Of a DNA stretch of 64,000 nucleotides, positions 1 through 64,000 are shown piece after piece. The stretch's first letter is position 1, and every line of letters begins with the position of its first letter. Below the pieces are notes generated by a model. It was given only the letters and a program-made list of their open reading frames with translations, searched no databases and was not told the DNA's origin. The DNA comes from Comamonas odontotermitis (GTDB lineage Bacteria; Pseudomonadota; Gammaproteobacteria; Burkholderiales; Burkholderiaceae_C), in assembly GCF_020080045.1 (NCBI RefSeq), contig NZ_CP083451.1, positions 1,612,001 through 1,676,000 on the forward strand. The letters are read 5' to 3'. Both the position numbers and the translations under genes were made by a program.

Positions 1-402
1 ATGGCGGCGGTGCGCAAGATCAAGGACACCAAGAATGCGCCGGACGCCACGCAGGACGCGCAGCAGCAGTTGCAGAAACTGATGCCCAAGAACTTCATCG
101 CCGTGGCGCCCTGGGCGCAGCTGGGCCACTATGCGCGCTACCTCAAGGCGATCACCGCGCGCCTGGACAAGTACCGCGCAGACCCAGCCCGCGACGCCAC
201 CAGGCAAAAAGAGTTGCAGCCGCTGGAGCAGCGATACTGGCGCCTGGTTGCCGAGCGCAAGGGGCAGGTGGATGCCCGCATGCAGGAATACCGCTGGATG
301 CTGGAGGAGCTGCGCGTGAGCTTCTTCGCGCAGGAGCTGCGCACGCCATACCCGGTCAGCACCAAGCGGCTGGACAAGGTGTGGGCCCAGTTGCAGCAGT
401 GA
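1..402 (+). CDS. hrpA: ATP-dependent RNA helicase HrpA, C-terminal fragment (5' end outside window)
   Basis: This is the last 133 codons of a gene that begins before the window; the ATG at position 1 is probably internal. The residues match the C-terminal DUF3418 part of HrpA DEAH-box helicases, including a tail of the type 'FFAQELRTPYPVS' followed by 'KRLDKVW', which normally closes that family. The DEAH motor domains are not in view. HrpA unwinds RNA and is linked to mRNA processing and ribosome rescue in gammaproteobacteria. It converges on the LysR gene downstream with about 76 bp between the stops and no obvious terminator hairpin. Confidence 0.82.
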   Translation: MAAVRKIKDTKNAPDATQDAQQQLQKLMPKNFIAVAPWAQLGHYARYLKAITARLDKYRADPARDATRQKELQPLEQRYWRLVAERKGQVDARMQEYRWMLEELRVSFFAQELRTPYPVSTKRLDKVWAQLQQ

Positions 403-478
403 TGGTGCAGCGCCGTGCCATCTGTGGCGCGGCGGGCTCCAGTTGCAGCCGCAGCCCAGGATTGTTGGCAAATACGTT

Positions 479-1402
479 CTAAACGCTGCTCTGGCCCTGC
501 AGCAGCGGGTTTCTTGCGAACAGATCGACCACCCAGTCCACAAAGGCGCGCACCTTGGCGCTGAGGTGGGAGTTGGGCGGGTAGACCACGTAGACTGGCA
601 AGAGCGGGTGCTTCCAGTCTTCCAGCACCTGCTGCAGCTGGCCGTTTTTCAGGTGCTCGTTGATCTGGAAACGGCTCGCCTGGCCAATGCCCTGGCCTGC
701 CAGCAGCGAGAAGATATAGGCATTGCTTTCGTTGACGCACAAGTGCGCGGGACCTGCGATCTCGATCACTTCGCCGTTCTTGTGAAACTCCAGCGGATAG
801 CGCCGCGCAGACACTGGCGAGAAATAGATCACGTTGCGATGGCCGGTTTCCAGGTCACGGGGGTGCTGGGGAATGCCGTGGCGCTCCAGGTATTGGGGAG
901 CTGCAACGGTAATGAAGTCCAGGTTGCCGATGCGGCGCGCCACAAGCGATTGGTCGGCCAACTCTCCGCCGCGGATCACGCAGTCCACACTGTCGCTGAT
1001 GAGATCCACCGTGCGGTCGCTCACGCCCAGGTCCATCTGGATTTCGGGATAGCGGGACTGGAACTCGGCCAGGTGCGGAATGATGAGCAGGCGCGCTACC
1101 GACGTTCCCACGTCCACGCGCAGGCGGCCGCGCGGCGTGGTGCGAGCCTGGCTCACGCTGGCCTCCAGGTCGTCGAAATCAGCCAGCAGGCGCACCGCGC
1201 GGTCATAGTAAGCCGCGCCATCGGCCGTGACCGTGACGCGGCGCGTGGTACGGTTGAGCAGTTTCACGCGCAGGCGCTCTTCCAGCGCCTGCACGTTCTT
1301 GGTCACACTGGCTTTGGGCACCTGCAGCGAATCGGCTGCCCGCGTGAAAGTGCCGGCTTCCACAACCCGCGCGAAAATACGCATGGCCTGAATCTGATCC
1401 AT
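479..1402 (-). CDS. LysR-family regulator of the adjacent RND efflux operon (CeoR/BpeT/MexT-like)
   Basis: A 307-residue LysR-type regulator of usual length. An N-terminal winged helix-turn-helix (about residues 1-60, 'MRIFARVVEAGTFTRAADSL') precedes a co-inducer-binding domain (about 90-295). An AAGGAG ribosome site lies just upstream of the ATG. It is divergent from an LlpE-like gene and an RND pump, the layout of ceoR-llpE-ceoAB-opcM and bpeT-llpE-bpeEF-oprC in Burkholderia, where the LysR protein activates the pump. I infer the same role here. The inducer cannot be read from the sequence; salicylate- or chloramphenicol-like aromatics are the precedent. A close CrgA-like paralogue controlling something else cannot be excluded. 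Confidence 0.85.
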   Translation of the reverse strand: MDQIQAMRIFARVVEAGTFTRAADSLQVPKASVTKNVQALEERLRVKLLNRTTRRVTVTADGAAYYDRAVRLLADFDDLEASVSQARTTPRGRLRVDVGTSVARLLIIPHLAEFQSRYPEIQMDLGVSDRTVDLISDSVDCVIRGGELADQSLVARRIGNLDFITVAAPQYLERHGIPQHPRDLETGHRNVIYFSPVSARRYPLEFHKNGEVIEIAGPAHLCVNESNAYIFSLLAGQGIGQASRFQINEHLKNGQLQQVLEDWKHPLLPVYVVYPPNSHLSAKVRAFVDWVVDLFARNPLLQGQSSV

Positions 1403-1578
1403 GGGATCTCCTTGTCCTCGCGAAATCTCGGGCTCGCCGAGGATTCGGGATTCTCACACACAGCTTGGCCTGTCATTATTCAAGAATTGGAAACAGTGTG
1501 GCCGCGTTTGCGGGGTTTATGCCGCCAATGCGTAACGCTACATTCTCATCTCATCGGCCGGACCCGTCCGGAAACCCC
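1403..1578. promoter_or_regulatory. Divergent control region of the LysR gene and the efflux operon
   Basis: This 176-bp gap separates two divergent starts and is the expected LysR binding region. It holds a small dyad ATTC-AA-GAAT at 1478-1487 and two GATTC copies just before it. No strong -35/-10 pair is visible for the efflux operon, as is common for activator-dependent promoters. The site assignment is tentative. Confidence 0.35.
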
Positions 1579-2415
1579 ATGTTGAACACCAAAAAACCTG
1601 CACCAACCACCAACTCCCATACCGACACCACCATTGAGGTGGCAGGCGGCATGCAGGCCAGCGTGCGCATGTATGGCAGCAAGAAGCGGGGAGAGATCTC
1701 TCCGCTGGTGGTGCATTTTCATGGTGGCGCTTTTGTGACGGGTGACCTGGACAACGGCTGCACCGTGGGCAATGCCCTGGCAGCTGCCGGGGCCTGCGTG
1801 GTGTCGGTGGCCTACCCGCTGGCGCCGGAGCATCCGTTTCCCCGCCCGCTGGAGCTGGGGTACGCGGTGCTTCAGTGGGCCCACAAACAGCGTGTCAGGC
1901 TGGCCGGCAAGGGTGCGCCGCTCTATCTGGCGGGCGAGGAGGCCGGTGCCAACCTGGCCGCCGGCGTCTGCATGATGGCGCGTGACCAGTTGCACCCGCC
2001 GCTGGCGGGCCAGATTCTCATCTCGCCCATGCTCGACCCCTGCGCTGCCACGCCTTCGCAGCGCGCTGCGCAGGGCGATTCCGTCAAATGCAAGTGGGCC
2101 TCGGGGTGGTGCCAGTACCTGGGCGGCTCGCACGATGCCGAGCATCCCTATGCCGTGCCCGCCAGGGCGCATCGGCTGGCGGGGCTGCCACCCTCACTGA
2201 TTCTGGTGGGGGGGGACGACCCGATGCGCGATGAGGCCCTGGGGTATGCCCAGCGCCTGGAAGCTGCCGGATTGACCGTCTTCCAGCATGTGTTCGAGGG
2301 CGCCGGTCAATGGCCCGATGCCCTGGTGGAGCCACCGCCCGAACCGTGCCCTTGTGCCGTGCAGATGCAGGAGCAGCTGCACAAGTTCTTCGAGACAACG
2401 CGATGTCGGCTGTGA
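1579..2415 (+). CDS. LlpE-like alpha/beta hydrolase-fold protein, probably catalytically dead
   Basis: A 278-residue protein of the hormone-sensitive-lipase branch of alpha/beta hydrolases. The oxyanion-hole motif HGGAF is at residues 48-52 and the DPMRDE acid-loop motif at 214-219. The nucleophile elbow, normally G-D-S-A-G, reads G-E-E-A-G (119-123), so the serine is Glu121. The usual G-x-x-H-G-F histidine motif reads GAGQWP, with Gln244 in place of histidine. Two of three catalytic residues are therefore missing. I chose the ATG at 1579; in-frame ATGs at 1465, 1519 and 1528 lie inside the presumed operator. It sits first in the efflux operon, the position of llpE in Burkholderia ceo/bpe operons. 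A binding or regulatory role is possible; its function is unknown. Confidence 0.75.
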   Translation: MLNTKKPAPTTNSHTDTTIEVAGGMQASVRMYGSKKRGEISPLVVHFHGGAFVTGDLDNGCTVGNALAAAGACVVSVAYPLAPEHPFPRPLELGYAVLQWAHKQRVRLAGKGAPLYLAGEEAGANLAAGVCMMARDQLHPPLAGQILISPMLDPCAATPSQRAAQGDSVKCKWASGWCQYLGGSHDAEHPYAVPARAHRLAGLPPSLILVGGDDPMRDEALGYAQRLEAAGLTVFQHVFEGAGQWPDALVEPPPEPCPCAVQMQEQLHKFFETTRCRL

Positions 2416-2480
2416 GCTGACCGTGCCTTGCTGAGACCGCTGCCTTGATCTGGCCCCTGTATCCATAGGCCGGAGCAAGC

Positions 2481-2577
2481 AAAAGCGCGCTTTTTTCGTT
2501 TTTTGATCCTCATTCGATTCCTGGCCCGAGCGCTGGAAGGGGTGAGCTTTGCCTGCCGCAGGAAGGTTTTTTCCTGC
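2481..2577 (+). other. Two hairpins between the LlpE-like gene and the efflux adaptor gene
   Basis: The 191-bp spacer holds a self-complementary AAAAGCGCGCTTTT at 2481-2494 followed by T-rich sequence, and a 7-bp stem GCAGGAA/TTCCTGC with a GGTTTT loop at 2558-2577. They could act as a partial terminator or mRNA processing site that tunes pump expression relative to the first gene. Nothing else is recognisable in the spacer. Confidence 0.35.
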
Positions 2578-2606
2578 ATCCACTCATAGAACCTGAAGAC
2601 ACTGCC

Positions 2607-3848
2607 ATGAACGACAACACCCAACCCTCCCTCCGCCGCCGCTGGTGGGCCGCTGCTGGCGTTGCCGCAGCCATTACCGCAACGGCCGGAGCCGTCCTGG
2701 GCCTGCAGCCATCGCACGCCGAGGCACCCGCGCAACAGGCAGCGCCGCCAGCCGTGCCGGTTTCGGTGGCGCAGGTTCTGCAGCAGGATGTGACGCTGTG
2801 GAATGAATTTTCCGGCCGCCTTGAAGCGGTGCAGCGCGTCGATGTGCGCCCGCGCGTCTCCGGCGCTGTGCAGGCCGTGCACTTCAAGGAAGGCGCGCTG
2901 GTAAAGACGGGCGATCTGCTCTTCACCGTGGACCCCGCACCCTATGCGGCCGAAGTTGACCGCGCCGAGGCGCAGGTCGTTGCCGCCAGGGCGCGCATGG
3001 CCTATACACAAAGCGAATCCGAGCGGGCCACGCGCCTGTGGGATGAGCGCGCCATCGCGCAGAAGGAATACGACGAACGCGTGAATGCCCAGCGCGAAGC
3101 CGATGCGAACCTGCGTGCTGCCCAGGCAGCGCTGCAGACGGCCAGGCTGAACCTGGGCTACACGCAGGTGAAGGCGCCGGTGAGCGGACGGGTGGGGCGC
3201 ATCGAGATCACCGTCGGCAACCTCGTGAGCTCCGGCGCCGGAGCCCCAGTGCTGACCACCCTGGTGTCGGTGGATCCGATGTACGCCAGCTTCGATGTGG
3301 ATGAGCAGATCGTGGCCAATGCCCTGCAGGGTCTGGAAGACACCCGCAAGGGCCGCAGCGCCCGCGCGATGATCGAGACCATCCCCGTGCAGATGGGCGT
3401 GGGCGTGAACGGCGCAACGCCCTATACCGGCCACCTGCAACTGATCGACAACCAGGTCGATGCGAAAAGCGGCACGGTACGCGTGCGTGCGGTGTTCGGC
3501 AATGCCGATGGCATCTTGATGGCGGGGCAGTTTGCCCGCATCCGCATGGGCCAGCCGCAAAGCACCCAGGCCGTGCTCATCAACGAGCGCGCCGTGGGCA
3601 CAGACCAGAGCAAGAAGTTCGTGCTGGTGATCGGCGACGGCAACAAGGCCGAGTACCGCGAAGTGCAGCTGGGCGCGCCGGTCGATGGCCTGCGCGTGGT
3701 CACCACCGGCCTCAAGGCGGGTGAGCGCATCGTCGTCAACGGCCTGCAGCGCGTGCGCCCGGGCGTCGTCGTCGCGCCGCAGGACGTGCCCATGGACGCC
3801 AAGGCCGAACTGGCTGACAGCCGCCCTGCAAAGCAGCCCGCGGCCTGA
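2607..3848 (+). CDS. RND efflux periplasmic adaptor (MexE/CeoA/BpeE-like)
   Basis: A 413-residue membrane-fusion protein that links the inner-membrane pump to the outer-membrane channel. It has an N-terminal signal/anchor (about 12-35), then a biotinyl-lipoyl-like beta domain ('VRPRVSGAVQAVHFKEG', about 75-92). A helical hairpin ('AEAQVVAARARMAYTQSE', about 120-190), a second lipoyl half ('YTQVKAPVSGRVGRIEI') and a C-terminal beta-barrel/proximal domain follow. There is no clear lipobox, so anchoring would be by the N-terminal helix. It is 23 bp upstream of the permease gene, in one operon. Confidence in the family is high; the exact name is by analogy with LysR-linked MexEF-OprN-type pumps. 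Confidence 0.93.
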   Translation: MNDNTQPSLRRRWWAAAGVAAAITATAGAVLGLQPSHAEAPAQQAAPPAVPVSVAQVLQQDVTLWNEFSGRLEAVQRVDVRPRVSGAVQAVHFKEGALVKTGDLLFTVDPAPYAAEVDRAEAQVVAARARMAYTQSESERATRLWDERAIAQKEYDERVNAQREADANLRAAQAALQTARLNLGYTQVKAPVSGRVGRIEITVGNLVSSGAGAPVLTTLVSVDPMYASFDVDEQIVANALQGLEDTRKGRSARAMIETIPVQMGVGVNGATPYTGHLQLIDNQVDAKSGTVRVRAVFGNADGILMAGQFARIRMGQPQSTQAVLINERAVGTDQSKKFVLVIGDGNKAEYREVQLGAPVDGLRVVTTGLKAGERIVVNGLQRVRPGVVVAPQDVPMDAKAELADSRPAKQPAA

Positions 3849-3871
3849 GAACCCTTACATCCTCCGACATC

Positions 3872-6800
3872 ATGAACCTCTCCCGATTTTTCATCGACCG
3901 CCCGATCTTTGCGGGCGTGCTGTCGGTGCTCATCTTTCTCGCAGGCCTCATCGCCATGCGAACACTGCCGATCTCGGAGTACCCCGAAGTCGCGCCGCCT
4001 TCGGTGGTGGTGCGCGCGCAGTACCCGGGTGCCAGCCCCAAGGTGATTGCCGAAACCGTGGCCACGCCACTGGAAGAGTCCATCAACGGCGTGGAAGGCA
4101 TGCTCTACATGGGCAGCCAGGCCACGACCGACGGTGTGATGACGCTCACCGTTACTTTCAAGCTCGGCACCGATCCTGACAAGGCCCAGCAGTTGGTGCA
4201 GAACCGCGTCTCGCAGGCCGAGCCGCGCCTGCCCGAGGAAGTGCGCCGCCTGGGCGTAACTACGGTCAAGAGCGCACCCGACCTCACCATGGTGGTGCAC
4301 ATGGTCTCGCCCAATGGCCGCTACGACATTGATTACCTGCGCAATTACGCCGTGCTCAACGTGAAGGACCGGCTGGCCCGCATTCCTGGCGTGGGGCAGG
4401 TGCAGATCTTTGGCGGCGGCGATTACTCGATGCGCGCCTGGCTCGACCCGCAGAAGGTGGCGCAGCGCGGCCTGTCCGCCAGCGACGTGGTGGCGGCCAT
4501 CCGCAAGCAGAACGTGCAGGCGGCCGCTGGCGTGGTGGGCGCATCGCCCGGCCTGCCGGGCGTGGACACGCAGATGTCGATCAACGCGCAGGGGCGCCTC
4601 TCCAGCCCCGAGGAGTTTGGCGACATCATCGTCAAGACCGGTGCGGACGGCGCTGTGACGCGGCTGCGCGATATCGCCCGGCTGGAGTTGGGGGCGGCCG
4701 ATTACTCACTGCGCTCGCTGCTCAACAACGACCCGGCTGTGGGTATGGGCGTCTTCCAGGCACCCGGATCGAATGCGCTGGAAATCTCGGACAACGTGCG
4801 CAAGACCATGGCCGAGCTGGCCCAACTCATGCCCGAGGGCGTGGAGTACCGCATTGCGTATGACCCGACGCAATTCGTGCGGGCATCCATCGAGTCGGTG
4901 ATCCATACACTGCTCGAAGCCATTGCGCTCGTGGTGATCGTGGTGATCCTGTTCCTGCAAACCTGGCGCGCTTCCATCATTCCTTTGCTGGCAGTGCCGG
5001 TGTCGGTGGTGGGCACCTTTGCCGTGCTGCACCTGCTGGGTTTCTCGATCAATGCGCTCTCGCTGTTCGGCCTCGTGCTGGCCATTGGCATCGTGGTGGA
5101 CGACGCCATCGTGGTGGTGGAAAACGTGGAACGCAACATTGAAGCGGGGCTCACGCCGCGTGAGGCCACCTACCGCGCCATGCGTGAGGTGTCGGGCCCC
5201 ATCATCGCCATTGCGCTGGTGCTGGTGGCGGTGTTTGTGCCGCTTGCTTTCATCAGCGGCCTCACGGGGCAGTTCTACCGCCAGTTTGCGGTCACCATTG
5301 CCATCTCCACGGTGATCTCCGCCATCAACTCGCTGACGCTGTCGCCTGCGCTGAGTGCGTTGCTGCTCAAGGGCCACCATGAGCCCAAGGATGCACTCAC
5401 GCGCGGCATGGACCGTGTGCTGGGCGGCTTCTTCAAGCGCTTCAACGCGGTGTTCCACCGGGGCTCCGAAGCCTACAGCGGTGGCGTGCGCCGCGTGATC
5501 GGGCACAAGGCCGGCATGCTGGTGGTGTACCTGGCGCTGGTGGGCGCGACCTGGGGCCTGTTCCATCTGGTGCCCGGCGGCTTCGTGCCAATGCAGGACA
5601 AGCAGTACCTCGTCGGCTTTGCGCAACTGCCCGATGGCGCGACGCTGGACCGCACCGACAACGTGATCCGCCGCATGGGTGAGATCGTCAAGAAAAACCC
5701 GAACGTGGAGGATGCGATTGCCTTCCCGGGCCTGTCGATCAACGGCTTCACCAACAGCTCCAACGCGGGCATCGTGTTCGTGACGCTCAAGCCCTTTGCC
5801 GAGCGCACACGCGCTGACCAGAGCGGCGGCGCAGTCGCCGGGCAGCTCAACCAGGCCTTTGGCGAGATTCAGGACGCCTTCATTGCCATGTTCCCGCCGC
5901 CGCCAGTCGCGGGCCTGGGCACCACGGGGGGCTTCAAGCTGCAGATCGAAGACCGGGGCTCGCTGGGCTACGCAGGCATGGATGCCGCCGTGAAGGCCTT
6001 CATGGCCAAGGCATACCAGACGCCGGAGCTGGCGGGCCTCTTCACCAGCTGGCAGGTCAATGTGCCGCAGCTCTATGCCGATATCGACCGCACCAAGGCG
6101 CGCCAGCTGGGCGTGCCGGTGACGGATATTTTCGAGACGCTGCAGATCTACCTGGGCAGCCTGTATACGAACGATTTCAACGAGTTTGGCCGCACCTACA
6201 GCGTGCGCGTGCAGGCCGATGCGGCATTCCGCGCGCGTCCTGAGGACGTGGGCCAGCTCAAGGTGCGTTCGATGACGGGCGAGATGGTGCCACTGTCGGC
6301 GCTGATGAAGCTGGACGCCAGCTTTGGCCCCGAGCGCACCATGCGCTACAACGGGTTTCTGGCCGCCGATGTGAATGGCGGGCCTGCGCCGGGCTTCTCG
6401 TCGGGGCAGGCGCGTGCGGCGGTCGAGCGGGTGGCGGCCGAGACGCTGCCGCCAGGCATCGGCTTTGAGTGGACGGAGCTGACCTACCAGGAAATCCTGG
6501 CAGGCAATTCGGCGGTGCTGGTGTTCCCGATTGCCATTTTGCTGGTGTTCCTGGTGCTGGCTGCGCAATACGAAAGCCTGACGCTGCCGATTGCCATCAT
6601 TCTCATCGTGCCCATGGGCCTGCTGGCGGCGATGACTGGCGTATGGCTCTCGCATGGTGACAACAACGTGTTCACGCAGATCGGGCTCATCGTGCTGGTG
6701 GGGCTGTCTGCCAAGAACGCGATCCTGATCGTCGAGTTCGCCCGGGAGCTGGAGTTTTCAGGGCGCACGCCGGTGCAGGCCGCCATTGAGGCGAGCCGCC

Positions 6801-7102
6801 TGCGCCTGCGGCCGATTCTGATGACTTCGATGGCTTTCATCATGGGCGTGTTGCCTCTGGTGCTGTCCACGGGGGCCGGTTCTGAAATGCGCAGCGCCAT
6901 GGGCATTGCCGTGTTCAGCGGAATGATCGGTGTGACCGCGTTCGGCCTGTTTCTGACTCCCGTGTTCTACGTGGTGCTGCGTCGCCTGGCGGGCAACCGG
7001 CCGTTGCAGCAGCACGGCAGCCATGTGGCGCCGATCAGCGAGCCCGGCCACGGTGGATCGGCGATGCCCGTGCTTGCCGCAGCGCGTGGTCATGACGAAT
7101 GA
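3872..7102 (+). CDS. RND multidrug efflux permease (MexF/CeoB/BpeF-like)
   Basis: A 1,076-residue hydrophobe/amphiphile-efflux-1 transporter, a proton-driven inner-membrane trimer that exports drugs from periplasm and membrane. It starts with the typical 'FFIDRPIFAGVLSVLI' first helix. The proton-relay residues are present: Asp410-Asp411 in 'GIVVDDAIVVVENVER' and Lys948 in 'GLSAKNAILIVEF'. Overall wording is closest to MexF/CeoB rather than AcrB or MexB (recognition, not a search). Known relatives export chloramphenicol, trimethoprim and quinolones; the substrates here are inferred. It is co-transcribed with the adaptor (23-bp gap) and the outer-membrane factor (13-bp gap). The long C-terminal tail after the last helix has no special motif. 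Confidence 0.95.
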   Translation: MNLSRFFIDRPIFAGVLSVLIFLAGLIAMRTLPISEYPEVAPPSVVVRAQYPGASPKVIAETVATPLEESINGVEGMLYMGSQATTDGVMTLTVTFKLGTDPDKAQQLVQNRVSQAEPRLPEEVRRLGVTTVKSAPDLTMVVHMVSPNGRYDIDYLRNYAVLNVKDRLARIPGVGQVQIFGGGDYSMRAWLDPQKVAQRGLSASDVVAAIRKQNVQAAAGVVGASPGLPGVDTQMSINAQGRLSSPEEFGDIIVKTGADGAVTRLRDIARLELGAADYSLRSLLNNDPAVGMGVFQAPGSNALEISDNVRKTMAELAQLMPEGVEYRIAYDPTQFVRASIESVIHTLLEAIALVVIVVILFLQTWRASIIPLLAVPVSVVGTFAVLHLLGFSINALSLFGLVLAIGIVVDDAIVVVENVERNIEAGLTPREATYRAMREVSGPIIAIALVLVAVFVPLAFISGLTGQFYRQFAVTIAISTVISAINSLTLSPALSALLLKGHHEPKDALTRGMDRVLGGFFKRFNAVFHRGSEAYSGGVRRVIGHKAGMLVVYLALVGATWGLFHLVPGGFVPMQDKQYLVGFAQLPDGATLDRTDNVIRRMGEIVKKNPNVEDAIAFPGLSINGFTNSSNAGIVFVTLKPFAERTRADQSGGAVAGQLNQAFGEIQDAFIAMFPPPPVAGLGTTGGFKLQIEDRGSLGYAGMDAAVKAFMAKAYQTPELAGLFTSWQVNVPQLYADIDRTKARQLGVPVTDIFETLQIYLGSLYTNDFNEFGRTYSVRVQADAAFRARPEDVGQLKVRSMTGEMVPLSALMKLDASFGPERTMRYNGFLAADVNGGPAPGFSSGQARAAVERVAAETLPPGIGFEWTELTYQEILAGNSAVLVFPIAILLVFLVLAAQYESLTLPIAIILIVPMGLLAAMTGVWLSHGDNNVFTQIGLIVLVGLSAKNAILIVEFARELEFSGRTPVQAAIEASRLRLRPILMTSMAFIMGVLPLVLSTGAGSEMRSAMGIAVFSGMIGVTAFGLFLTPVFYVVLRRLAGNRPLQQHGSHVAPISEPGHGGSAMPVLAAARGHDE

Positions 7103-7115
7103 ACGCAATTGACGA

Positions 7116-8585
7116 ATGGATAACGATATGAAATCAATGCAACGCATCCGATTCCTGGCTGCGCCCCTGAGCGCGTTGATGGCGGCCCTGGTGCTGGCGG
7201 GTTGCGCAAGCGCACCACCCACCGTGGCAGAGCACGCAGGCGTGGCTGTGCCCGCCAGTTTCAGTGAGCAGAAAAGCGCTGCAGCAGCAGGCTGGACGAC
7301 GGCGGCACCGGCAGAAGCACAGCCGCGCGGCGCATGGTGGCTGGCGTTTGCCGACCCCGCACTCAGCGCCCTGGTGGAGCGCGCAGGCGAGGCCAACACC
7401 GATGTGCAGACTGCTGCAGCGCGTCTTGCGGAGGCCCGTGCACTGCTGCGCTCGGCTGATGCGCAGCGCCAGCCCCAGGTGGGCGCGTCGGGTGGCGCAG
7501 TGCGCCAGGCGGGTGCCACCACCGCTAACGGCATGCAGCCTGCCACACTGGTCACTGCCGGGTTGAACTTCTCGTATGAGGCGGATCTGTTTGGCCGCCT
7601 CTCGGGGGCGAGCGATGCTGCGCGTGCAGATGCCACCGCGCGCGAGGCGCTGCTGCAGAGCACCCGCCTCATGGTGCAGGCCGATGTGGCGCAGACCTAT
7701 CTGCAACTGCGTTCGCTGCAGACCGAGCGTCAACTGGTCGAACAGAGCCTGACGGCCTACCGTGAGACGCTGAACCTGATCGAGCGACGCTTTCGGGCAG
7801 GCGATGCGGCCGAGCTGGATGTGGCGCGCATGAAGACCGAAGTTTCTGCCACCGAGGCTGAAACGTTGGCCCTGGAGCGCCAGCAGGCCACGCTTACGCA
7901 TGCGCTGGCAGTGCTGGTAGGTGATGTGGCCACGGGCTTCACGCTGGCATCGCAGCAGGGTGAAGCGACGCTTCCGGTGATTCCGGCGGGTGTGCCCGCC
8001 ACGGTGCTGGCACGCCGCCCTGACGTATCGGCTGCCCAGGCCTCGGTGCTGGCGGCACAGGCGCGGGTGGGGGTGGCGCAGGCGGCATGGTTCCCGGCCA
8101 TCACGCTCACGGGCAACGGCGGTTATGCATCGCCAGAACTGGGCGATCTGTTCAAGTGGTCGGCACGGTCATGGGGTATTGGCGCTTTGCTTTCGCTGCC
8201 CATTTTTGATGGTGGCCAGCGCGCCGCGCAGGAAGAGGGCGCCCGTGCGCGGCTGGAGGCTGCGGTGGCTGCCCAGCGTGGACAGGTGCTTGCCGCTTTC
8301 CGGGAGGTGGAGGACCAGCTCAGTGCGTTGCGCCTGCTCGCTGGCCAGTCGCAGGTGCTGGGGCAGGCCGTGCAGTCGTCCGAGCGGGCCACGCATCTGT
8401 CGGATGTGCGCTACCGCAATGGCTTGGTGAGCCAGCTGGAGCTGCTGGATGCGCGCCGCAACGAGTTGCGCAACCGGCGCCAGGCGCTGCAGGTGCGCAC
8501 CGCCCAGTACACCGCCACGGTGGCACTCATCCGCGCGCTGGGTGGGGGCTGGGAGAGCGGCGCGCAGCTTGCTGCCCGCAGCTGA
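7116..8585 (+). CDS. Outer-membrane efflux lipoprotein, NodT/OprM family
   Basis: A 489-residue TolC-like channel that completes the tripartite pump. The N-terminus is a lipoprotein signal with lipobox L-A-G-C (Cys30). Two outer-membrane-efflux repeats follow: helices around 70-270 and again around 285-475 with the conserved 'RRPDVSAAQASVLAAQARVGVA' region split by one residue from the family norm. Starts at 7116 or 7128 are both possible and neither has a strong ribosome site. It lies 13 bp after the permease gene and is followed by a good terminator. The equivalent in Burkholderia operons is OpcM/OprC. Confidence 0.92.
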   Translation: MDNDMKSMQRIRFLAAPLSALMAALVLAGCASAPPTVAEHAGVAVPASFSEQKSAAAAGWTTAAPAEAQPRGAWWLAFADPALSALVERAGEANTDVQTAAARLAEARALLRSADAQRQPQVGASGGAVRQAGATTANGMQPATLVTAGLNFSYEADLFGRLSGASDAARADATAREALLQSTRLMVQADVAQTYLQLRSLQTERQLVEQSLTAYRETLNLIERRFRAGDAAELDVARMKTEVSATEAETLALERQQATLTHALAVLVGDVATGFTLASQQGEATLPVIPAGVPATVLARRPDVSAAQASVLAAQARVGVAQAAWFPAITLTGNGGYASPELGDLFKWSARSWGIGALLSLPIFDGGQRAAQEEGARARLEAAVAAQRGQVLAAFREVEDQLSALRLLAGQSQVLGQAVQSSERATHLSDVRYRNGLVSQLELLDARRNELRNRRQALQVRTAQYTATVALIRALGGGWESGAQLAARS

Positions 8586-8626
8586 CCGCCCGTAGCTAAC
8601 CGCCCATAGTTCGCCGCCAATTGCTG
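8582..8626 (+). repeat. Three imperfect 14-nt tandem repeats at the end of the efflux operon
   Basis: Just at the stop of the channel gene the sequence reads CTGACCGCCCGTAG, CTAACCGCCCATAG, then a diverged TTCGCCGCCAATTG. The unit is short and degenerate. Function unknown; it may be a by-product of replication slippage. Confidence 0.5.
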
Positions 8627-8639
8627 GCCGCCGAATGTA

Positions 8640-8677
8640 AAAGCCTGGGAGCGCTCCGCTTCCAGGCTTTGTTTTTT
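8640..8677 (+). terminator. Rho-independent terminator of the efflux operon
   Basis: A 9-bp stem AAAGCCTGG / CCAGGCTTT (8640-8648 with 8662-8670) encloses a small GAGCGCTC palindrome and is followed by GTTTTTTC. It lies 55 bp after the channel gene and also just past the end of the convergent flavoprotein gene. Confidence 0.85.
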
Positions 8678-8695
8678 CTTTCTCCAGGCCGGTCG

Positions 8696-9706
8696 TTAGA
8701 GCGCAGTCACGGCAGCCCGCTCGCGCATCACCCGAAACTGGGGTGCGGCTACCGGTGCCGTCCATCGCAGGGGCAGGGCATGCGGGCGCCACAGCCCCTC
8801 CAACACCTTGAAGCGGAGCACCCGCAGGGCGCCAGGCCAGGGCGCACAGGCGGTAGCATCCCACAGCAGCTCTGTCTCGGCCGCCACATGCAGCAGGCCA
8901 CCGCTGTCATAGTCTACAAACAGCAGGCCCGCCAGCGGGTGTTGTGCGAGGTTGCCCAGGGTGTTGAAGAACTGGTTGCCGGGGTAGTCCGGCATGCTGA
9001 GTGTGATGCCCTGTTCGGTTTGCGCTACCTGCACAAAGCCGGGCTCGCCCCCGCGGTGCGAGATGTCTACGCCGTCGGAGCGCGCGAGGCCGGGCCGGGC
9101 GGCAGAGGCGCTGGCGATGAACAAGGTGTCGCTGCGTGCCAGCAGTGCCAGAGTGGCAGCGTCAAGCGCGGGGCCCAGAGGCTGTGGTGCGGAAGGGTGC
9201 GGTGGCAGTGCTTGCGATGGCGCAAGCGCAAGCGGCTCGCGGGCCTGGATGTACTTGGGGCAGTTGCCAAAGCTCTGCACCACGTCGATGGCGATCCCTT
9301 CGTTGTTGAACGCCGCAACCCGGCCATTCATCCGATTGCGTCTGCGTGTGTGCGGCTCCAGTCCCAGCACGCCCACCGGGCTGCCCGAGGCCAGACGGGC
9401 GAGCACCGGATCGGCAGCGCCTGGCTGGACGTTTATCTGCATGCGGCGCATGTCAGGGGTGTGCACAAAGCCGGGCGCACCGGCCACCATCGTGGCCCAG
9501 GGCTGGCCTGCAGCGTCGAGCGCAGCCAGCAGCAGCGTGGGCAATTTCTCGAACAGCTCGCGGTGCTGGTCGGGCATGTGGTCGCGCAGCAGCATGGGGC
9601 CAGCAGCCGCCATGCGCTCGCGCACACCCACACGGGCCTGCAAGGCCTGCTCGCCCGCGTGAAAGGCATCCGGGGCCATGTCCAGGGGCTGGGTGGCTGC
9701 AGTCAT
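8696..9706 (-). CDS. Pyridoxamine 5'-phosphate oxidase-related FMN-binding protein
   Basis: A 336-residue protein with two split-barrel FMN-binding halves: residues about 45-140 ('LLLAALDAAGQPWATMVAG') and about 185-290 ('DTLFIASASAARPG', 'GNQFFNTLGNLAQHPLAGLL'). This long double form is seen in proteins annotated as PPOX-related flavoproteins next to glutathione transferases. The middle linker is proline-rich. The start overlaps the stop of the upstream glutathione transferase by 4 bp, so the two are probably translationally coupled. The substrate is unknown; redox or detoxification is likely from the partner gene. Confidence 0.8.
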   Translation of the reverse strand: MTAATQPLDMAPDAFHAGEQALQARVGVRERMAAAGPMLLRDHMPDQHRELFEKLPTLLLAALDAAGQPWATMVAGAPGFVHTPDMRRMQINVQPGAADPVLARLASGSPVGVLGLEPHTRRRNRMNGRVAAFNNEGIAIDVVQSFGNCPKYIQAREPLALAPSQALPPHPSAPQPLGPALDAATLALLARSDTLFIASASAARPGLARSDGVDISHRGGEPGFVQVAQTEQGITLSMPDYPGNQFFNTLGNLAQHPLAGLLFVDYDSGGLLHVAAETELLWDATACAPWPGALRVLRFKVLEGLWRPHALPLRWTAPVAAPQFRVMRERAAVTAL

Positions 9707-10332
9707 GCGGCCTCCACAAGCTGGTCGGACAGCGGCACATAGCCGCGCAAGGCCTGCACGCGCGCCACCCAGGCGGTAATGCGCGGATAGGTGGTGAGCG
9801 GCAGCCCGCCGATCCCGGCCTGCGAGGTGTAACCCACCAGGGCCAGGTCTGCAAGGCTGGGCTCGGCGCCGCCCAGCAGCCAGTCGCGGCCCTGCAATTC
9901 GCCTTCCATGAAATCCAGCAGCCGCCGTCCGGTGGTCTGCGCTGCTTCGCTCACCGGCTTGCCGGTGATGGCCGCAAAGCGTGGCCCGGCAATGCCCGGG
10001 CCGAGCATGCCCGCTGCCAGACTGAACCAGCGCTGCAACCTGGCCTGGCCTACAGGGTCTTGCGGCATCCAGTGGCTGCCGGGGGCATAGCGCTGCGCCA
10101 GGTAAACCAGGATGGCATTGCTGTCGGACAGCACAAGCTCGGCATCCGCCAGCACGGGCACCTGTCCGAGTGGATTGAGTGCCAGAAAACCGGCGCTCCG
10201 GTTCTCGCGCTGGAGCAGATTCACATCCAGCGTTTCATAGGGCAGGTCCAGCATGGACAGCAGCAGCTCCACGCGGTGGCAATGGCCCGACAGGGCGAGG
10301 CGATAGAGTTTGAGGGGCTGTGTGGGTGCCAT
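9703..10332 (-). CDS. Glutathione S-transferase family protein
   Basis: A 209-residue cytosolic GST. The N-terminal thioredoxin-like domain (about 6-85) contains 'LYRLALSGHCHRVELLLS', the cis-proline loop 'GQVPVL' and the glutathione-binding 'SDSNAILVYLA'. A helical C-terminal domain (about 90-200) holds the N-capping-box region 'PSLADLALVGY'. It would conjugate or reduce electrophiles with glutathione. It is the first gene of a two-gene operon and is divergent from a LysR regulator across 106 bp, the usual layout for a regulator and its target. Substrate cannot be told. Confidence 0.9.
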   Translation of the reverse strand: MAPTQPLKLYRLALSGHCHRVELLLSMLDLPYETLDVNLLQRENRSAGFLALNPLGQVPVLADAELVLSDSNAILVYLAQRYAPGSHWMPQDPVGQARLQRWFSLAAGMLGPGIAGPRFAAITGKPVSEAAQTTGRRLLDFMEGELQGRDWLLGGAEPSLADLALVGYTSQAGIGGLPLTTYPRITAWVARVQALRGYVPLSDQLVEAA

Positions 10333-10438
10333 GGCGAAGCTTCTTTCCTAGGGGATGGACAAGGCCTTCACCTTAGCTATTGCATGAATTGGCGTAAATG
10401 GAGATATTGAGAACTTCAAAATTGCAAATAGCGAAATA

Positions 10439-11374
10439 ATGGATCACCTCGATACCCTGCGTTGCTTCGTGGCCGTTGCCGAGGCCGGGGGCTTTGCGCC
10501 TGCTGCGCGCAGCCTGGGGCGCTCGCCTGCGGCTATCACGCGGGCCATTGCCGCGCTGGAGGCCCGGCTGGGCGTATTGCTGCTGCAGCGCAGCACGCGG
10601 GTGGTACGGCTGACCGAGGCGGGTGAGCGCTTCCTGGGCGATTGCCGCCCGGTTCTGGCCGATCTGCACGAAGCCGAACAGGCAGCGCGCGGTGCGCAGG
10701 CCCAGGTGCAGGGGCAACTGTCCATCACCGCGCCGCAGATGTTTGGTATCTGCCATGTGGCACCCATCGTGCAGGATTTTCTGGCAGCGCATCCGCGTAT
10801 TCAGGCGCGCACGCTGTTCGTCAACTGGCTGGTGAATCTGCTTGATGAAGGCATGGATGTGGCCGTGCGCATTGCCCATCTGCCCGATTCGGGGCTCACG
10901 GCGTTACCCGTCGGGGCGCTGCGCAAGCTGGTGGTGGCGTCGCCCGCCTATCTGGCGCGATACGGGGAGCCACGCGATCCGGGTGAGCTGTCCAGCCACC
11001 GGGCCATCGGCATTTCGCGCGATGCGCGGGCCGTGGCGCCGTGGGCGTTCAAGGATGGCGTGAGCGCCCAGCCGCAGATCTGCTGGATCAGCAACAACAA
11101 CGAGGTGGACATTGCAGCGGCCGAGGCGGGGCTGGGCCTCACGCGCTGCCTGGCCTACCAGGCGGCGGCCGGTCTGCAGGCGGGCCGCCTGCGCATTGTG
11201 CTGGCTGCGCATGAGCCACCGCCGGTGCCGGTACACATCGTCTACCCCGCCGGGCGCCGCGCGCCGGCCAAGGTGCGGGCCTTCGTGGAGTTTGCGCGCG
11301 AGCGGCTGGCCCAGGTGCCCGTGTTGCAGGGCAGGGGGCTGGAGCCGGAATCGGAAGGCCGGAAAACGGACTGA
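10439..11374 (+). CDS. LysR-family transcriptional regulator, divergent from the GST operon
   Basis: A 311-residue LysR protein with an N-terminal winged helix ('MDHLDTLRCFVAVAEAGGFA', residues 1-60) and a periplasmic-binding-protein-like sensor domain (about 88-300). It belongs to the large CrgA/DsdC-like group by wording. The 106-bp divergent gap holds A/T-rich sequence with repeated TTCAAAATTGCAAATAGCGAA-like stretches that could bind it. The likely target is the GST/flavoprotein pair. No convincing ribosome site precedes the ATG at 10439. The C-terminal 15 residues are charged and poorly conserved. Confidence 0.88.
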   Translation: MDHLDTLRCFVAVAEAGGFAPAARSLGRSPAAITRAIAALEARLGVLLLQRSTRVVRLTEAGERFLGDCRPVLADLHEAEQAARGAQAQVQGQLSITAPQMFGICHVAPIVQDFLAAHPRIQARTLFVNWLVNLLDEGMDVAVRIAHLPDSGLTALPVGALRKLVVASPAYLARYGEPRDPGELSSHRAIGISRDARAVAPWAFKDGVSAQPQICWISNNNEVDIAAAEAGLGLTRCLAYQAAAGLQAGRLRIVLAAHEPPPVPVHIVYPAGRRAPAKVRAFVEFARERLAQVPVLQGRGLEPESEGRKTD

Positions 11375-11405
11375 TTTTGGTCGCCCGGGGTCATACCACC
11401 ATGGA

Positions 11406-12071
11406 TCAGCGCAGGCGCTCTGCCACTTCGTCCACGGTGAGCACATCGCCAAAGAAAAGCATCCAGTTGTTGAGCGAGTGCTCGTGCTCATACGGGGTGA
11501 CGGCGGCCAGCGCATCGTCGACCATGATGGTGGCGTAGTCGAGCATCATGGCATCGCGGGCGGTGGATTCGCAGCACACGTTGGTGACGGTGCCGCCGAT
11601 TAGCACGGTGCGGATGCCATGGGCCTTGAGCACCGCGTCCAGCTCAGAGGCCCCCGGTGCCAGTGCACTGTAGCAGCGCTTGACGACCGTGAGGTCGTTT
11701 TCCTGCACATCCAGCGTGTCCGGCATCTCGAAGCCTTCGTGGCTGGCACTCAGCTCCAGCAGGCGGCGGGCACTGCGCTCGGGGGTGAGCATGTGCCTGT
11801 GGTGGTGCGACCAGAACTGGTCGGCGCCATCTGCATTGGTCTTGATCCATACCACCTTGCCGCCGCGTGCGCGCATGGCGGCGGCCAGTTTGTTGACGTT
11901 GTCAAAAATACCGCGTGCCGGCGCGCATTCGCCCTGAAAGCCGGGCTGTGTGTAGTATTTCTGCAGATCGACCACGACAAAGGCGGTGGTGGCGGCATCG
12001 AGCGTGTCGTAGGGGTGGAGTACGCCCTGGCGTGCCTTTACGCGCTCCACGATCCATGGTTCAAATTGCAT
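11406..12071 (-). CDS. Isochorismatase-fold cysteine hydrolase
   Basis: A 221-residue cysteine hydrolase. The triad of the family is visible: Asp35 in 'FVVVDLQKYY', Lys131 in 'LTVVKRCYS' and Cys166 in 'GTVTNVCCESTARDA'. Relatives hydrolyse amides such as N-carbamoylsarcosine, ureidoacrylate, biuret or isochorismate. The start at 12071 begins the recognisable domain; open sequence upstream overlaps the permease gene and is not protein of this family. It is the last gene of the ABC operon, 23 bp after the permease, so the imported molecule probably carries an amide or ureido bond. The exact substrate is unknown. Confidence 0.88.
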   Translation of the reverse strand: MQFEPWIVERVKARQGVLHPYDTLDAATTAFVVVDLQKYYTQPGFQGECAPARGIFDNVNKLAAAMRARGGKVVWIKTNADGADQFWSHHHRHMLTPERSARRLLELSASHEGFEMPDTLDVQENDLTVVKRCYSALAPGASELDAVLKAHGIRTVLIGGTVTNVCCESTARDAMMLDYATIMVDDALAAVTPYEHEHSLNNWMLFFGDVLTVDEVAERLR

Positions 12072-12094
12072 AGGTCCTCGCGGTTTCTGTTTCT

Positions 12095-12937
12095 TTATGC
12101 GTAGCGGTGCTGCACGGCCTTTTCCAGGCGGGTGACGGCCAGGTACATGACGGCGGACAGCATGGCCAGCACCACGATGGCGGCCATCACGATGTTGAGC
12201 TTGAAGACCTGGCTGCCGTTGACGATGAGAAAGCCAAGGCCGGCGCTGGAGGACTGGAACTCGCCCACGATCACACCGATCAGCGACAGGCCGATGTTCA
12301 TCTTGATCGCCGCAATCACGGCAGGCACGCTGCCGGGGAAGACGACATAGCGCATCACCTGCATCTTGCTGGCGCCCAGGGTGGTGGCCAGTTTGATCTT
12401 GTTGGGGTCGATGGCCTGAAAGCCTTCGTACACCACCATGATGGTGATGAAGAGCGAGATGGCGACGGCCATGCCGTACACCGAATACTCGGAGCCCAGC
12501 CAGATGTAGAAGATGGGCACGAAGGCGATCTTGGGCATGGCATTGGCAATTACAAGGAAGGGGTCGAGCACCTTTTTCAGAAAGCCGCTCCACCACAGCA
12601 GGGCCGCGATCAGCACGCCCAGCACCATGCTGACGGCAAAGCCGATGATGGTGGCCTTGAAGGTGATCCAGGTGTGTCCTGTCAGATCGCCGGTCTTGAA
12701 CAGTTCGAGCAGTGTGGGAAGCACGGCCGAGGGGTAGCTGGTCAACATGGGGTTGATGACCTGGGTGCGCGCCAGAATCTCCCAGACAGCCAGAAAGACA
12801 GCCAGTACACCAATGCGGCTGGCCGTGATCAGCAGCTTGCGGCGCTGGATCTGTGCGAGCCATTGCACATATTCGGGGCTGCGGGCATCGGGTGGGCTGG
12901 TGGCCTGTGTGTTGGTGGTGTTCATCACGGTGCTCAT
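12095..12937 (-). CDS. ABC transporter permease (SsuC/TauC/ThiX type)
   Basis: A 280-residue inner-membrane permease with about six transmembrane helices and the binding-protein-dependent transport signature around 'EGFQAIDPNKIKLATTLGAS' (the EAA loop that docks on the ATPase). The family imports nitrate, sulfonates, taurine, pyrimidines and related small organics. It is third in the order binding protein - ATPase - permease - hydrolase, with a 2-bp gap to the ATPase. Length and topology are normal. Confidence 0.92.
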   Translation of the reverse strand: MSTVMNTTNTQATSPPDARSPEYVQWLAQIQRRKLLITASRIGVLAVFLAVWEILARTQVINPMLTSYPSAVLPTLLELFKTGDLTGHTWITFKATIIGFAVSMVLGVLIAALLWWSGFLKKVLDPFLVIANAMPKIAFVPIFYIWLGSEYSVYGMAVAISLFITIMVVYEGFQAIDPNKIKLATTLGASKMQVMRYVVFPGSVPAVIAAIKMNIGLSLIGVIVGEFQSSSAGLGFLIVNGSQVFKLNIVMAAIVVLAMLSAVMYLAVTRLEKAVQHRYA

Positions 12938-12939
12938 GT

Positions 12940-13728
<789 letters not shown>

Positions 13729-13738
13729 GGCACCGTCC

Positions 13739-14749
13739 TCACTTCTGCACCAGGCTCATGTCTACGAACCGGGCGTAATCGACTTTCTTCGAAGCCTCCA
13801 GCACGCCGCCCTGCACCAGCATGTCCTGCAGCTTGTCCATGGCTTCCTTTTCAACGAGAGGCGTCTTCTTCCAGAGGTTCAGCGTCTGGTAACGCTCGAT
13901 GGCGCTGGTCAGCTCGGGCTTGCTCACGCCGGTGAAGTACTCGCCCACCAGGTCGGCCAGTTCAGCTGCGGGTGCGGCGGCGGTAAATTTTTGCGCCTTG
14001 GCCACGGCCTGGGTCCAGGCCTGAACGGCGGCGCGGTTCTTCTTCAGGTAGGCATCGGTGGTGGTGAAGACCGTGTAGTCGACCATGCCGGCTTCCTTGC
14101 CGACCGAGCCAAGCGGGAAGGCCTTGCCTTCTTTCTCCAGCGTACTGGCCTCGGGCTCCAGGAAGGTCGCGTAGTCGTTCTGCCCAGCGAGCCAGGCGCC
14201 GGTGCGGGCAGCGGGGCCGATGTTGTTGACGAGCTTCACGTCCTTTTTCGGATCGAGCCCTTTCTTGCGCAGCGCGGCTTCCAGGAATATGTCGGGGTTG
14301 GAGCCGGGGCGGAAGGACATGATCTTGCTGCCCTTGAGCTTGTTCCAGTCAAAGGCCGGATCGGGCTTGCGGCCCATCAGCAGGAAGCCGTCGGTGGCCG
14401 TGAGCCCCGCAAACACGACGGGCTTGACCGGCGATTCGCTGTTGGCGACATAGATGGAGGCCTCGGGCCCGATCAGCACGATATCGGCGCTGCCCGAGAG
14501 CAGGGCCGCCATGCCCTTGTCCGTGCCCTGCGAGGTTTTCATTGTCAGCTCGATCCCCTCGTCCTTGAACATGCCTTTTTTCAGACCGGCATACATGGGT
14601 ACATATAGAACGGATCGCACCACTTCCTCATAGCGCACCTTGTGCACGGTTTGGGCCTGTGCCGCGCTCAGTGGGAGCAGGCTGCAGGCGGCCAGCGTGG
14701 CAGCAAGCAGGGTTTGGTGAAAGCGGCGGCGTGGGGATCTCAAGCTCAT
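13739..14749 (-). CDS. ABC transporter substrate-binding protein (NMT1/THI5-like)
   Basis: A 336-residue periplasmic binding protein. The N-terminus is a twin-arginine-like basic stretch 'RSPRRRF', a hydrophobic core and an A-Q-A cleavage region near residue 32. The mature part has the NMT1/SsuA/TauA fold, with 'VPMYAGLKKGMFKDEGIEL' near its start. I chose the ATG at 14749 because it has an AAGGAG ribosome site; an open frame continuing 98 codons upstream runs into the control region and the repeat element and is not credible. It leads the operon and defines its substrate, which I cannot name; pyrimidine- or hydantoin-like compounds fit the hydrolase. Confidence 0.9.
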   Translation of the reverse strand: MSLRSPRRRFHQTLLAATLAACSLLPLSAAQAQTVHKVRYEEVVRSVLYVPMYAGLKKGMFKDEGIELTMKTSQGTDKGMAALLSGSADIVLIGPEASIYVANSESPVKPVVFAGLTATDGFLLMGRKPDPAFDWNKLKGSKIMSFRPGSNPDIFLEAALRKKGLDPKKDVKLVNNIGPAARTGAWLAGQNDYATFLEPEASTLEKEGKAFPLGSVGKEAGMVDYTVFTTTDAYLKKNRAAVQAWTQAVAKAQKFTAAAPAAELADLVGEYFTGVSKPELTSAIERYQTLNLWKKTPLVEKEAMDKLQDMLVQGGVLEASKKVDYARFVDMSLVQK

Positions 14750-14759
14750 GTCACACTCC

Positions 14760-14818
14760 TTGTATACAAATATCGTGATGCGGAAGGGATAACTGGCCAG
14801 TACTACGCAAATATCGTG
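14760..14818 (-). promoter_or_regulatory. Operator-like sites upstream of the ABC/hydrolase operon
   Basis: A perfect 10-bp palindrome TTGTATACAA (14760-14769), of the kind bound by GntR-family regulators, overlaps the ribosome-site region of the binding-protein gene. An 11-bp motif CAAATATCGTG occurs twice in direct orientation (14767-14777 and 14808-14818), 41 bp apart, about four helical turns. The region up to 14880 is A/T-rich and likely holds the promoter. No regulator gene is adjacent. Confidence 0.5.
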
Positions 14819-14954
14819 CCTGAATCGCTGATATGTAAATATATGTTTTGTTATTAATGTATTCAGTATCCAATTTATTGGTGCAAAGAGAATCGGTGTT
14901 AACCAGCAAGTGGCCATGCACCAAACGGGGCAGAAAGTGCGGCAATGCACCCTA

Positions 14955-15263
14955 AGAACGTGTTTACGATCTCTACGCAGCCGCGTTGGAGTGCAATCGG
15001 GATGAGTTCGAAGTGCTGGGCCGCAGCTTGCACCGGGGTGCAAACAAGGGCCAGCGCGCAGAAATCGCCCGATTTCACTCCAACCTGGAGGGACCGTGGG
15101 TTTGGGGACGCCCGGTCAGGGGCGGTCTGCGTTGTTGCAGCGCTTGCCAATAACTGGCTATTGGCTGCGCACTGCTCCGCTAGGCGCGCCCCTCGCATCC
15201 CATCCCTAGCCGGGCGCCCCGCAAAGCCACTGTCGCGGCGCGAGGAGATCGTAAACACGTTCT
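14955..15263. mobile_element. 309-bp non-coding element with 19-bp perfect terminal inverted repeats
   Basis: The ends are AGAACGTGTTTACGATCTC (14955-14973) and its exact complement (15245-15263). With CCT[A/T] just outside, the match extends to 23 bp with one mismatch. The interior has no credible gene but has several dyads, including GCCAATA/TATTGGC around 15146-15165. A truncated copy (45 bp, one difference) lies at 55191-55235. This looks like a miniature inverted-repeat element that would need a transposase supplied elsewhere. It fills the middle of a 645-bp gap between the ABC operon and the next gene; the rest is control region and unremarkable sequence. Confidence 0.75.
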
Positions 15264-15394
15264 AAGGTGGCGCGATGGTGGGCACGGCCATGTCCACGCG
15301 CATCCGGTAGGGGGGTGCGTCGGCACATATGCAGAATGTGTCTGTGCTAGGGCGTTGCGGAACTGCGGGCGATGCCACAATCACCGGCGTGAAG

Positions 15395-15988
15395 ATGGAA
15401 TCTCTCGTGTCAGGTTGCCGCCGGGCGCTTTTCTGGTCGCGCCCCTTGTGCGCGGCGGAATGGGCTTTGCTCGCGCAATATTTTGGCGAGCCCGCCGATC
15501 CCCGCTGGCGCCGCATGCGTGTGCATTTGCGGAGGCTGGGCGATACGCGGCGCGCCTTGTCCTTCAATGGCGGCTTTCTGTCGTTTCCTCGGTATTGTTT
15601 TGAAGGTGGCAATCCACACGAGGCCTTGCGGCTGGACCAGCCAATGATCACCGGCTGGCTGATGCACGAGGCCTTTCACCACTGGCAGCGGCTGCAGGGC
15701 AGGGCGGTGACGCGCGATGCGTTGCGGCTGCAATGGCGCTTTTGGCGCCATGGAAGCAACCCTTACCACTACACCCTGTGCGAATCACCCGGTAGTTTGC
15801 TGGTGCAGTTTCAGCAAGCACAGGTAGAGCAGCAGGCGCAGATGTGGCAGGACGCGGTGATGGCAGACCGGGCATACCGCGAGGCGGGCGACAGCCATCC
15901 ACAATTTGCTGCACTGCAATGTGCGGCGCAGCAATGGCAGGCCGTGCTGCACTGGGTGCGCGCGCAGGCAGGGGCTATTGGGCTCTAG
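15395..15988 (+). CDS. HExxH metal-binding protein resembling 'Vgr-related' proteins
   Basis: A 197-residue protein (start at the ATG 15395; 15329 is also possible). Its centre contains H-E-A-F-H (residues 91-95) followed by 'HWQRLQG', a zinc-protease-like HExxH motif, and downstream 'VEQQAQMWQD' (Glu145) that could give the third ligand. The order AEWALLAQYFG - basic strand - FNGGFLSFP - HExxHxWQ - EQQA matches short proteins annotated 'Vgr-related', found near type VI spike genes or alone. No secretion genes are near. There is no signal peptide. The function is unknown; peptidase-fold binding or lysis activity is speculation. It follows the inverted-repeat element and precedes an acyl-CoA ligase. 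Confidence 0.55.
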   Translation: MESLVSGCRRALFWSRPLCAAEWALLAQYFGEPADPRWRRMRVHLRRLGDTRRALSFNGGFLSFPRYCFEGGNPHEALRLDQPMITGWLMHEAFHHWQRLQGRAVTRDALRLQWRFWRHGSNPYHYTLCESPGSLLVQFQQAQVEQQAQMWQDAVMADRAYREAGDSHPQFAALQCAAQQWQAVLHWVRAQAGAIGL

Positions 15989-16085
15989 CCCGCTAAAGGC
16001 GGCACTCAGTCGTCCCGCACGTGACCCCTGCCGGGCAGGGCGGTTGGCGATACTGGCGCAGATATTGATTGCACCGGATCGCGCC

Positions 16086-17834
16086 ATGACTGTTTCCTTC
16101 GCTGCCCTGTCCCCTGCGCATGCTTCGCCGCCGCCCGCGCCTACGCGCTACTGGCCGGGGCGCGTGCCCACGCGGCTGACGGTGCCGCAGACTTCGGTAT
16201 GGGACAACCTGGCGGTCAACGCGCGGCGCTACCCCGATCATGCGGCCCTGGTGTTCTTCGAGCAGGTCATTACCTACCGGCAGATGGAGCAGATCACCGA
16301 GCGGCTGGCGGCGCACCTGCATACACAGGGCGTGCAGCGGGGCGACCGCGTGATCCTGCTGATGCAGAACTGCCCGCAACTGGTGCTGGCGCACTATGCC
16401 ATTCTGCGTGCCAATGCGGTGGTGGTGCCCGTCAACCCCATGAACACGGCCGATGAGCTGGCGCACTACATCACCGATGCGGATGCGCGTGTGGCCATCA
16501 CCACCACCGATCTGGCTGGCGCACTGGCACAGGCCAATCACCAAGTAAGCCAGATGCCCGGCGCGGAGCCGCTGCGCCACCTGCTCATCACCCGCTTTGC
16601 GGATGCCATGCCGCCCCAGGTGCAGCAGCAGGCCGATTTTCCGCAGGCCTGGGCGGCCTGGCTGCTGGGCGAGCATGCATTGCCGGATGCCAGCTTGCTG
16701 CCCGGAGCCTCGGTGGCATCGTGGCAGCAGGCGCTGCAGTGCACCAATGCCCCGCCGCTCCTCAGCGTGGGCGCCGCCGACATGGCGATCCTGCCCTATA
16801 CCAGCGGCACCACGGGCAAGCCCAAGGGGTGCATCCATGCGCACAGCCACATCCAGCACGCGGTGCAGGCGGGCCTGCTGTGGGGACGCCAAAGCACTGA
16901 AAGCGTCAATCTGGTGGTGGCGCCCATGTTCCACATCACCGGCATGGTCTCGATCATGCATGTGCTGATTGGCGCGGGGGCAACCCTGGTCATCATGCCG
17001 CGCTGGGACCGCAATCTGGCGGCGTGCCTGATGCTGCGCTGGCGTGTGACGCACTGGGCCAATATTCCGACCATGGTGGTGGATCTGCTGGCCAGCCCCC
17101 AGTTGGCGCAGGTGGATATGCGCAGCCTTGTCTACATCGGCGGCGGAGGCGCTGCCATGCCGCAGCCCGTGGCCCAGCGCATCAAGGATCTGTGGGGGCT
17201 CGATTACATCGAAGGCTATGGCATGACCGAGACCTGCGGAGCCTCGCACGCCAATCCATATGAGCATCCCAAGCAGCAATGCCTGGGTGTGCCGCACATC
17301 GGCATGCAGTCCAAGGTGATCGACCCTGACAGCCTGCAGGAGCTGCCCCCCGGCGAGGTGGGCGAGATTGTGGTGCGTGGCCCGCAGGTGCTGCAAGGCT
17401 ACTGGAAGCAGCCCGGCGCGACGGAGACCAGCTTTGTGCAGGTGGGCGGTGAGCGCTTTTTTCGCACCGGAGACCTGGGGTACCGCGATGAGGACGGCTA
17501 CTTCTTCCTGACCGACCGCTTGAAGCGCATGATCAACGCCAGCGGCTATAAGGTATGGCCTGCCGAGGTGGAGAGCCTGATGTACCGCCACCCCGCCATT
17601 CTGGAGGCCTGTGTGATCTCTGCCAGAGACCCCTACCGGGGCGAGACGGTGAAGGCCGTGGTGGTGCTGCGCCCTTCTCACCAGGGGCAGGTGAGCGAGC
17701 AGGACATCATCGCCTGGTGCCACGAGCATATGGCGGTGTACAAGGCGCCGCGCATCGTGCAACTGGTTGATCACCTGCCCAAGAGTGGCAGCGGCAAGGT
17801 GATGTGGCGTTTGCTGCAGGAAAAGGAGCTATAG
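16086..17834 (+). CDS. AMP-forming acyl-CoA synthetase (long-chain fatty acid-CoA ligase type)
   Basis: A 582-residue adenylate-forming enzyme that activates a carboxylic acid with ATP and transfers it to CoA. Motifs include the P-loop 'YTSGTTGKPKG', 'GYGMTETCG', the hinge 'RTGDLGYRDEDGYFFLTDR' and the C-terminal catalytic lysine in 'PKSGSGKVMW'. The start at ATG 16086 fits the family. An extra 40-50 residues between about 150 and 205 are low in conservation. The acid cannot be predicted safely; medium/long-chain or aromatic acids are likely. No pathway partners are adjacent. Confidence 0.9.
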   Translation: MTVSFAALSPAHASPPPAPTRYWPGRVPTRLTVPQTSVWDNLAVNARRYPDHAALVFFEQVITYRQMEQITERLAAHLHTQGVQRGDRVILLMQNCPQLVLAHYAILRANAVVVPVNPMNTADELAHYITDADARVAITTTDLAGALAQANHQVSQMPGAEPLRHLLITRFADAMPPQVQQQADFPQAWAAWLLGEHALPDASLLPGASVASWQQALQCTNAPPLLSVGAADMAILPYTSGTTGKPKGCIHAHSHIQHAVQAGLLWGRQSTESVNLVVAPMFHITGMVSIMHVLIGAGATLVIMPRWDRNLAACLMLRWRVTHWANIPTMVVDLLASPQLAQVDMRSLVYIGGGGAAMPQPVAQRIKDLWGLDYIEGYGMTETCGASHANPYEHPKQQCLGVPHIGMQSKVIDPDSLQELPPGEVGEIVVRGPQVLQGYWKQPGATETSFVQVGGERFFRTGDLGYRDEDGYFFLTDRLKRMINASGYKVWPAEVESLMYRHPAILEACVISARDPYRGETVKAVVVLRPSHQGQVSEQDIIAWCHEHMAVYKAPRIVQLVDHLPKSGSGKVMWRLLQEKEL

Positions 17835-17887
17835 GTGTAGGCAGGGCGCGCGCTCGCACCTGTTTTTGCCTGGGAGGTATTGCGGGC

Positions 17888-18202
17888 TTAGACGCTGCCT
17901 GCTTTCTCAATTACCAGAATTCGCGCCGCGCCCTGCGGATGCGCCACATGCTCGCAGCCGATGCCGGCATGGAAGATGTCGCCACCGTGCAAGGTGGTGC
18001 GTTTTTCAACACCAGCCTCGCGGTAGTGCATGACAACCGTGCCGTCCATGACCGCGAAGACTTCCTCGCCATCGTTGACGTGCCAGATGTAGGGCTGGTC
18101 CGTCCAGTGCAGGCGTACGCTGGTGCCGCCCAGGTGGGCGATGTCCAGCGCTCCCCAGGCGCGCTCGGCGGTGAATTCCTTGCTGCGAATCGTGCGTTGC
18201 AT
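17888..18202 (-). CDS. Small cupin-domain protein
   Basis: A 104-residue single-domain cupin. The two metal-box regions are degenerate: 'WHVNDGEEVFAVMDG' with His and Glu, and 'GDIFHAGIGCEHVA' with His. Single-domain cupins of this type are sugar- or amino-acid-linked isomerase-like proteins or metal-dependent oxygenase relatives; no function can be assigned. It is separated from yheS by 48 bp on the same strand and may be read through from it. Confidence 0.78.
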   Translation of the reverse strand: MQRTIRSKEFTAERAWGALDIAHLGGTSVRLHWTDQPYIWHVNDGEEVFAVMDGTVVMHYREAGVEKRTTLHGGDIFHAGIGCEHVAHPQGAARILVIEKAGSV

Positions 18203-18250
18203 GCGGTGATCCTGGGGGCGGGTTGGCGCTTTGGGCGGTAGCGCTGGAAA

Positions 18251-20302
<2,052 letters not shown>

Positions 20303-20626
20303 GACTGGGGTGAATTATCGCCGCGCGGCCCCTCTCTAGCAGTTTGCGGGGCCTCTATGCGGGCGGCGCCCCATTTGTGGCAAATCGCTACGGCTGCAAG
20401 TGCATGTTTGGCAGTCGAGAGCCCGCGAACGACGTTCAGGCTCCAAATTTGTAGGCCATTGTCGCCATCCGTCAGTTGATGGATTGTTGCGTGGAGATGC
20501 AATCGTTAAGATGATTCACAGCATTGCCGTCATTCAATGGACACGCACTGGTCATACTGCAGTCACACACGGGCTGTGGCTTGACAGACAGGGACTGCAG
20601 CCCTGGGTCAAGACAAGGAAAGCGCC
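20303..20626. other. Divergent intergenic region between yheS and the ferritin-like gene
   Basis: A 324-bp gap without a gene. The one notable structure is a two-level dyad at 20580-20612: outer arms CTTGAC/GTCAAG and inner arms CAGGG/CCCTG around CTGCAG, directly before the AAGGAA ribosome site of the ferritin-like gene. The outer left arm contains TTGACA, a perfect -35 box, but no good -10 follows. I see nothing else. Confidence 0.45.
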
Positions 20627-21499
20627 ATGACAGCGACAACATCGCAAAACCGGGTTCCGCAAGGCAACACCGGGGACGACACTGCGCAGCCGCGCGGCCA
20701 CTGGAAGATCGACGACATTCCCTATCACCGCATAGACCGCGCCGCCATCGAAGGCGACGAGGATCTGTTCTATCTGCTGATGAGTGCCTCATTCGTGGAG
20801 ACGGGCTCGGACACCTATGCCGCCAACCTGGGTGAGCACTACGCACAGTATCCGCAGATCAGCGACTGGCTGGTGCAGGAGTGGGAGCATGAAGAGCTGC
20901 AGCATGGCGCATCGCTGCGCCGCTATGTGGAAACCGTGTGGCCCGGCTTTCCGTGGCAGCAGGCCTACGACAGCTTTTTTGCCGAGTATTCGCAGTTGTG
21001 CACCGTGGAGGAGCTGTTCAGCGACCGGCGGCTGGAGATGGTGGCGCGCTGCGTGGTGGAAACGGGTACCACGGCCTACTACCATACCCTGCGCGAGCTC
21101 AGCCACGAGCCGGTGCTGACGCAACTGCTGGGCCACATCCGCAACGACGAGGTGGGGCATTTCAAGCACTTTCTGGCGTATTTCAAGACCTTGCAGAAGG
21201 AAGCGCCGATTGGCCGCACGCGCATTGCGGGGGCCCTGTACAGCCGCTTGAAGGAATTGCGCGAGAGTGACTCGGATGTGGCGCTGCGCCATGTGTTTGC
21301 GCACAAGGGGTCGCTTTTCTGCACGCCGGAACGCAAGTTCGAGGACGTGGCCCAGCGCATCTACCACCTGGTGAGCACCGGCCTGCCAGCCGACATGGCG
21401 GTACGCATGCTGCTCAAGCCCCTGCTGCTGCCCCCCAGGCTGGAAGGCTATCTGCACGGACCCATCAGCAAGCTGGCCTGCAAGGTGATGGCGTACTAG
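20627..21499 (+). CDS. Ferritin-like diiron-domain protein
   Basis: A 290-residue protein with all six residues of a carboxylate-bridged diiron site in the classic order: Glu58 ('SFVETG'), Glu90-x-x-His93 ('EELQH'), Glu145 ('CVVETGTTAYY') and Glu175-x-x-His178 ('DEVGH'). The spacing suits the ferritin-like oxidase/desaturase group rather than iron-storage ferritin. The enzyme could oxidise or desaturate a small substrate; no family function is established to my knowledge. An AAGGA ribosome site and a hairpin precede the ATG at 20627. The neighbours (yheS, prmB) give no functional hint. Confidence 0.85.
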   Translation: MTATTSQNRVPQGNTGDDTAQPRGHWKIDDIPYHRIDRAAIEGDEDLFYLLMSASFVETGSDTYAANLGEHYAQYPQISDWLVQEWEHEELQHGASLRRYVETVWPGFPWQQAYDSFFAEYSQLCTVEELFSDRRLEMVARCVVETGTTAYYHTLRELSHEPVLTQLLGHIRNDEVGHFKHFLAYFKTLQKEAPIGRTRIAGALYSRLKELRESDSDVALRHVFAHKGSLFCTPERKFEDVAQRIYHLVSTGLPADMAVRMLLKPLLLPPRLEGYLHGPISKLACKVMAY

Positions 21500-21539
21500 C
21501 CGCCCATCTGTTGCGCTGGAAGTGCTGGTGGAATTGAAT

Positions 21540-21596
21540 AAAAAGGACCGCTGGCGCTTGGTGGGTAAGCGCCATTAGCTATTTAATATATAGCAA
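21540..21596 (-). terminator. 57-bp element, copy A; terminator-like for prmB
   Basis: One of five full copies of a gap-free 57-bp motif: an A-run, a stem around GGCGCTT/AAGCGCC, then GCTAT...ATAGCAA at the far end. Read on the minus strand it is a GC stem followed by a T-run, placed 18 bp after the prmB stop. Other copies are at 38327, 48303, 56080 and 59085, with a cut copy at 63987. Confidence 0.75.
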
Positions 21597-21614
21597 ATTG
21601 GCGGGATGGCGTCT

Positions 21615-22526
21615 TCAGAACTGTGTTGGCTGCTCATGCATCCAGTGCACCAGCGCATCGCGCGTCAGCAGCAGCACCTGGTCGTCGCCTGCGCTGGTGT
21701 TCATCCAGAACACGGGCAGGCCGCGAAAGGCGGCTTCAAAGTGCTCGCGTTCGTTGCCGATCTCCAGCACCAGCACGCCGTCTTCGGTCAGGCGCTGGGG
21801 CAGGTCGCGCACCAGCAGGCGCACAAAATCCATGCCGTCCTTGCCGCCAGCCAACGCCATCGCGGGCTCGGCGCGGTATTCCAGGGGCAGGCGCGCCATG
21901 CTGTCGGCGTTCACGTAGGGCGGGTTGCACAGAATCAGGTCCCAGGGGCCGCGCGCCTGTGCCATGCCGTTGGACTGCACGAGCGTGACACGGTCCTGCA
22001 GGCCGTGCTTTTCTACATTGATGCGGGCAACCGCCAAGGCATCGGGCGAGAGGTCGGCGCCGGTCACTGCCACATCGGGGTAGGCCATGGCCGCCAGGCA
22101 GGCCAGGCTGCCATTGCCGGTGCACAGATCGAGCACCTGGTGGGTGGTGGTGCTCAGCCATTCGTCGATACTGCCGTCGGCCAGCAGCTCGGCAATCAGG
22201 CTGCGCGGCACGATGGAGCGCTCGTCAATATAGAAGGGCACGCCTTGCAGCCATGCCTGCTGCGTCAGGTAGGCGGCGGGTTTGCGCGTCGTAATGCGCT
22301 GTTCCACCAGGGCTTGCACCTTGGCGCGGTCGGCATCGCTGACGGGCCGTGCGCCCACGGCATCTTCGCCTTCGGTACTGCTGTCCACATCCATCGGCAG
22401 GCCCAGGGCCCACAGCACCAGCCAGGCCGCTTCATCCTGCGCATTGGTGGTGCCATGGCCAAAGTGCACCACGGCGGCGGTGAGTGCAGCTGCGCTGTCG
22501 TCGATCAGGGAGCGGATGGTGGTCAT
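21615..22526 (-). CDS. prmB: Ribosomal protein L3 glutamine methyltransferase PrmB
   Basis: A 303-residue S-adenosylmethionine-dependent methyltransferase that methylates a glutamine of ribosomal protein L3. Motif I is 'VLDLCTGNGSLA' and the catalytic N-P-P-Y is in 'LILCNPPYVNADSM'. An N-terminal helical recognition domain (about 1-95) is present. The start is ATG 22526, beginning 'MTTIRSLID'; the open frame upstream is not conserved in style. It lies 105 bp after dapE on the same strand. The NPPY plus 'LPLEYRAEPAMALAGGKDG' pattern favours PrmB over the release-factor enzyme PrmC. Confidence 0.93.
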   Translation of the reverse strand: MTTIRSLIDDSAAALTAAVVHFGHGTTNAQDEAAWLVLWALGLPMDVDSSTEGEDAVGARPVSDADRAKVQALVEQRITTRKPAAYLTQQAWLQGVPFYIDERSIVPRSLIAELLADGSIDEWLSTTTHQVLDLCTGNGSLACLAAMAYPDVAVTGADLSPDALAVARINVEKHGLQDRVTLVQSNGMAQARGPWDLILCNPPYVNADSMARLPLEYRAEPAMALAGGKDGMDFVRLLVRDLPQRLTEDGVLVLEIGNEREHFEAAFRGLPVFWMNTSAGDDQVLLLTRDALVHWMHEQPTQF

Positions 22527-22631
22527 GGCAGAAACGGGGTGAACAAATGTAAAGGCGATTGTAGGCGCGGCAAGGCCCGCCGACGGCAAGCTGCAGCTAT
22601 CGGCCGCGACCTGTTCATGCGGCAAAACGAT

Positions 22632-23780
22632 TTACTTGCCCAGATTTTCCAGAATGCGGCGGTAGATGCTCTTGAGCGGCTCGATGTCGGCCAAGGCAAC
22701 GTGCTCATCGATCTTGTGGATGGATGCATTGGGCGGGCCGATCTCAATAATTTCAGGGCAGATTTCGGCAATGAATCGGCCATCGCTGGTGCCGCCGGTG
22801 GTCGAGAGTTCGGTCTCAATGCCTACTTCGTCACGCACTGCCTGCTGCACGGCTGCCACCAAGGGGCCGGGAGTGGTCAGGAAAGGTTTGCCACCCAGCG
22901 TCCACTTCAGGTCGTATTCGAGGGCATGGCGCTCCAGGGTGGATTTGACACGGGCCTTGAGGCTCTCAGCCGTGGATTCGGTGCAGAAGCGGAAATTGAA
23001 ATCCACCACCATCTGGCCAGGAATGACGTTGCCCGCGCCGGTGCCGGCGTGGATATTGCTCATCTGAAAGCTTGTGGGCGGGAAGAAGGTATTGCCCTCG
23101 TCCCATACCGTTTTGGCCAGCTCGTCGAGCGCGGCCAGTGCCTGGTGGATGGGGTTGCGTGCCAGTTGCGGATAGGCGATATGGCCCTGAACGCCATGCA
23201 CGGTGAGCTTGCCGGTCAGGCTGCCGCGGCGGCCGTTCTTGATCATGTCGCCCAGCCTGCTGACTGCCGTGGGCTCGCCCACCACGCAGTAGTCGAGCTT
23301 TTGGCCACGTTTCTTGAGTGCTTCCACCACGATGGCGGTGCCGTCCACGCTGGGGCCTTCTTCATCGCTGGTGAGCAAAATGGCAATGTTCAGCGGGGCA
23401 TCAGGGTATTGTGCGACGAACTCCTCGGCAGCCACCACGAAGGCGGCAACGGAGGTTTTCATGTCGCTGGCGCCTCGGCCATACAGCTTGCCGTCGCGGT
23501 GTGAGGGGGTGAAGGGGTGAGAGTTCCACTGCTCCATCGGGCCTGTTGGCACCACATCGGTGTGTCCCACCAATACCACGGTCTTGGCTCCGGCCACGCT
23601 GCTGTTGCGCAAGGCCCAGAGGTTGCTCACGCGGAAGTCGGCAGGGCCGCTGTCCAGACGCTCGCACACAAAGCCAAGCGGCGAGAGCAGGTCGGCGATC
23701 ATTTCCAGGCAACCTTCGTCTTGGGGCGTCACCGAGGGGCGGGCGATCAGTTGCTCGGTCAATTGCAGGGTACGGGACAT
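22632..23780 (-). CDS. dapE: Succinyl-diaminopimelate desuccinylase
   Basis: A 382-residue M20-family zinc enzyme that removes succinate from N-succinyl-LL-diaminopimelate, the step before LL-DAP in lysine and peptidoglycan synthesis. Metal and catalytic motifs: 'GHTDVVP' (His, Asp), 'YGRGASDMK', 'LTSDEEG' (catalytic Glu-Glu) and the C-terminal '[10 protein letters not shown]' His. The start at ATG 23780 gives the usual length. It sits with dapD and dapC on the same strand, with pilU between. Confidence 0.97.
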
Positions 23781-23895
23781 ATCGGAAAGTGCAATGCAGC
23801 AGGGCAGAGAAGGATAAAACAATGCGGCCCGCAGGCCGCATGGTCAGAGATGGGGAGCGGCGCCGGCACGCCCAGGGCTGCCAGCGGTCGCTATC

Positions 23896-25056
23896 TTACT
23901 CTTGGTTCACATCCAGCACGATTTCGGTGAACGAGGCAGAGTCATCCAGCTCCTGCTGCGCCGCTACCTGTGCCTTGGCTGCATTGGCGGCCATCTGGAA
24001 GTCGTTTTGCAGGCGCCACATCAGGTTGGTGGGCGAGTCGGAGTTGGCCAGGCCCTCTTCGCGGCTGATCTTGCCGCTGTTGATGAGGGCTGCCAGTGCG
24101 CCTTCGAATGTGACCGAGCCTTCGGCCATCGATTTCTCCATGGCTTCGCGCACGCCGGAGAAATCACCTTGCTCGATCATCTCGCTCACCAGCTTGGTGT
24201 TGAGCATCACCTCGATGGCTGCAGTGCGCTTGCCAGAGACAGTCTTGACGAGGCGCTGCGAAATGACGGCGCGCAGGGCCGAAGCCAGATCGCCCAGCAT
24301 GGTGGGGCGCACTTCCACAGGGTAGAAGCTCAGAATCCGGTTGAGCGCATGGTAGCTGTTGTTGCCGTGCAGGGTGGCCAGGCACAGGTGGCCCGACTGT
24401 GCGTAGGCAATGGCGGCCGACATGGTTTCACGGTCACGGATTTCGCCGATCATGATCACATCGGGTGCCTGGCGCAGCGCATTCTTGAGTGCGGTCTGCA
24501 GCGACGCGGTGTCGCTGCCGACTTCACGCTGGTTGATGATGGAGCGCTGGTTGGTGAACAGGTATTCGACCGGGTCTTCCACGGTCAGGATATGGCCGGT
24601 CTGCTTGGCATTGCGATGGTCGATCATGGATGCGAGCGACGTGCTCTTGCCTGAGCCCGTGGCACCTACGAACAGCACCAGGCCGCGCTTGGCCATGATC
24701 AGGTCCTGAAAGATGTCCGGCAGCTCCAGCTCTTCGAGCGTGGGAATGTCCTTGGGCACATAGCGGATCACGACGGCACAGGTGCCGCGCTGGTGCATGG
24801 CGCTGATACGGAAGCGCCCCACGTCTTCGAGCGGCACACCCATGTTCAGCTCGCCCGTCTCGTCCAGTTCCTCGATGCGCTCGGGCGGCACGATCTCGGC
24901 CAGCAGGGTGCGCGGCGCATCAGGCGTGAGGATCTGGTTGTTGAGGGGAATGCAGTCACCCTGGATCTTGACCAGCGCTGGCGCATTGGCAGACAGGTAG
25001 ACGTCCGATGCTTTGTTTTCGGCCATCAGACGCAAGATTCGCTCCATGGTTCCCAT
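23896..25056 (-). CDS. pilU: Type IV pilus retraction ATPase PilU
   Basis: A 386-residue PilT/PilU-type ATPase that assists PilT in retracting type IV pili. Walker A 'VGATGSGKSTSLASM', the Asp box 'TVEDPVEYLF', Walker B 'MIGEIRDRETM' and the His box 'CLATLHGNNSYHALNRI' are present. The tail 'SFTEIVLDVNQE' is typical of PilU rather than PilT. A GGAGG site is well spaced for the ATG at 25056. PilT is not adjacent: the gene sits alone between dapD and dapE, an arrangement I recall from other Comamonadaceae. A terminator after dapD separates it from the upstream operon. Confidence 0.93.
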   Translation of the reverse strand: MGTMERILRLMAENKASDVYLSANAPALVKIQGDCIPLNNQILTPDAPRTLLAEIVPPERIEELDETGELNMGVPLEDVGRFRISAMHQRGTCAVVIRYVPKDIPTLEELELPDIFQDLIMAKRGLVLFVGATGSGKSTSLASMIDHRNAKQTGHILTVEDPVEYLFTNQRSIINQREVGSDTASLQTALKNALRQAPDVIMIGEIRDRETMSAAIAYAQSGHLCLATLHGNNSYHALNRILSFYPVEVRPTMLGDLASALRAVISQRLVKTVSGKRTAAIEVMLNTKLVSEMIEQGDFSGVREAMEKSMAEGSVTFEGALAALINSGKISREEGLANSDSPTNLMWRLQNDFQMAANAAKAQVAAQQELDDSASFTEIVLDVNQE

Positions 25057-25200
25057 ATCTGTTCCCTCCGGTGTTTATCGGCCCGATTGTAGGCGTTGCA
25101 GCGGTAACGGCTTGTTCCAAGATGACGCAATGTGGCGCGCATGCCGCATCCCGCTCCTGACTGCGTCTGCGGGGCGGCCCGCGCGCTGGCTGCCGCCATG

Positions 25201-25226
25201 AAAAAAGCCCTGCAGGGCAGGGCTTT
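25201..25226 (-). terminator. Rho-independent terminator of dapC-dapD
   Basis: A perfect 10-bp stem AAAGCCCTGC/GCAGGGCTTT with a 3-nt loop; on the minus strand the stem ends in six T residues. It lies 22 bp after the dapD stop and separates the dap pair from pilU. Confidence 0.9.
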
Positions 25227-25247
25227 GGATACGGGGGCAGGGAGCGG

Positions 25248-26072
25248 TCAGTCGCGCAGCAGGTCGTTGATGCTGGTCTTGGCGCGGGTCTCGGCCGTCA
25301 CCTGCTTGACGATCACTGCGCAGTACAGGCTGTGGCTGCCGTCCTTCGATGGCATGGAGCCGCTCACCACCACCGAGCCCGAAGGGATGCGGCCGTAGGT
25401 GACTTCGCCAGTCATGCGGTTGTAGATCTTGGTGGATTGGCTGATGTACACGCCCATCGACACCACGGAGTTCTCCTCGACGATCACGCCTTCCACGATT
25501 TCGGAGCGGGCACCGATGAAGCAGTTGTCTTCAATGATCGTGGGGTTGGCTTGCAGGGGTTCGAGCACGCCGCCCAGGCCTACGCCGCCGGAGAGGTGAA
25601 CGTTCTTGCCCACTTGTGCGCAGGAGCCCACGGTCGCCCAGGTGTCCACCATGGTGCCTTCGCCCACGTAGGCGCCAATGTTCACATACGAAGGCATCAG
25701 GATGGCGCCCTTGGCCACGAAGCTGCCGCGACGCGCCACTGCTGGAGGCACCACGCGCACGCCGGTGGCGGCGATGTCCATGTCGTTCATGTTGGCGAAC
25801 TTGGTGGGCACCTTGTCGTAGAAGTTCAGGGCGCCAGCCTGCATCAGCACGTTGTCGTTCAGGCGGAAGGACAGCAGCACGGCCTTCTTGATCCACTGGT
25901 GCACGGTCCACTGGCCCACGCCTTCGCGGGTGGCCACGCGCAACTCACCCTTGTCGAGGGCGTTGATGACGTACTCGACGGCGTCCACAATTTCCTTGGG
26001 GGCCGAGGCGGACGACAAGGTGGTACGGTTTTCCCAGGCGGATTCGATGATGGTTTGCAGTTGTTGCGTCAT
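25248..26072 (-). CDS. dapD: 2,3,4,5-tetrahydropyridine-2,6-dicarboxylate N-succinyltransferase
   Basis: A 274-residue acyltransferase that succinylates tetrahydrodipicolinate using succinyl-CoA. The N-terminal helical domain (about 1-100) precedes a left-handed parallel beta-helix of hexapeptide repeats visible as '[20 protein letters not shown]', '[20 protein letters not shown]' and '[18 protein letters not shown]'. Length is the family norm. It begins 3 bp after the dapC stop, so the genes are one operon in pathway order. Confidence 0.97.
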
Positions 26073-26075
26073 GGT

Positions 26076-27284
26076 TTAACGTTGTTTCCAGGATTGAATG
26101 AATTGCACGATGCGCTGGGCTGCCTGCAGGCATTCGGCGGTTTCTGCCACCAATGCCATGCGCACACGCCCTGCACCAGGGTTGGTACCGTTGAAGTCGC
26201 GGGCCAGATAGCTGCCCGGCAGAACCGTCACATTGTATTGAGCATACAGCTCGCGGGCGAACTCGGTATCCGACAGGCCCATGTGCGCGGGCACGCCAGC
26301 CCACAGGTAAAAGCTGGCGTCGGGCAACTGCACATCCATCACGCTGGACAGGAGCGGCGTCACCTCGGCAAACTTTTTGCGGTATTGCTCGCGGTTGTCT
26401 CGTACATGGGATTCATCGCCCCAGGCCGCAATGCTGGCTGTCTGCACCGAAGGGCACATGGCGCCGCCCTGGTAGGTGCGGTACAGCGCAAAGGACTTGA
26501 TCAGATCAGCGTCGCCTGCGACAAAGCCGCTGCGCAGGCCAGGCACATTGCTGCGCTTGGAGAGGCTGGTGAACGACATCAGCCGCTTGAAATCCGTGCG
26601 GCCCAGCTTGCCTGCCGCCTCCATGCCGCCCAGCGGTGGCTCGTCACGGAAGTAGATTTCGCTGTAGCACTCATCCGACGCAATCACGAAACCGTAGCGG
26701 TCTGACAGCGCGAACAGCTTCTTCCATTCCTCCAGTGGCATCACCGCACCGGTGGGGTTGCCCGGAGAGCAGACAAAGATCAGCTGCGTGCGCTGCCAGA
26801 CGGCCTCGGGCACGCTGTCCCAATCCACCGCAAAGTTCCTGGCGGCAATGCTGGGCACATAGTAGGGCGTGGCACCTGCAAGCAGGGTGGCGCCCTCATA
26901 GATCTGGTAGAACGGATTGGGGCACAGCACGATGGGGTTGGGCTGGCTTGCGTCCACCACCGTCTGCGTGAACGCAAACAGGGCCTCGCGGCTGCCATTG
27001 ACCGGCAGGGTGTGCTTCTGGCCATCCACTTGCAGGCCATAGCGGGTGTTCAGCCAGGCCGCGAATGCGTCGCGCAGCGCAGGGGTGCCAGCGGTGGCGG
27101 GGTAGCTTGCCAGCCCGGCCAGATTGTCGGCCAGGGCCTGCTTGATAAAGGCTGGCGTGGGATGGCGCGGCTCGCCGATACCCAGGCTGATGGGGGGAAT
27201 GTCAGCCGGCGGAGTGACACTGGCAAACAGCTGACGCAGCCGCTCAAACGGGTAGGGCTGCAGTTTCTGGAGCAAGGGGTTCAT
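26076..27284 (-). CDS. dapC: Succinyldiaminopimelate transaminase
   Basis: A 402-residue fold-type I aminotransferase. The pyridoxal-phosphate lysine is in 'SFTSLSKRSNVPGLRSGF', preceded by 'SPGNPTGAV' and 'ASDECYSEIYF'. With dapD and dapE nearby it is the N-succinyl-2-amino-6-ketopimelate transaminase of the succinylase lysine route. ATG 27284 ('MNPLLQKLQPYPFERL') is the standard start of DapC proteins. It is first of the dapC-dapD operon. Confidence 0.95.
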   Translation of the reverse strand: MNPLLQKLQPYPFERLRQLFASVTPPADIPPISLGIGEPRHPTPAFIKQALADNLAGLASYPATAGTPALRDAFAAWLNTRYGLQVDGQKHTLPVNGSREALFAFTQTVVDASQPNPIVLCPNPFYQIYEGATLLAGATPYYVPSIAARNFAVDWDSVPEAVWQRTQLIFVCSPGNPTGAVMPLEEWKKLFALSDRYGFVIASDECYSEIYFRDEPPLGGMEAAGKLGRTDFKRLMSFTSLSKRSNVPGLRSGFVAGDADLIKSFALYRTYQGGAMCPSVQTASIAAWGDESHVRDNREQYRKKFAEVTPLLSSVMDVQLPDASFYLWAGVPAHMGLSDTEFARELYAQYNVTVLPGSYLARDFNGTNPGAGRVRMALVAETAECLQAAQRIVQFIQSWKQR

Positions 27285-27383
27285 AAGCGAACCATTATCA
27301 CGCAGCTGCAACGGCTTTGGCGCAGGACGCGGGCAAGCCAGTATCGCTTTGTGTGCCGCCTGTGCGACGTTCGGCCGGTATGC

Positions 27384-28172
27384 CTAGTTCGGGCTGCCGC
27401 GCTGTTGTCTGGCCTTGGCCAGAATGGCGGCAATCATCGCCTTTTTGTCGGAAGGTGCAGCCGGCGTTGCTGGTGTTGTGTCGCCATTCGTAACCTTGCT
27501 CGGCATAGGGGTTGGAGCGGATGGGCTGCCTGCCGCACGGATGTTGTTCAAGGCTGCGGACGGACTGCTGACGGCCAAGCGGTCTTCGTCTCCAGCAGGT
27601 GTGGCTTGAAGGCCTTTTGCGGGTTTGCGCATGCCGGATGTGCGTCGATTACTATGTTTTTGATAGCGATTGCGTGCTTGTTCAGCCTGTTCCCGACTCC
27701 ATGCCTCCCAGCCGGTGGCCTCTCCGCTGGCATTGTCCAGTTCGATGCAGTCCACCGGGCACACGGGCAGGCACAACTCGCAGCCCGTACAGGCCTCGGC
27801 AATGATGGTGTGCATGCGCTTGTTGGCACCCAGAATGGCATCCGTGGGGCAGACCTTGATGCAGAGGGTGCAGCCGATGCACCAGTTTTCATCGATGCGC
27901 GCGAGCACGCGTGGAGCTTCTACGCCATGGTCCGGATTCAATGGCAGCGTGGCGCGGCCTGTGATGGCCGCCAGGCGCGCAATGCCTTCCTCGCCGCCGG
28001 GAGGGCATTGGTTGATGGCCGCTGCGCCCGTGGCCACGGCTTCGGCGTAACCTCGGCAGTCAGGGTAGCCGCAGCGCGTGCACTGGGTCTGAGGCAGGGC
28101 CTCATCAATGGCATCAATGAAAACAGCCAGCGCTGAGGCTGGCTGCTGGTCGGAGGGAAGGGGATGGGTCAC
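27384..28172 (-). CDS. rnfB: RnfB-type iron-sulfur protein (stand-alone)
   Basis: A 262-residue protein with an N-terminal Fes-type cluster motif '[10 protein letters not shown]...CPPGG' and two 4Fe-4S ferredoxin motifs '[12 protein letters not shown]' and '[12 protein letters not shown]', the RnfB domain order. No other rnf genes are present. Stand-alone RnfB proteins are common in Burkholderiales, presumably as electron carriers. I choose the GTG at 28172 because it overlaps the phaZ stop as GTGA and gives the familiar N-terminus '(M)THPLPSD'. The C-terminal 90 residues are a low-complexity Ala/Pro/Ser tail; part of it ('[18 protein letters not shown]') is encoded by sequence resembling the 57-bp element. 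Confidence 0.88.
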
Positions 28173-29497
28173 ACCGTTTGCAAGTTGCTCTGCTTGGAAA
28201 CCGTGGATTTTACCGTGCTGGCCTTGGCGGGGAGCTCGCTGTGGGCCAGGATGAAGTCCTTGAGCACGGGGTAGACCATGTTGCGCCAACGCTTGCCGCT
28301 GAAGATGCCATAGTGCCCGGCACCCTTGACTTCGAAGTGGCGGTTTCCCGATCCCTTGAGGCCGGTACACAGATCGTGCGCAGCCTGGGTCTGGCCGGAG
28401 CCGGAGATATCGTCCAGCTCACCTTCCACCGTCAGCAAGGCGGTGTGCTGGATATCCTGGGGGCGCACCAGTTCTGCTACGCCTTCGGGCGAGCGCACCT
28501 GCCAGGTGCCCTTGACGAGGGCAAAGTCCTGGAACACCGTCTTGAGCGTCTCCAGGTAGTAGGCGGCGTCCATGTCCAGCACGGCGTTGTACTCGTCATA
28601 GAACTGGCGGTGGTGTTCTGCGCTTTCCTCATCGCCCTTGAGCAGGTCCTTGAAGTAGTCGTAGTGGCTCGTCGCGTGGCGGTCCGGGTTCATGCTGACA
28701 AAACCCATGTGCTGCAGAAAGCCCGGGTAGACCTTGCGGCCGGCACCAGGGAAGTTGGCCGGCACCGGGTAGATCACATTGTTTTCGAACCACTGGATAT
28801 CGTGCGTGGTCGCCAGATTGTTGACTGCGGTGGGCGAGCGGCGTGCATCGATCGGGCCGCCCATCATCGTCATCGACAGCGGCGTCTGCTCTCCACGGCT
28901 GGCCATCAGAGATACGGCAGCCAGCACCGGCACGGTGGGCTGGCAGACGCTCACCACGTGGCAGGCACCATAGATTTCCTGAATATGGCGGATGAAATCC
29001 TGCACATAGTTCACATAGTCATCCAGATGGAAATCTCCGGACGACTGGGGCACCAAGCGGGCATTGGTCCAGTCGGTGATGTAGACCTTGTGGCCTTCGA
29101 GCATGGTGCGCACGGTCTCGCGCAGCAGGGTGGCGTAGTGGCCGGACAGCGGTGCCACGATCAGCACGGCGGGTTGCCCCTTCATGGCAGTGAGGGTGGC
29201 TGGATCGTCTGAAAAGCGCTTGAAACGGCGCAGCTCGCAAAATGGCTTGGTCAACTCCACACGCTCGTGCACGGCAATGTCATGGTCGCCAGCGGTGATG
29301 GTGTTGATGTTGAATGCGGGTTTCTCGTAATCCTTGCCCAGGCGGTAGAGCAGGTCAAAGCCGGCCGAAGCACGCTGGACAGCGGTGGTCTGACTGACAG
29401 GCCACAGGGGATTGCTCAACATCTTGGATGTGGCGTGCGCGTATTCGGCAAACGGCTCCATCAGGGCGCGCTGGGTTTCGTAGAGTTGGTACAGCAT
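28169..29497 (-). CDS. phaZ: Intracellular polyhydroxyalkanoate depolymerase
   Basis: A 442-residue PhaZ1-type depolymerase that breaks down stored polyhydroxybutyrate granules. The nucleophile is a cysteine, as in Cupriavidus PhaZ1: Cys185 in '[11 protein letters not shown]'. The remaining triad is probably the Asp in '[10 protein letters not shown]' and the His in '[12 protein letters not shown]'. The start '[16 protein letters not shown]' at 29497 is the family's typical N-terminus. It overlaps rnfB by 4 bp. Its promoter region carries a TTGCATTGCAA dyad. Confidence 0.95.
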
Positions 29498-29513
29498 CAA
29501 AACTCCGTTAATG

Positions 29514-29575
29514 TTGCATTGCAATATAACAGCACCGTGTTACGCCGAGAATCAAAATTTCTCAGCGTAAACACG
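29514..29575 (-). promoter_or_regulatory. Operator-like dyads upstream of phaZ
   Basis: A perfect dyad TTGCA-T-TGCAA (29514-29524) lies 17 bp before the phaZ ATG. TGC/GCA dyads of this kind are the sort of site bound by the PHA-responsive repressor PhaR; that link is inference. Farther out, 29536-29575 forms an imperfect inverted repeat (CGTGTTACGC... with ...GCGTAAACACG) without a T-run. Confidence 0.45.
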
Positions 29576-29680
29576 GGTGGGGTGGCGCTTCTTGTGTAAA
29601 CAAATGTTGTTGCCAGCTATGGATCGGCACGAGAGTAGGTGCCAACCCTGGGTGCGAGGGAGGCGTTCGATCCCGTGCTT

Positions 29681-30754
29681 TCAGGCGGCAGTGCGCCGCG
29701 TGGGCTGGTGGTTCTCAAGCCATTCCTCAAACGCTTCCCGGGCGGAGTTGCGCAGGCTGCGGCGGAAGCGCTGCCTGTCCTCCAGGTAGAGGCAATGGCG
29801 CATCACCGTGAATGGATTGAAGCTGCTGCTGGGGTAGCGGTGCTGAAAATCGGCCTTGTAGTGGCGCGCCGTGGAAATGTGCTTCTGCACCACGGCAAAC
29901 AGCCAGGACGCCTGGCGCACGCCAAAATCGTTGACCAGTTCGTCAATGAAGAACTCCACCTTTTGCGGATCGAAATCGTAGCCAGGGAAGTGGCGTTGCC
30001 CAAAGGCCACAAATCCAAAGGCGTCCAGTGGCTCGCTGTCATCCGCATAGGGCTGAGGGGCGGCATCTGCCTCATCGTCCGTGTCGACGCGCGACAGGGC
30101 CAGCGCCTGGTTGGTCTCGTTGCGGATCTGCAAAAACTCACGATCGGCCAGCTCGAACAGGGCCGACAGGATGTTGATGCGCCGCTTGAGGTTGGTGGGG
30201 ATCGACTTCTTGTATTTGATCTTGTGGTCCAGCTCGCTCCATGAATCCTGGATGATGGTGCGAATCTGCAACTCGAATGCCTGCTGGGCATACGCCATGT
30301 GCTCTGAGAGCTGCGCCTGCTCGTTGTTGAAGCGCAGATCCATGTGGATGCCCTTGTAGCCGAAGTCGGATTCGGAATCCTCCATGGGGGCCGTCTTGTC
30401 GGTGATCTCGATCACATCGAAATACTCGCGCACCTTGGCCATGATGGCCGGTGGCTCGTCCTCGTACAGGCACACCACGCGCACACCGATCAGGTCGGTG
30501 ATGTAGTCGCCGATGGCATAGCTTTCGGTGCGGTCTTCCAGCGCATTGCGGTATTTGCGCTTGAACTTGCGCACCGCTTCTTCAGGGTTCTTGACGCGGC
30601 ACTCGATCTTGGCGATGTTGACACCGGGCAGGCCCTGAAGAATCGCCTCGATCAGGGCGTTGAAGGAGGCGGCTGCGGCCTTGAGGGTGGGCAGGCGCTG
30701 GGCGTATTCCGCCAGGAACTCTTGTTTGCGAAGTTCAAAATCGTGGAATGGCAT
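29681..30754 (-). CDS. RelA/SpoT-domain protein ((p)ppGpp synthetase-like)
   Basis: A 357-residue protein with a RelA/SpoT nucleotidyltransferase domain (about 45-205): 'ECRVKNPEEAVRKFKRKYRN', the acidic 'DLIGVRVVCLYEDEP', and 'SDFGYKGIHMDLRF' and 'FELQIRTIIQDSWSELDHK', matching the GTP-binding and catalytic motifs of alarmone synthetases. There is no HD hydrolase, TGS or ACT domain. The C-terminal half (about 215-340) is helical and unrecognised. It may make (p)ppGpp under stress, as small alarmone synthetases do, but this longer type is less studied. The adjacent AI-2E-family gene is 21 bp upstream on the same strand. Confidence 0.85.
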   Translation of the reverse strand: MPFHDFELRKQEFLAEYAQRLPTLKAAAASFNALIEAILQGLPGVNIAKIECRVKNPEEAVRKFKRKYRNALEDRTESYAIGDYITDLIGVRVVCLYEDEPPAIMAKVREYFDVIEITDKTAPMEDSESDFGYKGIHMDLRFNNEQAQLSEHMAYAQQAFELQIRTIIQDSWSELDHKIKYKKSIPTNLKRRINILSALFELADREFLQIRNETNQALALSRVDTDDEADAAPQPYADDSEPLDAFGFVAFGQRHFPGYDFDPQKVEFFIDELVNDFGVRQASWLFAVVQKHISTARHYKADFQHRYPSSSFNPFTVMRHCLYLEDRQRFRRSLRNSAREAFEEWLENHQPTRRTAA

Positions 30755-30775
30755 GCCAGGCTTTCAGGCGGCGTA

Positions 30776-31873
30776 TCAGTTCTGGTTGTCAGGGGGCAGG
30801 CTGTCTGCGGGCACGCCAATCTGTGCCTGTGGCGCAAACAAATCCCATACTGCGATGAACAGGGCTGCAATCAGCGGGCCGATGACAAATCCGGTCAGAC
30901 CAAAGAGGGACAGGCCTCCCAGCGTCGAGATCAGGATCAGGTAATCGGGCATTTTGGTGTCCTTGCCCACCAGCAGGGGGCGCAGGATATTGTCCACCAT
31001 GCCCATGACTCCGGCGCCATAGGCGGTCAGCACGATGCCTTGCCAGGTGGCACCTGTCGCCAGGAAGTAAATGGCGACTGGTGCCCATACGATGGCCGCA
31101 CCGACTGCAGGAAGCAGCGACAGGAAGGCCATCACCACACCCCACAGCAGGGCGCCGTCAATGCCGAGAATCCAGAAAATGATGCCGCCCAGAGCGCCCT
31201 GGGTTGCTGCCACGGCCAGATTGCCTTTGACGGTGGCGCGCACCACGGTGATGAACTTTGCGCCCAGCTTCTGCTTGTGCGAGTCGTCCAGCGGTACAGC
31301 AGCATAGATCTTGCGCACCAGCACCTTGCCATCTCGCAGGAAGAAGAACAGCAGATACAACATGATGCAGAAGCTCACCAGGAAACCCATGGTGTTCTGG
31401 CCAATGGCCAGCACCTTGGTGGCCACGTACTGGCTGGCCTGCACCGAAATACCCGAAATCTTTTCCTGAATGACCTTGGGGTCATTGAGGTTGAAGCGGG
31501 CCAGCAGATCGATCAGCCACTGGGGCAGGGCGCTGTAGATCTGCTGGAAATACTGGCCAAAATTCATCTGGCCGGTGTGCACACGCTCATAGATCGCGGC
31601 GGACTCCTTGGCCAGCGAGATGGACAGCAAAATCAATGGCAGGATCACCAGTACCAGACATAGGGACAGCGTAATCAGGGCCGCAACAGTCGGGTATTTG
31701 GGGAATTTGCTACCGATCTTTTTGTGTAAAGGTGTAAACACCACGGCAAAGATCACGCCCCAGAATACGGCTCCCTGAAACGGGAACAACACTGCAAAAA
31801 ACGCAATGGTGACGGCAATTAACAGCAAGATAAATGCTTTGTCGTGAAGAGATCGGGTGTTGAGCATTGCCAT
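30776..31873 (-). CDS. AI-2E family / PerM-like membrane transporter
   Basis: A 365-residue polytopic protein with about eight transmembrane segments. Two come at the N-terminus (12-60) and one near 65-90. A soluble stretch of about 100-155 precedes the C-terminal membrane block 'GALGGIIFWILGIDGALLWG'. The family includes YdiK, PerM and TqsA. Substrates are debated (small effluxed molecules or ions), so the AI-2E name should not be read as function. The start is MAMLN (31873 or 31867). It is divergent from sucA across 240 bp. Confidence 0.85.
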   Translation of the reverse strand: MAMLNTRSLHDKAFILLLIAVTIAFFAVLFPFQGAVFWGVIFAVVFTPLHKKIGSKFPKYPTVAALITLSLCLVLVILPLILLSISLAKESAAIYERVHTGQMNFGQYFQQIYSALPQWLIDLLARFNLNDPKVIQEKISGISVQASQYVATKVLAIGQNTMGFLVSFCIMLYLLFFFLRDGKVLVRKIYAAVPLDDSHKQKLGAKFITVVRATVKGNLAVAATQGALGGIIFWILGIDGALLWGVVMAFLSLLPAVGAAIVWAPVAIYFLATGATWQGIVLTAYGAGVMGMVDNILRPLLVGKDTKMPDYLILISTLGGLSLFGLTGFVIGPLIAALFIAVWDLFAPQAQIGVPADSLPPDNQN

Positions 31874-32113
31874 TCAGCCAAAATTAGATAGCGCAAATGT
31901 ATCTGACTTGGCGGGTCTGTAGCGTCATCCAAAACAGACGTTTGGCGCGGCAGACCCCTGGCCGGACGATATGGGCCGAAAGTGGCACAATAGCCCCCGT
32001 TCGGCCCTTCCCAGCCACAGTCGCATCCGCCAACCGGTTCAGCCGTGTCGCGGAAGGTTGTTTATATGCACCAGCTAATGCTTTCCAGAGGAAAGCGGAG
32101 GTCAGCGGAGAAA

Positions 32114-34993
<2,880 letters not shown>

Positions 34994-35035
34994 GCACTCA
35001 GACAGCTCTTATCAACGAACACAGAAAGAATTCTT

Positions 35036-36298
35036 ATGGCAATCGTAGAAGTCAAAGTTCCTCAGCTGTCCGAGTCGGTCGCTGAAGCCACCATGTTGAA
35101 CTGGAAGAAGAAGGCTGGCGAAGCTGTTGCAGTCGACGAAATCCTGATCGAGATCGAGACCGACAAGGTCGTTCTGGAAGTGCCTGCCCCGGCTGCTGGC
35201 GTTCTGACCGAGATCGTGCAAGGTGATGGTGCCACCGTGGTGGCCGACCAGCTGATCGCCAAGATCGACACCGAAGCCGTGGCCGGTGCTGCAGCGGCTC
35301 CTGCTGCTGCGCCTGCACAGGCCGCTGCCGCGCCGGCGCCGGCTGCCGCAGCTCCTGCTGCCACGGGTGGCAGCAAGGGTGATGTGGCCATGCCTGCAGC
35401 TGCCAAGCTGCTGGCCGACAACAACCTGCCCGTGGGCGCCGTTGCTGGTTCCGGCAAGGACGGCCGCGTCACCAAGGGTGATGTGCTGGCCGCCGTGGCC
35501 GGTGGCGTCAAGTCCACCGCCGCCGTGATTCCTACCGGTGTGCCTGCCAAGTCGCTGCCCCAGGTGGCATCGCCTGCAGGTTCTCAGGACCTGGGCGAGC
35601 GCCCAGAGCAGCGCGTGCCGATGAGCCGCCTGCGTGCCCGTATTGCCGAGCGTCTGCTGCAATCGCAGTCGACCAACGCGATCCTGACCACGTTCAACGA
35701 AGTGAACATGGCGCCCGTGATGGCGCTGCGCAAGAAGTTCCAGGACGACTTCACCAAGGAACACGGCGTCAAGCTGGGCTTCATGTCCTTCTTCGTGAAG
35801 GCTGCAGTGCATGCGCTCAAGAAGTACCCTGTGCTGAATGCATCGGTCGATGGCACCGACATCATTTACCACGGCTACTTCGACATCGGTATCGCCGTGG
35901 GCTCGCCACGCGGCCTGGTGGTGCCAATCCTGCGCAATGCCGACCAGATGAGCTTTGCCGACATCGAAAAGAAGATTGCCGAATTCGGCAAGAAGGCGCA
36001 AGACGGCAAGCTGGGCATTGAAGACATGACCGGCGGTACCTTCTCCATCTCCAACGGTGGCACCTTCGGCTCAATGATGTCCACCCCCATCATCAACCCG
36101 CCTCAATCGGCCATCCTGGGCGTGCACGCCACCAAGGACCGCGCCGTGGTGGAAAACGGCCAGGTCGTGGTTCGTCCGATGAACTACTTCGCCATGTCGT
36201 ATGACCACCGCATCATCGACGGCCGTGAAGCCGTGCTGGGCCTGGTGGCGATGAAGGATGCGCTGGAAGATCCATCGCGTCTGCTGTTCGACCTGTAA
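35036..36298 (+). CDS. sucB: Dihydrolipoyllysine-residue succinyltransferase (E2)
   Basis: A 420-residue E2 core of the 2-oxoglutarate dehydrogenase complex. One lipoyl domain (1-75) carries the lipoylated Lys44 in '[10 protein letters not shown]'. An Ala/Pro-rich linker (about 80-115) leads to the peripheral-subunit-binding domain ('[19 protein letters not shown]'), followed by the catalytic acyltransferase domain with '[12 protein letters not shown]'. It begins 42 bp after sucA. Confidence 0.97.
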
Positions 36299-36316
36299 TC
36301 AGGTCGTCGGGTCGTC

Positions 36317-36823
36317 ATGGCACGTATCTTGGTGATAGCGGCCTCTGCGCTGGTGCTTGCTGCATGCGGCACCACACGTCCTGCCAAGGACGTAACTGCG
36401 CAGAGCTGGAGTGGGGATTACCGCTTCCAGTGGCAGGCCAATACCCAGGCCATGCGCCGTGGCGTGCCCGTGCCCGAGAAGGTAGAGATACGCCCGGTGA
36501 CCACCGTGTCCGTCAAGGATGTGCCGGGCGCCAGGCTGGACAATGGCCCGCAATGGGCCATTTCGTTTGTGGGCGAAGCGGGCAGGCCGCTGCCGCTCAG
36601 GCCTTTCAAGGCAGACGGCTACCGGGATTTCGGCTGGGAGCAGCAACGTGCCAGCGGGCAGATCGCCTGCCTCGAATCGGGCGCGTTCATGTTTCTGTGC
36701 CGCGTGCCTGCAGGAGCCACGGTTTCGTTTGGCCGTTCGGACGATGAGCAACTGACAAGCAAAACGGGCCTGTTTGGTGTGATCCTGCACCAGGGCAGTT
36801 TTGAACTAACACCATTGGAATAA
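36317..36823 (+). CDS. Putative lipoprotein encoded within the suc operon
   Basis: A 168-residue protein with a short lipoprotein signal ending in the lipobox L-A-A-C (Cys17). The mature part (about 30-165) looks like an all-beta domain with no recognised motif; it is rich in aromatic and arginine residues ('WSGDYRFQWQANTQAMRRG'). It lies 18 bp after sucB and 2 bp before lpdA, so it is expressed with cytosolic citric-acid-cycle enzymes although the product should be in the cell envelope. Function unknown. Confidence 0.75.
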   Translation: MARILVIAASALVLAACGTTRPAKDVTAQSWSGDYRFQWQANTQAMRRGVPVPEKVEIRPVTTVSVKDVPGARLDNGPQWAISFVGEAGRPLPLRPFKADGYRDFGWEQQRASGQIACLESGAFMFLCRVPAGATVSFGRSDDEQLTSKTGLFGVILHQGSFELTPLE

Positions 36824-36825
36824 TC

Positions 36826-38253
36826 ATGAGCAAGCAATTTGATGTCGTCGTGATCGGCGGCGGCCCCGGTGGCTATGTGGCCGCCATCCGTGCAGCGCAA
36901 CTGGGCATGGCCGTGGCCTGTATCGACGAGTGGAAGAACGCCGCTGGCGGCCCCGCTCTGGGCGGCACCTGCACCAACGTAGGCTGCATTCCATCGAAGG
37001 CGCTGCTGCAGTCGTCCGAATATTTCGAGCACGCCACGCACAGCTTTGCCGACCACGGCATCTCCACCGGCAAGGTGGCCATGGACGTGGCCAAAATGAT
37101 CGCCCGCAAGGACGGCGTCGTGAAGCAGAACAACGACGGTATCCAGTACCTGTTCAAGAAGAACAAGGTCACCTTCTTCCATGGCCGCGGCTCCTTTGTG
37201 AAGGCGGTCGATGGTGGCTACGAAATCAAGGTGGCTGGCAAGGAAGAAGAATCCATCACCGGCAAGCAGATCATTGTTGCCACAGGCTCCAACGCCCGCG
37301 CGCTGCCTGGCGTGCCTTTTGATGAAGACAAGATCCTGTCGAACGATGGCGCGCTGCGCCTGGGCGCTACGCCCAAGAAGCTGGGCCTGATCGGCGCTGG
37401 CGTGATCGGCCTGGAAATGGGCTCGGTCTGGCGCCGTCTGGGCACCGAAGTGACGGTGCTCGAAGGCATGGACAAGTTCCTGCCCACCGTGGACGAGCAA
37501 ATCGCCAAGGAAGCAAAGAAGGCTTTCGACAAGCAGGGCCTCAAGATCGAGCTGGGCGTGAAGGTTGGCGAGATCAAGACCGACAAGAAGGGCGTGAACA
37601 TCAGCTACACCAACGCCAAGGGCGAAGCCCAGCAGCTGGAAGTGGACAAGCTGATCGTGTCGATCGGCCGCGTGGCCAACACCATTGGCCTCAACCCCGA
37701 AGCCGTGGGCCTCAAGCTCGACGAGCGAGGTGCGATTGTGGTCGATGACGACTGCAAGACCAACCTGCCAGGCGTGTGGGCGGTGGGCGATGTGGTGCGC
37801 GGCCCGATGCTGGCGCACAAGGCCGAAGAAGAGGGCGTTGCCGTGGCCGAGCGTATCGCTGGCCAGCACGGCCATGTGAACTTTGCTACGCTGCCTTCGG
37901 TGATCTACACCAGCCCTGAAGTGGCTTGGGTGGGCCGCACCGAGCAGCAGCTCAAGGCCGACGGCGTGGCATACAAGGCAGGCACCTTCCCGTTCCTGGC
38001 CAATGGCCGCGCCCGCGCTCTGGGCGACACGACCGGCATGGTCAAGTTCCTGGCCGATGCCACAACCGACGAAATCCTGGGCGTGCATATGGTAGGCCCG
38101 ATGGTGTCGGAGCTGATCTCCGAAGCTGTGGTGGCGATGGAGTTCAAGGCATCGAGCGAAGATATCGCTCGTATCTGCCACGCCCACCCATCGCTGTCGG
38201 AATCGACCAAGGAAGCGGCTCTGGCTGTGGACAAGCGCACCTTGAACTTCTGA
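36826..38253 (+). CDS. lpdA: Dihydrolipoyl dehydrogenase (E3)
   Basis: A 475-residue FAD enzyme that reoxidises dihydrolipoamide of the 2-oxoglutarate (and perhaps pyruvate) dehydrogenase complex. The FAD-binding 'GGGPGGYVAAIRAAQLG', redox disulfide 'GGTCTNVGCIPSKALL', NAD-binding 'LIGAGVIGLEMGSVWRRLG' and C-terminal catalytic 'HAHPSLSE' are intact. A 2-bp gap separates it from the preceding lipoprotein gene. Length is normal. Confidence 0.97.
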   Translation: MSKQFDVVVIGGGPGGYVAAIRAAQLGMAVACIDEWKNAAGGPALGGTCTNVGCIPSKALLQSSEYFEHATHSFADHGISTGKVAMDVAKMIARKDGVVKQNNDGIQYLFKKNKVTFFHGRGSFVKAVDGGYEIKVAGKEEESITGKQIIVATGSNARALPGVPFDEDKILSNDGALRLGATPKKLGLIGAGVIGLEMGSVWRRLGTEVTVLEGMDKFLPTVDEQIAKEAKKAFDKQGLKIELGVKVGEIKTDKKGVNISYTNAKGEAQQLEVDKLIVSIGRVANTIGLNPEAVGLKLDERGAIVVDDDCKTNLPGVWAVGDVVRGPMLAHKAEEEGVAVAERIAGQHGHVNFATLPSVIYTSPEVAWVGRTEQQLKADGVAYKAGTFPFLANGRARALGDTTGMVKFLADATTDEILGVHMVGPMVSELISEAVVAMEFKASSEDIARICHAHPSLSESTKEAALAVDKRTLNF

Positions 38254-38326
38254 TCCAGACCCTCAGCCCTGCGATGACTTTTCGAGCGTCGCCCGGTTGA
38301 GAGATGGAAGCATCAGAAGTTTGACG

Positions 38327-38383
38327 AAAAATAGCCTCTACCGCTTGCTCAATGCGCGGTAGGGGCTATGTAATTTATAGCAA
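38327..38383 (-). repeat. 57-bp element, copy B (between lpdA and zapE, reversed orientation)
   Basis: The copy has the A-run at its left end, the stem CTACCGC/GCGGTAG and the GCTAT...ATAGCAA end. Both flanking genes read rightward, so the T-run lies on the strand opposite to lpdA. It therefore cannot be a simple terminator of lpdA, unlike the other full copies. It fills much of the 147-bp gap before zapE. Confidence 0.75.
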
Positions 38384-38400
38384 TAGAGACTGAGACATCT

Positions 38401-39504
38401 ATGGGCACCGCGGTAAGAGATGCATACGAGGCCGAGATTGCGGCCAAAGGTTTTCACAGCGATCCGGCGCAGCTGCGCGCGGTCGATGCCTTGCAGCGCT
38501 GTGCCGATGAATGGGAACAGTACAAAAGCAAGCGCTCCAACGCACTCAAGAAGCTGATCAACCACCCCGATATTCCCAAGGGCGTCTACATGTATGGCGG
38601 TGTGGGCCGGGGCAAGAGCTTTCTGATGGATTGCTTCTTCAACGCTGTGCCCATCCGGCGCAAGGTGCGGCTGCACTTTCATGAGTTCATGCGCGAAGTG
38701 CAGCGCGAGCTCACCCTGCTCAAAGGTACGCAGGATCCGCTGGATGTTCTGGGCGCGCAGATTGCCAAGAAGTACAAGCTGATTTGTTTTGACGAGTTTC
38801 ACGTGGCGGACATCACCGATGCGATGATCCTCTACCGCCTGCTGCTGGCGCTGTTCGACAATGGCGTGGGCTTTGTCACCACCTCCAACTTCAAACCTGA
38901 CGATCTGTACCCCGATGGGCTGCACCGCGACCGCATCCTGCCCGCAATTGAACTGCTCAATGCGCGCATGGAAATCGTCAATGTGGACAACGGCACCGAC
39001 TACCGCCGCCGTACTCTGGAGAAGGTCACCCTCTACCACTGCCCATTGGGCCCGGAGGCAGACCAGGCCATGCAGGAGGCCTTCAACCAGCTGGCCGAAG
39101 TGCCGGACGAGAAGCCTGTGTTCAAGATCGAATCCCGCGAGCTGCGCCCGCTCCGCCGTGCCGGGGGGGTGATCTGGTTCGATTTTCATGAGCTGTGCGT
39201 GAACCCGCGCTCGCAAAACGACTATCTGGAGCTGGCAAGCCAGTTCCACACGGTTTTGCTGTCCAATGTGCCCTATATGCCAGTCAACATGGCTTCGCCT
39301 GCGCGGCGCTTTACCTGGCTGGTGGATGTGCTGTATGACCGCCGCGTCAAGCTCATCCTGTCGGCTGCGGTGCCGCCCGAACAGTTGTATACCGAAGGGC
39401 CGCTGGTGCATGAGTTTCCGCGCACGGTCTCGCGCCTCAATGAAATGCAGTCGCAGGAGTACCTGTCGCTGGAGCGGCGCGTGGTGGACACGGCCCTGAC
39501 CTGA
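38401..39504 (+). CDS. zapE: Cell division protein ZapE (AFG1-like ATPase)
   Basis: A 367-residue AFG1-family P-loop ATPase. Walker A 'GGVGRGKSFLMD' (about 62-73), Walker B 'LICFDEFHVADI' and the downstream 'VTTSNFKPDDLYPDGLHRD' are diagnostic. ZapE associates with the Z ring and is needed for division under stress in Escherichia coli. Placement after the suc/lpd genes is shared with other Burkholderiales to my recollection. The gene ends 11 bp before the next one, so they may be co-transcribed. Confidence 0.95.
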   Translation: MGTAVRDAYEAEIAAKGFHSDPAQLRAVDALQRCADEWEQYKSKRSNALKKLINHPDIPKGVYMYGGVGRGKSFLMDCFFNAVPIRRKVRLHFHEFMREVQRELTLLKGTQDPLDVLGAQIAKKYKLICFDEFHVADITDAMILYRLLLALFDNGVGFVTTSNFKPDDLYPDGLHRDRILPAIELLNARMEIVNVDNGTDYRRRTLEKVTLYHCPLGPEADQAMQEAFNQLAEVPDEKPVFKIESRELRPLRRAGGVIWFDFHELCVNPRSQNDYLELASQFHTVLLSNVPYMPVNMASPARRFTWLVDVLYDRRVKLILSAAVPPEQLYTEGPLVHEFPRTVSRLNEMQSQEYLSLERRVVDTALT

Positions 39505-39515
39505 AAGAGCAAACG

Positions 39516-40223
39516 ATGAACGCAAGCTTGAAACTGCTCGGTGCTGTATTGCTGGTTGCCTGCTCTGTGGGGTCTGCCCAGGCCGCAGAAATGGATGCGG
39601 CCGAGCGCCAGGCGGCGCGTGCGGAAATATCCAGAGAGCGCGCAGCCAACGACAAACAGCTCGCAGACAACGAAAAGATCTGCTACCAGCACTTTGCAGT
39701 CACCGATTGCCTGAAAAAGGTGCGGGCCGAGGCCAATCACCGCGACCGCGAACTGCGCCAGCGTGAGCTGGCCATCAACGCCGATGAGCGGGCCGAGCGC
39801 ACCGCCAAACAGCGCGGAGCCCGTGAAAAGAAGCAGGCTGAGTTCGATGCCAAGCACCGCAACGACGGTGCCGACAGCGGCGCCTTGAACAAGGAAGACC
39901 TGGAGCAACGCCAGCGCGAACATGAAGCCCAGGCGGCGGGCCGCAGCAAGAAGCCGGCACGCAGTCCGCAGGAAATTGAAGCGGAGCAGCAACGCCGCCA
40001 GCATGACGCCGCACAGCGCGCCACGCAGCACGAGCAAAAGCTCGGCAGCAAGCAGCGGGCCCAGCAGCGCCGGGCCGCAGAGGAGGGCGACAATGTGGAG
40101 CAGGCGCGCCAGGAATACGATGCCAAGCAGCAGGACGCGGCCAAACGCCAGGCAGAGCACGCCCGCCGCATGCAGGAGCAGAGCAAATCGCGCAAGGCAG
40201 CGCCATTGCCAGTGCCGGAATGA
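39516..40223 (+). CDS. Secreted highly charged helical protein of unknown function
   Basis: A 235-residue protein with a signal peptide (cleavage probably after 'GSAQA', residue 23). The rest is dominated by Arg, Glu, Gln, Lys and Ala, with a predicted long helix or coiled coil (about 24-105 and 120-225) and a short low-charge tail. One cysteine pair (in 'KICYQHFAVTDCLKK') could form a disulfide. No enzyme motif is visible. Similar unnamed proteins follow zapE in related genomes as far as I recall. A structural role in the periplasm is only a guess. Confidence 0.75.
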   Translation: MNASLKLLGAVLLVACSVGSAQAAEMDAAERQAARAEISRERAANDKQLADNEKICYQHFAVTDCLKKVRAEANHRDRELRQRELAINADERAERTAKQRGAREKKQAEFDAKHRNDGADSGALNKEDLEQRQREHEAQAAGRSKKPARSPQEIEAEQQRRQHDAAQRATQHEQKLGSKQRAQQRRAAEEGDNVEQARQEYDAKQQDAAKRQAEHARRMQEQSKSRKAAPLPVPE

Positions 40224-40299
40224 GCATCTTCTGCCCCGTGCGGTTGCGGCGCCACGTCCAAGGCATGCCTGCACGAGGCTGGGGCGAGCGGTAAACGAT

Positions 40300-40452
40300 C
40301 CTCTGCAAAACTCCCTGCCGTGGTCTGAACGCGGTCTCGGGCGATCCGCTGCGTTGTCTTCCTCGGCAATAGCTACGGCTATTGCCTTCAAAAGACGCCT
40401 TGCGGCTCATCCCGATCCGCGTCCATCCCATCTGGCGAGGGTTTTGCAGAGG
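40300..40452. mobile_element. 153-bp non-coding inverted-repeat element upstream of alaS
   Basis: The ends are CCTCTGCAAAAC (40300-40311) and its exact complement (40441-40452); with one gap the match extends inward (CTCCCTGCC versus CCTCGCC). The interior has a strong palindrome GGCAATAGC-TAC-GGCTATTGCC-type around 40364-40386 and no gene. It lies in the 361-bp gap between the secreted protein and alaS, 60 bp upstream of a good -10 box. The rest of the gap shows only the promoter. Confidence 0.65.
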
Positions 40453-40513
40453 TTCCTAAAAGGCCGCTGCTTCCATTCTGCCGAGCCCCATGATGTGGAA
40501 TAGCCCCAAACCC

Positions 40514-40519
40514 TATAAT
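40514..40519 (+). promoter_or_regulatory. Probable -10 box of alaS
   Basis: A perfect TATAAT, 66 bp before the alaS ATG. The -35 at 17-bp spacing (TGATGT) is poor, so the call rests on the -10 and position. Confidence 0.45.
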
Positions 40520-40584
40520 GAAAGATTCGCGCCCGCAGCGCGGCCAGTGTGGCTGCAAGGCGGGTGCCACCACCGCTGCAAAAC

Positions 40585-43209
40585 ATGAGTACACCCACTT
40601 TTTCCGTCGCGGAAATCCGCAAGACCTTCCTGGACTTCTTCGCATCCAAGGGGCACACCATTGTTCCGTCGAGCCCGCTGGTGCCAGGCAATGATCCCAC
40701 GCTGATGTTCACCAACTCCGGCATGGTGCAGTTCAAGGACGTGTTTTTGGGCACGGACAAGCGCCCCTACAACCGCGCCACCAGCGTACAGACCTGCCTG
40801 CGTGCAGGCGGCAAACACAATGACCTGGAAAACGTGGGCTATACCGCGCGCCACCACACTTTTTTCGAGATGCTGGGCAACTGGTCGTTCGGTGATTACT
40901 TCAAGCGCGAATCGCTCAAATGGGCCTGGGAACTGTTGACCACGGTCTACAAGCTGCCGCCGGAAAAGCTGCTGGCCACCGTCTACGAAGAAGATGACGA
41001 GGCCTATGACATCTGGACCAAGGAAATCGGTCTGCCGCCCGAGCGCGTGATCCGCATTGGCGACAACAAGGGGGGCCGCTACAAGAGCGACAACTTCTGG
41101 ATGATGGCCGACACCGGCCCTTGCGGCCCTTGCTCCGAGATCTTCTATGACCATGGCCCGCATATTGCTGGCGGCCCTCCAGGCTCGCCCGATGAAGACG
41201 GCGACCGCTTCATCGAAATCTGGAACAACGTGTTCATGCAGTTCGACATGGCAGAAGACGGCTCGGTCAAGCCGCTGCCGGCGCCTTGCGTCGATACCGG
41301 TATGGGCCTGGAGCGCCTGGCTGCCATTTTGCAGCACGTGCACAGCAACTACGAGATTGACCTGTTCCAGGCGCTCATCAAGGCTGCAGCCCGCGAAACG
41401 CACACTGCCGATCTGGACAATCCTTCGCTGAAGGTGATTGCCGACCACATCCGCGCCACGGCCTTTTTGGTGGCCGACGGCGTGATTCCATCGAACGAAG
41501 GCCGCGGCTATGTGCAGCGCCGCATTGTGCGCCGCGCGATCCGCCATGGCTACAAGCTGGGCCAGAAGACGCCGTTCTTCCACAAGCTGGTCAAGGATCT
41601 GGTCGCCGTGATGGGCGATGCCTACCCCAAGATCCGCGAGCAGGAAGCGCGCATCACCGATGTGCTGAAGGTGGAAGAAGAGCGTTTCTTCGAGACGCTC
41701 GCCAACGGCATGGAAATCCTGGACAGCGCGCTGGCCGGTGGCGCCAAGGTGCTGCCCGGTGATGTGGCCTTCAAGCTGCACGACACCTATGGCTTCCCGC
41801 TGGACCTGTCCAACGACGTTGCGCGCGAGCGCGGTGTGACAGTGGACGAAGCGGGCTTCAATGCCGCCATGGAGCAGCAGAAGAACCAGGCCCGCGCTGC
41901 GGGCAAGTTCAAGATGGACCGCGCGCTGGAGTACACCGGTGCAGCCAACACCTTCACCGGCTACGACAAGCTGGCAGAAGCTGCAAAAATCGTAGCGCTG
42001 TACGTAGACGGTACGAGCGTTGATGAGTTGAAGGCGGGCCAGAGTGGCGTGGTGGTTCTGGACACGACGCCGTTCTATGCCGAATCCGGTGGCCAGGTCG
42101 GAGACCAGGGAGTGATCGCCGCAGGTGGCAACCGTTTTGCCGTGGAAGACACGCTCAAGATCAAGGCCGATGTATTCGGCCACCATGGCGTGCTCGAATC
42201 CGGCAGCCTCAAGGTGGGCGATGCGGTCGAGGCGCAGGTGAATACCGCCGTGCGCGCTGCCACCATGCGCAACCACTCGGTCACCCACATCATGCACAAG
42301 GCCTTGCGCGAAGTGCTGGGCGACCACGTGCAGCAAAAGGGCAGCCTGGTGAATGCCGAGCGTACCCGCTTTGACTTTGCGCACAACAGCCCGGTGACCG
42401 ATGCGCAGAAGCGCGAGATCGAAAAGCGCGTGAATGCCGAAATCCTGGCCAACACGGCTACCGATGCGCGCGTGATGGACATCGAGAGCGCGCAGAAGAC
42501 CGGCGCCATGATGCTGTTTGGTGAAAAGTATGGCGAAACCGTGCGCGTGCTCGACATCGGAACCAGCCGTGAACTGTGCGGCGGCACCCATGTGCACCGC
42601 ACCGGCGATATCGGCCTCTTCAAGGTCGTGGCCGAAGGCGGTGTGGCTGCCGGCGTGCGTCGTATCGAAGCCGTGACCGGCGAGAACGCACTGGCCTATC
42701 TGCAGTCGCTCGAATCGACTGTGGACGAAGCGGCCGCGACCCTGAAGGCGCCTGTGGCGGAACTGAACCACCGCATTGGCGGCGCGCTTGACCAGATCAA
42801 GGCGCTGGAGAAGGAACTGGCCCAGCTCAAGGGCAAGCTCGCTTCCAGCCAGGGTGATGAGTTGGCTGGCCAGGCGGTAGATGTCAAAGGCATCAAGGTG
42901 CTGGCTGCCACGCTGGAAGGCGCAGACGCCAAGACCCTGCGCGACACCATGGACAAGCTCAAGGACAAGCTGGGCTCTGCTGCCATCGTGCTGGCCGCAG
43001 TGGACGGCGACAAGGTGCAACTGGCTGCGGGTGTGACCAAGGACAGCATTGGCAAGATCAAGGCCGGCGAGCTGGTGAACTTTGTGGCCCAGCAAGTGGG
43101 TGGCAAGGGTGGCGGCAAGCCTGACATGGCCATGGCAGGCGGCACCGACGCCACGGCCCTGCCCAAGGCGCTGGCTGGCGTGCAAGCCTGGGTGGCAGAA
43201 CGCGCCTGA
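40585..43209 (+). CDS. alaS: Alanyl-tRNA synthetase
   Basis: An 874-residue class II synthetase that charges tRNA-Ala. The catalytic domain (about 1-240), tRNA-recognition part (to about 460), editing domain with zinc ligands '[11 protein letters not shown]' and '[10 protein letters not shown]', and C-terminal DHHA1 domain are all present. ATG 40585 ('[19 protein letters not shown]') matches the usual N-terminus; an in-frame GTG 12 codons upstream is not needed. It is followed by a strong terminator. Confidence 0.98.
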
Positions 43210-43231
43210 GTCTGCGGTTTTTCCGCCTGAA

Positions 43232-43259
43232 AACCTCCTGCCCTGCAGGAGGTTTTTTT
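43232..43259 (+). terminator. Rho-independent terminator of alaS
   Basis: An 8-bp GC stem CCTCCTGC/GCAGGAGG (43234-43241 with 43245-43252), extended by AA/TT, with a 3-nt loop and seven T residues. It lies 25 bp after the alaS stop. Confidence 0.93.
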
Positions 43260-43390
43260 ATGCCCGAGAAGAGGGCATCTCACTTCATGCAGGGGTCTCG
43301 CATGGGGTTCAATAAGCATAGCGGCCCCTGCCCATCCCAAAACCGGTGGAGCAGAAAGCCTTCTCAAATCCCGGGCATGCAATGTGTACG

Positions 43391-43400
43391 CCCCCCCCCC
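43391..43400. repeat. Homopolymeric C tract, 10 bases
   Basis: Ten consecutive C in the 497-bp gap between alaS and lldP, about 70 bp upstream of the first lactate operator. Tracts of this length are prone to slippage. Between the alaS terminator and this tract I see nothing else. Confidence 0.8.
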
Positions 43401-43469
43401 GCGCACTCCACTCCGTACGCTCGGTTCTGGGGCAGCGCTGATGGGTATGCGTTCAGAATGTATCGTCTA

Positions 43470-43484
43470 ATTGGTATTACCAAT
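43470..43484 (+). promoter_or_regulatory. LldR operator 1
   Basis: A perfect 15-bp dyad ATTGGTA-T-TACCAAT, the FadR/GntR-type site known for LldR and PdhR. It lies upstream of the probable promoter and 95 bp (centre to centre) from operator 2. Confidence 0.85.
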
Positions 43485-43511
43485 AAATTCTGAATTAAAG
43501 GGTAAACCCTG

Positions 43512-43540
43512 TTAGTTTGAAATTTTCTGCTCCATATAAT
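43512..43540 (+). promoter_or_regulatory. Probable lldPRD promoter
   Basis: A perfect TATAAT at 43535-43540 with a weak -35 TTAGTT at 43512-43517 (17-bp spacing). It lies between the two LldR operators, the geometry of the E. coli lldPRD promoter. An alternative TTGAAA at 43517 is too close. Confidence 0.6.
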
Positions 43541-43564
43541 CCATTTTTCTTTCAATTGAATTTT

Positions 43565-43579
43565 ATTGGTAATACCAAT
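43565..43579 (+). promoter_or_regulatory. LldR operator 2
   Basis: A perfect 15-bp dyad ATTGGTA-A-TACCAAT downstream of the promoter. Together with operator 1 it could support repression by looping when L-lactate is absent. Confidence 0.85.
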
Positions 43580-43706
43580 TAAGGAATGAATCAGCGGTAC
43601 TCCTGTGGCTGGGGCCGAGGGCGTACTGCCTATAGAACCTTTAGAAGAGTGCACGGGCTCCGGCCAAGTGAAGGGGTGGGCCCGCGCACATCAGGAGATG
43701 GAAACA

Positions 43707-45386
43707 ATGCAAGAAATCTGGTCGCAGAACTACGACCCTGCGGGCAATATCTGGGTGTCCGCGCTGGTGGCGCTGATACCCATCATCTTTTTCTTCATCG
43801 CACTGACGAAGCTGCGCCTCAAGGGCTACGTGGCGGGAACCATCACAGTGGTGCTGGCCCTCGCGGTGGCATTGCTGTTCTACAGGATGCCTGTGGCCAA
43901 CGCCCTGGCGTCGGGGGTCTATGGCTTCTTCTACGGCCTGTGGCCCATTGCCTGGATCATTGTGGCAGCCGTGTTTCTCTACAAGGTGTCGGTCAAGACC
44001 GGGCAGTTCGACATCATCCGTGCCTCGATCCTGTCGGTGACCGAAGACCAGCGCCTGCAGCTCATTCTGGTGGGTTTCTGCTTTGGCGCCTTTCTGGAGG
44101 GCGCTGCGGGCTTTGGCGCTCCTGTGGCGATCACGGCGGCGCTGTTGGTGGGCCTGGGCTTCAAGCCGCTGTATGCCGCTGGCCTGTGCCTGATCGGCAA
44201 TACCGCTCCGGTTGCCTTTGGCGCCATGGGCATTCCCATCATCGTGGCCGGGCAGGTGTCGGGTGTGGATGCCATGGCCATCAGCCAGATGGCCGGGCGC
44301 CAGTTGCCATTCATGACCATCATCGTGCTGTTCTGGCTGATGGCCATCATGGACGGCTGGCGTGGCATCAAGGAAACCTGGCCCGCCGTGCTGGTTGGGG
44401 GTGGCAGCTTCGCACTGGGTCAGTTTCTCACCGCCAACTACATCGGGCCGGAACTGCCGGACATCACCTCGGCCATTCTGGCGCTGGTGGTGCTCACCGC
44501 CTTCCTCCGGTTCTGGCAACCCAAGCGCATCTTCCGCTTTGCGCCGGAACCAGGCGCAGCCGCCGAGGCTGGCGTGAAGCCGGCAGTATCCGTACCGGCC
44601 ACGTTGACCGCAGGTGTGGTACTCAAGGCCTGGTCGCCTTTCATCATCCTCACGGCAATGGTGACCGTCTGGAGCATCAAACCCTTCAAGGCCTTGTTTG
44701 CCCAAGGCGCCGCATTGGCAGGCACGGTGCTGAACGTACCTGTGCCGCTCCTGCACAACGTCGTGCAGAAGGTGCCGCCCGTGGTTGCTGCATCCAGCCC
44801 CTATGGCGCGGTGTATTCCTTCAACTGGTTGTCGGCCACCGGTACGGCCATTCTGATTGCAGCCGTGCTGAGCATTCTGTTCCTGCGCCTCAAGCCTTCC
44901 GTAGCCGCCAAAACTCTGGCAGAGACCTTCAAGGAACTGGCCCTGCCCATCTACTCCATCGGCATGGTGTTGGCCTTTGCTTTCATCGCCAACTATTCGG
45001 GCCTGTCCACCACCCTGGCCCTGGCGCTGGCGCATACCGGCAAGGCCTTTGTGTTCTTCTCGCCCTTCCTCGGGTGGCTGGGTGTTTTCCTCACAGGATC
45101 GGATACCTCAGCCAATGCCTTGTTCGGCGCGCTGCAGGCTACCACGGCTGCGCAGCTGGGTTTGCCGGAGGTGCTGGCGGTCACTGCCAATACCACCGGC
45201 GGCGTGACAGGCAAGATGATCTCGCCCCAGTCCATTGCCATTGCCTGCGCTGCGGTGGGTCTGGCGGGCAGGGAATCGGATCTGTTTCGCTTCACGGTCA
45301 AGCACAGCCTGGCGTTTCTGGTCATCATCGGAATCATCTGCACGTTGCAGGCATATGTATTCCCTGGGATGATTCCCCACCCTTAA
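43707..45386 (+). CDS. lldP: L-lactate permease
   Basis: A 559-residue LctP-family transporter with about 12-14 transmembrane segments that imports L-lactate (and glycolate in relatives) with protons. Family wording includes '[20 protein letters not shown]' and '[18 protein letters not shown]'. I choose the ATG at 43707 because AGGAG lies 9 bp before it; the ATG at 43698 abuts that site, and the open frame from 43605 has no family counterpart. It is first in lldP-lldR-lldD, preceded by two LldR operators. Length is normal. Confidence 0.95.
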
Positions 45387-45401
45387 CTTTTCCAAAAGCC
45401 G

Positions 45402-46172
45402 ATGCCAGCCTTGCGCCTGTCCGACCGCGTTGCCCAGCAGGTGCTGGATCTGATCCAGTCCACCTCGCTACAGCCGGGCTCCAAGCTGCCGACTGAACGC
45501 GTGCTGGCCGAGCAGTTGGGTGTTTCGCGCACGGCGCTGCGCGAGGCGATCCAGAAGCTCGGCAGCCGGGGCGTGCTGGAGAGCCGGGTGGGTGCGGGCA
45601 CGTTTGTCCTGGCACCCGTGCAGCAGTGGCATGAGCAGGCTATTGCGCCGCTGGTGCCGCTGATGCGCGACGACCCGCAGTACCGCTACGACGTGCTGGA
45701 AGCGCGGCAGATGATCGAAATTGGCAGCGCATGGCACGCCGCGCAGCGTGCGACGGAGAAGGACAAGGATCACATCCGCCGCTGTTTTGACGAGATGCTG
45801 CGCCATCAGCAAAGCCAGGATGCCGCCAACTCGGCACGGGCCGATGCGCAGTTCCATCTGGCGATTGCAGAGGCTTCGCACAACGTGGTGGTGGTGCAGG
45901 TGATGCGCAGCCTGTTCGAGATGGTGCTGGGCACCGTGGCCCAGAACCGCCGCGTGATGTTCGTGCACGACGACCCCAAGGTGCTGGAGCGCCTGACCCT
46001 GCAGCACCACGATCTGATGCAGGCGGTGATCAGCGGAGAGCCCGAGCAGGCCAGAGCCATCATCGGTGAGCACCTCGCCTACGTTCACGAAAAACTAACC
46101 CAGGCCGATGCCGATGCCGCGCGCGTGCAGCGGCAAGGCCGGCTCACCACGACAGGATTGACATTCTCATGA
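45402..46172 (+). CDS. lldR: L-lactate-responsive GntR/FadR-family regulator
   Basis: A 256-residue regulator with an N-terminal GntR winged helix ('[20 protein letters not shown]', residues about 28-47) and an all-helical FadR-C sensor domain (about 90-230) with the metal-binding His/Asp pattern ('[20 protein letters not shown]'). Position inside the lactate operon, 15 bp after lldP and overlapping lldD by 4 bp, plus two matching operators, identifies it as LldR. It should repress in the absence of L-lactate. Confidence 0.93.
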
Positions 46173-47308
46173 TCATCTCCTCCACCACGGATTACCGCGC
46201 AGCGGCGCAAAAGCGCCTGCCACCCTTTCTGTTCCATTACCTCGACGGCGGCGCCTATGCCGAGAAGACGCTCGCCCGCAACGTCAGCGATCTGGCCGAT
46301 GTGGCGCTGCGCCAGCGTGTGCTCAAGGACATGAGCCAGCTCGACACCAGCATCGAGCTGTTTGGCGAGAAATTCTCCATCCCGGTGGCGCTGGCGCCCG
46401 TGGGCCTGACCGGCATGTTTGCCCGGCGCGGCGAAGTGCAGGCCGCCCAGGCTGCCGACAGGAAGGGTATTCCCTTCACCATGTCGAGTGTCTCCGTCTG
46501 CCCGATCGAGGAGGTGGCCCCGAAGCTGGGCCGTCCGATGTGGTTTCAGCTCTATGTGCTCAAGGATCGGGGCTTCATGAAGAACGCCCTGGAGCGCGCG
46601 CAGGCGGCTGGCGTCTCCACCTTGGTGTTCACGGTGGACATGCCGGTGCCCGGCGCGCGTTACCGCGATGCGCATTCGGGCATGAGCGGCCCCAACGCCG
46701 CCATGCGACGCTACCTGCAGGCGGTCTCGCACCCGCAGTGGGCGCTGGATGTGGGTCTGCTGGGTCGTCCGCATACGCTGGGAAATATCTCCACATACAA
46801 GGGCCAGAACGTCAGCCTGGAAGACTACATGGGCTACCTGGGGGCCAATTTCGACCCCTCGATTTCCTGGAGTGACCTGGAGTGGATCCGCGATTTCTGG
46901 AAAGGACCGATGCTCATCAAAGGCATCCTCGACCCTGAGGACGCCAAGGACGCAGTGCGTTTTGGGGCCAACGGCATCATTGTCTCCAACCATGGCGGCC
47001 GCCAGCTCGATGGGGTACTCTCGTCGGCCCGCGCGCTGCCAGCCATTGCTGACGCCGTCAAGGGGCAGATCAAGATTCTGGCCGATTCGGGAATCCGCAA
47101 CGGGCTCGATATCGTGCGTCTGCTGGCTTTGGGTGCCGACTGCACCATGATCGGCCGCGCCTTTGTGTATGCGCTGGCTGCCGACGGCGAGGCGGGCGTG
47201 ACCCATTTGCTCAATCTGCTCGAGAAGGAAATGCGCGTGGCCATGACGCTCACCAGCGTCAAGAATGTGGCCGAGATCACCGGCGATCTGCTGGTGCGCG
47301 ACGCTTGA
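46169..47308 (+). CDS. lldD: FMN-dependent L-lactate dehydrogenase
   Basis: A 379-residue membrane-associated flavoenzyme that oxidises L-lactate to pyruvate and feeds the respiratory chain. The alpha-hydroxy-acid oxidase active site is clear in '[14 protein letters not shown]' with the catalytic His, and the Lys in '[12 protein letters not shown]'. An N-terminal '[20 protein letters not shown]' is typical. It overlaps lldR as ATGA, so translation is coupled. Confidence 0.96.
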
Positions 47309-47546
47309 ACACAGCCTGCTGCTGAACATGGCGGCCATCGTTGAAGCTCCAAATCATGGAGGAAGGCCTTTGTAACAGGCGCTAACAGCTGCTGAAAAGT
47401 GAGTGATTTGCTTGATTACACTAGCGACGTCTGAAAGCCGAGCTATGTACGATCGACTATCGGCCCGCGCTGACAAAACCGGTGCTGTGCCTGCGCTAGC
47501 CTGTGCATCACCGGAATACACCACACATTTCAAGAGAGGAGAGTCC

Positions 47547-48254
47547 ATGATTCATCAACGCATTCTGGCGGGCCTTGCCCTGGCCCTGCTGACGCTGGCG
47601 CCCGCAGCACAAGCACAATACGGCCGCAATGACGAGGTGACCTGCGAAAGCCAGGACGGCCGCACGCGGGAGTGCCGCACGCCATTCCGCAATCCGGTGG
47701 TGAGCGAGACCATTTCGAGCGCGCCTTGCATCGAAGGACGTACCTGGGGCAATGCAGGCGGGGGCAGGATCTGGGTGACCGATGGCTGCCGCGCACGCTT
47801 TGTTGACGGGCGCGGCGGCTGGCAGCCTCAGCCGCCCATGGGGGGCCAGGGAACGGTGCGATGCGAAAGCCAGGACGGCCGCACGCGTGAATGCGCGGTG
47901 CCCCGTGGCGCGCGCATGGAAATTGCCCGCCAGCTGTCAGACACGCGCTGCGTCGAGGGTCGCAATTGGGGCGTGCGCGGTGGCAGCCTGTGGGTGACGG
48001 ATGGCTGTCGAGCGGAATTCGTCGTGGCTGGCGGCTATGGACAGGGCGGCGGCTACGGCTCTGGCCGCGATATCACCTGTGAAAGCAATGATCGCCGCGA
48101 CAACAGCTGTAGCTGGAATGCCCGCTGGGGCCGCCCGCAGCTGCTGGAGCAGCTCTCTGACGATTCTTGCCGCGAAGGCTATACCTGGGGCTACGACAGC
48201 CGTGCCGGCCGTATCTGGGTGACGCGCGGCTGTCGGGGGCGCTTCGGCAGTTGA
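47547..48254 (+). CDS. Secreted DUF3011 protein with three repeats
   Basis: A 235-residue exported protein with a signal peptide cleaved after 'AQA' near residue 24. Three DUF3011 repeats follow (about 28-90, 98-162, 170-235). Each opens with a C-E-S motif and a second Cys ('TCESQDGRTRECR', 'RCESQDGRTRECA', 'TCESNDRRDNSCS') and ends with 'WVT(D/R)GCRA'. Four cysteines per repeat suggest disulfides. The spacer between repeats two and three is Gly-rich. Function unknown. GAGAGGAG gives the ribosome site for the ATG at 47547. The 238-bp gap upstream shows no other structure. Confidence 0.85.
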   Translation: MIHQRILAGLALALLTLAPAAQAQYGRNDEVTCESQDGRTRECRTPFRNPVVSETISSAPCIEGRTWGNAGGGRIWVTDGCRARFVDGRGGWQPQPPMGGQGTVRCESQDGRTRECAVPRGARMEIARQLSDTRCVEGRNWGVRGGSLWVTDGCRAEFVVAGGYGQGGGYGSGRDITCESNDRRDNSCSWNARWGRPQLLEQLSDDSCREGYTWGYDSRAGRIWVTRGCRGRFGS

Positions 48255-48269
48255 GCGCGACAACATGAA

Positions 48270-48294
48270 GGGCGGCTTTCGGGCCGCCTTTTTT
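48270..48294 (+). terminator. Rho-independent terminator of the DUF3011 gene
   Basis: A stem GGCGGC/GCCGCC with loop TTTCGG and a run of six T residues, 17 bp after the stop. Confidence 0.85.
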
Positions 48295-48302
48295 GTGGCC
48301 AT

Positions 48303-48359
48303 TTGCTACAAAATAAGGAGTTGTTGCGCATATTGGGAGCGCGCTACTGGCTGATTTTT
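48303..48359 (+). repeat. 57-bp element, copy D
   Basis: The same 57-bp plan as copies A, B, C and E in the opposite orientation: it begins TTGCTAC, has a GCGC-centred imperfect stem and ends GATTTTT. It sits just after the DUF3011 terminator and could act as a second one. Confidence 0.65.
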
Positions 48360-48516
48360 ACCAATTCCGCATCTCTCTCTGTCCTTACCAGAGCGCAAGG
48401 TGGTGAAGGCTGCGAGGTGCAGGCGCACTCGACAGCAAAAAATCCGATGAGTGACCAGAAGCGGCTTGTCCCCTTCCTGTGCCCCGGCATCGCGGCTGCA
48501 GGGATAATGGCGGCCT

Positions 48517-49269
48517 ATGTCATCCCCCAAAGTCTTGTTCGGCTTCCATGCCGTGGGCGTGCGCATGAAGACGGCGCCCAAATCCATCATTGAAGTCTAT
48601 TTCGAGTCCACGCGCCGCGATGCACGCATGCGCCAGTTCATCGAACGCGCCAAGGAGGCGGGGGTGCGCCTGATCGAGGCCGATGCCACGCGCATCGCCA
48701 AGCTGGCGGGCAGCCACGGGCACCAGGGGGTGGCCGCGCGGGTGGAGGAAATCAAGGACACCCGCACGCTCGACGAGCTGCTGGACGATCTGGAAGAGGC
48801 TGGCGTGGCATCGCCCCTGCTGCTGGTGCTCGATGGCGTGACCGATCCGCACAACCTGGGCGCCTGCCTGCGTGTGGCCGACGGCGCTGGCGCGCACGCC
48901 GTGATCGCCCCCAAGGACCATGCGGTTGGCATCAATGCCACCGTGGCCAAGGTGGCCAGCGGAGCGGCAGAGACGGTGCCATATTTCATGGTGACCAACC
49001 TGGCGCGCACCCTCAAGGAGCTGAAGGAGCGCAACGTCTGGATCATCGGCACCAGCGACGATGCACCCAAGACCCTGTACCAGGTCGATCTGAAGGGCCC
49101 TGTGGCCCTGGTGCTGGGCGCCGAGGGCGATGGCATGCGCCAGTTGACGCGCAAGACCTGTGACGAACTGATCGGCATCCCGATGATGGGCGCAGTATCG
49201 AGCCTGAACGTATCGGTAGCCAGCGGCGTGTGTCTGTATGAAGCGCTGCGCCAGCGCGGCGGCCAGTAA
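48517..49269 (+). CDS. rlmB: 23S rRNA (guanosine-2'-O-)-methyltransferase RlmB
   Basis: A 250-residue SpoU/TrmH-family (SPOUT) enzyme that methylates G2251 of 23S rRNA. The N-terminal RNA-binding domain (1-75, '[19 protein letters not shown]') precedes the knotted methyltransferase domain. Motifs are '[19 protein letters not shown]', '[17 protein letters not shown]' and '[18 protein letters not shown]'. Length is normal. Confidence 0.95.
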
Positions 49270-49298
49270 CTCCAGCCGCTTGCCCGCCAGCCCGCTTT

Positions 49299-49667
49299 TC
49301 AGCGAGGTGCATCCATTTGCACGATGGGTGCAAAACCGCCAAAGAACATGCGCTTGGCATCAAACGGCATGTTCTCGGGCGTCACCTCGGCCAGCCGCGG
49401 ATCGGCCATCACGGCGGCGTTGATCCGGTCGCGTTCTGCACGCGATGTGTAGACAATCCACGAGAAGCAGGCCACTTCGTCGTCCTTGAGCAGAACGGCT
49501 TTGGCAAACGAAGTGATTTCGCCGGGCGGCACATCGTCGCCCACGCATTCCCAGTATTGCAGCGCACCATGCTCCAGCCAGACGTGGCCTGCCTTTTCGG
49601 CAAGGGCCCGGTAAGCATCCAGGTTGGCGCGGGGCACGGGCAGAACAAATCCATCAACGTAGGGCAT
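49299..49667 (-). CDS. DUF1428 domain protein
   Basis: A 122-residue protein of the DUF1428 family, a ferredoxin-like alpha/beta-barrel dimer fold. Family wording: 'MPYVDGFVLPVP' at the start, 'EHGALQYWECVGDD' and 'MPFDAKRMFFGGF' near the end. No catalytic role is established. It is the last gene of an eight-gene operon containing two SRPBCC proteins, a drug exporter, a GFA protein, two VOC proteins and a DUF899 protein. Confidence 0.9.
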   Translation of the reverse strand: MPYVDGFVLPVPRANLDAYRALAEKAGHVWLEHGALQYWECVGDDVPPGEITSFAKAVLLKDDEVACFSWIVYTSRAERDRINAAVMADPRLAEVTPENMPFDAKRMFFGGFAPIVQMDAPR

Positions 49668-49699
49668 GGCGGTCTCCTATCTGTTTGCTGCGCTTGAAA

Positions 49700-50179
49700 C
49701 TACAGCGTGGCAGCCAGTGCGGCCAGCTGGTCGGCGCAGATGCCCCAGCCGGTGTGAAAGCCCATGGCTTCATGCTGCTTGCGGGTCTCTTCGGTCCAGT
49801 GGCGGGCAATGGCGGTATAGCGGGTCTGGCGTCCGCCTTCGCCCTCGGGCTCGAAGGTGACGATGGCGGTCATGAATGGCTTTTCGGTGGGCACCCAGCC
49901 GGCGGTGTAGGCATCGGTGAACACCAGCTTGCGCTCGGGAACGACTTCCAGATACACCCCGGCGTTGGGGTATTCCTTGCCTTCCGGGTCGCGCATGACC
50001 ACCAGGCTGCCGCCGCCCGGGCGCAGGTCAAGCTCGACCCGTGCAATGGTCCAGGGTTTGGGGACAAACCACTGTTTCATCAATTCCGGGTCGGTCCAGC
50101 AGCGGTAGAGCGTGGCAGCAGGGGCGTCGATCAGGCGCGTCAGCACCAGGTCCTGGGGATGTGTGGTGTTGGTAGACAT
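49700..50179 (-). CDS. SRPBCC (AHSA1-like) domain protein 1
   Basis: A 159-residue helix-grip protein of the Aha1-C-terminal-like group: 'LTRLIDAPAATLYRCWTDPE', 'MKQWFVPKPWT', 'LDLRPGGG' and the C-terminal 'GFHTGWGICADQLAAL'. Members bind hydrophobic ligands and are usually of unknown function. The start is the ATG at 50179. It lies 45 bp after the exporter gene. Confidence 0.9.
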   Translation of the reverse strand: MSTNTTHPQDLVLTRLIDAPAATLYRCWTDPELMKQWFVPKPWTIARVELDLRPGGGSLVVMRDPEGKEYPNAGVYLEVVPERKLVFTDAYTAGWVPTEKPFMTAIVTFEPEGEGGRQTRYTAIARHWTEETRKQHEAMGFHTGWGICADQLAALAATL

Positions 50180-50224
50180 CAGAGATTTCCTTGTTGCAGA
50201 GTGATGGAGTGATGGGGGTGTCAT

Positions 50225-51670
50225 TCAATGGTGGGCGATGGCCGGGGCATCGGCGTCGGCGTGCAGATCTGCACGCAGCATAGCGCCGCCCAGCACCGCC
50301 GCCAACAGGGCAAAAAAGGCACCAACCGCAAACGCGAGCTGGTAGCCGCCATTCAACGCAGCGATGGCATCGTGCCCGGTGGTGAGCAGCGACTGGCTGC
50401 GCGCCGCAGCAATACTGGCCAGCACTGCCAGGCCCAGTGCCCCGCCCAGCATGAAGGCTGTATTGACGAGGCCCGAGGCGAGGCCTGCGTCGTCCGGCTC
50501 GACATCGTGCATGGCCGCCATCAGCATGGGGTTGAACGCAATGCCTGCACCCACGCCCAGCAGCACCATGCCGGGAAACACATGCACCCAGAAGTTGCCC
50601 GCCACGGGCGCGCGGGCAAACAGCAGCAGACCCAGAGCAGCCAGTGCAAGGCCTGCCACCAGCGGCGTGCGGATGCCAAAGCGCATCACCAGCTTGGCCG
50701 ACCAGCCCAGTGACAGCACCGCCATCACCAGATTGGCGGGCAGAAAGGCCAGGCCCACCTGCATGGGGGTGTAGCCCAGCACCTGCTGCAGATACAGCGC
50801 CGACATGAAGAACCAGGCAAACATGCCTGCCGACCAGAGAACGGCGCAGACATTGGAGACCACGATATTGCACCGCCTGAACAAGCCCAGCGGCACCAGC
50901 GGGTGCGCCGTGCGCGATTCAATGGCCAAAAACGCAAGCATCAGCACGACCGACAGACCCAGGGTGACCAAGGTCTGCGGCGACGACCAGCCAGCCTCGT
51001 TGCCACCGACCACGCCGTAGACGGCCAGCATGAGGGAGAGCGTGACGGTCACCGCCCCCGCCACATCGAGCCGCTGGCGGGTGGCCGAGGCGGGCGATGG
51101 TGCCAGCAGGCGCAGGCTGGCCACATACACGGCCACACCGATGGGGAGGTTGACCAGAAAGATCCAGTGCCAGCTCACGCTGGTCAGCAGACCGCCCAGC
51201 AGCACGCCAATGCTGCCGCCGCCCGCACAGACAAAGCCATACACCCCCATGGCGCGGGCGCGCTCATTGGTTTCGCTGAACAGGTTCATGATGAGCGACA
51301 GCGCCACGGCAGAAACCACGGCGCCGCCCAGCCCCTGGATGGCGCGGGCTGCTACCAGCACGCCTTTGCTCTGCGCGAGGCCGCATACCAGCGAGGCCAG
51401 GGTGAAAAAGGCCAAACCGGCCAGAAAAACGCGCCGGTGGCCGTACAGATCGCCCAAGCGCCCGCCCAGCAGCAGGCAACCGCCGAAAGTGAGCATGTAG
51501 GCGTTGACCACCCAGACCAGTTCGGTCTCGCCAAAGCCCAAGTCGGTGCGGATCGAGGGCAAGGCCACATTCACGATGGTGGAGTCCAGCACGATCATCA
51601 GCTCGCCCAGGCACAGTACGACGAGGGCCAGCCAACGGTGGCGTGAGGAGGGAGGGTGGGCGTCAGTCAT
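50225..51670 (-). CDS. MFS multidrug exporter, DHA2/EmrB-QacA type
   Basis: A 481-residue drug:proton antiporter with about 14 transmembrane segments. DHA2 signatures are visible: 'LDSTIVNVALPSI' in helix 1, 'LLGGRLGDLYGHRRVFLAG' (motif A) and 'GSIGVLLGGLLTSVSWHWIFLVNLPIG' read in two parts (motif C). It is in the middle of the detoxification-type operon and would expel its substrate or product. There is no EmrA-like adaptor gene, so export to the periplasm is likely. The C-terminus is short and acidic. Confidence 0.93.
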   Translation of the reverse strand: MTDAHPPSSRHRWLALVVLCLGELMIVLDSTIVNVALPSIRTDLGFGETELVWVVNAYMLTFGGCLLLGGRLGDLYGHRRVFLAGLAFFTLASLVCGLAQSKGVLVAARAIQGLGGAVVSAVALSLIMNLFSETNERARAMGVYGFVCAGGGSIGVLLGGLLTSVSWHWIFLVNLPIGVAVYVASLRLLAPSPASATRQRLDVAGAVTVTLSLMLAVYGVVGGNEAGWSSPQTLVTLGLSVVLMLAFLAIESRTAHPLVPLGLFRRCNIVVSNVCAVLWSAGMFAWFFMSALYLQQVLGYTPMQVGLAFLPANLVMAVLSLGWSAKLVMRFGIRTPLVAGLALAALGLLLFARAPVAGNFWVHVFPGMVLLGVGAGIAFNPMLMAAMHDVEPDDAGLASGLVNTAFMLGGALGLAVLASIAAARSQSLLTTGHDAIAALNGGYQLAFAVGAFFALLAAVLGGAMLRADLHADADAPAIAHH

Positions 51671-51691
51671 GGGTGGGGTTCAAATGCGTAA

Positions 51692-52144
51692 TCAGAGCGC
51701 CAGGACTTCGGCCGTCAGGCGATCCAGGTTCTGTTCATTGGCTGGTTCTACGATAGGCGCCAACTGCTGCGCCATTTCGGCGCTGTCCAACACCTGCACG
51801 AAATCCACCTGGGTGCCAGCACCGTCGGCCTGCACCCGCAGCGTCAGTCGAAACAGGGGTTGCGCGATATGGCGCAGCACAAAGAGCCCGGGTTGACTGC
51901 CTTGAGGCGGATCAATGGTCTCGAACACGTTTTCGTTCGGATAGGTCTTGCCATCCGGGCTGTGCATGTCAAACACCCAGTGCCCACCGGGCCGCATGTC
52001 GCAGCGCTGCACGGTGTTGGTAAAGCCCGCAGGGCCCCACCACCGTGCCAGCCGCTCGGGCGACTGGATGGCGGCGAACACCTTCTCCGGCGTGGCTGCG
52101 ATGTGGCGTGTACTGATGAAGGTATTGCCGTTGCGCTGAGTCAT
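51692..52144 (-). CDS. SRPBCC (AHSA1-like) domain protein 2
   Basis: A 150-residue helix-grip protein: 'FISTRHIAATPEKVFAAIQS', 'LARWWGPAGFTNTVQRCDMR', 'PGGHWVFDMHSPDGKTYPN'. It belongs to the same superfamily as the protein 1.5 kb away but to a different subgroup (in-operon paralogues). The start at 52144 is chosen from the family N-terminus. It lies 21 bp upstream of the exporter gene. Confidence 0.9.
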   Translation of the reverse strand: MTQRNGNTFISTRHIAATPEKVFAAIQSPERLARWWGPAGFTNTVQRCDMRPGGHWVFDMHSPDGKTYPNENVFETIDPPQGSQPGLFVLRHIAQPLFRLTLRVQADGAGTQVDFVQVLDSAEMAQQLAPIVEPANEQNLDRLTAEVLAL

Positions 52145-52160
52145 GGCTGTTTCCTGGTAG

Positions 52161-52505
52161 TTACATGGCCCGGCCATCGTGGTGGTGCACGGGAATGGCG
52201 TTCAGATCGATGTTCTCGACACAGCGCAGATTGATGGCGGCCATGGCCGTGCCATCGGGCGCTGTGCCTTCGCCAAAGGTGTGGATCCCGCAGGTCGGGC
52301 AGAAATGGTGCTTGATTTTGTGCTTGTGGAACTGGTAGGTGGCATCCTGCAAGGGCTTGAGCAAGCGCAGAGATGTGCGAGGCGTGAACCACAGCAGCGA
52401 GCCGCGCCGCTGGCAGATGGAGCAATTGCAGGCCAGGGCCTGCTGGATGTCACCCTCGAATTCAAACGCGGTCTGGCCGCAGTGGCAACTGGCGGTATAG
52501 GGCAT
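52161..52505 (-). CDS. GFA-family zinc-binding protein
   Basis: A 114-residue protein of the glutathione-dependent formaldehyde-activating (Gfa/Mss4-like) fold. Zinc ligands are in 'SCHCGQTAF', 'CNCSICQRRG' and 'FCPTCGIHTFG'. Most such proteins have no proven formaldehyde activity. ATG 52505 gives the usual start. It is 16 bp upstream of the second SRPBCC gene. Confidence 0.92.
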   Translation of the reverse strand: MPYTASCHCGQTAFEFEGDIQQALACNCSICQRRGSLLWFTPRTSLRLLKPLQDATYQFHKHKIKHHFCPTCGIHTFGEGTAPDGTAMAAINLRCVENIDLNAIPVHHHDGRAM

Positions 52506-52597
52506 GGGAGAGCCGATACAAAGGGGTTGAAGAGGGGCGAGGCGTAATCGGAAGGCCGCCTGTGGTCGTGATGGCCATGAGGCAGCCAGGCGATCGT

Positions 52598-52984
52598 CTA
52601 CTTCATGGAATGCAGGCCGATCATGTTGCCCTCGGTATCGAGGATGATGGCGCAGTGGCCGTATTCGCCAATCGCAAACTTGCCCTGGTGCACCTTTCCG
52701 CCAGCCTTCTCGACCCGGGCTTGCTCCACGGCGCAATCGTCACACCCAAAGTACACCATGGTGCCGCCGCCTCCGGGTGAAACGCCATCCATCTTGACCA
52801 GCGTTCCACCAGCGCCGCCGGTGTTCATGTCATTGGGAAACGCCAGCATCTGCATGCCACTGGCGCCACCCGAGGGGGCTGGCAGCGGCTCCAGCCGGGT
52901 CTGGAATACTGCTTCGTAGAAGGTCTTGGCACGCGCCATGTCACTGACGTAGATCTCGAACCAGACAACGGGATTGGGTTTCAT
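52598..52984 (-). CDS. VOC-family (glyoxalase/dioxygenase-like) protein 1
   Basis: A 128-residue vicinal-oxygen-chelate protein: 'VVWFEIYVSDMARAKTFYEA' at the start, 'TMVYFGCDDCAVEQARVEKA', 'GGKVHQGKFAIGEYGHCAIILDTEGN' read in two parts. Metal-binding positions are plausible but not certain. VOC members act on small electrophiles or bind antibiotics. The start at 52984 is the family N-terminus. It is 92 bp upstream of the GFA gene. Confidence 0.9.
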   Translation of the reverse strand: MKPNPVVWFEIYVSDMARAKTFYEAVFQTRLEPLPAPSGGASGMQMLAFPNDMNTGGAGGTLVKMDGVSPGGGGTMVYFGCDDCAVEQARVEKAGGKVHQGKFAIGEYGHCAIILDTEGNMIGLHSMK

Positions 52985-53073
52985 CGTGAACTCCTGAATC
53001 AATGAAGGAACTGGCACGGTAAAGCAGTACTAACGCTGTATGAAGGCCGTACCGTGCCGTCTGAATGAGAGCC

Positions 53074-53895
53074 TCAGCCTTTCGCGCAGGAGCAGCAAGC
53101 TGCAGCCGGCTGGGCGTCATAGTCGTCATGGCGGCGCCACCAGTATTCCTGTTCGTTGCGCCCCAGGGGGGCGCGGTCGAGCCAGGTGTAGACGCTCCAG
53201 AGCGCATCCAGCCCCCGGGAATAGGCCGAATAGGTGTGGAACACCTCGCCATTCTGCATGGCAAAGGCGCTCATGCCCGGGCGCTCGCGCGCGTAGGATG
53301 CAACGTCCGTGCTGGCCGATGAGGCACCGCGCGAGGCGCCATCGGGCGTGGCGCGGCTGGGAATGGACGCATCGTCAATCGCTGCACGCGGCACCGGTGG
53401 CTCAGCCTGGTAGTTGTAGACGATGCCCGACTCCTGCTGCTCGGGCGTGAACGAAGCGCCAAAGTCGAAATTGAAATCGCTGCCCGACGACGAAGCCCAG
53501 GGAAAATGCCAGCCCATGCGCTCGCGGTAGTCAAGCAGCGTGGTCAGCGGCGCGCGCGACACAGCCCAGAACGCTACATCATGGTTCTGTAGATGCGTCT
53601 GGGTTCCGTTGAAGCCATCGGCAATGGCCGAGCAGGAGGGGCACCCGGCCTGGTAGCTGGGCCCGAACATGAAGTGGTAGACCAGAAGCTGCGAGCGTCC
53701 GCCAAACAGATCAGCCAGCGAGGCAGAACCTTGCTCGGTGTCAAGGCGGTAGTCCTTGTCGATGCGAACCCAGGGCAGCGCAGCGCGCTTGCGGGCCAGT
53801 TCATCCGATTGGCGTGTCAGCGCCTTTTCTTCTGCGAGCAAGGCCAGTCTTTCGCTCAGCCATTGCTCGCGCGATGCAGTGCGGTGCGGGGTCAT
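53074..53895 (-). CDS. DUF899 (thioredoxin-like) protein
   Basis: A 273-residue DUF899 protein with a thioredoxin-like fold. Typical: 'RAALPWVRIDKDYRLDTEQG', 'LLVYHFMFGPSYQAGCPSCS' with a CxxC, 'AFWAVSRAPL' and 'GMSAFAMQNGEVFHTYSAYS'. A C-terminal 'ACCSCAKG' adds three more cysteines. No activity is established; a redox role is suggested by the CxxC. It lies 30 bp after the second VOC gene. Confidence 0.92.
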   Translation of the reverse strand: MTPHRTASREQWLSERLALLAEEKALTRQSDELARKRAALPWVRIDKDYRLDTEQGSASLADLFGGRSQLLVYHFMFGPSYQAGCPSCSAIADGFNGTQTHLQNHDVAFWAVSRAPLTTLLDYRERMGWHFPWASSSGSDFNFDFGASFTPEQQESGIVYNYQAEPPVPRAAIDDASIPSRATPDGASRGASSASTDVASYARERPGMSAFAMQNGEVFHTYSAYSRGLDALWSVYTWLDRAPLGRNEQEYWWRRHDDYDAQPAAACCSCAKG

Positions 53896-53925
53896 GCCGG
53901 GCCTCCAGAGGATAGAGGGCGCCGC

Positions 53926-54372
53926 TCAGGCCGCCACGTTCACCATCCAGGGGGTGCCGAAGCGATCGGTCACCATGCCAAAGCCGGGCGACCAGAAGGT
54001 CGCTTCAAAAGGCATGGCGACCTGGCCGCCCTGGGTCAGGCCATCGAACACGCGCTTGCCTTCGGCTACCGATTCAACGCTGATCGAGACCCACAGGCCC
54101 TGGGGCTTCTGGTAGCCGCCACCACAGCCTTCGGCATCTTGGCCGGGCATGGCCGGCATGGTGTCCGAAGCCATGATGGACTGAGCGCCCACCTGCAGCA
54201 TGGCATGCATCACGCGGTTCTTGGCAGACTCGGGCAGCGGGGGCATGCCTTCGTGGGGTGGCATTTCGCCAAAGGTGGACTGGTGCACGATCTGGCCGCC
54301 AAACAGCTTGGCGTAGGACGCCATGGCTTCTGCACAGTTACCGTCGAAATTGAGATAGGGAATGAATTGCAC
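53926..54372 (-). CDS. VOC-family protein 2 (PhnB/DUF1338-like type)
   Basis: A 148-residue VOC protein of the PhnB-like (3-demethylubiquinone methyltransferase-like) group: 'FIPYLNFDGNCAEAMASYAK', 'MASDTMPAMPGQDAEGCGGG', 'FWSPGFGMVTDRFGTPWMVN'. I choose the GTG at 54372: AGGAG is 7 bp upstream and the domain begins there; the open frame up to 54441 runs into the control region. It is the first gene of the operon, facing a TetR regulator. Confidence 0.9.
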   Translation of the reverse strand: MQFIPYLNFDGNCAEAMASYAKLFGGQIVHQSTFGEMPPHEGMPPLPESAKNRVMHAMLQVGAQSIMASDTMPAMPGQDAEGCGGGYQKPQGLWVSISVESVAEGKRVFDGLTQGGQVAMPFEATFWSPGFGMVTDRFGTPWMVNVAA

Positions 54373-54425
54373 GGTCTCTCTCCTGGGTGGAAATTTTGCT
54401 CGCAAAGACTGCAAACAAAGGTTGA

Positions 54426-54543
54426 TGTGGACGCTGTACACACATTCTGCGGCTTAAAATGAACAGTGTCCACATTTATTTCCAAACAGGCGGTTTCGGG
54501 GTGTAAGCAGTCGTTTTTTCGACATTCCCCGTTGTACAACCGC
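54426..54543. promoter_or_regulatory. Operator-like dyads between the detoxification operon and TetR gene
   Basis: An inverted repeat TGTGGACGCTGT / ACAGTGTCCACA (54426-54437 with 54463-54474; 11 of 12 match) spans an A/T-rich core. A second structure at 54490-54543 combines GGGG/CCCC and GTCG/CGAC arms and ends in a perfect palindrome GTTGTACAAC (54531-54540), 25 bp before the TetR start. Either dyad could be the TetR operator. Confidence 0.55.
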
Positions 54544-54564
54544 TTGATGACCGATTGACTGCGA

Positions 54565-55191
54565 ATGAGTCCGAGAGAGAGATACCACCACGGAGATTTA
54601 CGCCAGGCGATGGTGGCGGCGGGGTTGGCGCTGGCGCGCGAAGGCGGCCCCCAGGCCGTTGTCTTGCGTGAAGTCAGCAGGCTGACGGGCGTGGCGCCCA
54701 ATGCGGCCTACCGTCACTTTGCCAACCACCTGGCCTTGTTTGAGGCGGTGCGCGCCGCTGCCCTGGGGGCGCTGGCCCAGGCGATAGAGCAGGAGATGAA
54801 GGTTGCCGAGCAGATGCCTGACGCGGTTGTGCGTGCGCGCGGTCTGCTGGCAGCCGTAGGGCGGGGCTATCTGCGCTTTGCAGAAGCCGAGACAGGCTGG
54901 TTCCGTACCGCGTTTGCCGCTGGTGCCTTTGATGTGGAAGTACCGCCAGACCCTAGCCGCACGGCAGACAAGGGCCTCAACCCGTATGAGTTGCTGAGCT
55001 ATGCGCTCGATGCCATGGCAGCCGCTGGCGTACTGCCGCCAGAGCGCAGGCCGGGGGCAGAGTTTCTCGCCTGGTCCACGGTGCACGGCATGGCGATGCT
55101 CAGCATCGATGGGCCATTGCGCGGTGCCACGCCAGAGCAGCGCAAGGCCTTGGGGATCCGGCTTCTGGCCATGGTGGAAAAGGGCATCTAA
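54565..55191 (+). CDS. TetR-family regulator, divergent from the detoxification operon
   Basis: A 208-residue repressor. The N-terminal helix-turn-helix is 'LREVSRLTGVAPNAAYRHF' (about 34-52), preceded by the subgroup's 'YHHGDLRQAM'. The C-terminal ligand domain (about 80-205) has the 'WSTVHGMAMLSIDGPL' wording of the TetR_C_33 group. The likely target is the eight-gene operon across 192 bp. The stop codon TAA uses the first base of a truncated inverted-repeat element, so the last residues may have been changed by that insertion. No good ribosome site is seen. Confidence 0.9.
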   Translation: MSPRERYHHGDLRQAMVAAGLALAREGGPQAVVLREVSRLTGVAPNAAYRHFANHLALFEAVRAAALGALAQAIEQEMKVAEQMPDAVVRARGLLAAVGRGYLRFAEAETGWFRTAFAAGAFDVEVPPDPSRTADKGLNPYELLSYALDAMAAAGVLPPERRPGAEFLAWSTVHGMAMLSIDGPLRGATPEQRKALGIRLLAMVEKGI

Positions 55192-55235
55192 GAACGTGTT
55201 TACGATCTCTATGCAGCCGCGTTGGAGTGCAATCT
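55191..55235. repeat. Truncated copy of the 309-bp inverted-repeat element
   Basis: The left 45 bp of the element at 14955 (44 of 45 identical): the terminal repeat plus the adjoining GCAGCCGCG segment. The right end and interior are missing. It overlaps the TetR stop codon and lies upstream of the sirtuin gene. Confidence 0.8.
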
Positions 55236-55307
55236 TCGATGCCGCAGCGTCGCCGTCGTGCATTGCGCATGCCGTATGCTGGCTCCCCGTTTTTCACGCT
55301 TTCTAGC

Positions 55308-56078
55308 ATGCCAGCTGCTCCTAACCATACCTCCTTGTCACCTGCCGCCACTGACATCGCTCAGGTGGCCCAATGGATTGTGGATGCACGCCACCTGCTG
55401 GTACTGACGGGCGCGGGCGTGAGCGCCGAGTCGGGGGTACCTACTTTTCGCGATGCGCAGACGGGTTTCTGGGCACAGTTCAGCCCCGAAGAGATGGCGA
55501 GTGAAGCGGGCTATCTGGCCCATCCGCAACGGGTGTGGGATTGGTACCAGTACCGCCGCCGGCTGGTGGCCGAAGTGGCGCCCAATGCGGGCCACTTCGC
55601 ACTGGCGCAGTGGCAGGCGCAGCACTCCGAGCGCATCACCCTGGTGACGCAGAATGTAGACGGCCTGCACCAGCGTGCGGGTAGCAGTGCGGTTCTGTGC
55701 CTGCACGGCAACCTGATGGACAGCCGCTGGCTGCTTCCAGCCCGGCCCTGCTGCGACATGCGCTTTACCGAAGATGACGGCCCGCCCCAATGCCCTGGCT
55801 GCGGCAACTACCTGCGCCCTGCCGTGGTCTGGTTTGGCGAGAGCCTGCCGCATGCCGAGCTGCAGCAGGCGCAGGATGCCGCCAAGGGCTGTGATGTGAT
55901 GCTGGTGGTCGGCACCTCCGGCAATGTGTACCCAGCCGCCGGGCTGGCGCATATCGCTGCGCGCGGCGGTGCCCGTGTGGTCATCATCAACCCTCAGGCT
56001 ACCGGACTGGATCAGGTGGCCGATGTGCGGTTGCAAGGCACATCGGCGGAGCTACTGCCGCAACTGCTGAAGATTTAG
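55308..56078 (+). CDS. Sir2-family NAD-dependent protein deacylase
   Basis: A 256-residue sirtuin. NAD-binding 'LTGAGVSAESGVPTFRDA', 'TQNVDGLHQRAG', the catalytic His in 'LCLHGNLMDSR', zinc cysteines in 'ARPCCDM' and 'CPGCG', and 'VVGTSGNVYPAAGL' are present. The alanine-tyrosine-arginine pattern of desuccinylating type III sirtuins is not obvious, but 'VWDWYQYRRRLV' contains a Y-x-x-R that could fit. Of several in-frame ATGs, 55308 is chosen; earlier ones overlap the element. Targets are unknown. Confidence 0.9.
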   Translation: MPAAPNHTSLSPAATDIAQVAQWIVDARHLLVLTGAGVSAESGVPTFRDAQTGFWAQFSPEEMASEAGYLAHPQRVWDWYQYRRRLVAEVAPNAGHFALAQWQAQHSERITLVTQNVDGLHQRAGSSAVLCLHGNLMDSRWLLPARPCCDMRFTEDDGPPQCPGCGNYLRPAVVWFGESLPHAELQQAQDAAKGCDVMLVVGTSGNVYPAAGLAHIAARGGARVVIINPQATGLDQVADVRLQGTSAELLPQLLKI

Positions 56079-56079
56079 A

Positions 56080-56136
56080 GAAAACCGGTCGCCAGCGCAC
56101 AGCTGGTGCGCGCTATCAATCCTTTTTTGATAGCAA
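56080..56136 (-). terminator. 57-bp element, copy E; convergent terminator
   Basis: This copy fills the whole gap between the sirtuin stop and the aldo/keto reductase stop. The A-run is on the left, the stem is GCCAGC/GCTGGT-based, and the right part is GCTATCAA...TTGATAGC with a six-T loop. It fits as a terminator for the minus-strand reductase gene and perhaps both genes. Confidence 0.7.
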
Positions 56137-57099
56137 TCAGGCTTCGGCGCTGGCGGCGTCCAGGCGGGCCATGGCGTCATTGTCGAGCTGCAGCTGGCTT
56201 GCCTTGATGAGCGATTGCATCTGCTGCATGTTGGAGGCACTGGCAATGGGCGATGCAATGCCGGGCTGGCGCATCACCCAGGCGACTGCAATTTCTCCAA
56301 GTTCGGCTCCCGTGCGTGCGCCCACCTCCTCCATGGCAGCCAGAATGCGCAGGCCGCGTTCATTGAGGTACAGGCTGGTGGTCTTGGCGCCGCGGGGGCT
56401 CTTGCTGGCATCTGCTGCCGTGCGGTACTTGCCTGTCAGAAAGCCCGCAGCCAGAGAATAGAAATTGATCACGCCCACGCCGTTTTGCACACACAGCGGC
56501 TGCAACTCTTTCTCGAACACGGCGCGGTCATACAGGTTGAAGAGGGGCTGCAGGCTTTCGTAGCGCGGCAGGCGATGCTTCTCGCTGGTCTGCAAGGCGT
56601 GGGCCAGGCGTGCGGCGCTGTAGTTGCTGGCACCGATTGCGCGAATCTTGCCTTGCTGAATGAGCTCGCAAAAGGTTCCCATCACATCTTCGATCGGCAC
56701 ATTGGGGTCATCGTCATGCGTCTGGTACAGATCGATGTAATCAGTCTGCAGGCGCTTGAGCGAAGCATCAACGGCCTGGCGGATGTAGTCGGGGTGCAGA
56801 CCAACCTTGCCTTCGCCCATTTCCTTGCCTACCTTGGTGGCCAGCACGAGCTGGTGGCGCTTGCCCGATTTGCGCAGCCATTTGCCAATGACCGTCTCGG
56901 ACTCGCCGCCCTGGTGGCCTGGGGCCCAGCGCGAATACACATCGGCGGTATCGACAAAGTTCATGCCCGCGTCGAGCCAGGCATCCAGCAGGCTGAAGCT
57001 GGTGGATTCATCGGCTGTCCAGCCAAACACATTGCCGCCAAAACACAGAGGCGAAACTTGAAGGGGAGAGCGGCCCAAGGGGCGCAGGGTGGTGGACAT
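56137..57099 (-). CDS. Aldo/keto reductase
   Basis: A 320-residue NADPH-dependent (beta/alpha)8-barrel oxidoreductase. Catalytic tetrad: Asp and Tyr in 'FVDTADVYSRWAPG', Lys in 'LVLATKVG', His in 'LYQTHDDDP'. The wording matches the YajO/Tas-like AKR branch. ATG 57099 ('MSTTLRPLGRSPLQVSPLCF') is the family start. Substrate unknown; carbonyl detoxification is typical. Confidence 0.93.
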   Translation of the reverse strand: MSTTLRPLGRSPLQVSPLCFGGNVFGWTADESTSFSLLDAWLDAGMNFVDTADVYSRWAPGHQGGESETVIGKWLRKSGKRHQLVLATKVGKEMGEGKVGLHPDYIRQAVDASLKRLQTDYIDLYQTHDDDPNVPIEDVMGTFCELIQQGKIRAIGASNYSAARLAHALQTSEKHRLPRYESLQPLFNLYDRAVFEKELQPLCVQNGVGVINFYSLAAGFLTGKYRTAADASKSPRGAKTTSLYLNERGLRILAAMEEVGARTGAELGEIAVAWVMRQPGIASPIASASNMQQMQSLIKASQLQLDNDAMARLDAASAEA

Positions 57100-57430
57100 G
57101 AACGGCCTTTTTGTATGAAGGAGGGGTGGGTGCCATTGCAGCATCGGAACCCGATGTGCTGACATTATGGAGAGGCGCCTTGCATTGGCAATCAAGTGCA
57201 TGACAGCGAGCACGCCAGGATTGTCGAGCGCCACGATGTTCTACATCGCTGCACCGTGAGTGCGGGCGATGGGCAGGCTTCGGTCATTGTGGATCGCTTA
57301 CTTTTGACGCAGCGCAGACAGCTGCAATCACCGTACGTCCGTCCATTGTTTCCTGCGTTCCAAGTTTGCCCTGCCCTCTGAATTGCGGTACAACCGATAA
57401 CAAGCGCAACAACTAGAAGGAGTAGATGCC
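57100..57430. other. Divergent intergenic region, aldo/keto reductase and universal stress protein
   Basis: 331 bp without a gene. I see an AGAAGGAG ribosome site for the stress-protein gene but no clear promoter, dyad or FNR-type box. Confidence 0.5.
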
Positions 57431-57868
57431 ATGTTCAAACACATTCTGGTTCCGGTCGATGGTTCACCCACATCGATGCTGGCAGTCAACAAGGCTGCAG
57501 GGCTTGCCAAGGTGTTCGGCAGCCAGGTCACCGCTGTCTATGTGATCGACCCCTATCCGTTCACCGGCGTGGGCGCCGATTTCGCCTATGGCCAGGCGCA
57601 ATATCTGTCCGCTGCAACGGCCGATGCGCATGCGGCGCTCGACAGCGTCAAATCTGCCATGGAGCAAGCGGGTATCCCGGTCGATACCGTCATGGGTGAA
57701 GGCCACTCGGTGCATGACGGCATCATGGAAGCCGTCAAGACAACCGGTGCCGATCTGATCGTGATGGGCTCCCACGGCCGCCGGGGTCTGGAAAAGCTGG
57801 TGCTGGGCAGCGTGACGCAACGTGTGCTCGGTGACAGTCTTATCCCGGTGCTGGTGGTGCGCCAGTAA
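57431..57868 (+). CDS. Universal stress protein, UspA family
   Basis: A 145-residue Usp. It begins 'MFKHILVPVDGSPTSMLAVN' and ends with the ATP-binding glycine motif 'GSHGRRGLEKLVLGSVTQRV' (G-2x-G-9x-G). It is likely an ATP-binding dimer expressed under starvation or stress. A strong ribosome site precedes it and a good terminator follows. Confidence 0.95.
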   Translation: MFKHILVPVDGSPTSMLAVNKAAGLAKVFGSQVTAVYVIDPYPFTGVGADFAYGQAQYLSAATADAHAALDSVKSAMEQAGIPVDTVMGEGHSVHDGIMEAVKTTGADLIVMGSHGRRGLEKLVLGSVTQRVLGDSLIPVLVVRQ

Positions 57869-57930
57869 GCGCTTGCGGCGCATTGCCCTGCGCATGGATG
57901 CTGCGGCGGGGCTAGCGCGCTCTATACCAG

Positions 57931-57956
57931 AAAGGCCCCCCTTGAGGGGCCTTTTT
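57931..57956 (+). terminator. Rho-independent terminator of the universal stress protein gene
   Basis: Stem AAAGGCCCC / GGGGCCTTT (57931-57939 with 57946-57954), loop CCTTGA, then T residues. It lies about 62 bp after the stop. Confidence 0.92.
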
Positions 57957-58004
57957 TACGTCCAGGCCGTTGCATTATTGATTTCAGTTAATAAAAAACC
58001 GTGT

Positions 58005-58220
58005 CAATTATTAATAATTGTTAATCCATCCCTTGAATTTCCATAAAATCAATACCGTTGGGGGCAAAGAAGAAGCGCATGGATCTTGGGCTTCTGCAAG
58101 CCTGTATTCGAAGCAGCAGGGTCTGCAAAGATGAAATGCAAGCAGTGTGTCTTGCCGGGCTGCCAAACACTTCAGCGGAGGGAGGGCTCCGCGTGGGGCT
58201 GCGTGTGTGCGCAGCCCCAC
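58005..58220 (+). promoter_or_regulatory. Structured leader of the 2OG/Fe(II) dioxygenase gene
   Basis: The 438-bp gap before the dioxygenase gene holds four things. There is a perfect 16-bp palindrome CAATTATTAATAATTG (58005-58020), then A/T-rich promoter-like sequence with TAAAAT at 58044. Next comes a short reading frame from ATG 58079. Last are two adjacent hairpins: GCGGAG/CTCCGC (58175-58192) and an 11-bp perfect stem GTGGGGCTGCG/CGCAGCCCCAC (58193-58220) followed by ATTTTTA. The last resembles a terminator placed 86 bp before the ATG, as in attenuators or riboswitches. Confidence 0.5.
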
Positions 58221-58306
58221 ATTTTTATGTGAGGCCGGAAAACACCATCGTGGTGCAATGCCATTGTGTGAAGCCTAAGCTCCTCGCATCCTGAAGAAGA
58301 ACCAAC

Positions 58307-59056
58307 ATGCAAGCCTTTCCTCCTCCTTATTGCGACGCGCAAAGCGTAGACAGCACCTTGCGTGCATACGGTTATGCAGTGCTCAGCCCTGCCACCGTTG
58401 CGCAATGGGCGCAGTGTGATGGCGAGTTGCTGCCCCAGCTGGCTGACAGCTGGAATGGCATGCCGGACGACGCCTACCTGAAGGATGGTGGGCGCTATCG
58501 CAAGCGCCGCCATTCCTGCTATGTGGTGCAATCGGGCGCCGTGCACACCGTGGCGCACCGGGCGCACTGGCAGCCGGTGCAGTACAACGCCTTGCATGGC
58601 GGCATGCAGCGCTGGTTCGAGCCGGTGTTGCCTGCCACCAATGACAACCCCGCCTGGACACAGTTGCTGCTGGCGCTGGGACGCACCTCCAATGCGCTGT
58701 TTGATACCGGGGCAGAGGAAGCCTGGTATACCGAGGCGCACCAGTTCCGCATTGATACCACTGACGGCATTGGCCGTCCGACGCCGGAGGGTGCGCACCG
58801 CGATGGCGTCGATCTGGTGGCTGTGTTCCTGGTGGGGCGCACCAATATCAAGGGCGGCGAAACCCGTGTGTTCGATGCCACCGGCCCGCAAGGCCTGCGC
58901 TTTACCCTGACCGAGCCCTGGTCGCTGATGCTGCTCGATGACGCCCGCATGATCCACGAGAGCACGCCCATTCAGCCGTTGGATGAATCGGGTGGCCACC
59001 GCGACACGCTGGTGGTGACCTTGCGGCGCCGGGCCTTTCAGGGCGATGACGCCTGA
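58307..59056 (+). CDS. 2-oxoglutarate/Fe(II) dioxygenase family protein (PF10014-like)
   Basis: A 249-residue protein with the facial triad of Fe(II)/2-oxoglutarate oxygenases: His and Asp in 'EGAHRDGVDLVAVF', and the distal His in 'DDARMIHESTPI', with a 2OG-binding Arg in 'GGHRDTLVVTLRRR'. The N-terminal third (1-100) is typical of the family that includes L-isoleucine 4-hydroxylase, which acts on free amino acids. The substrate here is not known. A structured leader precedes the gene. No pathway partner is adjacent. Confidence 0.85.
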   Translation: MQAFPPPYCDAQSVDSTLRAYGYAVLSPATVAQWAQCDGELLPQLADSWNGMPDDAYLKDGGRYRKRRHSCYVVQSGAVHTVAHRAHWQPVQYNALHGGMQRWFEPVLPATNDNPAWTQLLLALGRTSNALFDTGAEEAWYTEAHQFRIDTTDGIGRPTPEGAHRDGVDLVAVFLVGRTNIKGGETRVFDATGPQGLRFTLTEPWSLMLLDDARMIHESTPIQPLDESGGHRDTLVVTLRRRAFQGDDA

Positions 59057-59084
59057 GCCTGCCTGCGCTTTTTTTGCAATCTAG

Positions 59085-59141
59085 AAAAAAGACTGCCCGC
59101 GCTTGTGTACCAAGCGCGGGCAGCTATCTATTGGGAAGCAA
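59085..59141 (-). terminator. 57-bp element, copy C; terminator of the Bug gene
   Basis: The strongest copy: a perfect 13-bp stem CTGCCCGCGCTTG / CAAGCGCGGGCAG with a 5-nt loop. On the minus strand the stem is followed by TCTTTTTT. It lies 6 bp beyond the stop of the binding-protein gene and also closes the convergent dioxygenase gene. Confidence 0.85.
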
Positions 59142-59147
59142 TCGGTT

Positions 59148-60134
59148 TTACTGGATCGCTGCGCCCGACGATTCGACGATGGCCTTGGAATCCTTGAAAT
59201 CCTGGTGGAAGAACTTGTCGAAATCAGCCACCGACATGGCCTGAGGCTCGGCACCCTGAGCCTGGATGGCTTCCTGCACGCTCTTGTCGGCCAGGAGCTT
59301 GTTCACCTCGGTGTTCAGCTTGGTGACGATGGGCGCGGGCAGGTTCCTGGGGCCGAACAGGCCGTACCAGGTGCTCACGTCAAAGCCCTTCATACCCAGC
59401 TCGGCCACGGTAGGCACATCGGGCAGCGACGAGCTGCGCTTGGCAGAGGTGACGGCGAGCGGGCGCAGTTTGCCAGCCTTGATCTGGCCGATGGCGGATG
59501 GCACCGATGACACCAGCAGATCGACATTGCCCGACAGGGTGTCGACCAGGGCCGGGTTGGAGCCCTTGTACGGCACGTGGGTCAGCTTCACGCCCGCAGC
59601 CTTTTCAAACAACACGCCCGCAATGTGGATGCTGGTGCCATTGCCGGGCGAGCCGTAGGTGATCTTGCCCGGGTCAGCCTTGGCTGCAGCGATCACGTCG
59701 TTCAAGGTCTTGAACTTGCTGGTTTCCGCCGTGGCGATGATGACAGGCGAGTAGGCCACGTGGGCAATCGGCGTCAGATCCTTGGAAGGGTTCCAGGGCA
59801 GGCCCTTGTACAGGTAGTAGCCCAGCACCACGTTGTCCTTCTGGCCCATCACGATGTCATAGCCGGTAGGCTGGGCCTTGGTGGCTTCGGTGATGCCGAT
59901 GGTGCCGCCCGCGCCTGCGCGGTTGTCGGCCACCACGGTCCAGTGGTTGTGCTCGGTCAGCTTCTGCGCAATGATGCGTGAGAGGATGTCGGTGCCGCCG
60001 CCCGGTGGGAAGGGCACGATCATGCGCACTGGCTTGCTGCCGGGGTAGTCACTGGCGGGGGCTTGGGCATGGGCCACGGCAGCGGCACTCAGGGCCACGG
60101 CCACAGCGCCACAACGCAGAACTTGTTGGATCAT
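59148..60134 (-). CDS. Bug-family tripartite tricarboxylate transporter substrate-binding protein
   Basis: A 328-residue periplasmic binding protein. The signal peptide ends at about 'AHAQAPA' (residue 25). Family wording includes 'PVRMIVPFPPGGGTDILSRI' and 'GAGGTIGITEATKAQPTGYD'. Bug proteins are greatly expanded in Comamonadaceae and often lack adjacent TctAB membrane genes, as here. The ligand (a carboxylate or aromatic acid) cannot be predicted. Confidence 0.94.
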   Translation of the reverse strand: MIQQVLRCGAVAVALSAAAVAHAQAPASDYPGSKPVRMIVPFPPGGGTDILSRIIAQKLTEHNHWTVVADNRAGAGGTIGITEATKAQPTGYDIVMGQKDNVVLGYYLYKGLPWNPSKDLTPIAHVAYSPVIIATAETSKFKTLNDVIAAAKADPGKITYGSPGNGTSIHIAGVLFEKAAGVKLTHVPYKGSNPALVDTLSGNVDLLVSSVPSAIGQIKAGKLRPLAVTSAKRSSSLPDVPTVAELGMKGFDVSTWYGLFGPRNLPAPIVTKLNTEVNKLLADKSVQEAIQAQGAEPQAMSVADFDKFFHQDFKDSKAIVESSGAAIQ

Positions 60135-60364
60135 CGGGTTTGTCTCCTGTAGAAATCACACCATCGCATGCCGCAGGCGAGTTGCAAGGTGTGGGAGGGA
60201 ATATATGCGGTCAATGCGGTGATGATGCGTGCCATCACGCCAAGTTGCGTATTCTATGGGTTTGTGACCGTTGGGTGACTTCGCTGCGGCGAACCTGTGA
60301 TGCAATGGCTACGGAGGGTGCGCGAAAAGCGCGCTGGCCGTGCTGCCTAAATACGAAGGCCGCA

Positions 60365-60493
60365 TTAAGAGCCGCTAACACAACCCAGCAAATCGCAGAT
60401 TTGCGGTTGAGACGAGACGCGAAGCCGCAGGCAGTACAGACGTACGACAAGGCGAAGCAACGACGTATCAAGGGTTATGTTAGCAGCTCTAAA
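60365..60493. mobile_element. 129-bp non-coding inverted-repeat element upstream of the peroxiredoxin gene
   Basis: The ends are TTAAGAGCCGCTAACA... (60365-60386) and the near-complement ending 60493 (19 of 22 match). The interior carries GACGCGAAGCCGCAGGC, the small dyad GTAC-AGAC-GTAC and GGCGAAGCAACGACG. It occupies much of the 398-bp gap between the divergent Bug and peroxiredoxin genes and ends 40 bp before the ATG. The rest of the gap shows nothing else. Confidence 0.7.
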
Positions 60494-60532
60494 GGCTGCG
60501 GCTTGGTGCAAACAGTACGGAAAGGATGGACG

Positions 60533-61087
60533 ATGGCTTTCAAGATGATTTCAGCAGTGCTTGCCACAACTGGCATGCTGTGGCTGGCTGCACCAGCGTA
60601 CGCCGCGTTGGCGGTGGGGGCCACGGCGCCTGTCTTTACTACGCAGTCGGCCCTGGCGGGCAAGGCGCAACCGTTTGACATGGCCGCTGCGCTCAAGGGT
60701 GGGCCGGTGGTGCTGTACTTCTTTCCCAAGGCGTTCACGCAGGGCTGCACTGTGGAGGCCCATGCCTTTGCCGAGGCGACGCCGCAATTTGCCGCCTCGG
60801 GTGCGCGGGTGGTGGGTATATCGCATGACGATATCGCCACCTTGCAGAAATTCTCGACCGAGGCCTGCCGCGATCAGTTTGTCGTGGCGTCCGATCCGGA
60901 CGCAAAGACCATCCAGGCCTACGATGCAGGATCGGCCGCACGCCCAGGCACGGCATCGCGCATCTCGTATGTGATTGCGCCCAATGGCAAGGTGTTGTTC
61001 ATGCACGAAGGCAGCGATCCAATCGAGCATGTACAGCAGACCCTCAAAGCCGTGCAGCAGTGGAAGGCTGCGCACAAGCAGCCCTGA
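60533..61087 (+). CDS. Exported peroxiredoxin-like protein (AhpC/TSA, PrxQ/BCP type)
   Basis: A 184-residue protein with a signal peptide (cleavage about 'APAYA', residue 24) and a peroxiredoxin domain. The peroxidatic Cys is in 'FFPKAFTQGCTVEAHAF' with the preceding proline of the family. The second Cys is in 'STEACRDQF', a position different from the classical BCP pair. It probably reduces peroxides in the periplasm, with an unknown reductant. AAGGA precedes the ATG at 60533; open frame farther upstream runs through the inverted-repeat element and is not credible. Confidence 0.88.
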   Translation: MAFKMISAVLATTGMLWLAAPAYAALAVGATAPVFTTQSALAGKAQPFDMAAALKGGPVVLYFFPKAFTQGCTVEAHAFAEATPQFAASGARVVGISHDDIATLQKFSTEACRDQFVVASDPDAKTIQAYDAGSAARPGTASRISYVIAPNGKVLFMHEGSDPIEHVQQTLKAVQQWKAAHKQP

Positions 61088-61151
61088 GACGCCGACTGAC
61101 GCTCTTGCCGATTGTTCAGTTATGCATGTGGCGGTGATAACGCCAAAAAAC

Positions 61152-61177
61152 AAAGCGCGGATACTTCCGCGCTTTTT
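61152..61177. terminator. Bidirectional terminator between peroxiredoxin and P-type ATPase genes
   Basis: A perfect 9-bp stem AAAGCGCGG / CCGCGCTTT with loop ATACTT; T-run on the plus strand and, on the minus strand, GTTTTTTGG. It serves the two convergent genes. Confidence 0.9.
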
Positions 61178-61201
61178 CATAAGGTGCTCCCGAGGGATGC
61201 C

Positions 61202-63448
61202 TTACTGGGCAAAGCCCTTCCACAACCGCAGGCGCAGGCCATTGGCCACGACCAGAAGGCTCACGCCCATGTCGGCCACCACGGCCATCCACATGCTGGC
61301 ATTGCCCGTCAGCGCTAGTACAAAGAACACTACCTTCACTCCCAGCGCCAGGGTGATGTTCTGCCATAACACGCCGTGGGCATGGCGCGACAGCGCAACG
61401 GTCTGCGGAATGCGGCGCAGGTCGTCGTTCATCAGCACCACATCGGCGGTTTCCATCGCCATGTCGGTGGCGTGGGTGCCACCCATGGCAAAAGCCAGGT
61501 CTGCCTTGGCAAGGGCCGGGGCATCATTGATGCCATCGCCCACCATGGCGGTCGGGCCGGTGCTGGTTTGCATCTCGCCGAGGATGCGTAATTTGTCTTC
61601 TGGCAGCAGATTGCCCTGCGCCCGCGAGATACCGGCCTGCGATGCGATGGTGGCCACGGTGGTGCCGTTGTCGCCGCTGAGCACCACGGGCTGCACGCCC
61701 ACCGTCTGCAGCTGGCGCACGGCCTCGGGCGCCTGTGCACGCAGCGGGTCGGCGACGGCGAAGATAGCGTGTACCGAGCGCTCATCGGCGAGCAGTGTGA
61801 CGGAATGGCCTTGCTGCTCGTGGCGTTGCAGCGCTTCTTCCAGGGTTTCGCTGGCAATGCCCATTTCGCGCATCAGGCGGAGATTGCCCAGCACATAGCG
61901 CGAACCGTCAACGGTACCAGCCATTCCCCGGCCCGGTAACGCCTCTACATCCTGCGTATTGTGGCTGGAGGTGTGGGCGAAGGATGATTCCAGCCCATTT
62001 GCAATGGCGCGCGAGACCGGGTGGTCGGAGCGGCTTGCCAGTTGCCAGGCGATGCGCTCCTCGTCACCCGAGGGCAGGTTGCCCCACACCTGAACCCCCA
62101 TCAATTGGGGTTGTCCTGTGGTCAGGGTGCCGGTCTTGTCCATGGCAATGGCGCGCAGGTTGCGGGCACCTTCCAGTGCGCTGCCGCCCTTGATCAGCAC
62201 GCCATTCTTGGCTGCAACGGTGAGGGCGCTCACCACCGTAACCGGCGTGGAGATAACCAGCGCGCAAGGGCAGGCAATCACCAGGAGCGCCAGAGCCTGG
62301 TAGATGGACTGTGTCCAGGTCCAGCCCATGGCGAACGGGGCGATCACGGCCAGCGCAATGCCCAGCAGCAGCACGATTGGCGTGTAGATGGCGGCAAAGC
62401 GGTCCACAAAGCGCTGCGTGGGCGCCTTGGAGGCCTGGGCTTCCTCCACCGCGCGCACGATGCGGCTGATCAGGCTTTGCTCGGGGGCAGCGTCCACACG
62501 CATTTGCAGCTCGCCTTGCTGGTTGACGCTGCCTGCATACAAAGGGTCGCCCACGGATTTTTCTGCCAGCGTGCTTTCGCCGGTGATGGGCGCCTGATCG
62601 ACCGCGCTCTGGCCCTGGCTGACTGTGCCGTCCAGCGGAACACGTGCACCCGGCGCAATGCGCACCACCGAGCCCATGCGCACATCGGCGGCCAGCATGC
62701 GCTGCGTGCTGCCATCGGGCAGCACTACATCGGCTTCTTGCGGAGCGAGATTCAGCAGGTCGCGTATGGCATTGCGTGCACGGTCCATGGCCATGTCTTC
62801 AATGCGCTCGGCGGCGGCATACAGCGCCATCACCATGGCCGCTTCGGGCCACTGGCCGATGATGAAGGCGCCGGTGACGGCAACCGCCATCAGCGCATGG
62901 ATGCCCAGCTTGAGCTGCAGCAGGCCCTTGATGCCCGCCTTGTAGACGCCCAGGCCCGACAGCGCAATGGCTACCAGGGCGAGCGCCATGCCGCCGTAGT
63001 GCAGCACATCGTAGTTGGCGCTGCCGGGTTCGCCACTCGCCCAGTGAAAGGCTTCGGCCGCCACGGCTGCTACGAGGGCCGCGCCGATGCGGCCCCAACC
63101 GGGCAGGGCACCGTGGTCGTGGCCATGGTCATCGCCGCCTTCACTGGCGTGGTCATGGCCCTCGTGGTTGTGTGCATTGGCCTGCGCTGCCTTGCGCTTG
63201 CCAAAGCTGAGGTCGATGGTGCCGCAGTCGCAGCACCCCGCAACACCCTTGGCGGGCGTGCAGTTGCCAGCCGCAGCGCTGGTGACGGACGGGCCGTGGT
63301 GCCCATGCGCCTGGTGATCATGCCGGTGGGCATGGCCCTGTTCGCCGGTATGCGTGTGGGCGTGTGAATGGGTGTGCGCATTGGCGCGCGAAGAGGAGTC
63401 CGAGTGGAGATCCAAATGGGCAGGGGCTGTCAGGTTTTTATCGCTCAT
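61202..63448 (-). CDS. Heavy-metal (Zn/Cd/Pb) P1B-type ATPase with His-rich N-terminus
   Basis: A 748-residue P-type ATPase. The metal site 'CPCAL' in helix 6, phosphorylation 'DKTGTLTTG', 'SDHPVS', 'MVGDGINDAPAL', and the P1B-2 residues Lys in 'GVKVVFF' and Asp in 'VVADMGVSLL' are present, so it exports Zn, Cd or Pb. The N-terminal 115 residues are not a ferredoxin-like metal domain but contain two His/Asp clusters ('HTHSHAHTHT', 'HRHDHQAHGHH', 'HDHASEGGDDHGHDHG') and 'GCCDCG'. It is divergent from a CadR/PbrR-like regulator across 40 bp. Confidence 0.94.
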   Translation of the reverse strand: MSDKNLTAPAHLDLHSDSSSRANAHTHSHAHTHTGEQGHAHRHDHQAHGHHGPSVTSAAAGNCTPAKGVAGCCDCGTIDLSFGKRKAAQANAHNHEGHDHASEGGDDHGHDHGALPGWGRIGAALVAAVAAEAFHWASGEPGSANYDVLHYGGMALALVAIALSGLGVYKAGIKGLLQLKLGIHALMAVAVTGAFIIGQWPEAAMVMALYAAAERIEDMAMDRARNAIRDLLNLAPQEADVVLPDGSTQRMLAADVRMGSVVRIAPGARVPLDGTVSQGQSAVDQAPITGESTLAEKSVGDPLYAGSVNQQGELQMRVDAAPEQSLISRIVRAVEEAQASKAPTQRFVDRFAAIYTPIVLLLGIALAVIAPFAMGWTWTQSIYQALALLVIACPCALVISTPVTVVSALTVAAKNGVLIKGGSALEGARNLRAIAMDKTGTLTTGQPQLMGVQVWGNLPSGDEERIAWQLASRSDHPVSRAIANGLESSFAHTSSHNTQDVEALPGRGMAGTVDGSRYVLGNLRLMREMGIASETLEEALQRHEQQGHSVTLLADERSVHAIFAVADPLRAQAPEAVRQLQTVGVQPVVLSGDNGTTVATIASQAGISRAQGNLLPEDKLRILGEMQTSTGPTAMVGDGINDAPALAKADLAFAMGGTHATDMAMETADVVLMNDDLRRIPQTVALSRHAHGVLWQNITLALGVKVVFFVLALTGNASMWMAVVADMGVSLLVVANGLRLRLWKGFAQ

Positions 63449-63461
63449 GCGAAGATTGGAA

Positions 63462-63482
63462 ACCTTAAAGTCACTTCAAAGT
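63462..63482. promoter_or_regulatory. MerR-family operator between the ATPase and its regulator
   Basis: A 21-bp dyad ACCTTAAAGT-C-ACTTCAAAGT (8 of 10 pairs) fills the 40-bp divergent gap. On the minus strand TTGACT (63485-63480) gives the -35 of the ATPase promoter adjoining the dyad, as in MerR-type promoters with long spacers. The -10 is poor. Confidence 0.7.
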
Positions 63483-63488
63483 CAAGCC

Positions 63489-63950
63489 ATGGTTGCAACC
63501 GGCGCACTCTACAAAATCGGCGAAGCGGCTACGCGCTCGGGCGTGTCGGCCGCCAATATCCGTTATTACGAGAAAGAAGGCCTGCTCAGCGCTGGCGCCA
63601 GAAGCGAGAGCAGCTATCGTTTGTATAGCGATGCAGAGATTCACCAACTGCGCTTCATCCGCCTGTGCCGGGCTATGGACATGTCCCTGGACGAAGTGCG
63701 TTCTTTGCTCGCCCTCGATTGGCACAGTACGGAAGACTGCACCGCCGCCCGCACGACGGTGGATGCGCACCTGCACCATGTGCGCGAGCGCCTGCAGGAG
63801 TTGCAGACCCTGGAGAAGGAGCTGGTCGCCCTCAGGGATTGCTGCGATGGCCACTCTGGCGTGTGCCGCACCATCGAGGCATTGCACCGGCGTGCCGATA
63901 CGCAGGACCTGGGAGCCACCGTAGGCTCAGCCGTCAAGCGGCATGTCTGA
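63489..63950 (+). CDS. cadR: Cd(II)/Pb(II)-responsive MerR-family regulator
   Basis: A 153-residue MerR protein starting at ATG 63489. The N-terminal winged helix 'YKIGEAATRSGVSAANIRYY' and 'EGLLSAGARSESSYRLYSDA' are typical. Metal-ligand cysteines Cys84, Cys119 and Cys126 (in 'TEDCTAAR' and 'DCCDGHSGVC') match the three-cysteine pattern of CadR/PbrR. A His-rich C-terminal tail is absent. It should repress and, with metal, activate the divergent ATPase gene. Confidence 0.92.
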   Translation: MVATGALYKIGEAATRSGVSAANIRYYEKEGLLSAGARSESSYRLYSDAEIHQLRFIRLCRAMDMSLDEVRSLLALDWHSTEDCTAARTTVDAHLHHVRERLQELQTLEKELVALRDCCDGHSGVCRTIEALHRRADTQDLGATVGSAVKRHV

Positions 63951-63986
63951 CGCGGTGCCGTTGCCGCGCATTGGTTGGATGGAAAT

Positions 63987-64000
63987 TTGCTATTAAATAT
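63987..64000 (+). repeat. 57-bp element, copy F, cut by the window end
   Basis: TTGCTATTAAATAT at the window end matches the start of the element in the same orientation as copy D. It lies 37 bp after the MerR stop, where a terminator would be expected. Only 14 of 57 bp are visible. Confidence 0.45.

Follow-up and report, generated by a model that had tools for sequence, protein, structure and literature searches.

We suggest that a 57-bp sequence dispersed in the genome of Comamonas odontotermitis (hereafter the host) may be a high-copy, REP-like intergenic repeat of one GTDB family which would act chiefly as a 3'-terminal hairpin of transcripts from either strand, and we give this reading a probability of about 0.5. 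The copy number, the anatomy, the placement and the stem compensation at one orthologous site are direct observations. The action as RNA is the conditional part of the reading: the hairpin would act at the 3' ends of transcripts from both strands, the element would be an intrinsic terminator where one of its flanks happens to be a T-tract, and elsewhere it may cap the RNA and protect its end. REP elements are known to protect RNA ends.

The window, by which we mean the whole analysed stretch of 64,000 nucleotides, contains five 57-bp stretches (copies A to E) and a cut copy at its right edge, all at the positions where an earlier note had placed them, together with further matches to a weight matrix built from the five copies. 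These features are as follows.

21540..21596, minus strand (strand of the T-run): copy A, a full element between two plus-strand genes; the stop of the gene at 20627-21499 lies 40 nt before
38327..38383, minus strand: copy B, a full element between lpd (36826-38253, plus) and zapE (38401-39504, plus)
48303..48359, plus strand: copy C, degenerate: ATAGC is replaced by AGGAG and the fold is not stable (z 0.94 and -0.23)
56080..56136, minus strand: copy D, aberrant, forming two hairpins and with ATAGC displaced; it lies between a Sir2 gene and a convergent aldo/keto reductase gene
59085..59141, minus strand: copy E, with a long stem, between convergent 2OG-Fe dioxygenase and TctC genes; terminator-like on both strands
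63987..64000, plus strand: left end of a further copy, which continues past the window (L047 from position 188) as TTGCTAT..ATAGC and has no T-run
47350..47406, minus strand: weak extra match, matrix score 22.6, intergenic
17811..17867, plus strand: weak extra match, matrix score 24.3 (14.4 in the Comamonas genome G354), intergenic by the gene caller
18580..18636, plus strand: element-like match, score 39.3, inside an ABC-F-like ATPase coding sequence, before the C-terminal domain
27613..27669, minus strand: element-like match, score 29.9 (35.1 in the G354 counterpart), overlapping a called gene

The consensus consists of TTGCTAT-W7-ATAGC, a 16-bp stem centred on GCGC/GCGC, a T-tract or T-rich end and a trailing AAAA, all at fixed spacing. 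In the alignment of the host matrix matches, the 16 pairs join positions 15-30 with 38-53, and the conserved stretch runs from about position 0 to 66 (TTGCTAT, A/T tract, ATAGC, GCGC, GCGC, TTTT and trailing AAAA). The description of the copies as gap-free holds for A, B and E, but not for C, which has no ATAGC, or for D, in which ATAGC is displaced and two hairpins are formed. Copy C alone has its T-run on the same strand as the upstream gene, so that the orientation for termination claimed earlier for A, C, D and E could not be upheld; the T-run of A and B is opposite to both flanking genes, and that of D and E, which lie between convergent genes, fits the neighbour on the minus strand. A simple terminator scan recognized copy E on both strands and copy D weakly on the minus strand, and A, B and C were absent from its output. 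Directly before copy C, and downstream of a gene ending at 48254, there is an ordinary hairpin followed by six T (48271-48294), which the scan reported on the minus strand only. When the window was compared with G354, the site of copy A was present there too, though the flanks align poorly, copy C scored 14.1, copy D was degenerate (-0.4), and the orthologue of 18580-18636 had the same length with little resemblance (score 15.9). The sole Rfam match of the window is the SucA RNA motif (RF01070) at 32021-32107, ahead of sucA.

Within the window, GCTAT-N4..9-ATAGCAA occurred twice compared with 0 in 100 shuffles, and with up to 3 mismatches it gave 30 matches against 24.5 by chance, which is no excess. 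On the genome scale, a consensus-like pattern with up to 3 mismatches had 151 matches in the host and 1 in the reversed control. The iterated gap-free weight matrix, seeded from the five copies, gave 165 matches above the best Markov decoy score in 864 kb of host DNA (the window and two blocks totalling 800 kb), and nhmmer, run for four rounds, returned 135 to 151 matches with E<=0.1 and none in reversed DNA. By extrapolation from the matrix density, the host genome has roughly 900 copies. The shorter pattern ATAGC-N5-GCGC occurred 58 times in 121 kb of intergenic DNA (reversed control 0) and 18 times in 743 kb of coding DNA (control 7). Throughout, pattern counts partly include one site on both strands, and genes are those of a simple in-house caller. 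By strand, block A had 39/21 copies, block B 36/32 and the window 3/5. The copies have diverged from each other, with a mean identity of 0.44 and a maximum of 0.74 among 136 host copies. G249, a genome of another genus in the same GTDB family, contained 107 copies in 400 kb with the same, cleaner anatomy; these are on average 53% alike, and one pair exceeds 0.9. The idea of a family that is dispersed and keeps its spacing and its ends is supported, and the copies in the window are a small part of it.

The copies are mostly intergenic, lie at gene 3' ends and are depleted between divergent genes. In the host, 128 matrix matches were intergenic and 36 overlapped called genes. For host copies scoring >22, the convergent/tandem/divergent placement was 27/70/9, compared with 18.2/65.1/22.7 expected from the intergenic gaps that measure 57 bp or more (p 0.0016), and in G249 it was 23/45/7 compared with 14.6/44.8/15.6 (p 0.0085). 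There, 75 copies were intergenic and 32 of the 107 overlapped called genes, which counts against a hairpin of gene ends. In the tandem gaps of the host, the T-run was co-directional with the genes in 33 cases and opposite in 37, showing no orientation bias. The same comparison in G249 gave 14 and 31 (p 0.016), and this bias counts against the main reading, since a strand-blind hairpin would not predict it.

The stem is selected by compensatory change at the one orthologous site that was compared in depth, namely the gap between lpd and zapE. Copy B and 52 orthologues align there over 62 columns with no gap, and 85.0% of the cells are paired. We counted 100 double-changed cells, compared with 26.0 +- 4.5 in shuffles (0 of 500 reached this value) and with at most 41 in slid controls, and 12 of the 17 pairs had changed on both sides (7 of 500 shuffles reached 12). 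The mean core energy of the 53 sequences was -25.4 kcal/mol, and at least six of the nine bases after the stem were T in 31 of them. All 62 candidates were picked by eye, and the 53 sequences are those that remain after removal of nine (L054, L066, L067, L138-L142 and L255) that scored no more than 12 with the matrix. Several of the dropped loci keep a hairpin of other length or without boxes, and since low-scoring candidates were dropped by a gap-free matrix, the absence of gaps is partly a product of selection. A set of 27 sequences, consisting of the host and 26 of 80 named zapE loci chosen by eye, gave 84.7% pairing in the 17-pair stem and 60 double-changed cells against 14.9 in shuffles; 29 of the 80 named loci have an lpd-zapE gap under 36 bp and thus no room for the element. 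The outer GCTAT/ATAGC boxes are also 83.4% paired, but they show no covariation (0.168 against 0.180), so a competing outer stem was rejected and the boxes are kept as sequence.

Among paralogues, covariation is weak or absent, G249 included, and this counts against the main reading: the mean z of 164 host paralogues was 0.37, and 48 host paralogues had 47 double-changed cells against 28.7. The 48 copies are the top scores of 163, with L024:811-881, although in range, not included. The compensating substitutions described earlier could not be demonstrated from five copies and are weak among paralogues, but they are strong at lpd-zapE, and it is at this one tested site that selection on the hairpin is supported.

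An element-like hairpin precedes zapE in 22 of the 30 element-rich genomes in which this site was searched, and is lacking in the other 8. In some element-rich genomes of other genera (L250, L251, L253 and L256), other repeat-like text (for example ACGCAGAGGACGCAGAG and GCGTCTTTTGCGT) lies ahead of zapE. The lpd-zapE gap of L048-L050 and G357 carries an insertion of about 22-25 bp in the loop between GCTAT and ATAGC with AACAGGTTCTTA-like text, which also occurs in the short spacer of G357 at the place of copy A and may represent a further small repeat in the koreensis group. The element-poor Paracidovorax citrulli (L054) and Acidovorax Root219 (L067) keep the hairpin at lpd-zapE while the boxes are gone or eroded; that of Paracidovorax citrulli has a TTGTTTTT tail and no boxes.

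We then consider termination. Among gene ends with room for the element, 98 of 499 in the host and 72 of 262 in the G249 sample carry it. Ordinary terminators, defined by an in-house criterion as a hairpin and T-tail outside the element, were rarer at host ends with the element (19 of 98) than at those without (145 of 401; Fisher p 0.0017; shuffled baseline 17 of 401), and the element therefore seems able to replace a terminator. In G249 there was little difference (10 of 72 and 35 of 190; baseline 7 of 190), which counts against the main reading. Only 16 of 98 host and 18 of 72 G249 elements contain a hairpin followed by a canonical T-tail on the strand of the gene, which is not the picture of intrinsic terminators, and in the pooled set the T content of the two tails was independent of gene direction (p 0.67 both ways). 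The minimum free energy was -10 or lower in 62% of the 136 host and 90% of the 107 G249 copies, but the fold z was below -2 in 31% and 38%, respectively, so that many folds are only moderate, which also weighs against the main reading. Since canonical gene-strand tails are few and the tails are blind to gene direction, termination is likely to occur at some sites and not to be the general signature of the element. The terminator role proposed earlier thus fits some sites, such as copy E on both strands and lpd-zapE in many genera, but is not supported as a general rule, with no upstream-facing excess of T. In Rfam 15, no family exceeded its gathering score for the element, the window giving sucA only, and E-value searches with a 20-kb G249 stretch and copy B returned only HTT-AS1_3 and TUC338, far below the gathering score.

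The distribution among relatives was measured with GCTAT-N7-ATAGC-N5-GCGC at up to 2 mismatches, with counts given per strand. The host had 268/252 matches against 29/23 in the control. Many of 299 genomes of the host's GTDB family were rich (up to 532/473) and many were at control level. A draw of 250 genomes from the order contained 8 of the host family and 242 others, and of the latter no genome exceeded 56 matches per strand and, leaving small counts aside, none stood clearly above its control. Within the order, the excess is thus seen only in the host's GTDB family, and it is patchy even inside genera. The 53 genomes of the host genus ranged from control level up to 268/252, with 181/200 in G354. 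In a set of 40 named genomes, Acidovorax radicis had 324/308 (control 19/23) compared with 39/42 (14/15) in Acidovorax Root219, Polaromonas AET17H-212 had 296/323 (11/11) compared with 43/36 (22/27) in strain JS666, and the Comamonas koreensis group had 35-53 per strand (controls 17-34). Several hundred or more gene-end elements per genome are present in many Comamonas relatives. The excess falls with the GC content of the zapE locus (Spearman -0.57, 39 loci), so that losses may reflect drift in base composition. We also observed an exact match to the strict form of the element in 28 viral contigs (L288-L315), which may be phage or flanking host DNA.

The family reads as an old one, with sites turning over between genera and quiet now. 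Each of the 6 Comamonas genomes searched at thiC carries the element downstream of this gene, with scores from 29 to 54, while outside Comamonas a match within 230 nt was found in 4 of 21, and 3 of 30 genomes gave no thiC. The host and G354 are 87-94% identical by segment over about 100 kb; of 33 host matches in a 184-kb stretch, counting those that are weak or coding, 18 could be placed in G354 and 14 of these score >15.6 there. In this small sample, no clean empty site was found among the 18. In the two element-poor, koreensis-like genomes G377 and G357, copy A is missing (19-38 bp spacer), the hairpin of copy B is kept and an ordinary hairpin occupies the place of copy E, which speaks for the main reading. 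A 400-kb stretch of G377 was not syntenic with the samples analysed. Between the host and G249, 8 alignments of shared sites represent 6 distinct gene pairs, one of which has the element on the same 3' side.

We also saw a longer version of the element (the long form, about 105-108 bp), in which two halves are inverted at an offset of 50-51 around an inner palindrome (TATTGGGTTT..AAACCCAATA in several host copies). Of 16 close pairs of matches in the host, 14 are such inverted halves, and the long form lies in C1 of the host near 33566, 57675, 93269, 237078, 1251952, 1321579 and at other places. By our reading, it replaces the short form at zapE of the Comamonas loci L143 and L148 (about 105 bp) and at thiC of L268 and L269. 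The Y1 transposase (Y1_Tnp, PF01797) was sought in 54 chosen genomes, the host among them; 51 have it, whether rich or poor in the element, and the rich G273 lacks it. The host has one Y1 gene, near which the best element score is 11.3, and 4 of 12 further Y1 loci (about 3.3 kb) had a match >30, about the number expected from copy density. Since Y1 occurs in rich and poor genomes alike, a RAYT origin as the sole driver was rejected. The element-rich G052 (genus g14) has twenty PF01797 matches, several of them identical and several split in two, as in an expanded IS200-like element.

Here, we need to weigh other explanations of the same observations. One of them is that the copies are functionless relics of a non-autonomous mobile element, a MITE or REP family spread by some transposase. 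The palindromic long form, with its inverted ends and its exchange with the short form at orthologous sites, and the difference in sites between genera (17 of 21 non-Comamonas genomes without a match after thiC) are in agreement with it. On the contrary, no clean empty site was seen among the 18 mapped matches, no host pair exceeds 74% identity, Y1 presence does not follow the element and the stem is kept by compensatory change. We regard relics as improbable, and present-day mobility of the family, called mobile-like earlier, was not seen, with no empty site among the 18 mapped matches and with host copies so diverged. It is also conceivable, although we consider it unlikely, that the copies are lineage-specific bidirectional intrinsic terminators, whose hairpin with a T-tract on each strand would end transcription both ways. 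Copy E is terminator-like on both strands, the coding-strand tail is T-rich in 31 of the 53 lpd-zapE sequences, ordinary terminators are rarer where the host element is present, and the element-poor Paracidovorax citrulli keeps its lpd-zapE hairpin with the TTGTTTTT tail and without the boxes. The scarcity of canonical gene-strand tails and their lack of tuning to gene direction do not fit such terminators; in addition, copy C comes after an ordinary hairpin with a T-run, and the coding-strand tail after thiC is A-rich in 5 of 7 Comamonas sequences, host included.

A hairpin does not account for the conserved outer boxes, which suggest a further sequence-specific factor. In the strongest form of this idea, GCTAT-W7-ATAGC-N5-GCGC would be the site of a DNA- or RNA-binding factor, such as a nucleoid protein or an uptake receptor as for Neisseria DUS, and the hairpin would be secondary, which we think has only a small chance of being correct. 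In the 107 G249 copies, A17, G18 and C19 of ATAGC are conserved at 1.00, 0.99 and 1.00 and GCGC at 0.91-0.99, although matrix matches are good at conserved positions by construction. The boxes are conserved without covariation, the consensus differs between the host and G249, which has its own loop consensus, single species of rich genera have a low density, and the hairpin is kept while the boxes decay at lpd-zapE of L054 and L067. The most over-represented 8-mer of the host sample, TAGCTGCC, belongs to the element (47 against 23.0 expected), but exact-word over-representation is modest (z at most 5.0). Moreover, we found no candidate protein, and the fall of the excess with GC content means that drift may explain the losses. 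What speaks most for a factor is that ATAGC and GCGC hardly vary in otherwise diverged copies, that G249 has a distinct consensus and that poor species occur in rich genera.

Returning to the REP-like repeat, we compared it with known systems. PMC5217627 (2017) reports two potential novel motifs, GCTTAT(N)5AAGCG and ATAGCT(N)22CAAAAG. The former has 114 copies in Acidovorax ebreus, 94% of them intergenic, and the intergenic ones comprise 44 convergent, 4 divergent and 59 co-oriented cases; the latter has 125 copies in Polaromonas naphthalenivorans (81% intergenic, 34 convergent). In our reading, the former fits the loop and inner stem of the element (positions about 28-43) and the latter its left box and right stem (15-48), whereas the consulted part of that paper lists them as separate motifs and not as one family, hairpin or fixed-length element. 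We found no paper describing the element as a family in a literature search that covered mostly open papers.

REP/BIME sequences with RAYT transposases comprise >100 extragenic palindromes per genome with complementary mutations and inverted composites (PMC2817692). As far as the consulted part of that description goes, the element is similar in having >100 extragenic palindromic copies, complementary mutations in the palindrome (as seen at lpd-zapE) and inverted composites, but it has ATAGC and no GT(A/G)G head, is about twice as long, and is neither near the single Y1 gene of the host nor co-distributed with Y1. As regards MITEs, inverted ends are seen in the long form, and no insertion polymorphism or empty site was found among the 18 mapped matches. 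The element resembles intrinsic (Rho-independent) terminators in its GC-rich hairpin, which is clearly stable only in part of the copies, its location at gene 3' ends and the T-tract of some copies, and differs from them in about 66 bp of conserved primary sequence and in the lack of a canonical gene-strand T-tail in most copies.

For DUS, dialects between relatives reportedly exist. DUS/USS form inverted-pair terminators of a 10-12-base word (PMC2397512, PMC5217627). To the extent that these sources cover the point, the element is like DUS in its many, mostly intergenic copies, its hairpins at gene ends and its consensus dialects between relatives, but it is a gapped architecture of about 50-66 bp whose exact words are only modestly over-represented; an uptake word was rejected, as there was no strongly over-represented exact word in the host sample. 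The Beta-proteobacterial repeat element (BRE) of Comamonadaceae and Bordetella is dispersed and mobile-like, 75-91 bp long, 69% GC and often tandem, with most copies (29) in Polaromonas JS666 (PMC3110155). Compared by this partial description only, identity with BRE was rejected by length, GC and distribution, the element being scarce in JS666.

If the main reading is right, a large share of the roomy gene 3' ends (98/499 in the host and 72/262 in G249) carries one structured element without an Rfam match, which would matter for RNA stability and for the ends of transcripts in many genomes of Acidovorax, Comamonas, Rhodoferax and their relatives. More speculatively, and we hold this to be rather unlikely, hundreds of gene-end sites per genome may be held alike by a trans-acting factor, of the nucleoid, of RNA 3' ends or of DNA uptake, that reads GCTAT-W7-ATAGC-N5-GCGC; where the factor is lost, the boxes would decay and the hairpins would survive as plain terminators. 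If this is true, the factor system would have been lost repeatedly within genera. The contrast of rich and poor genomes inside genera offers a natural comparison for finding the reader of the conserved boxes.
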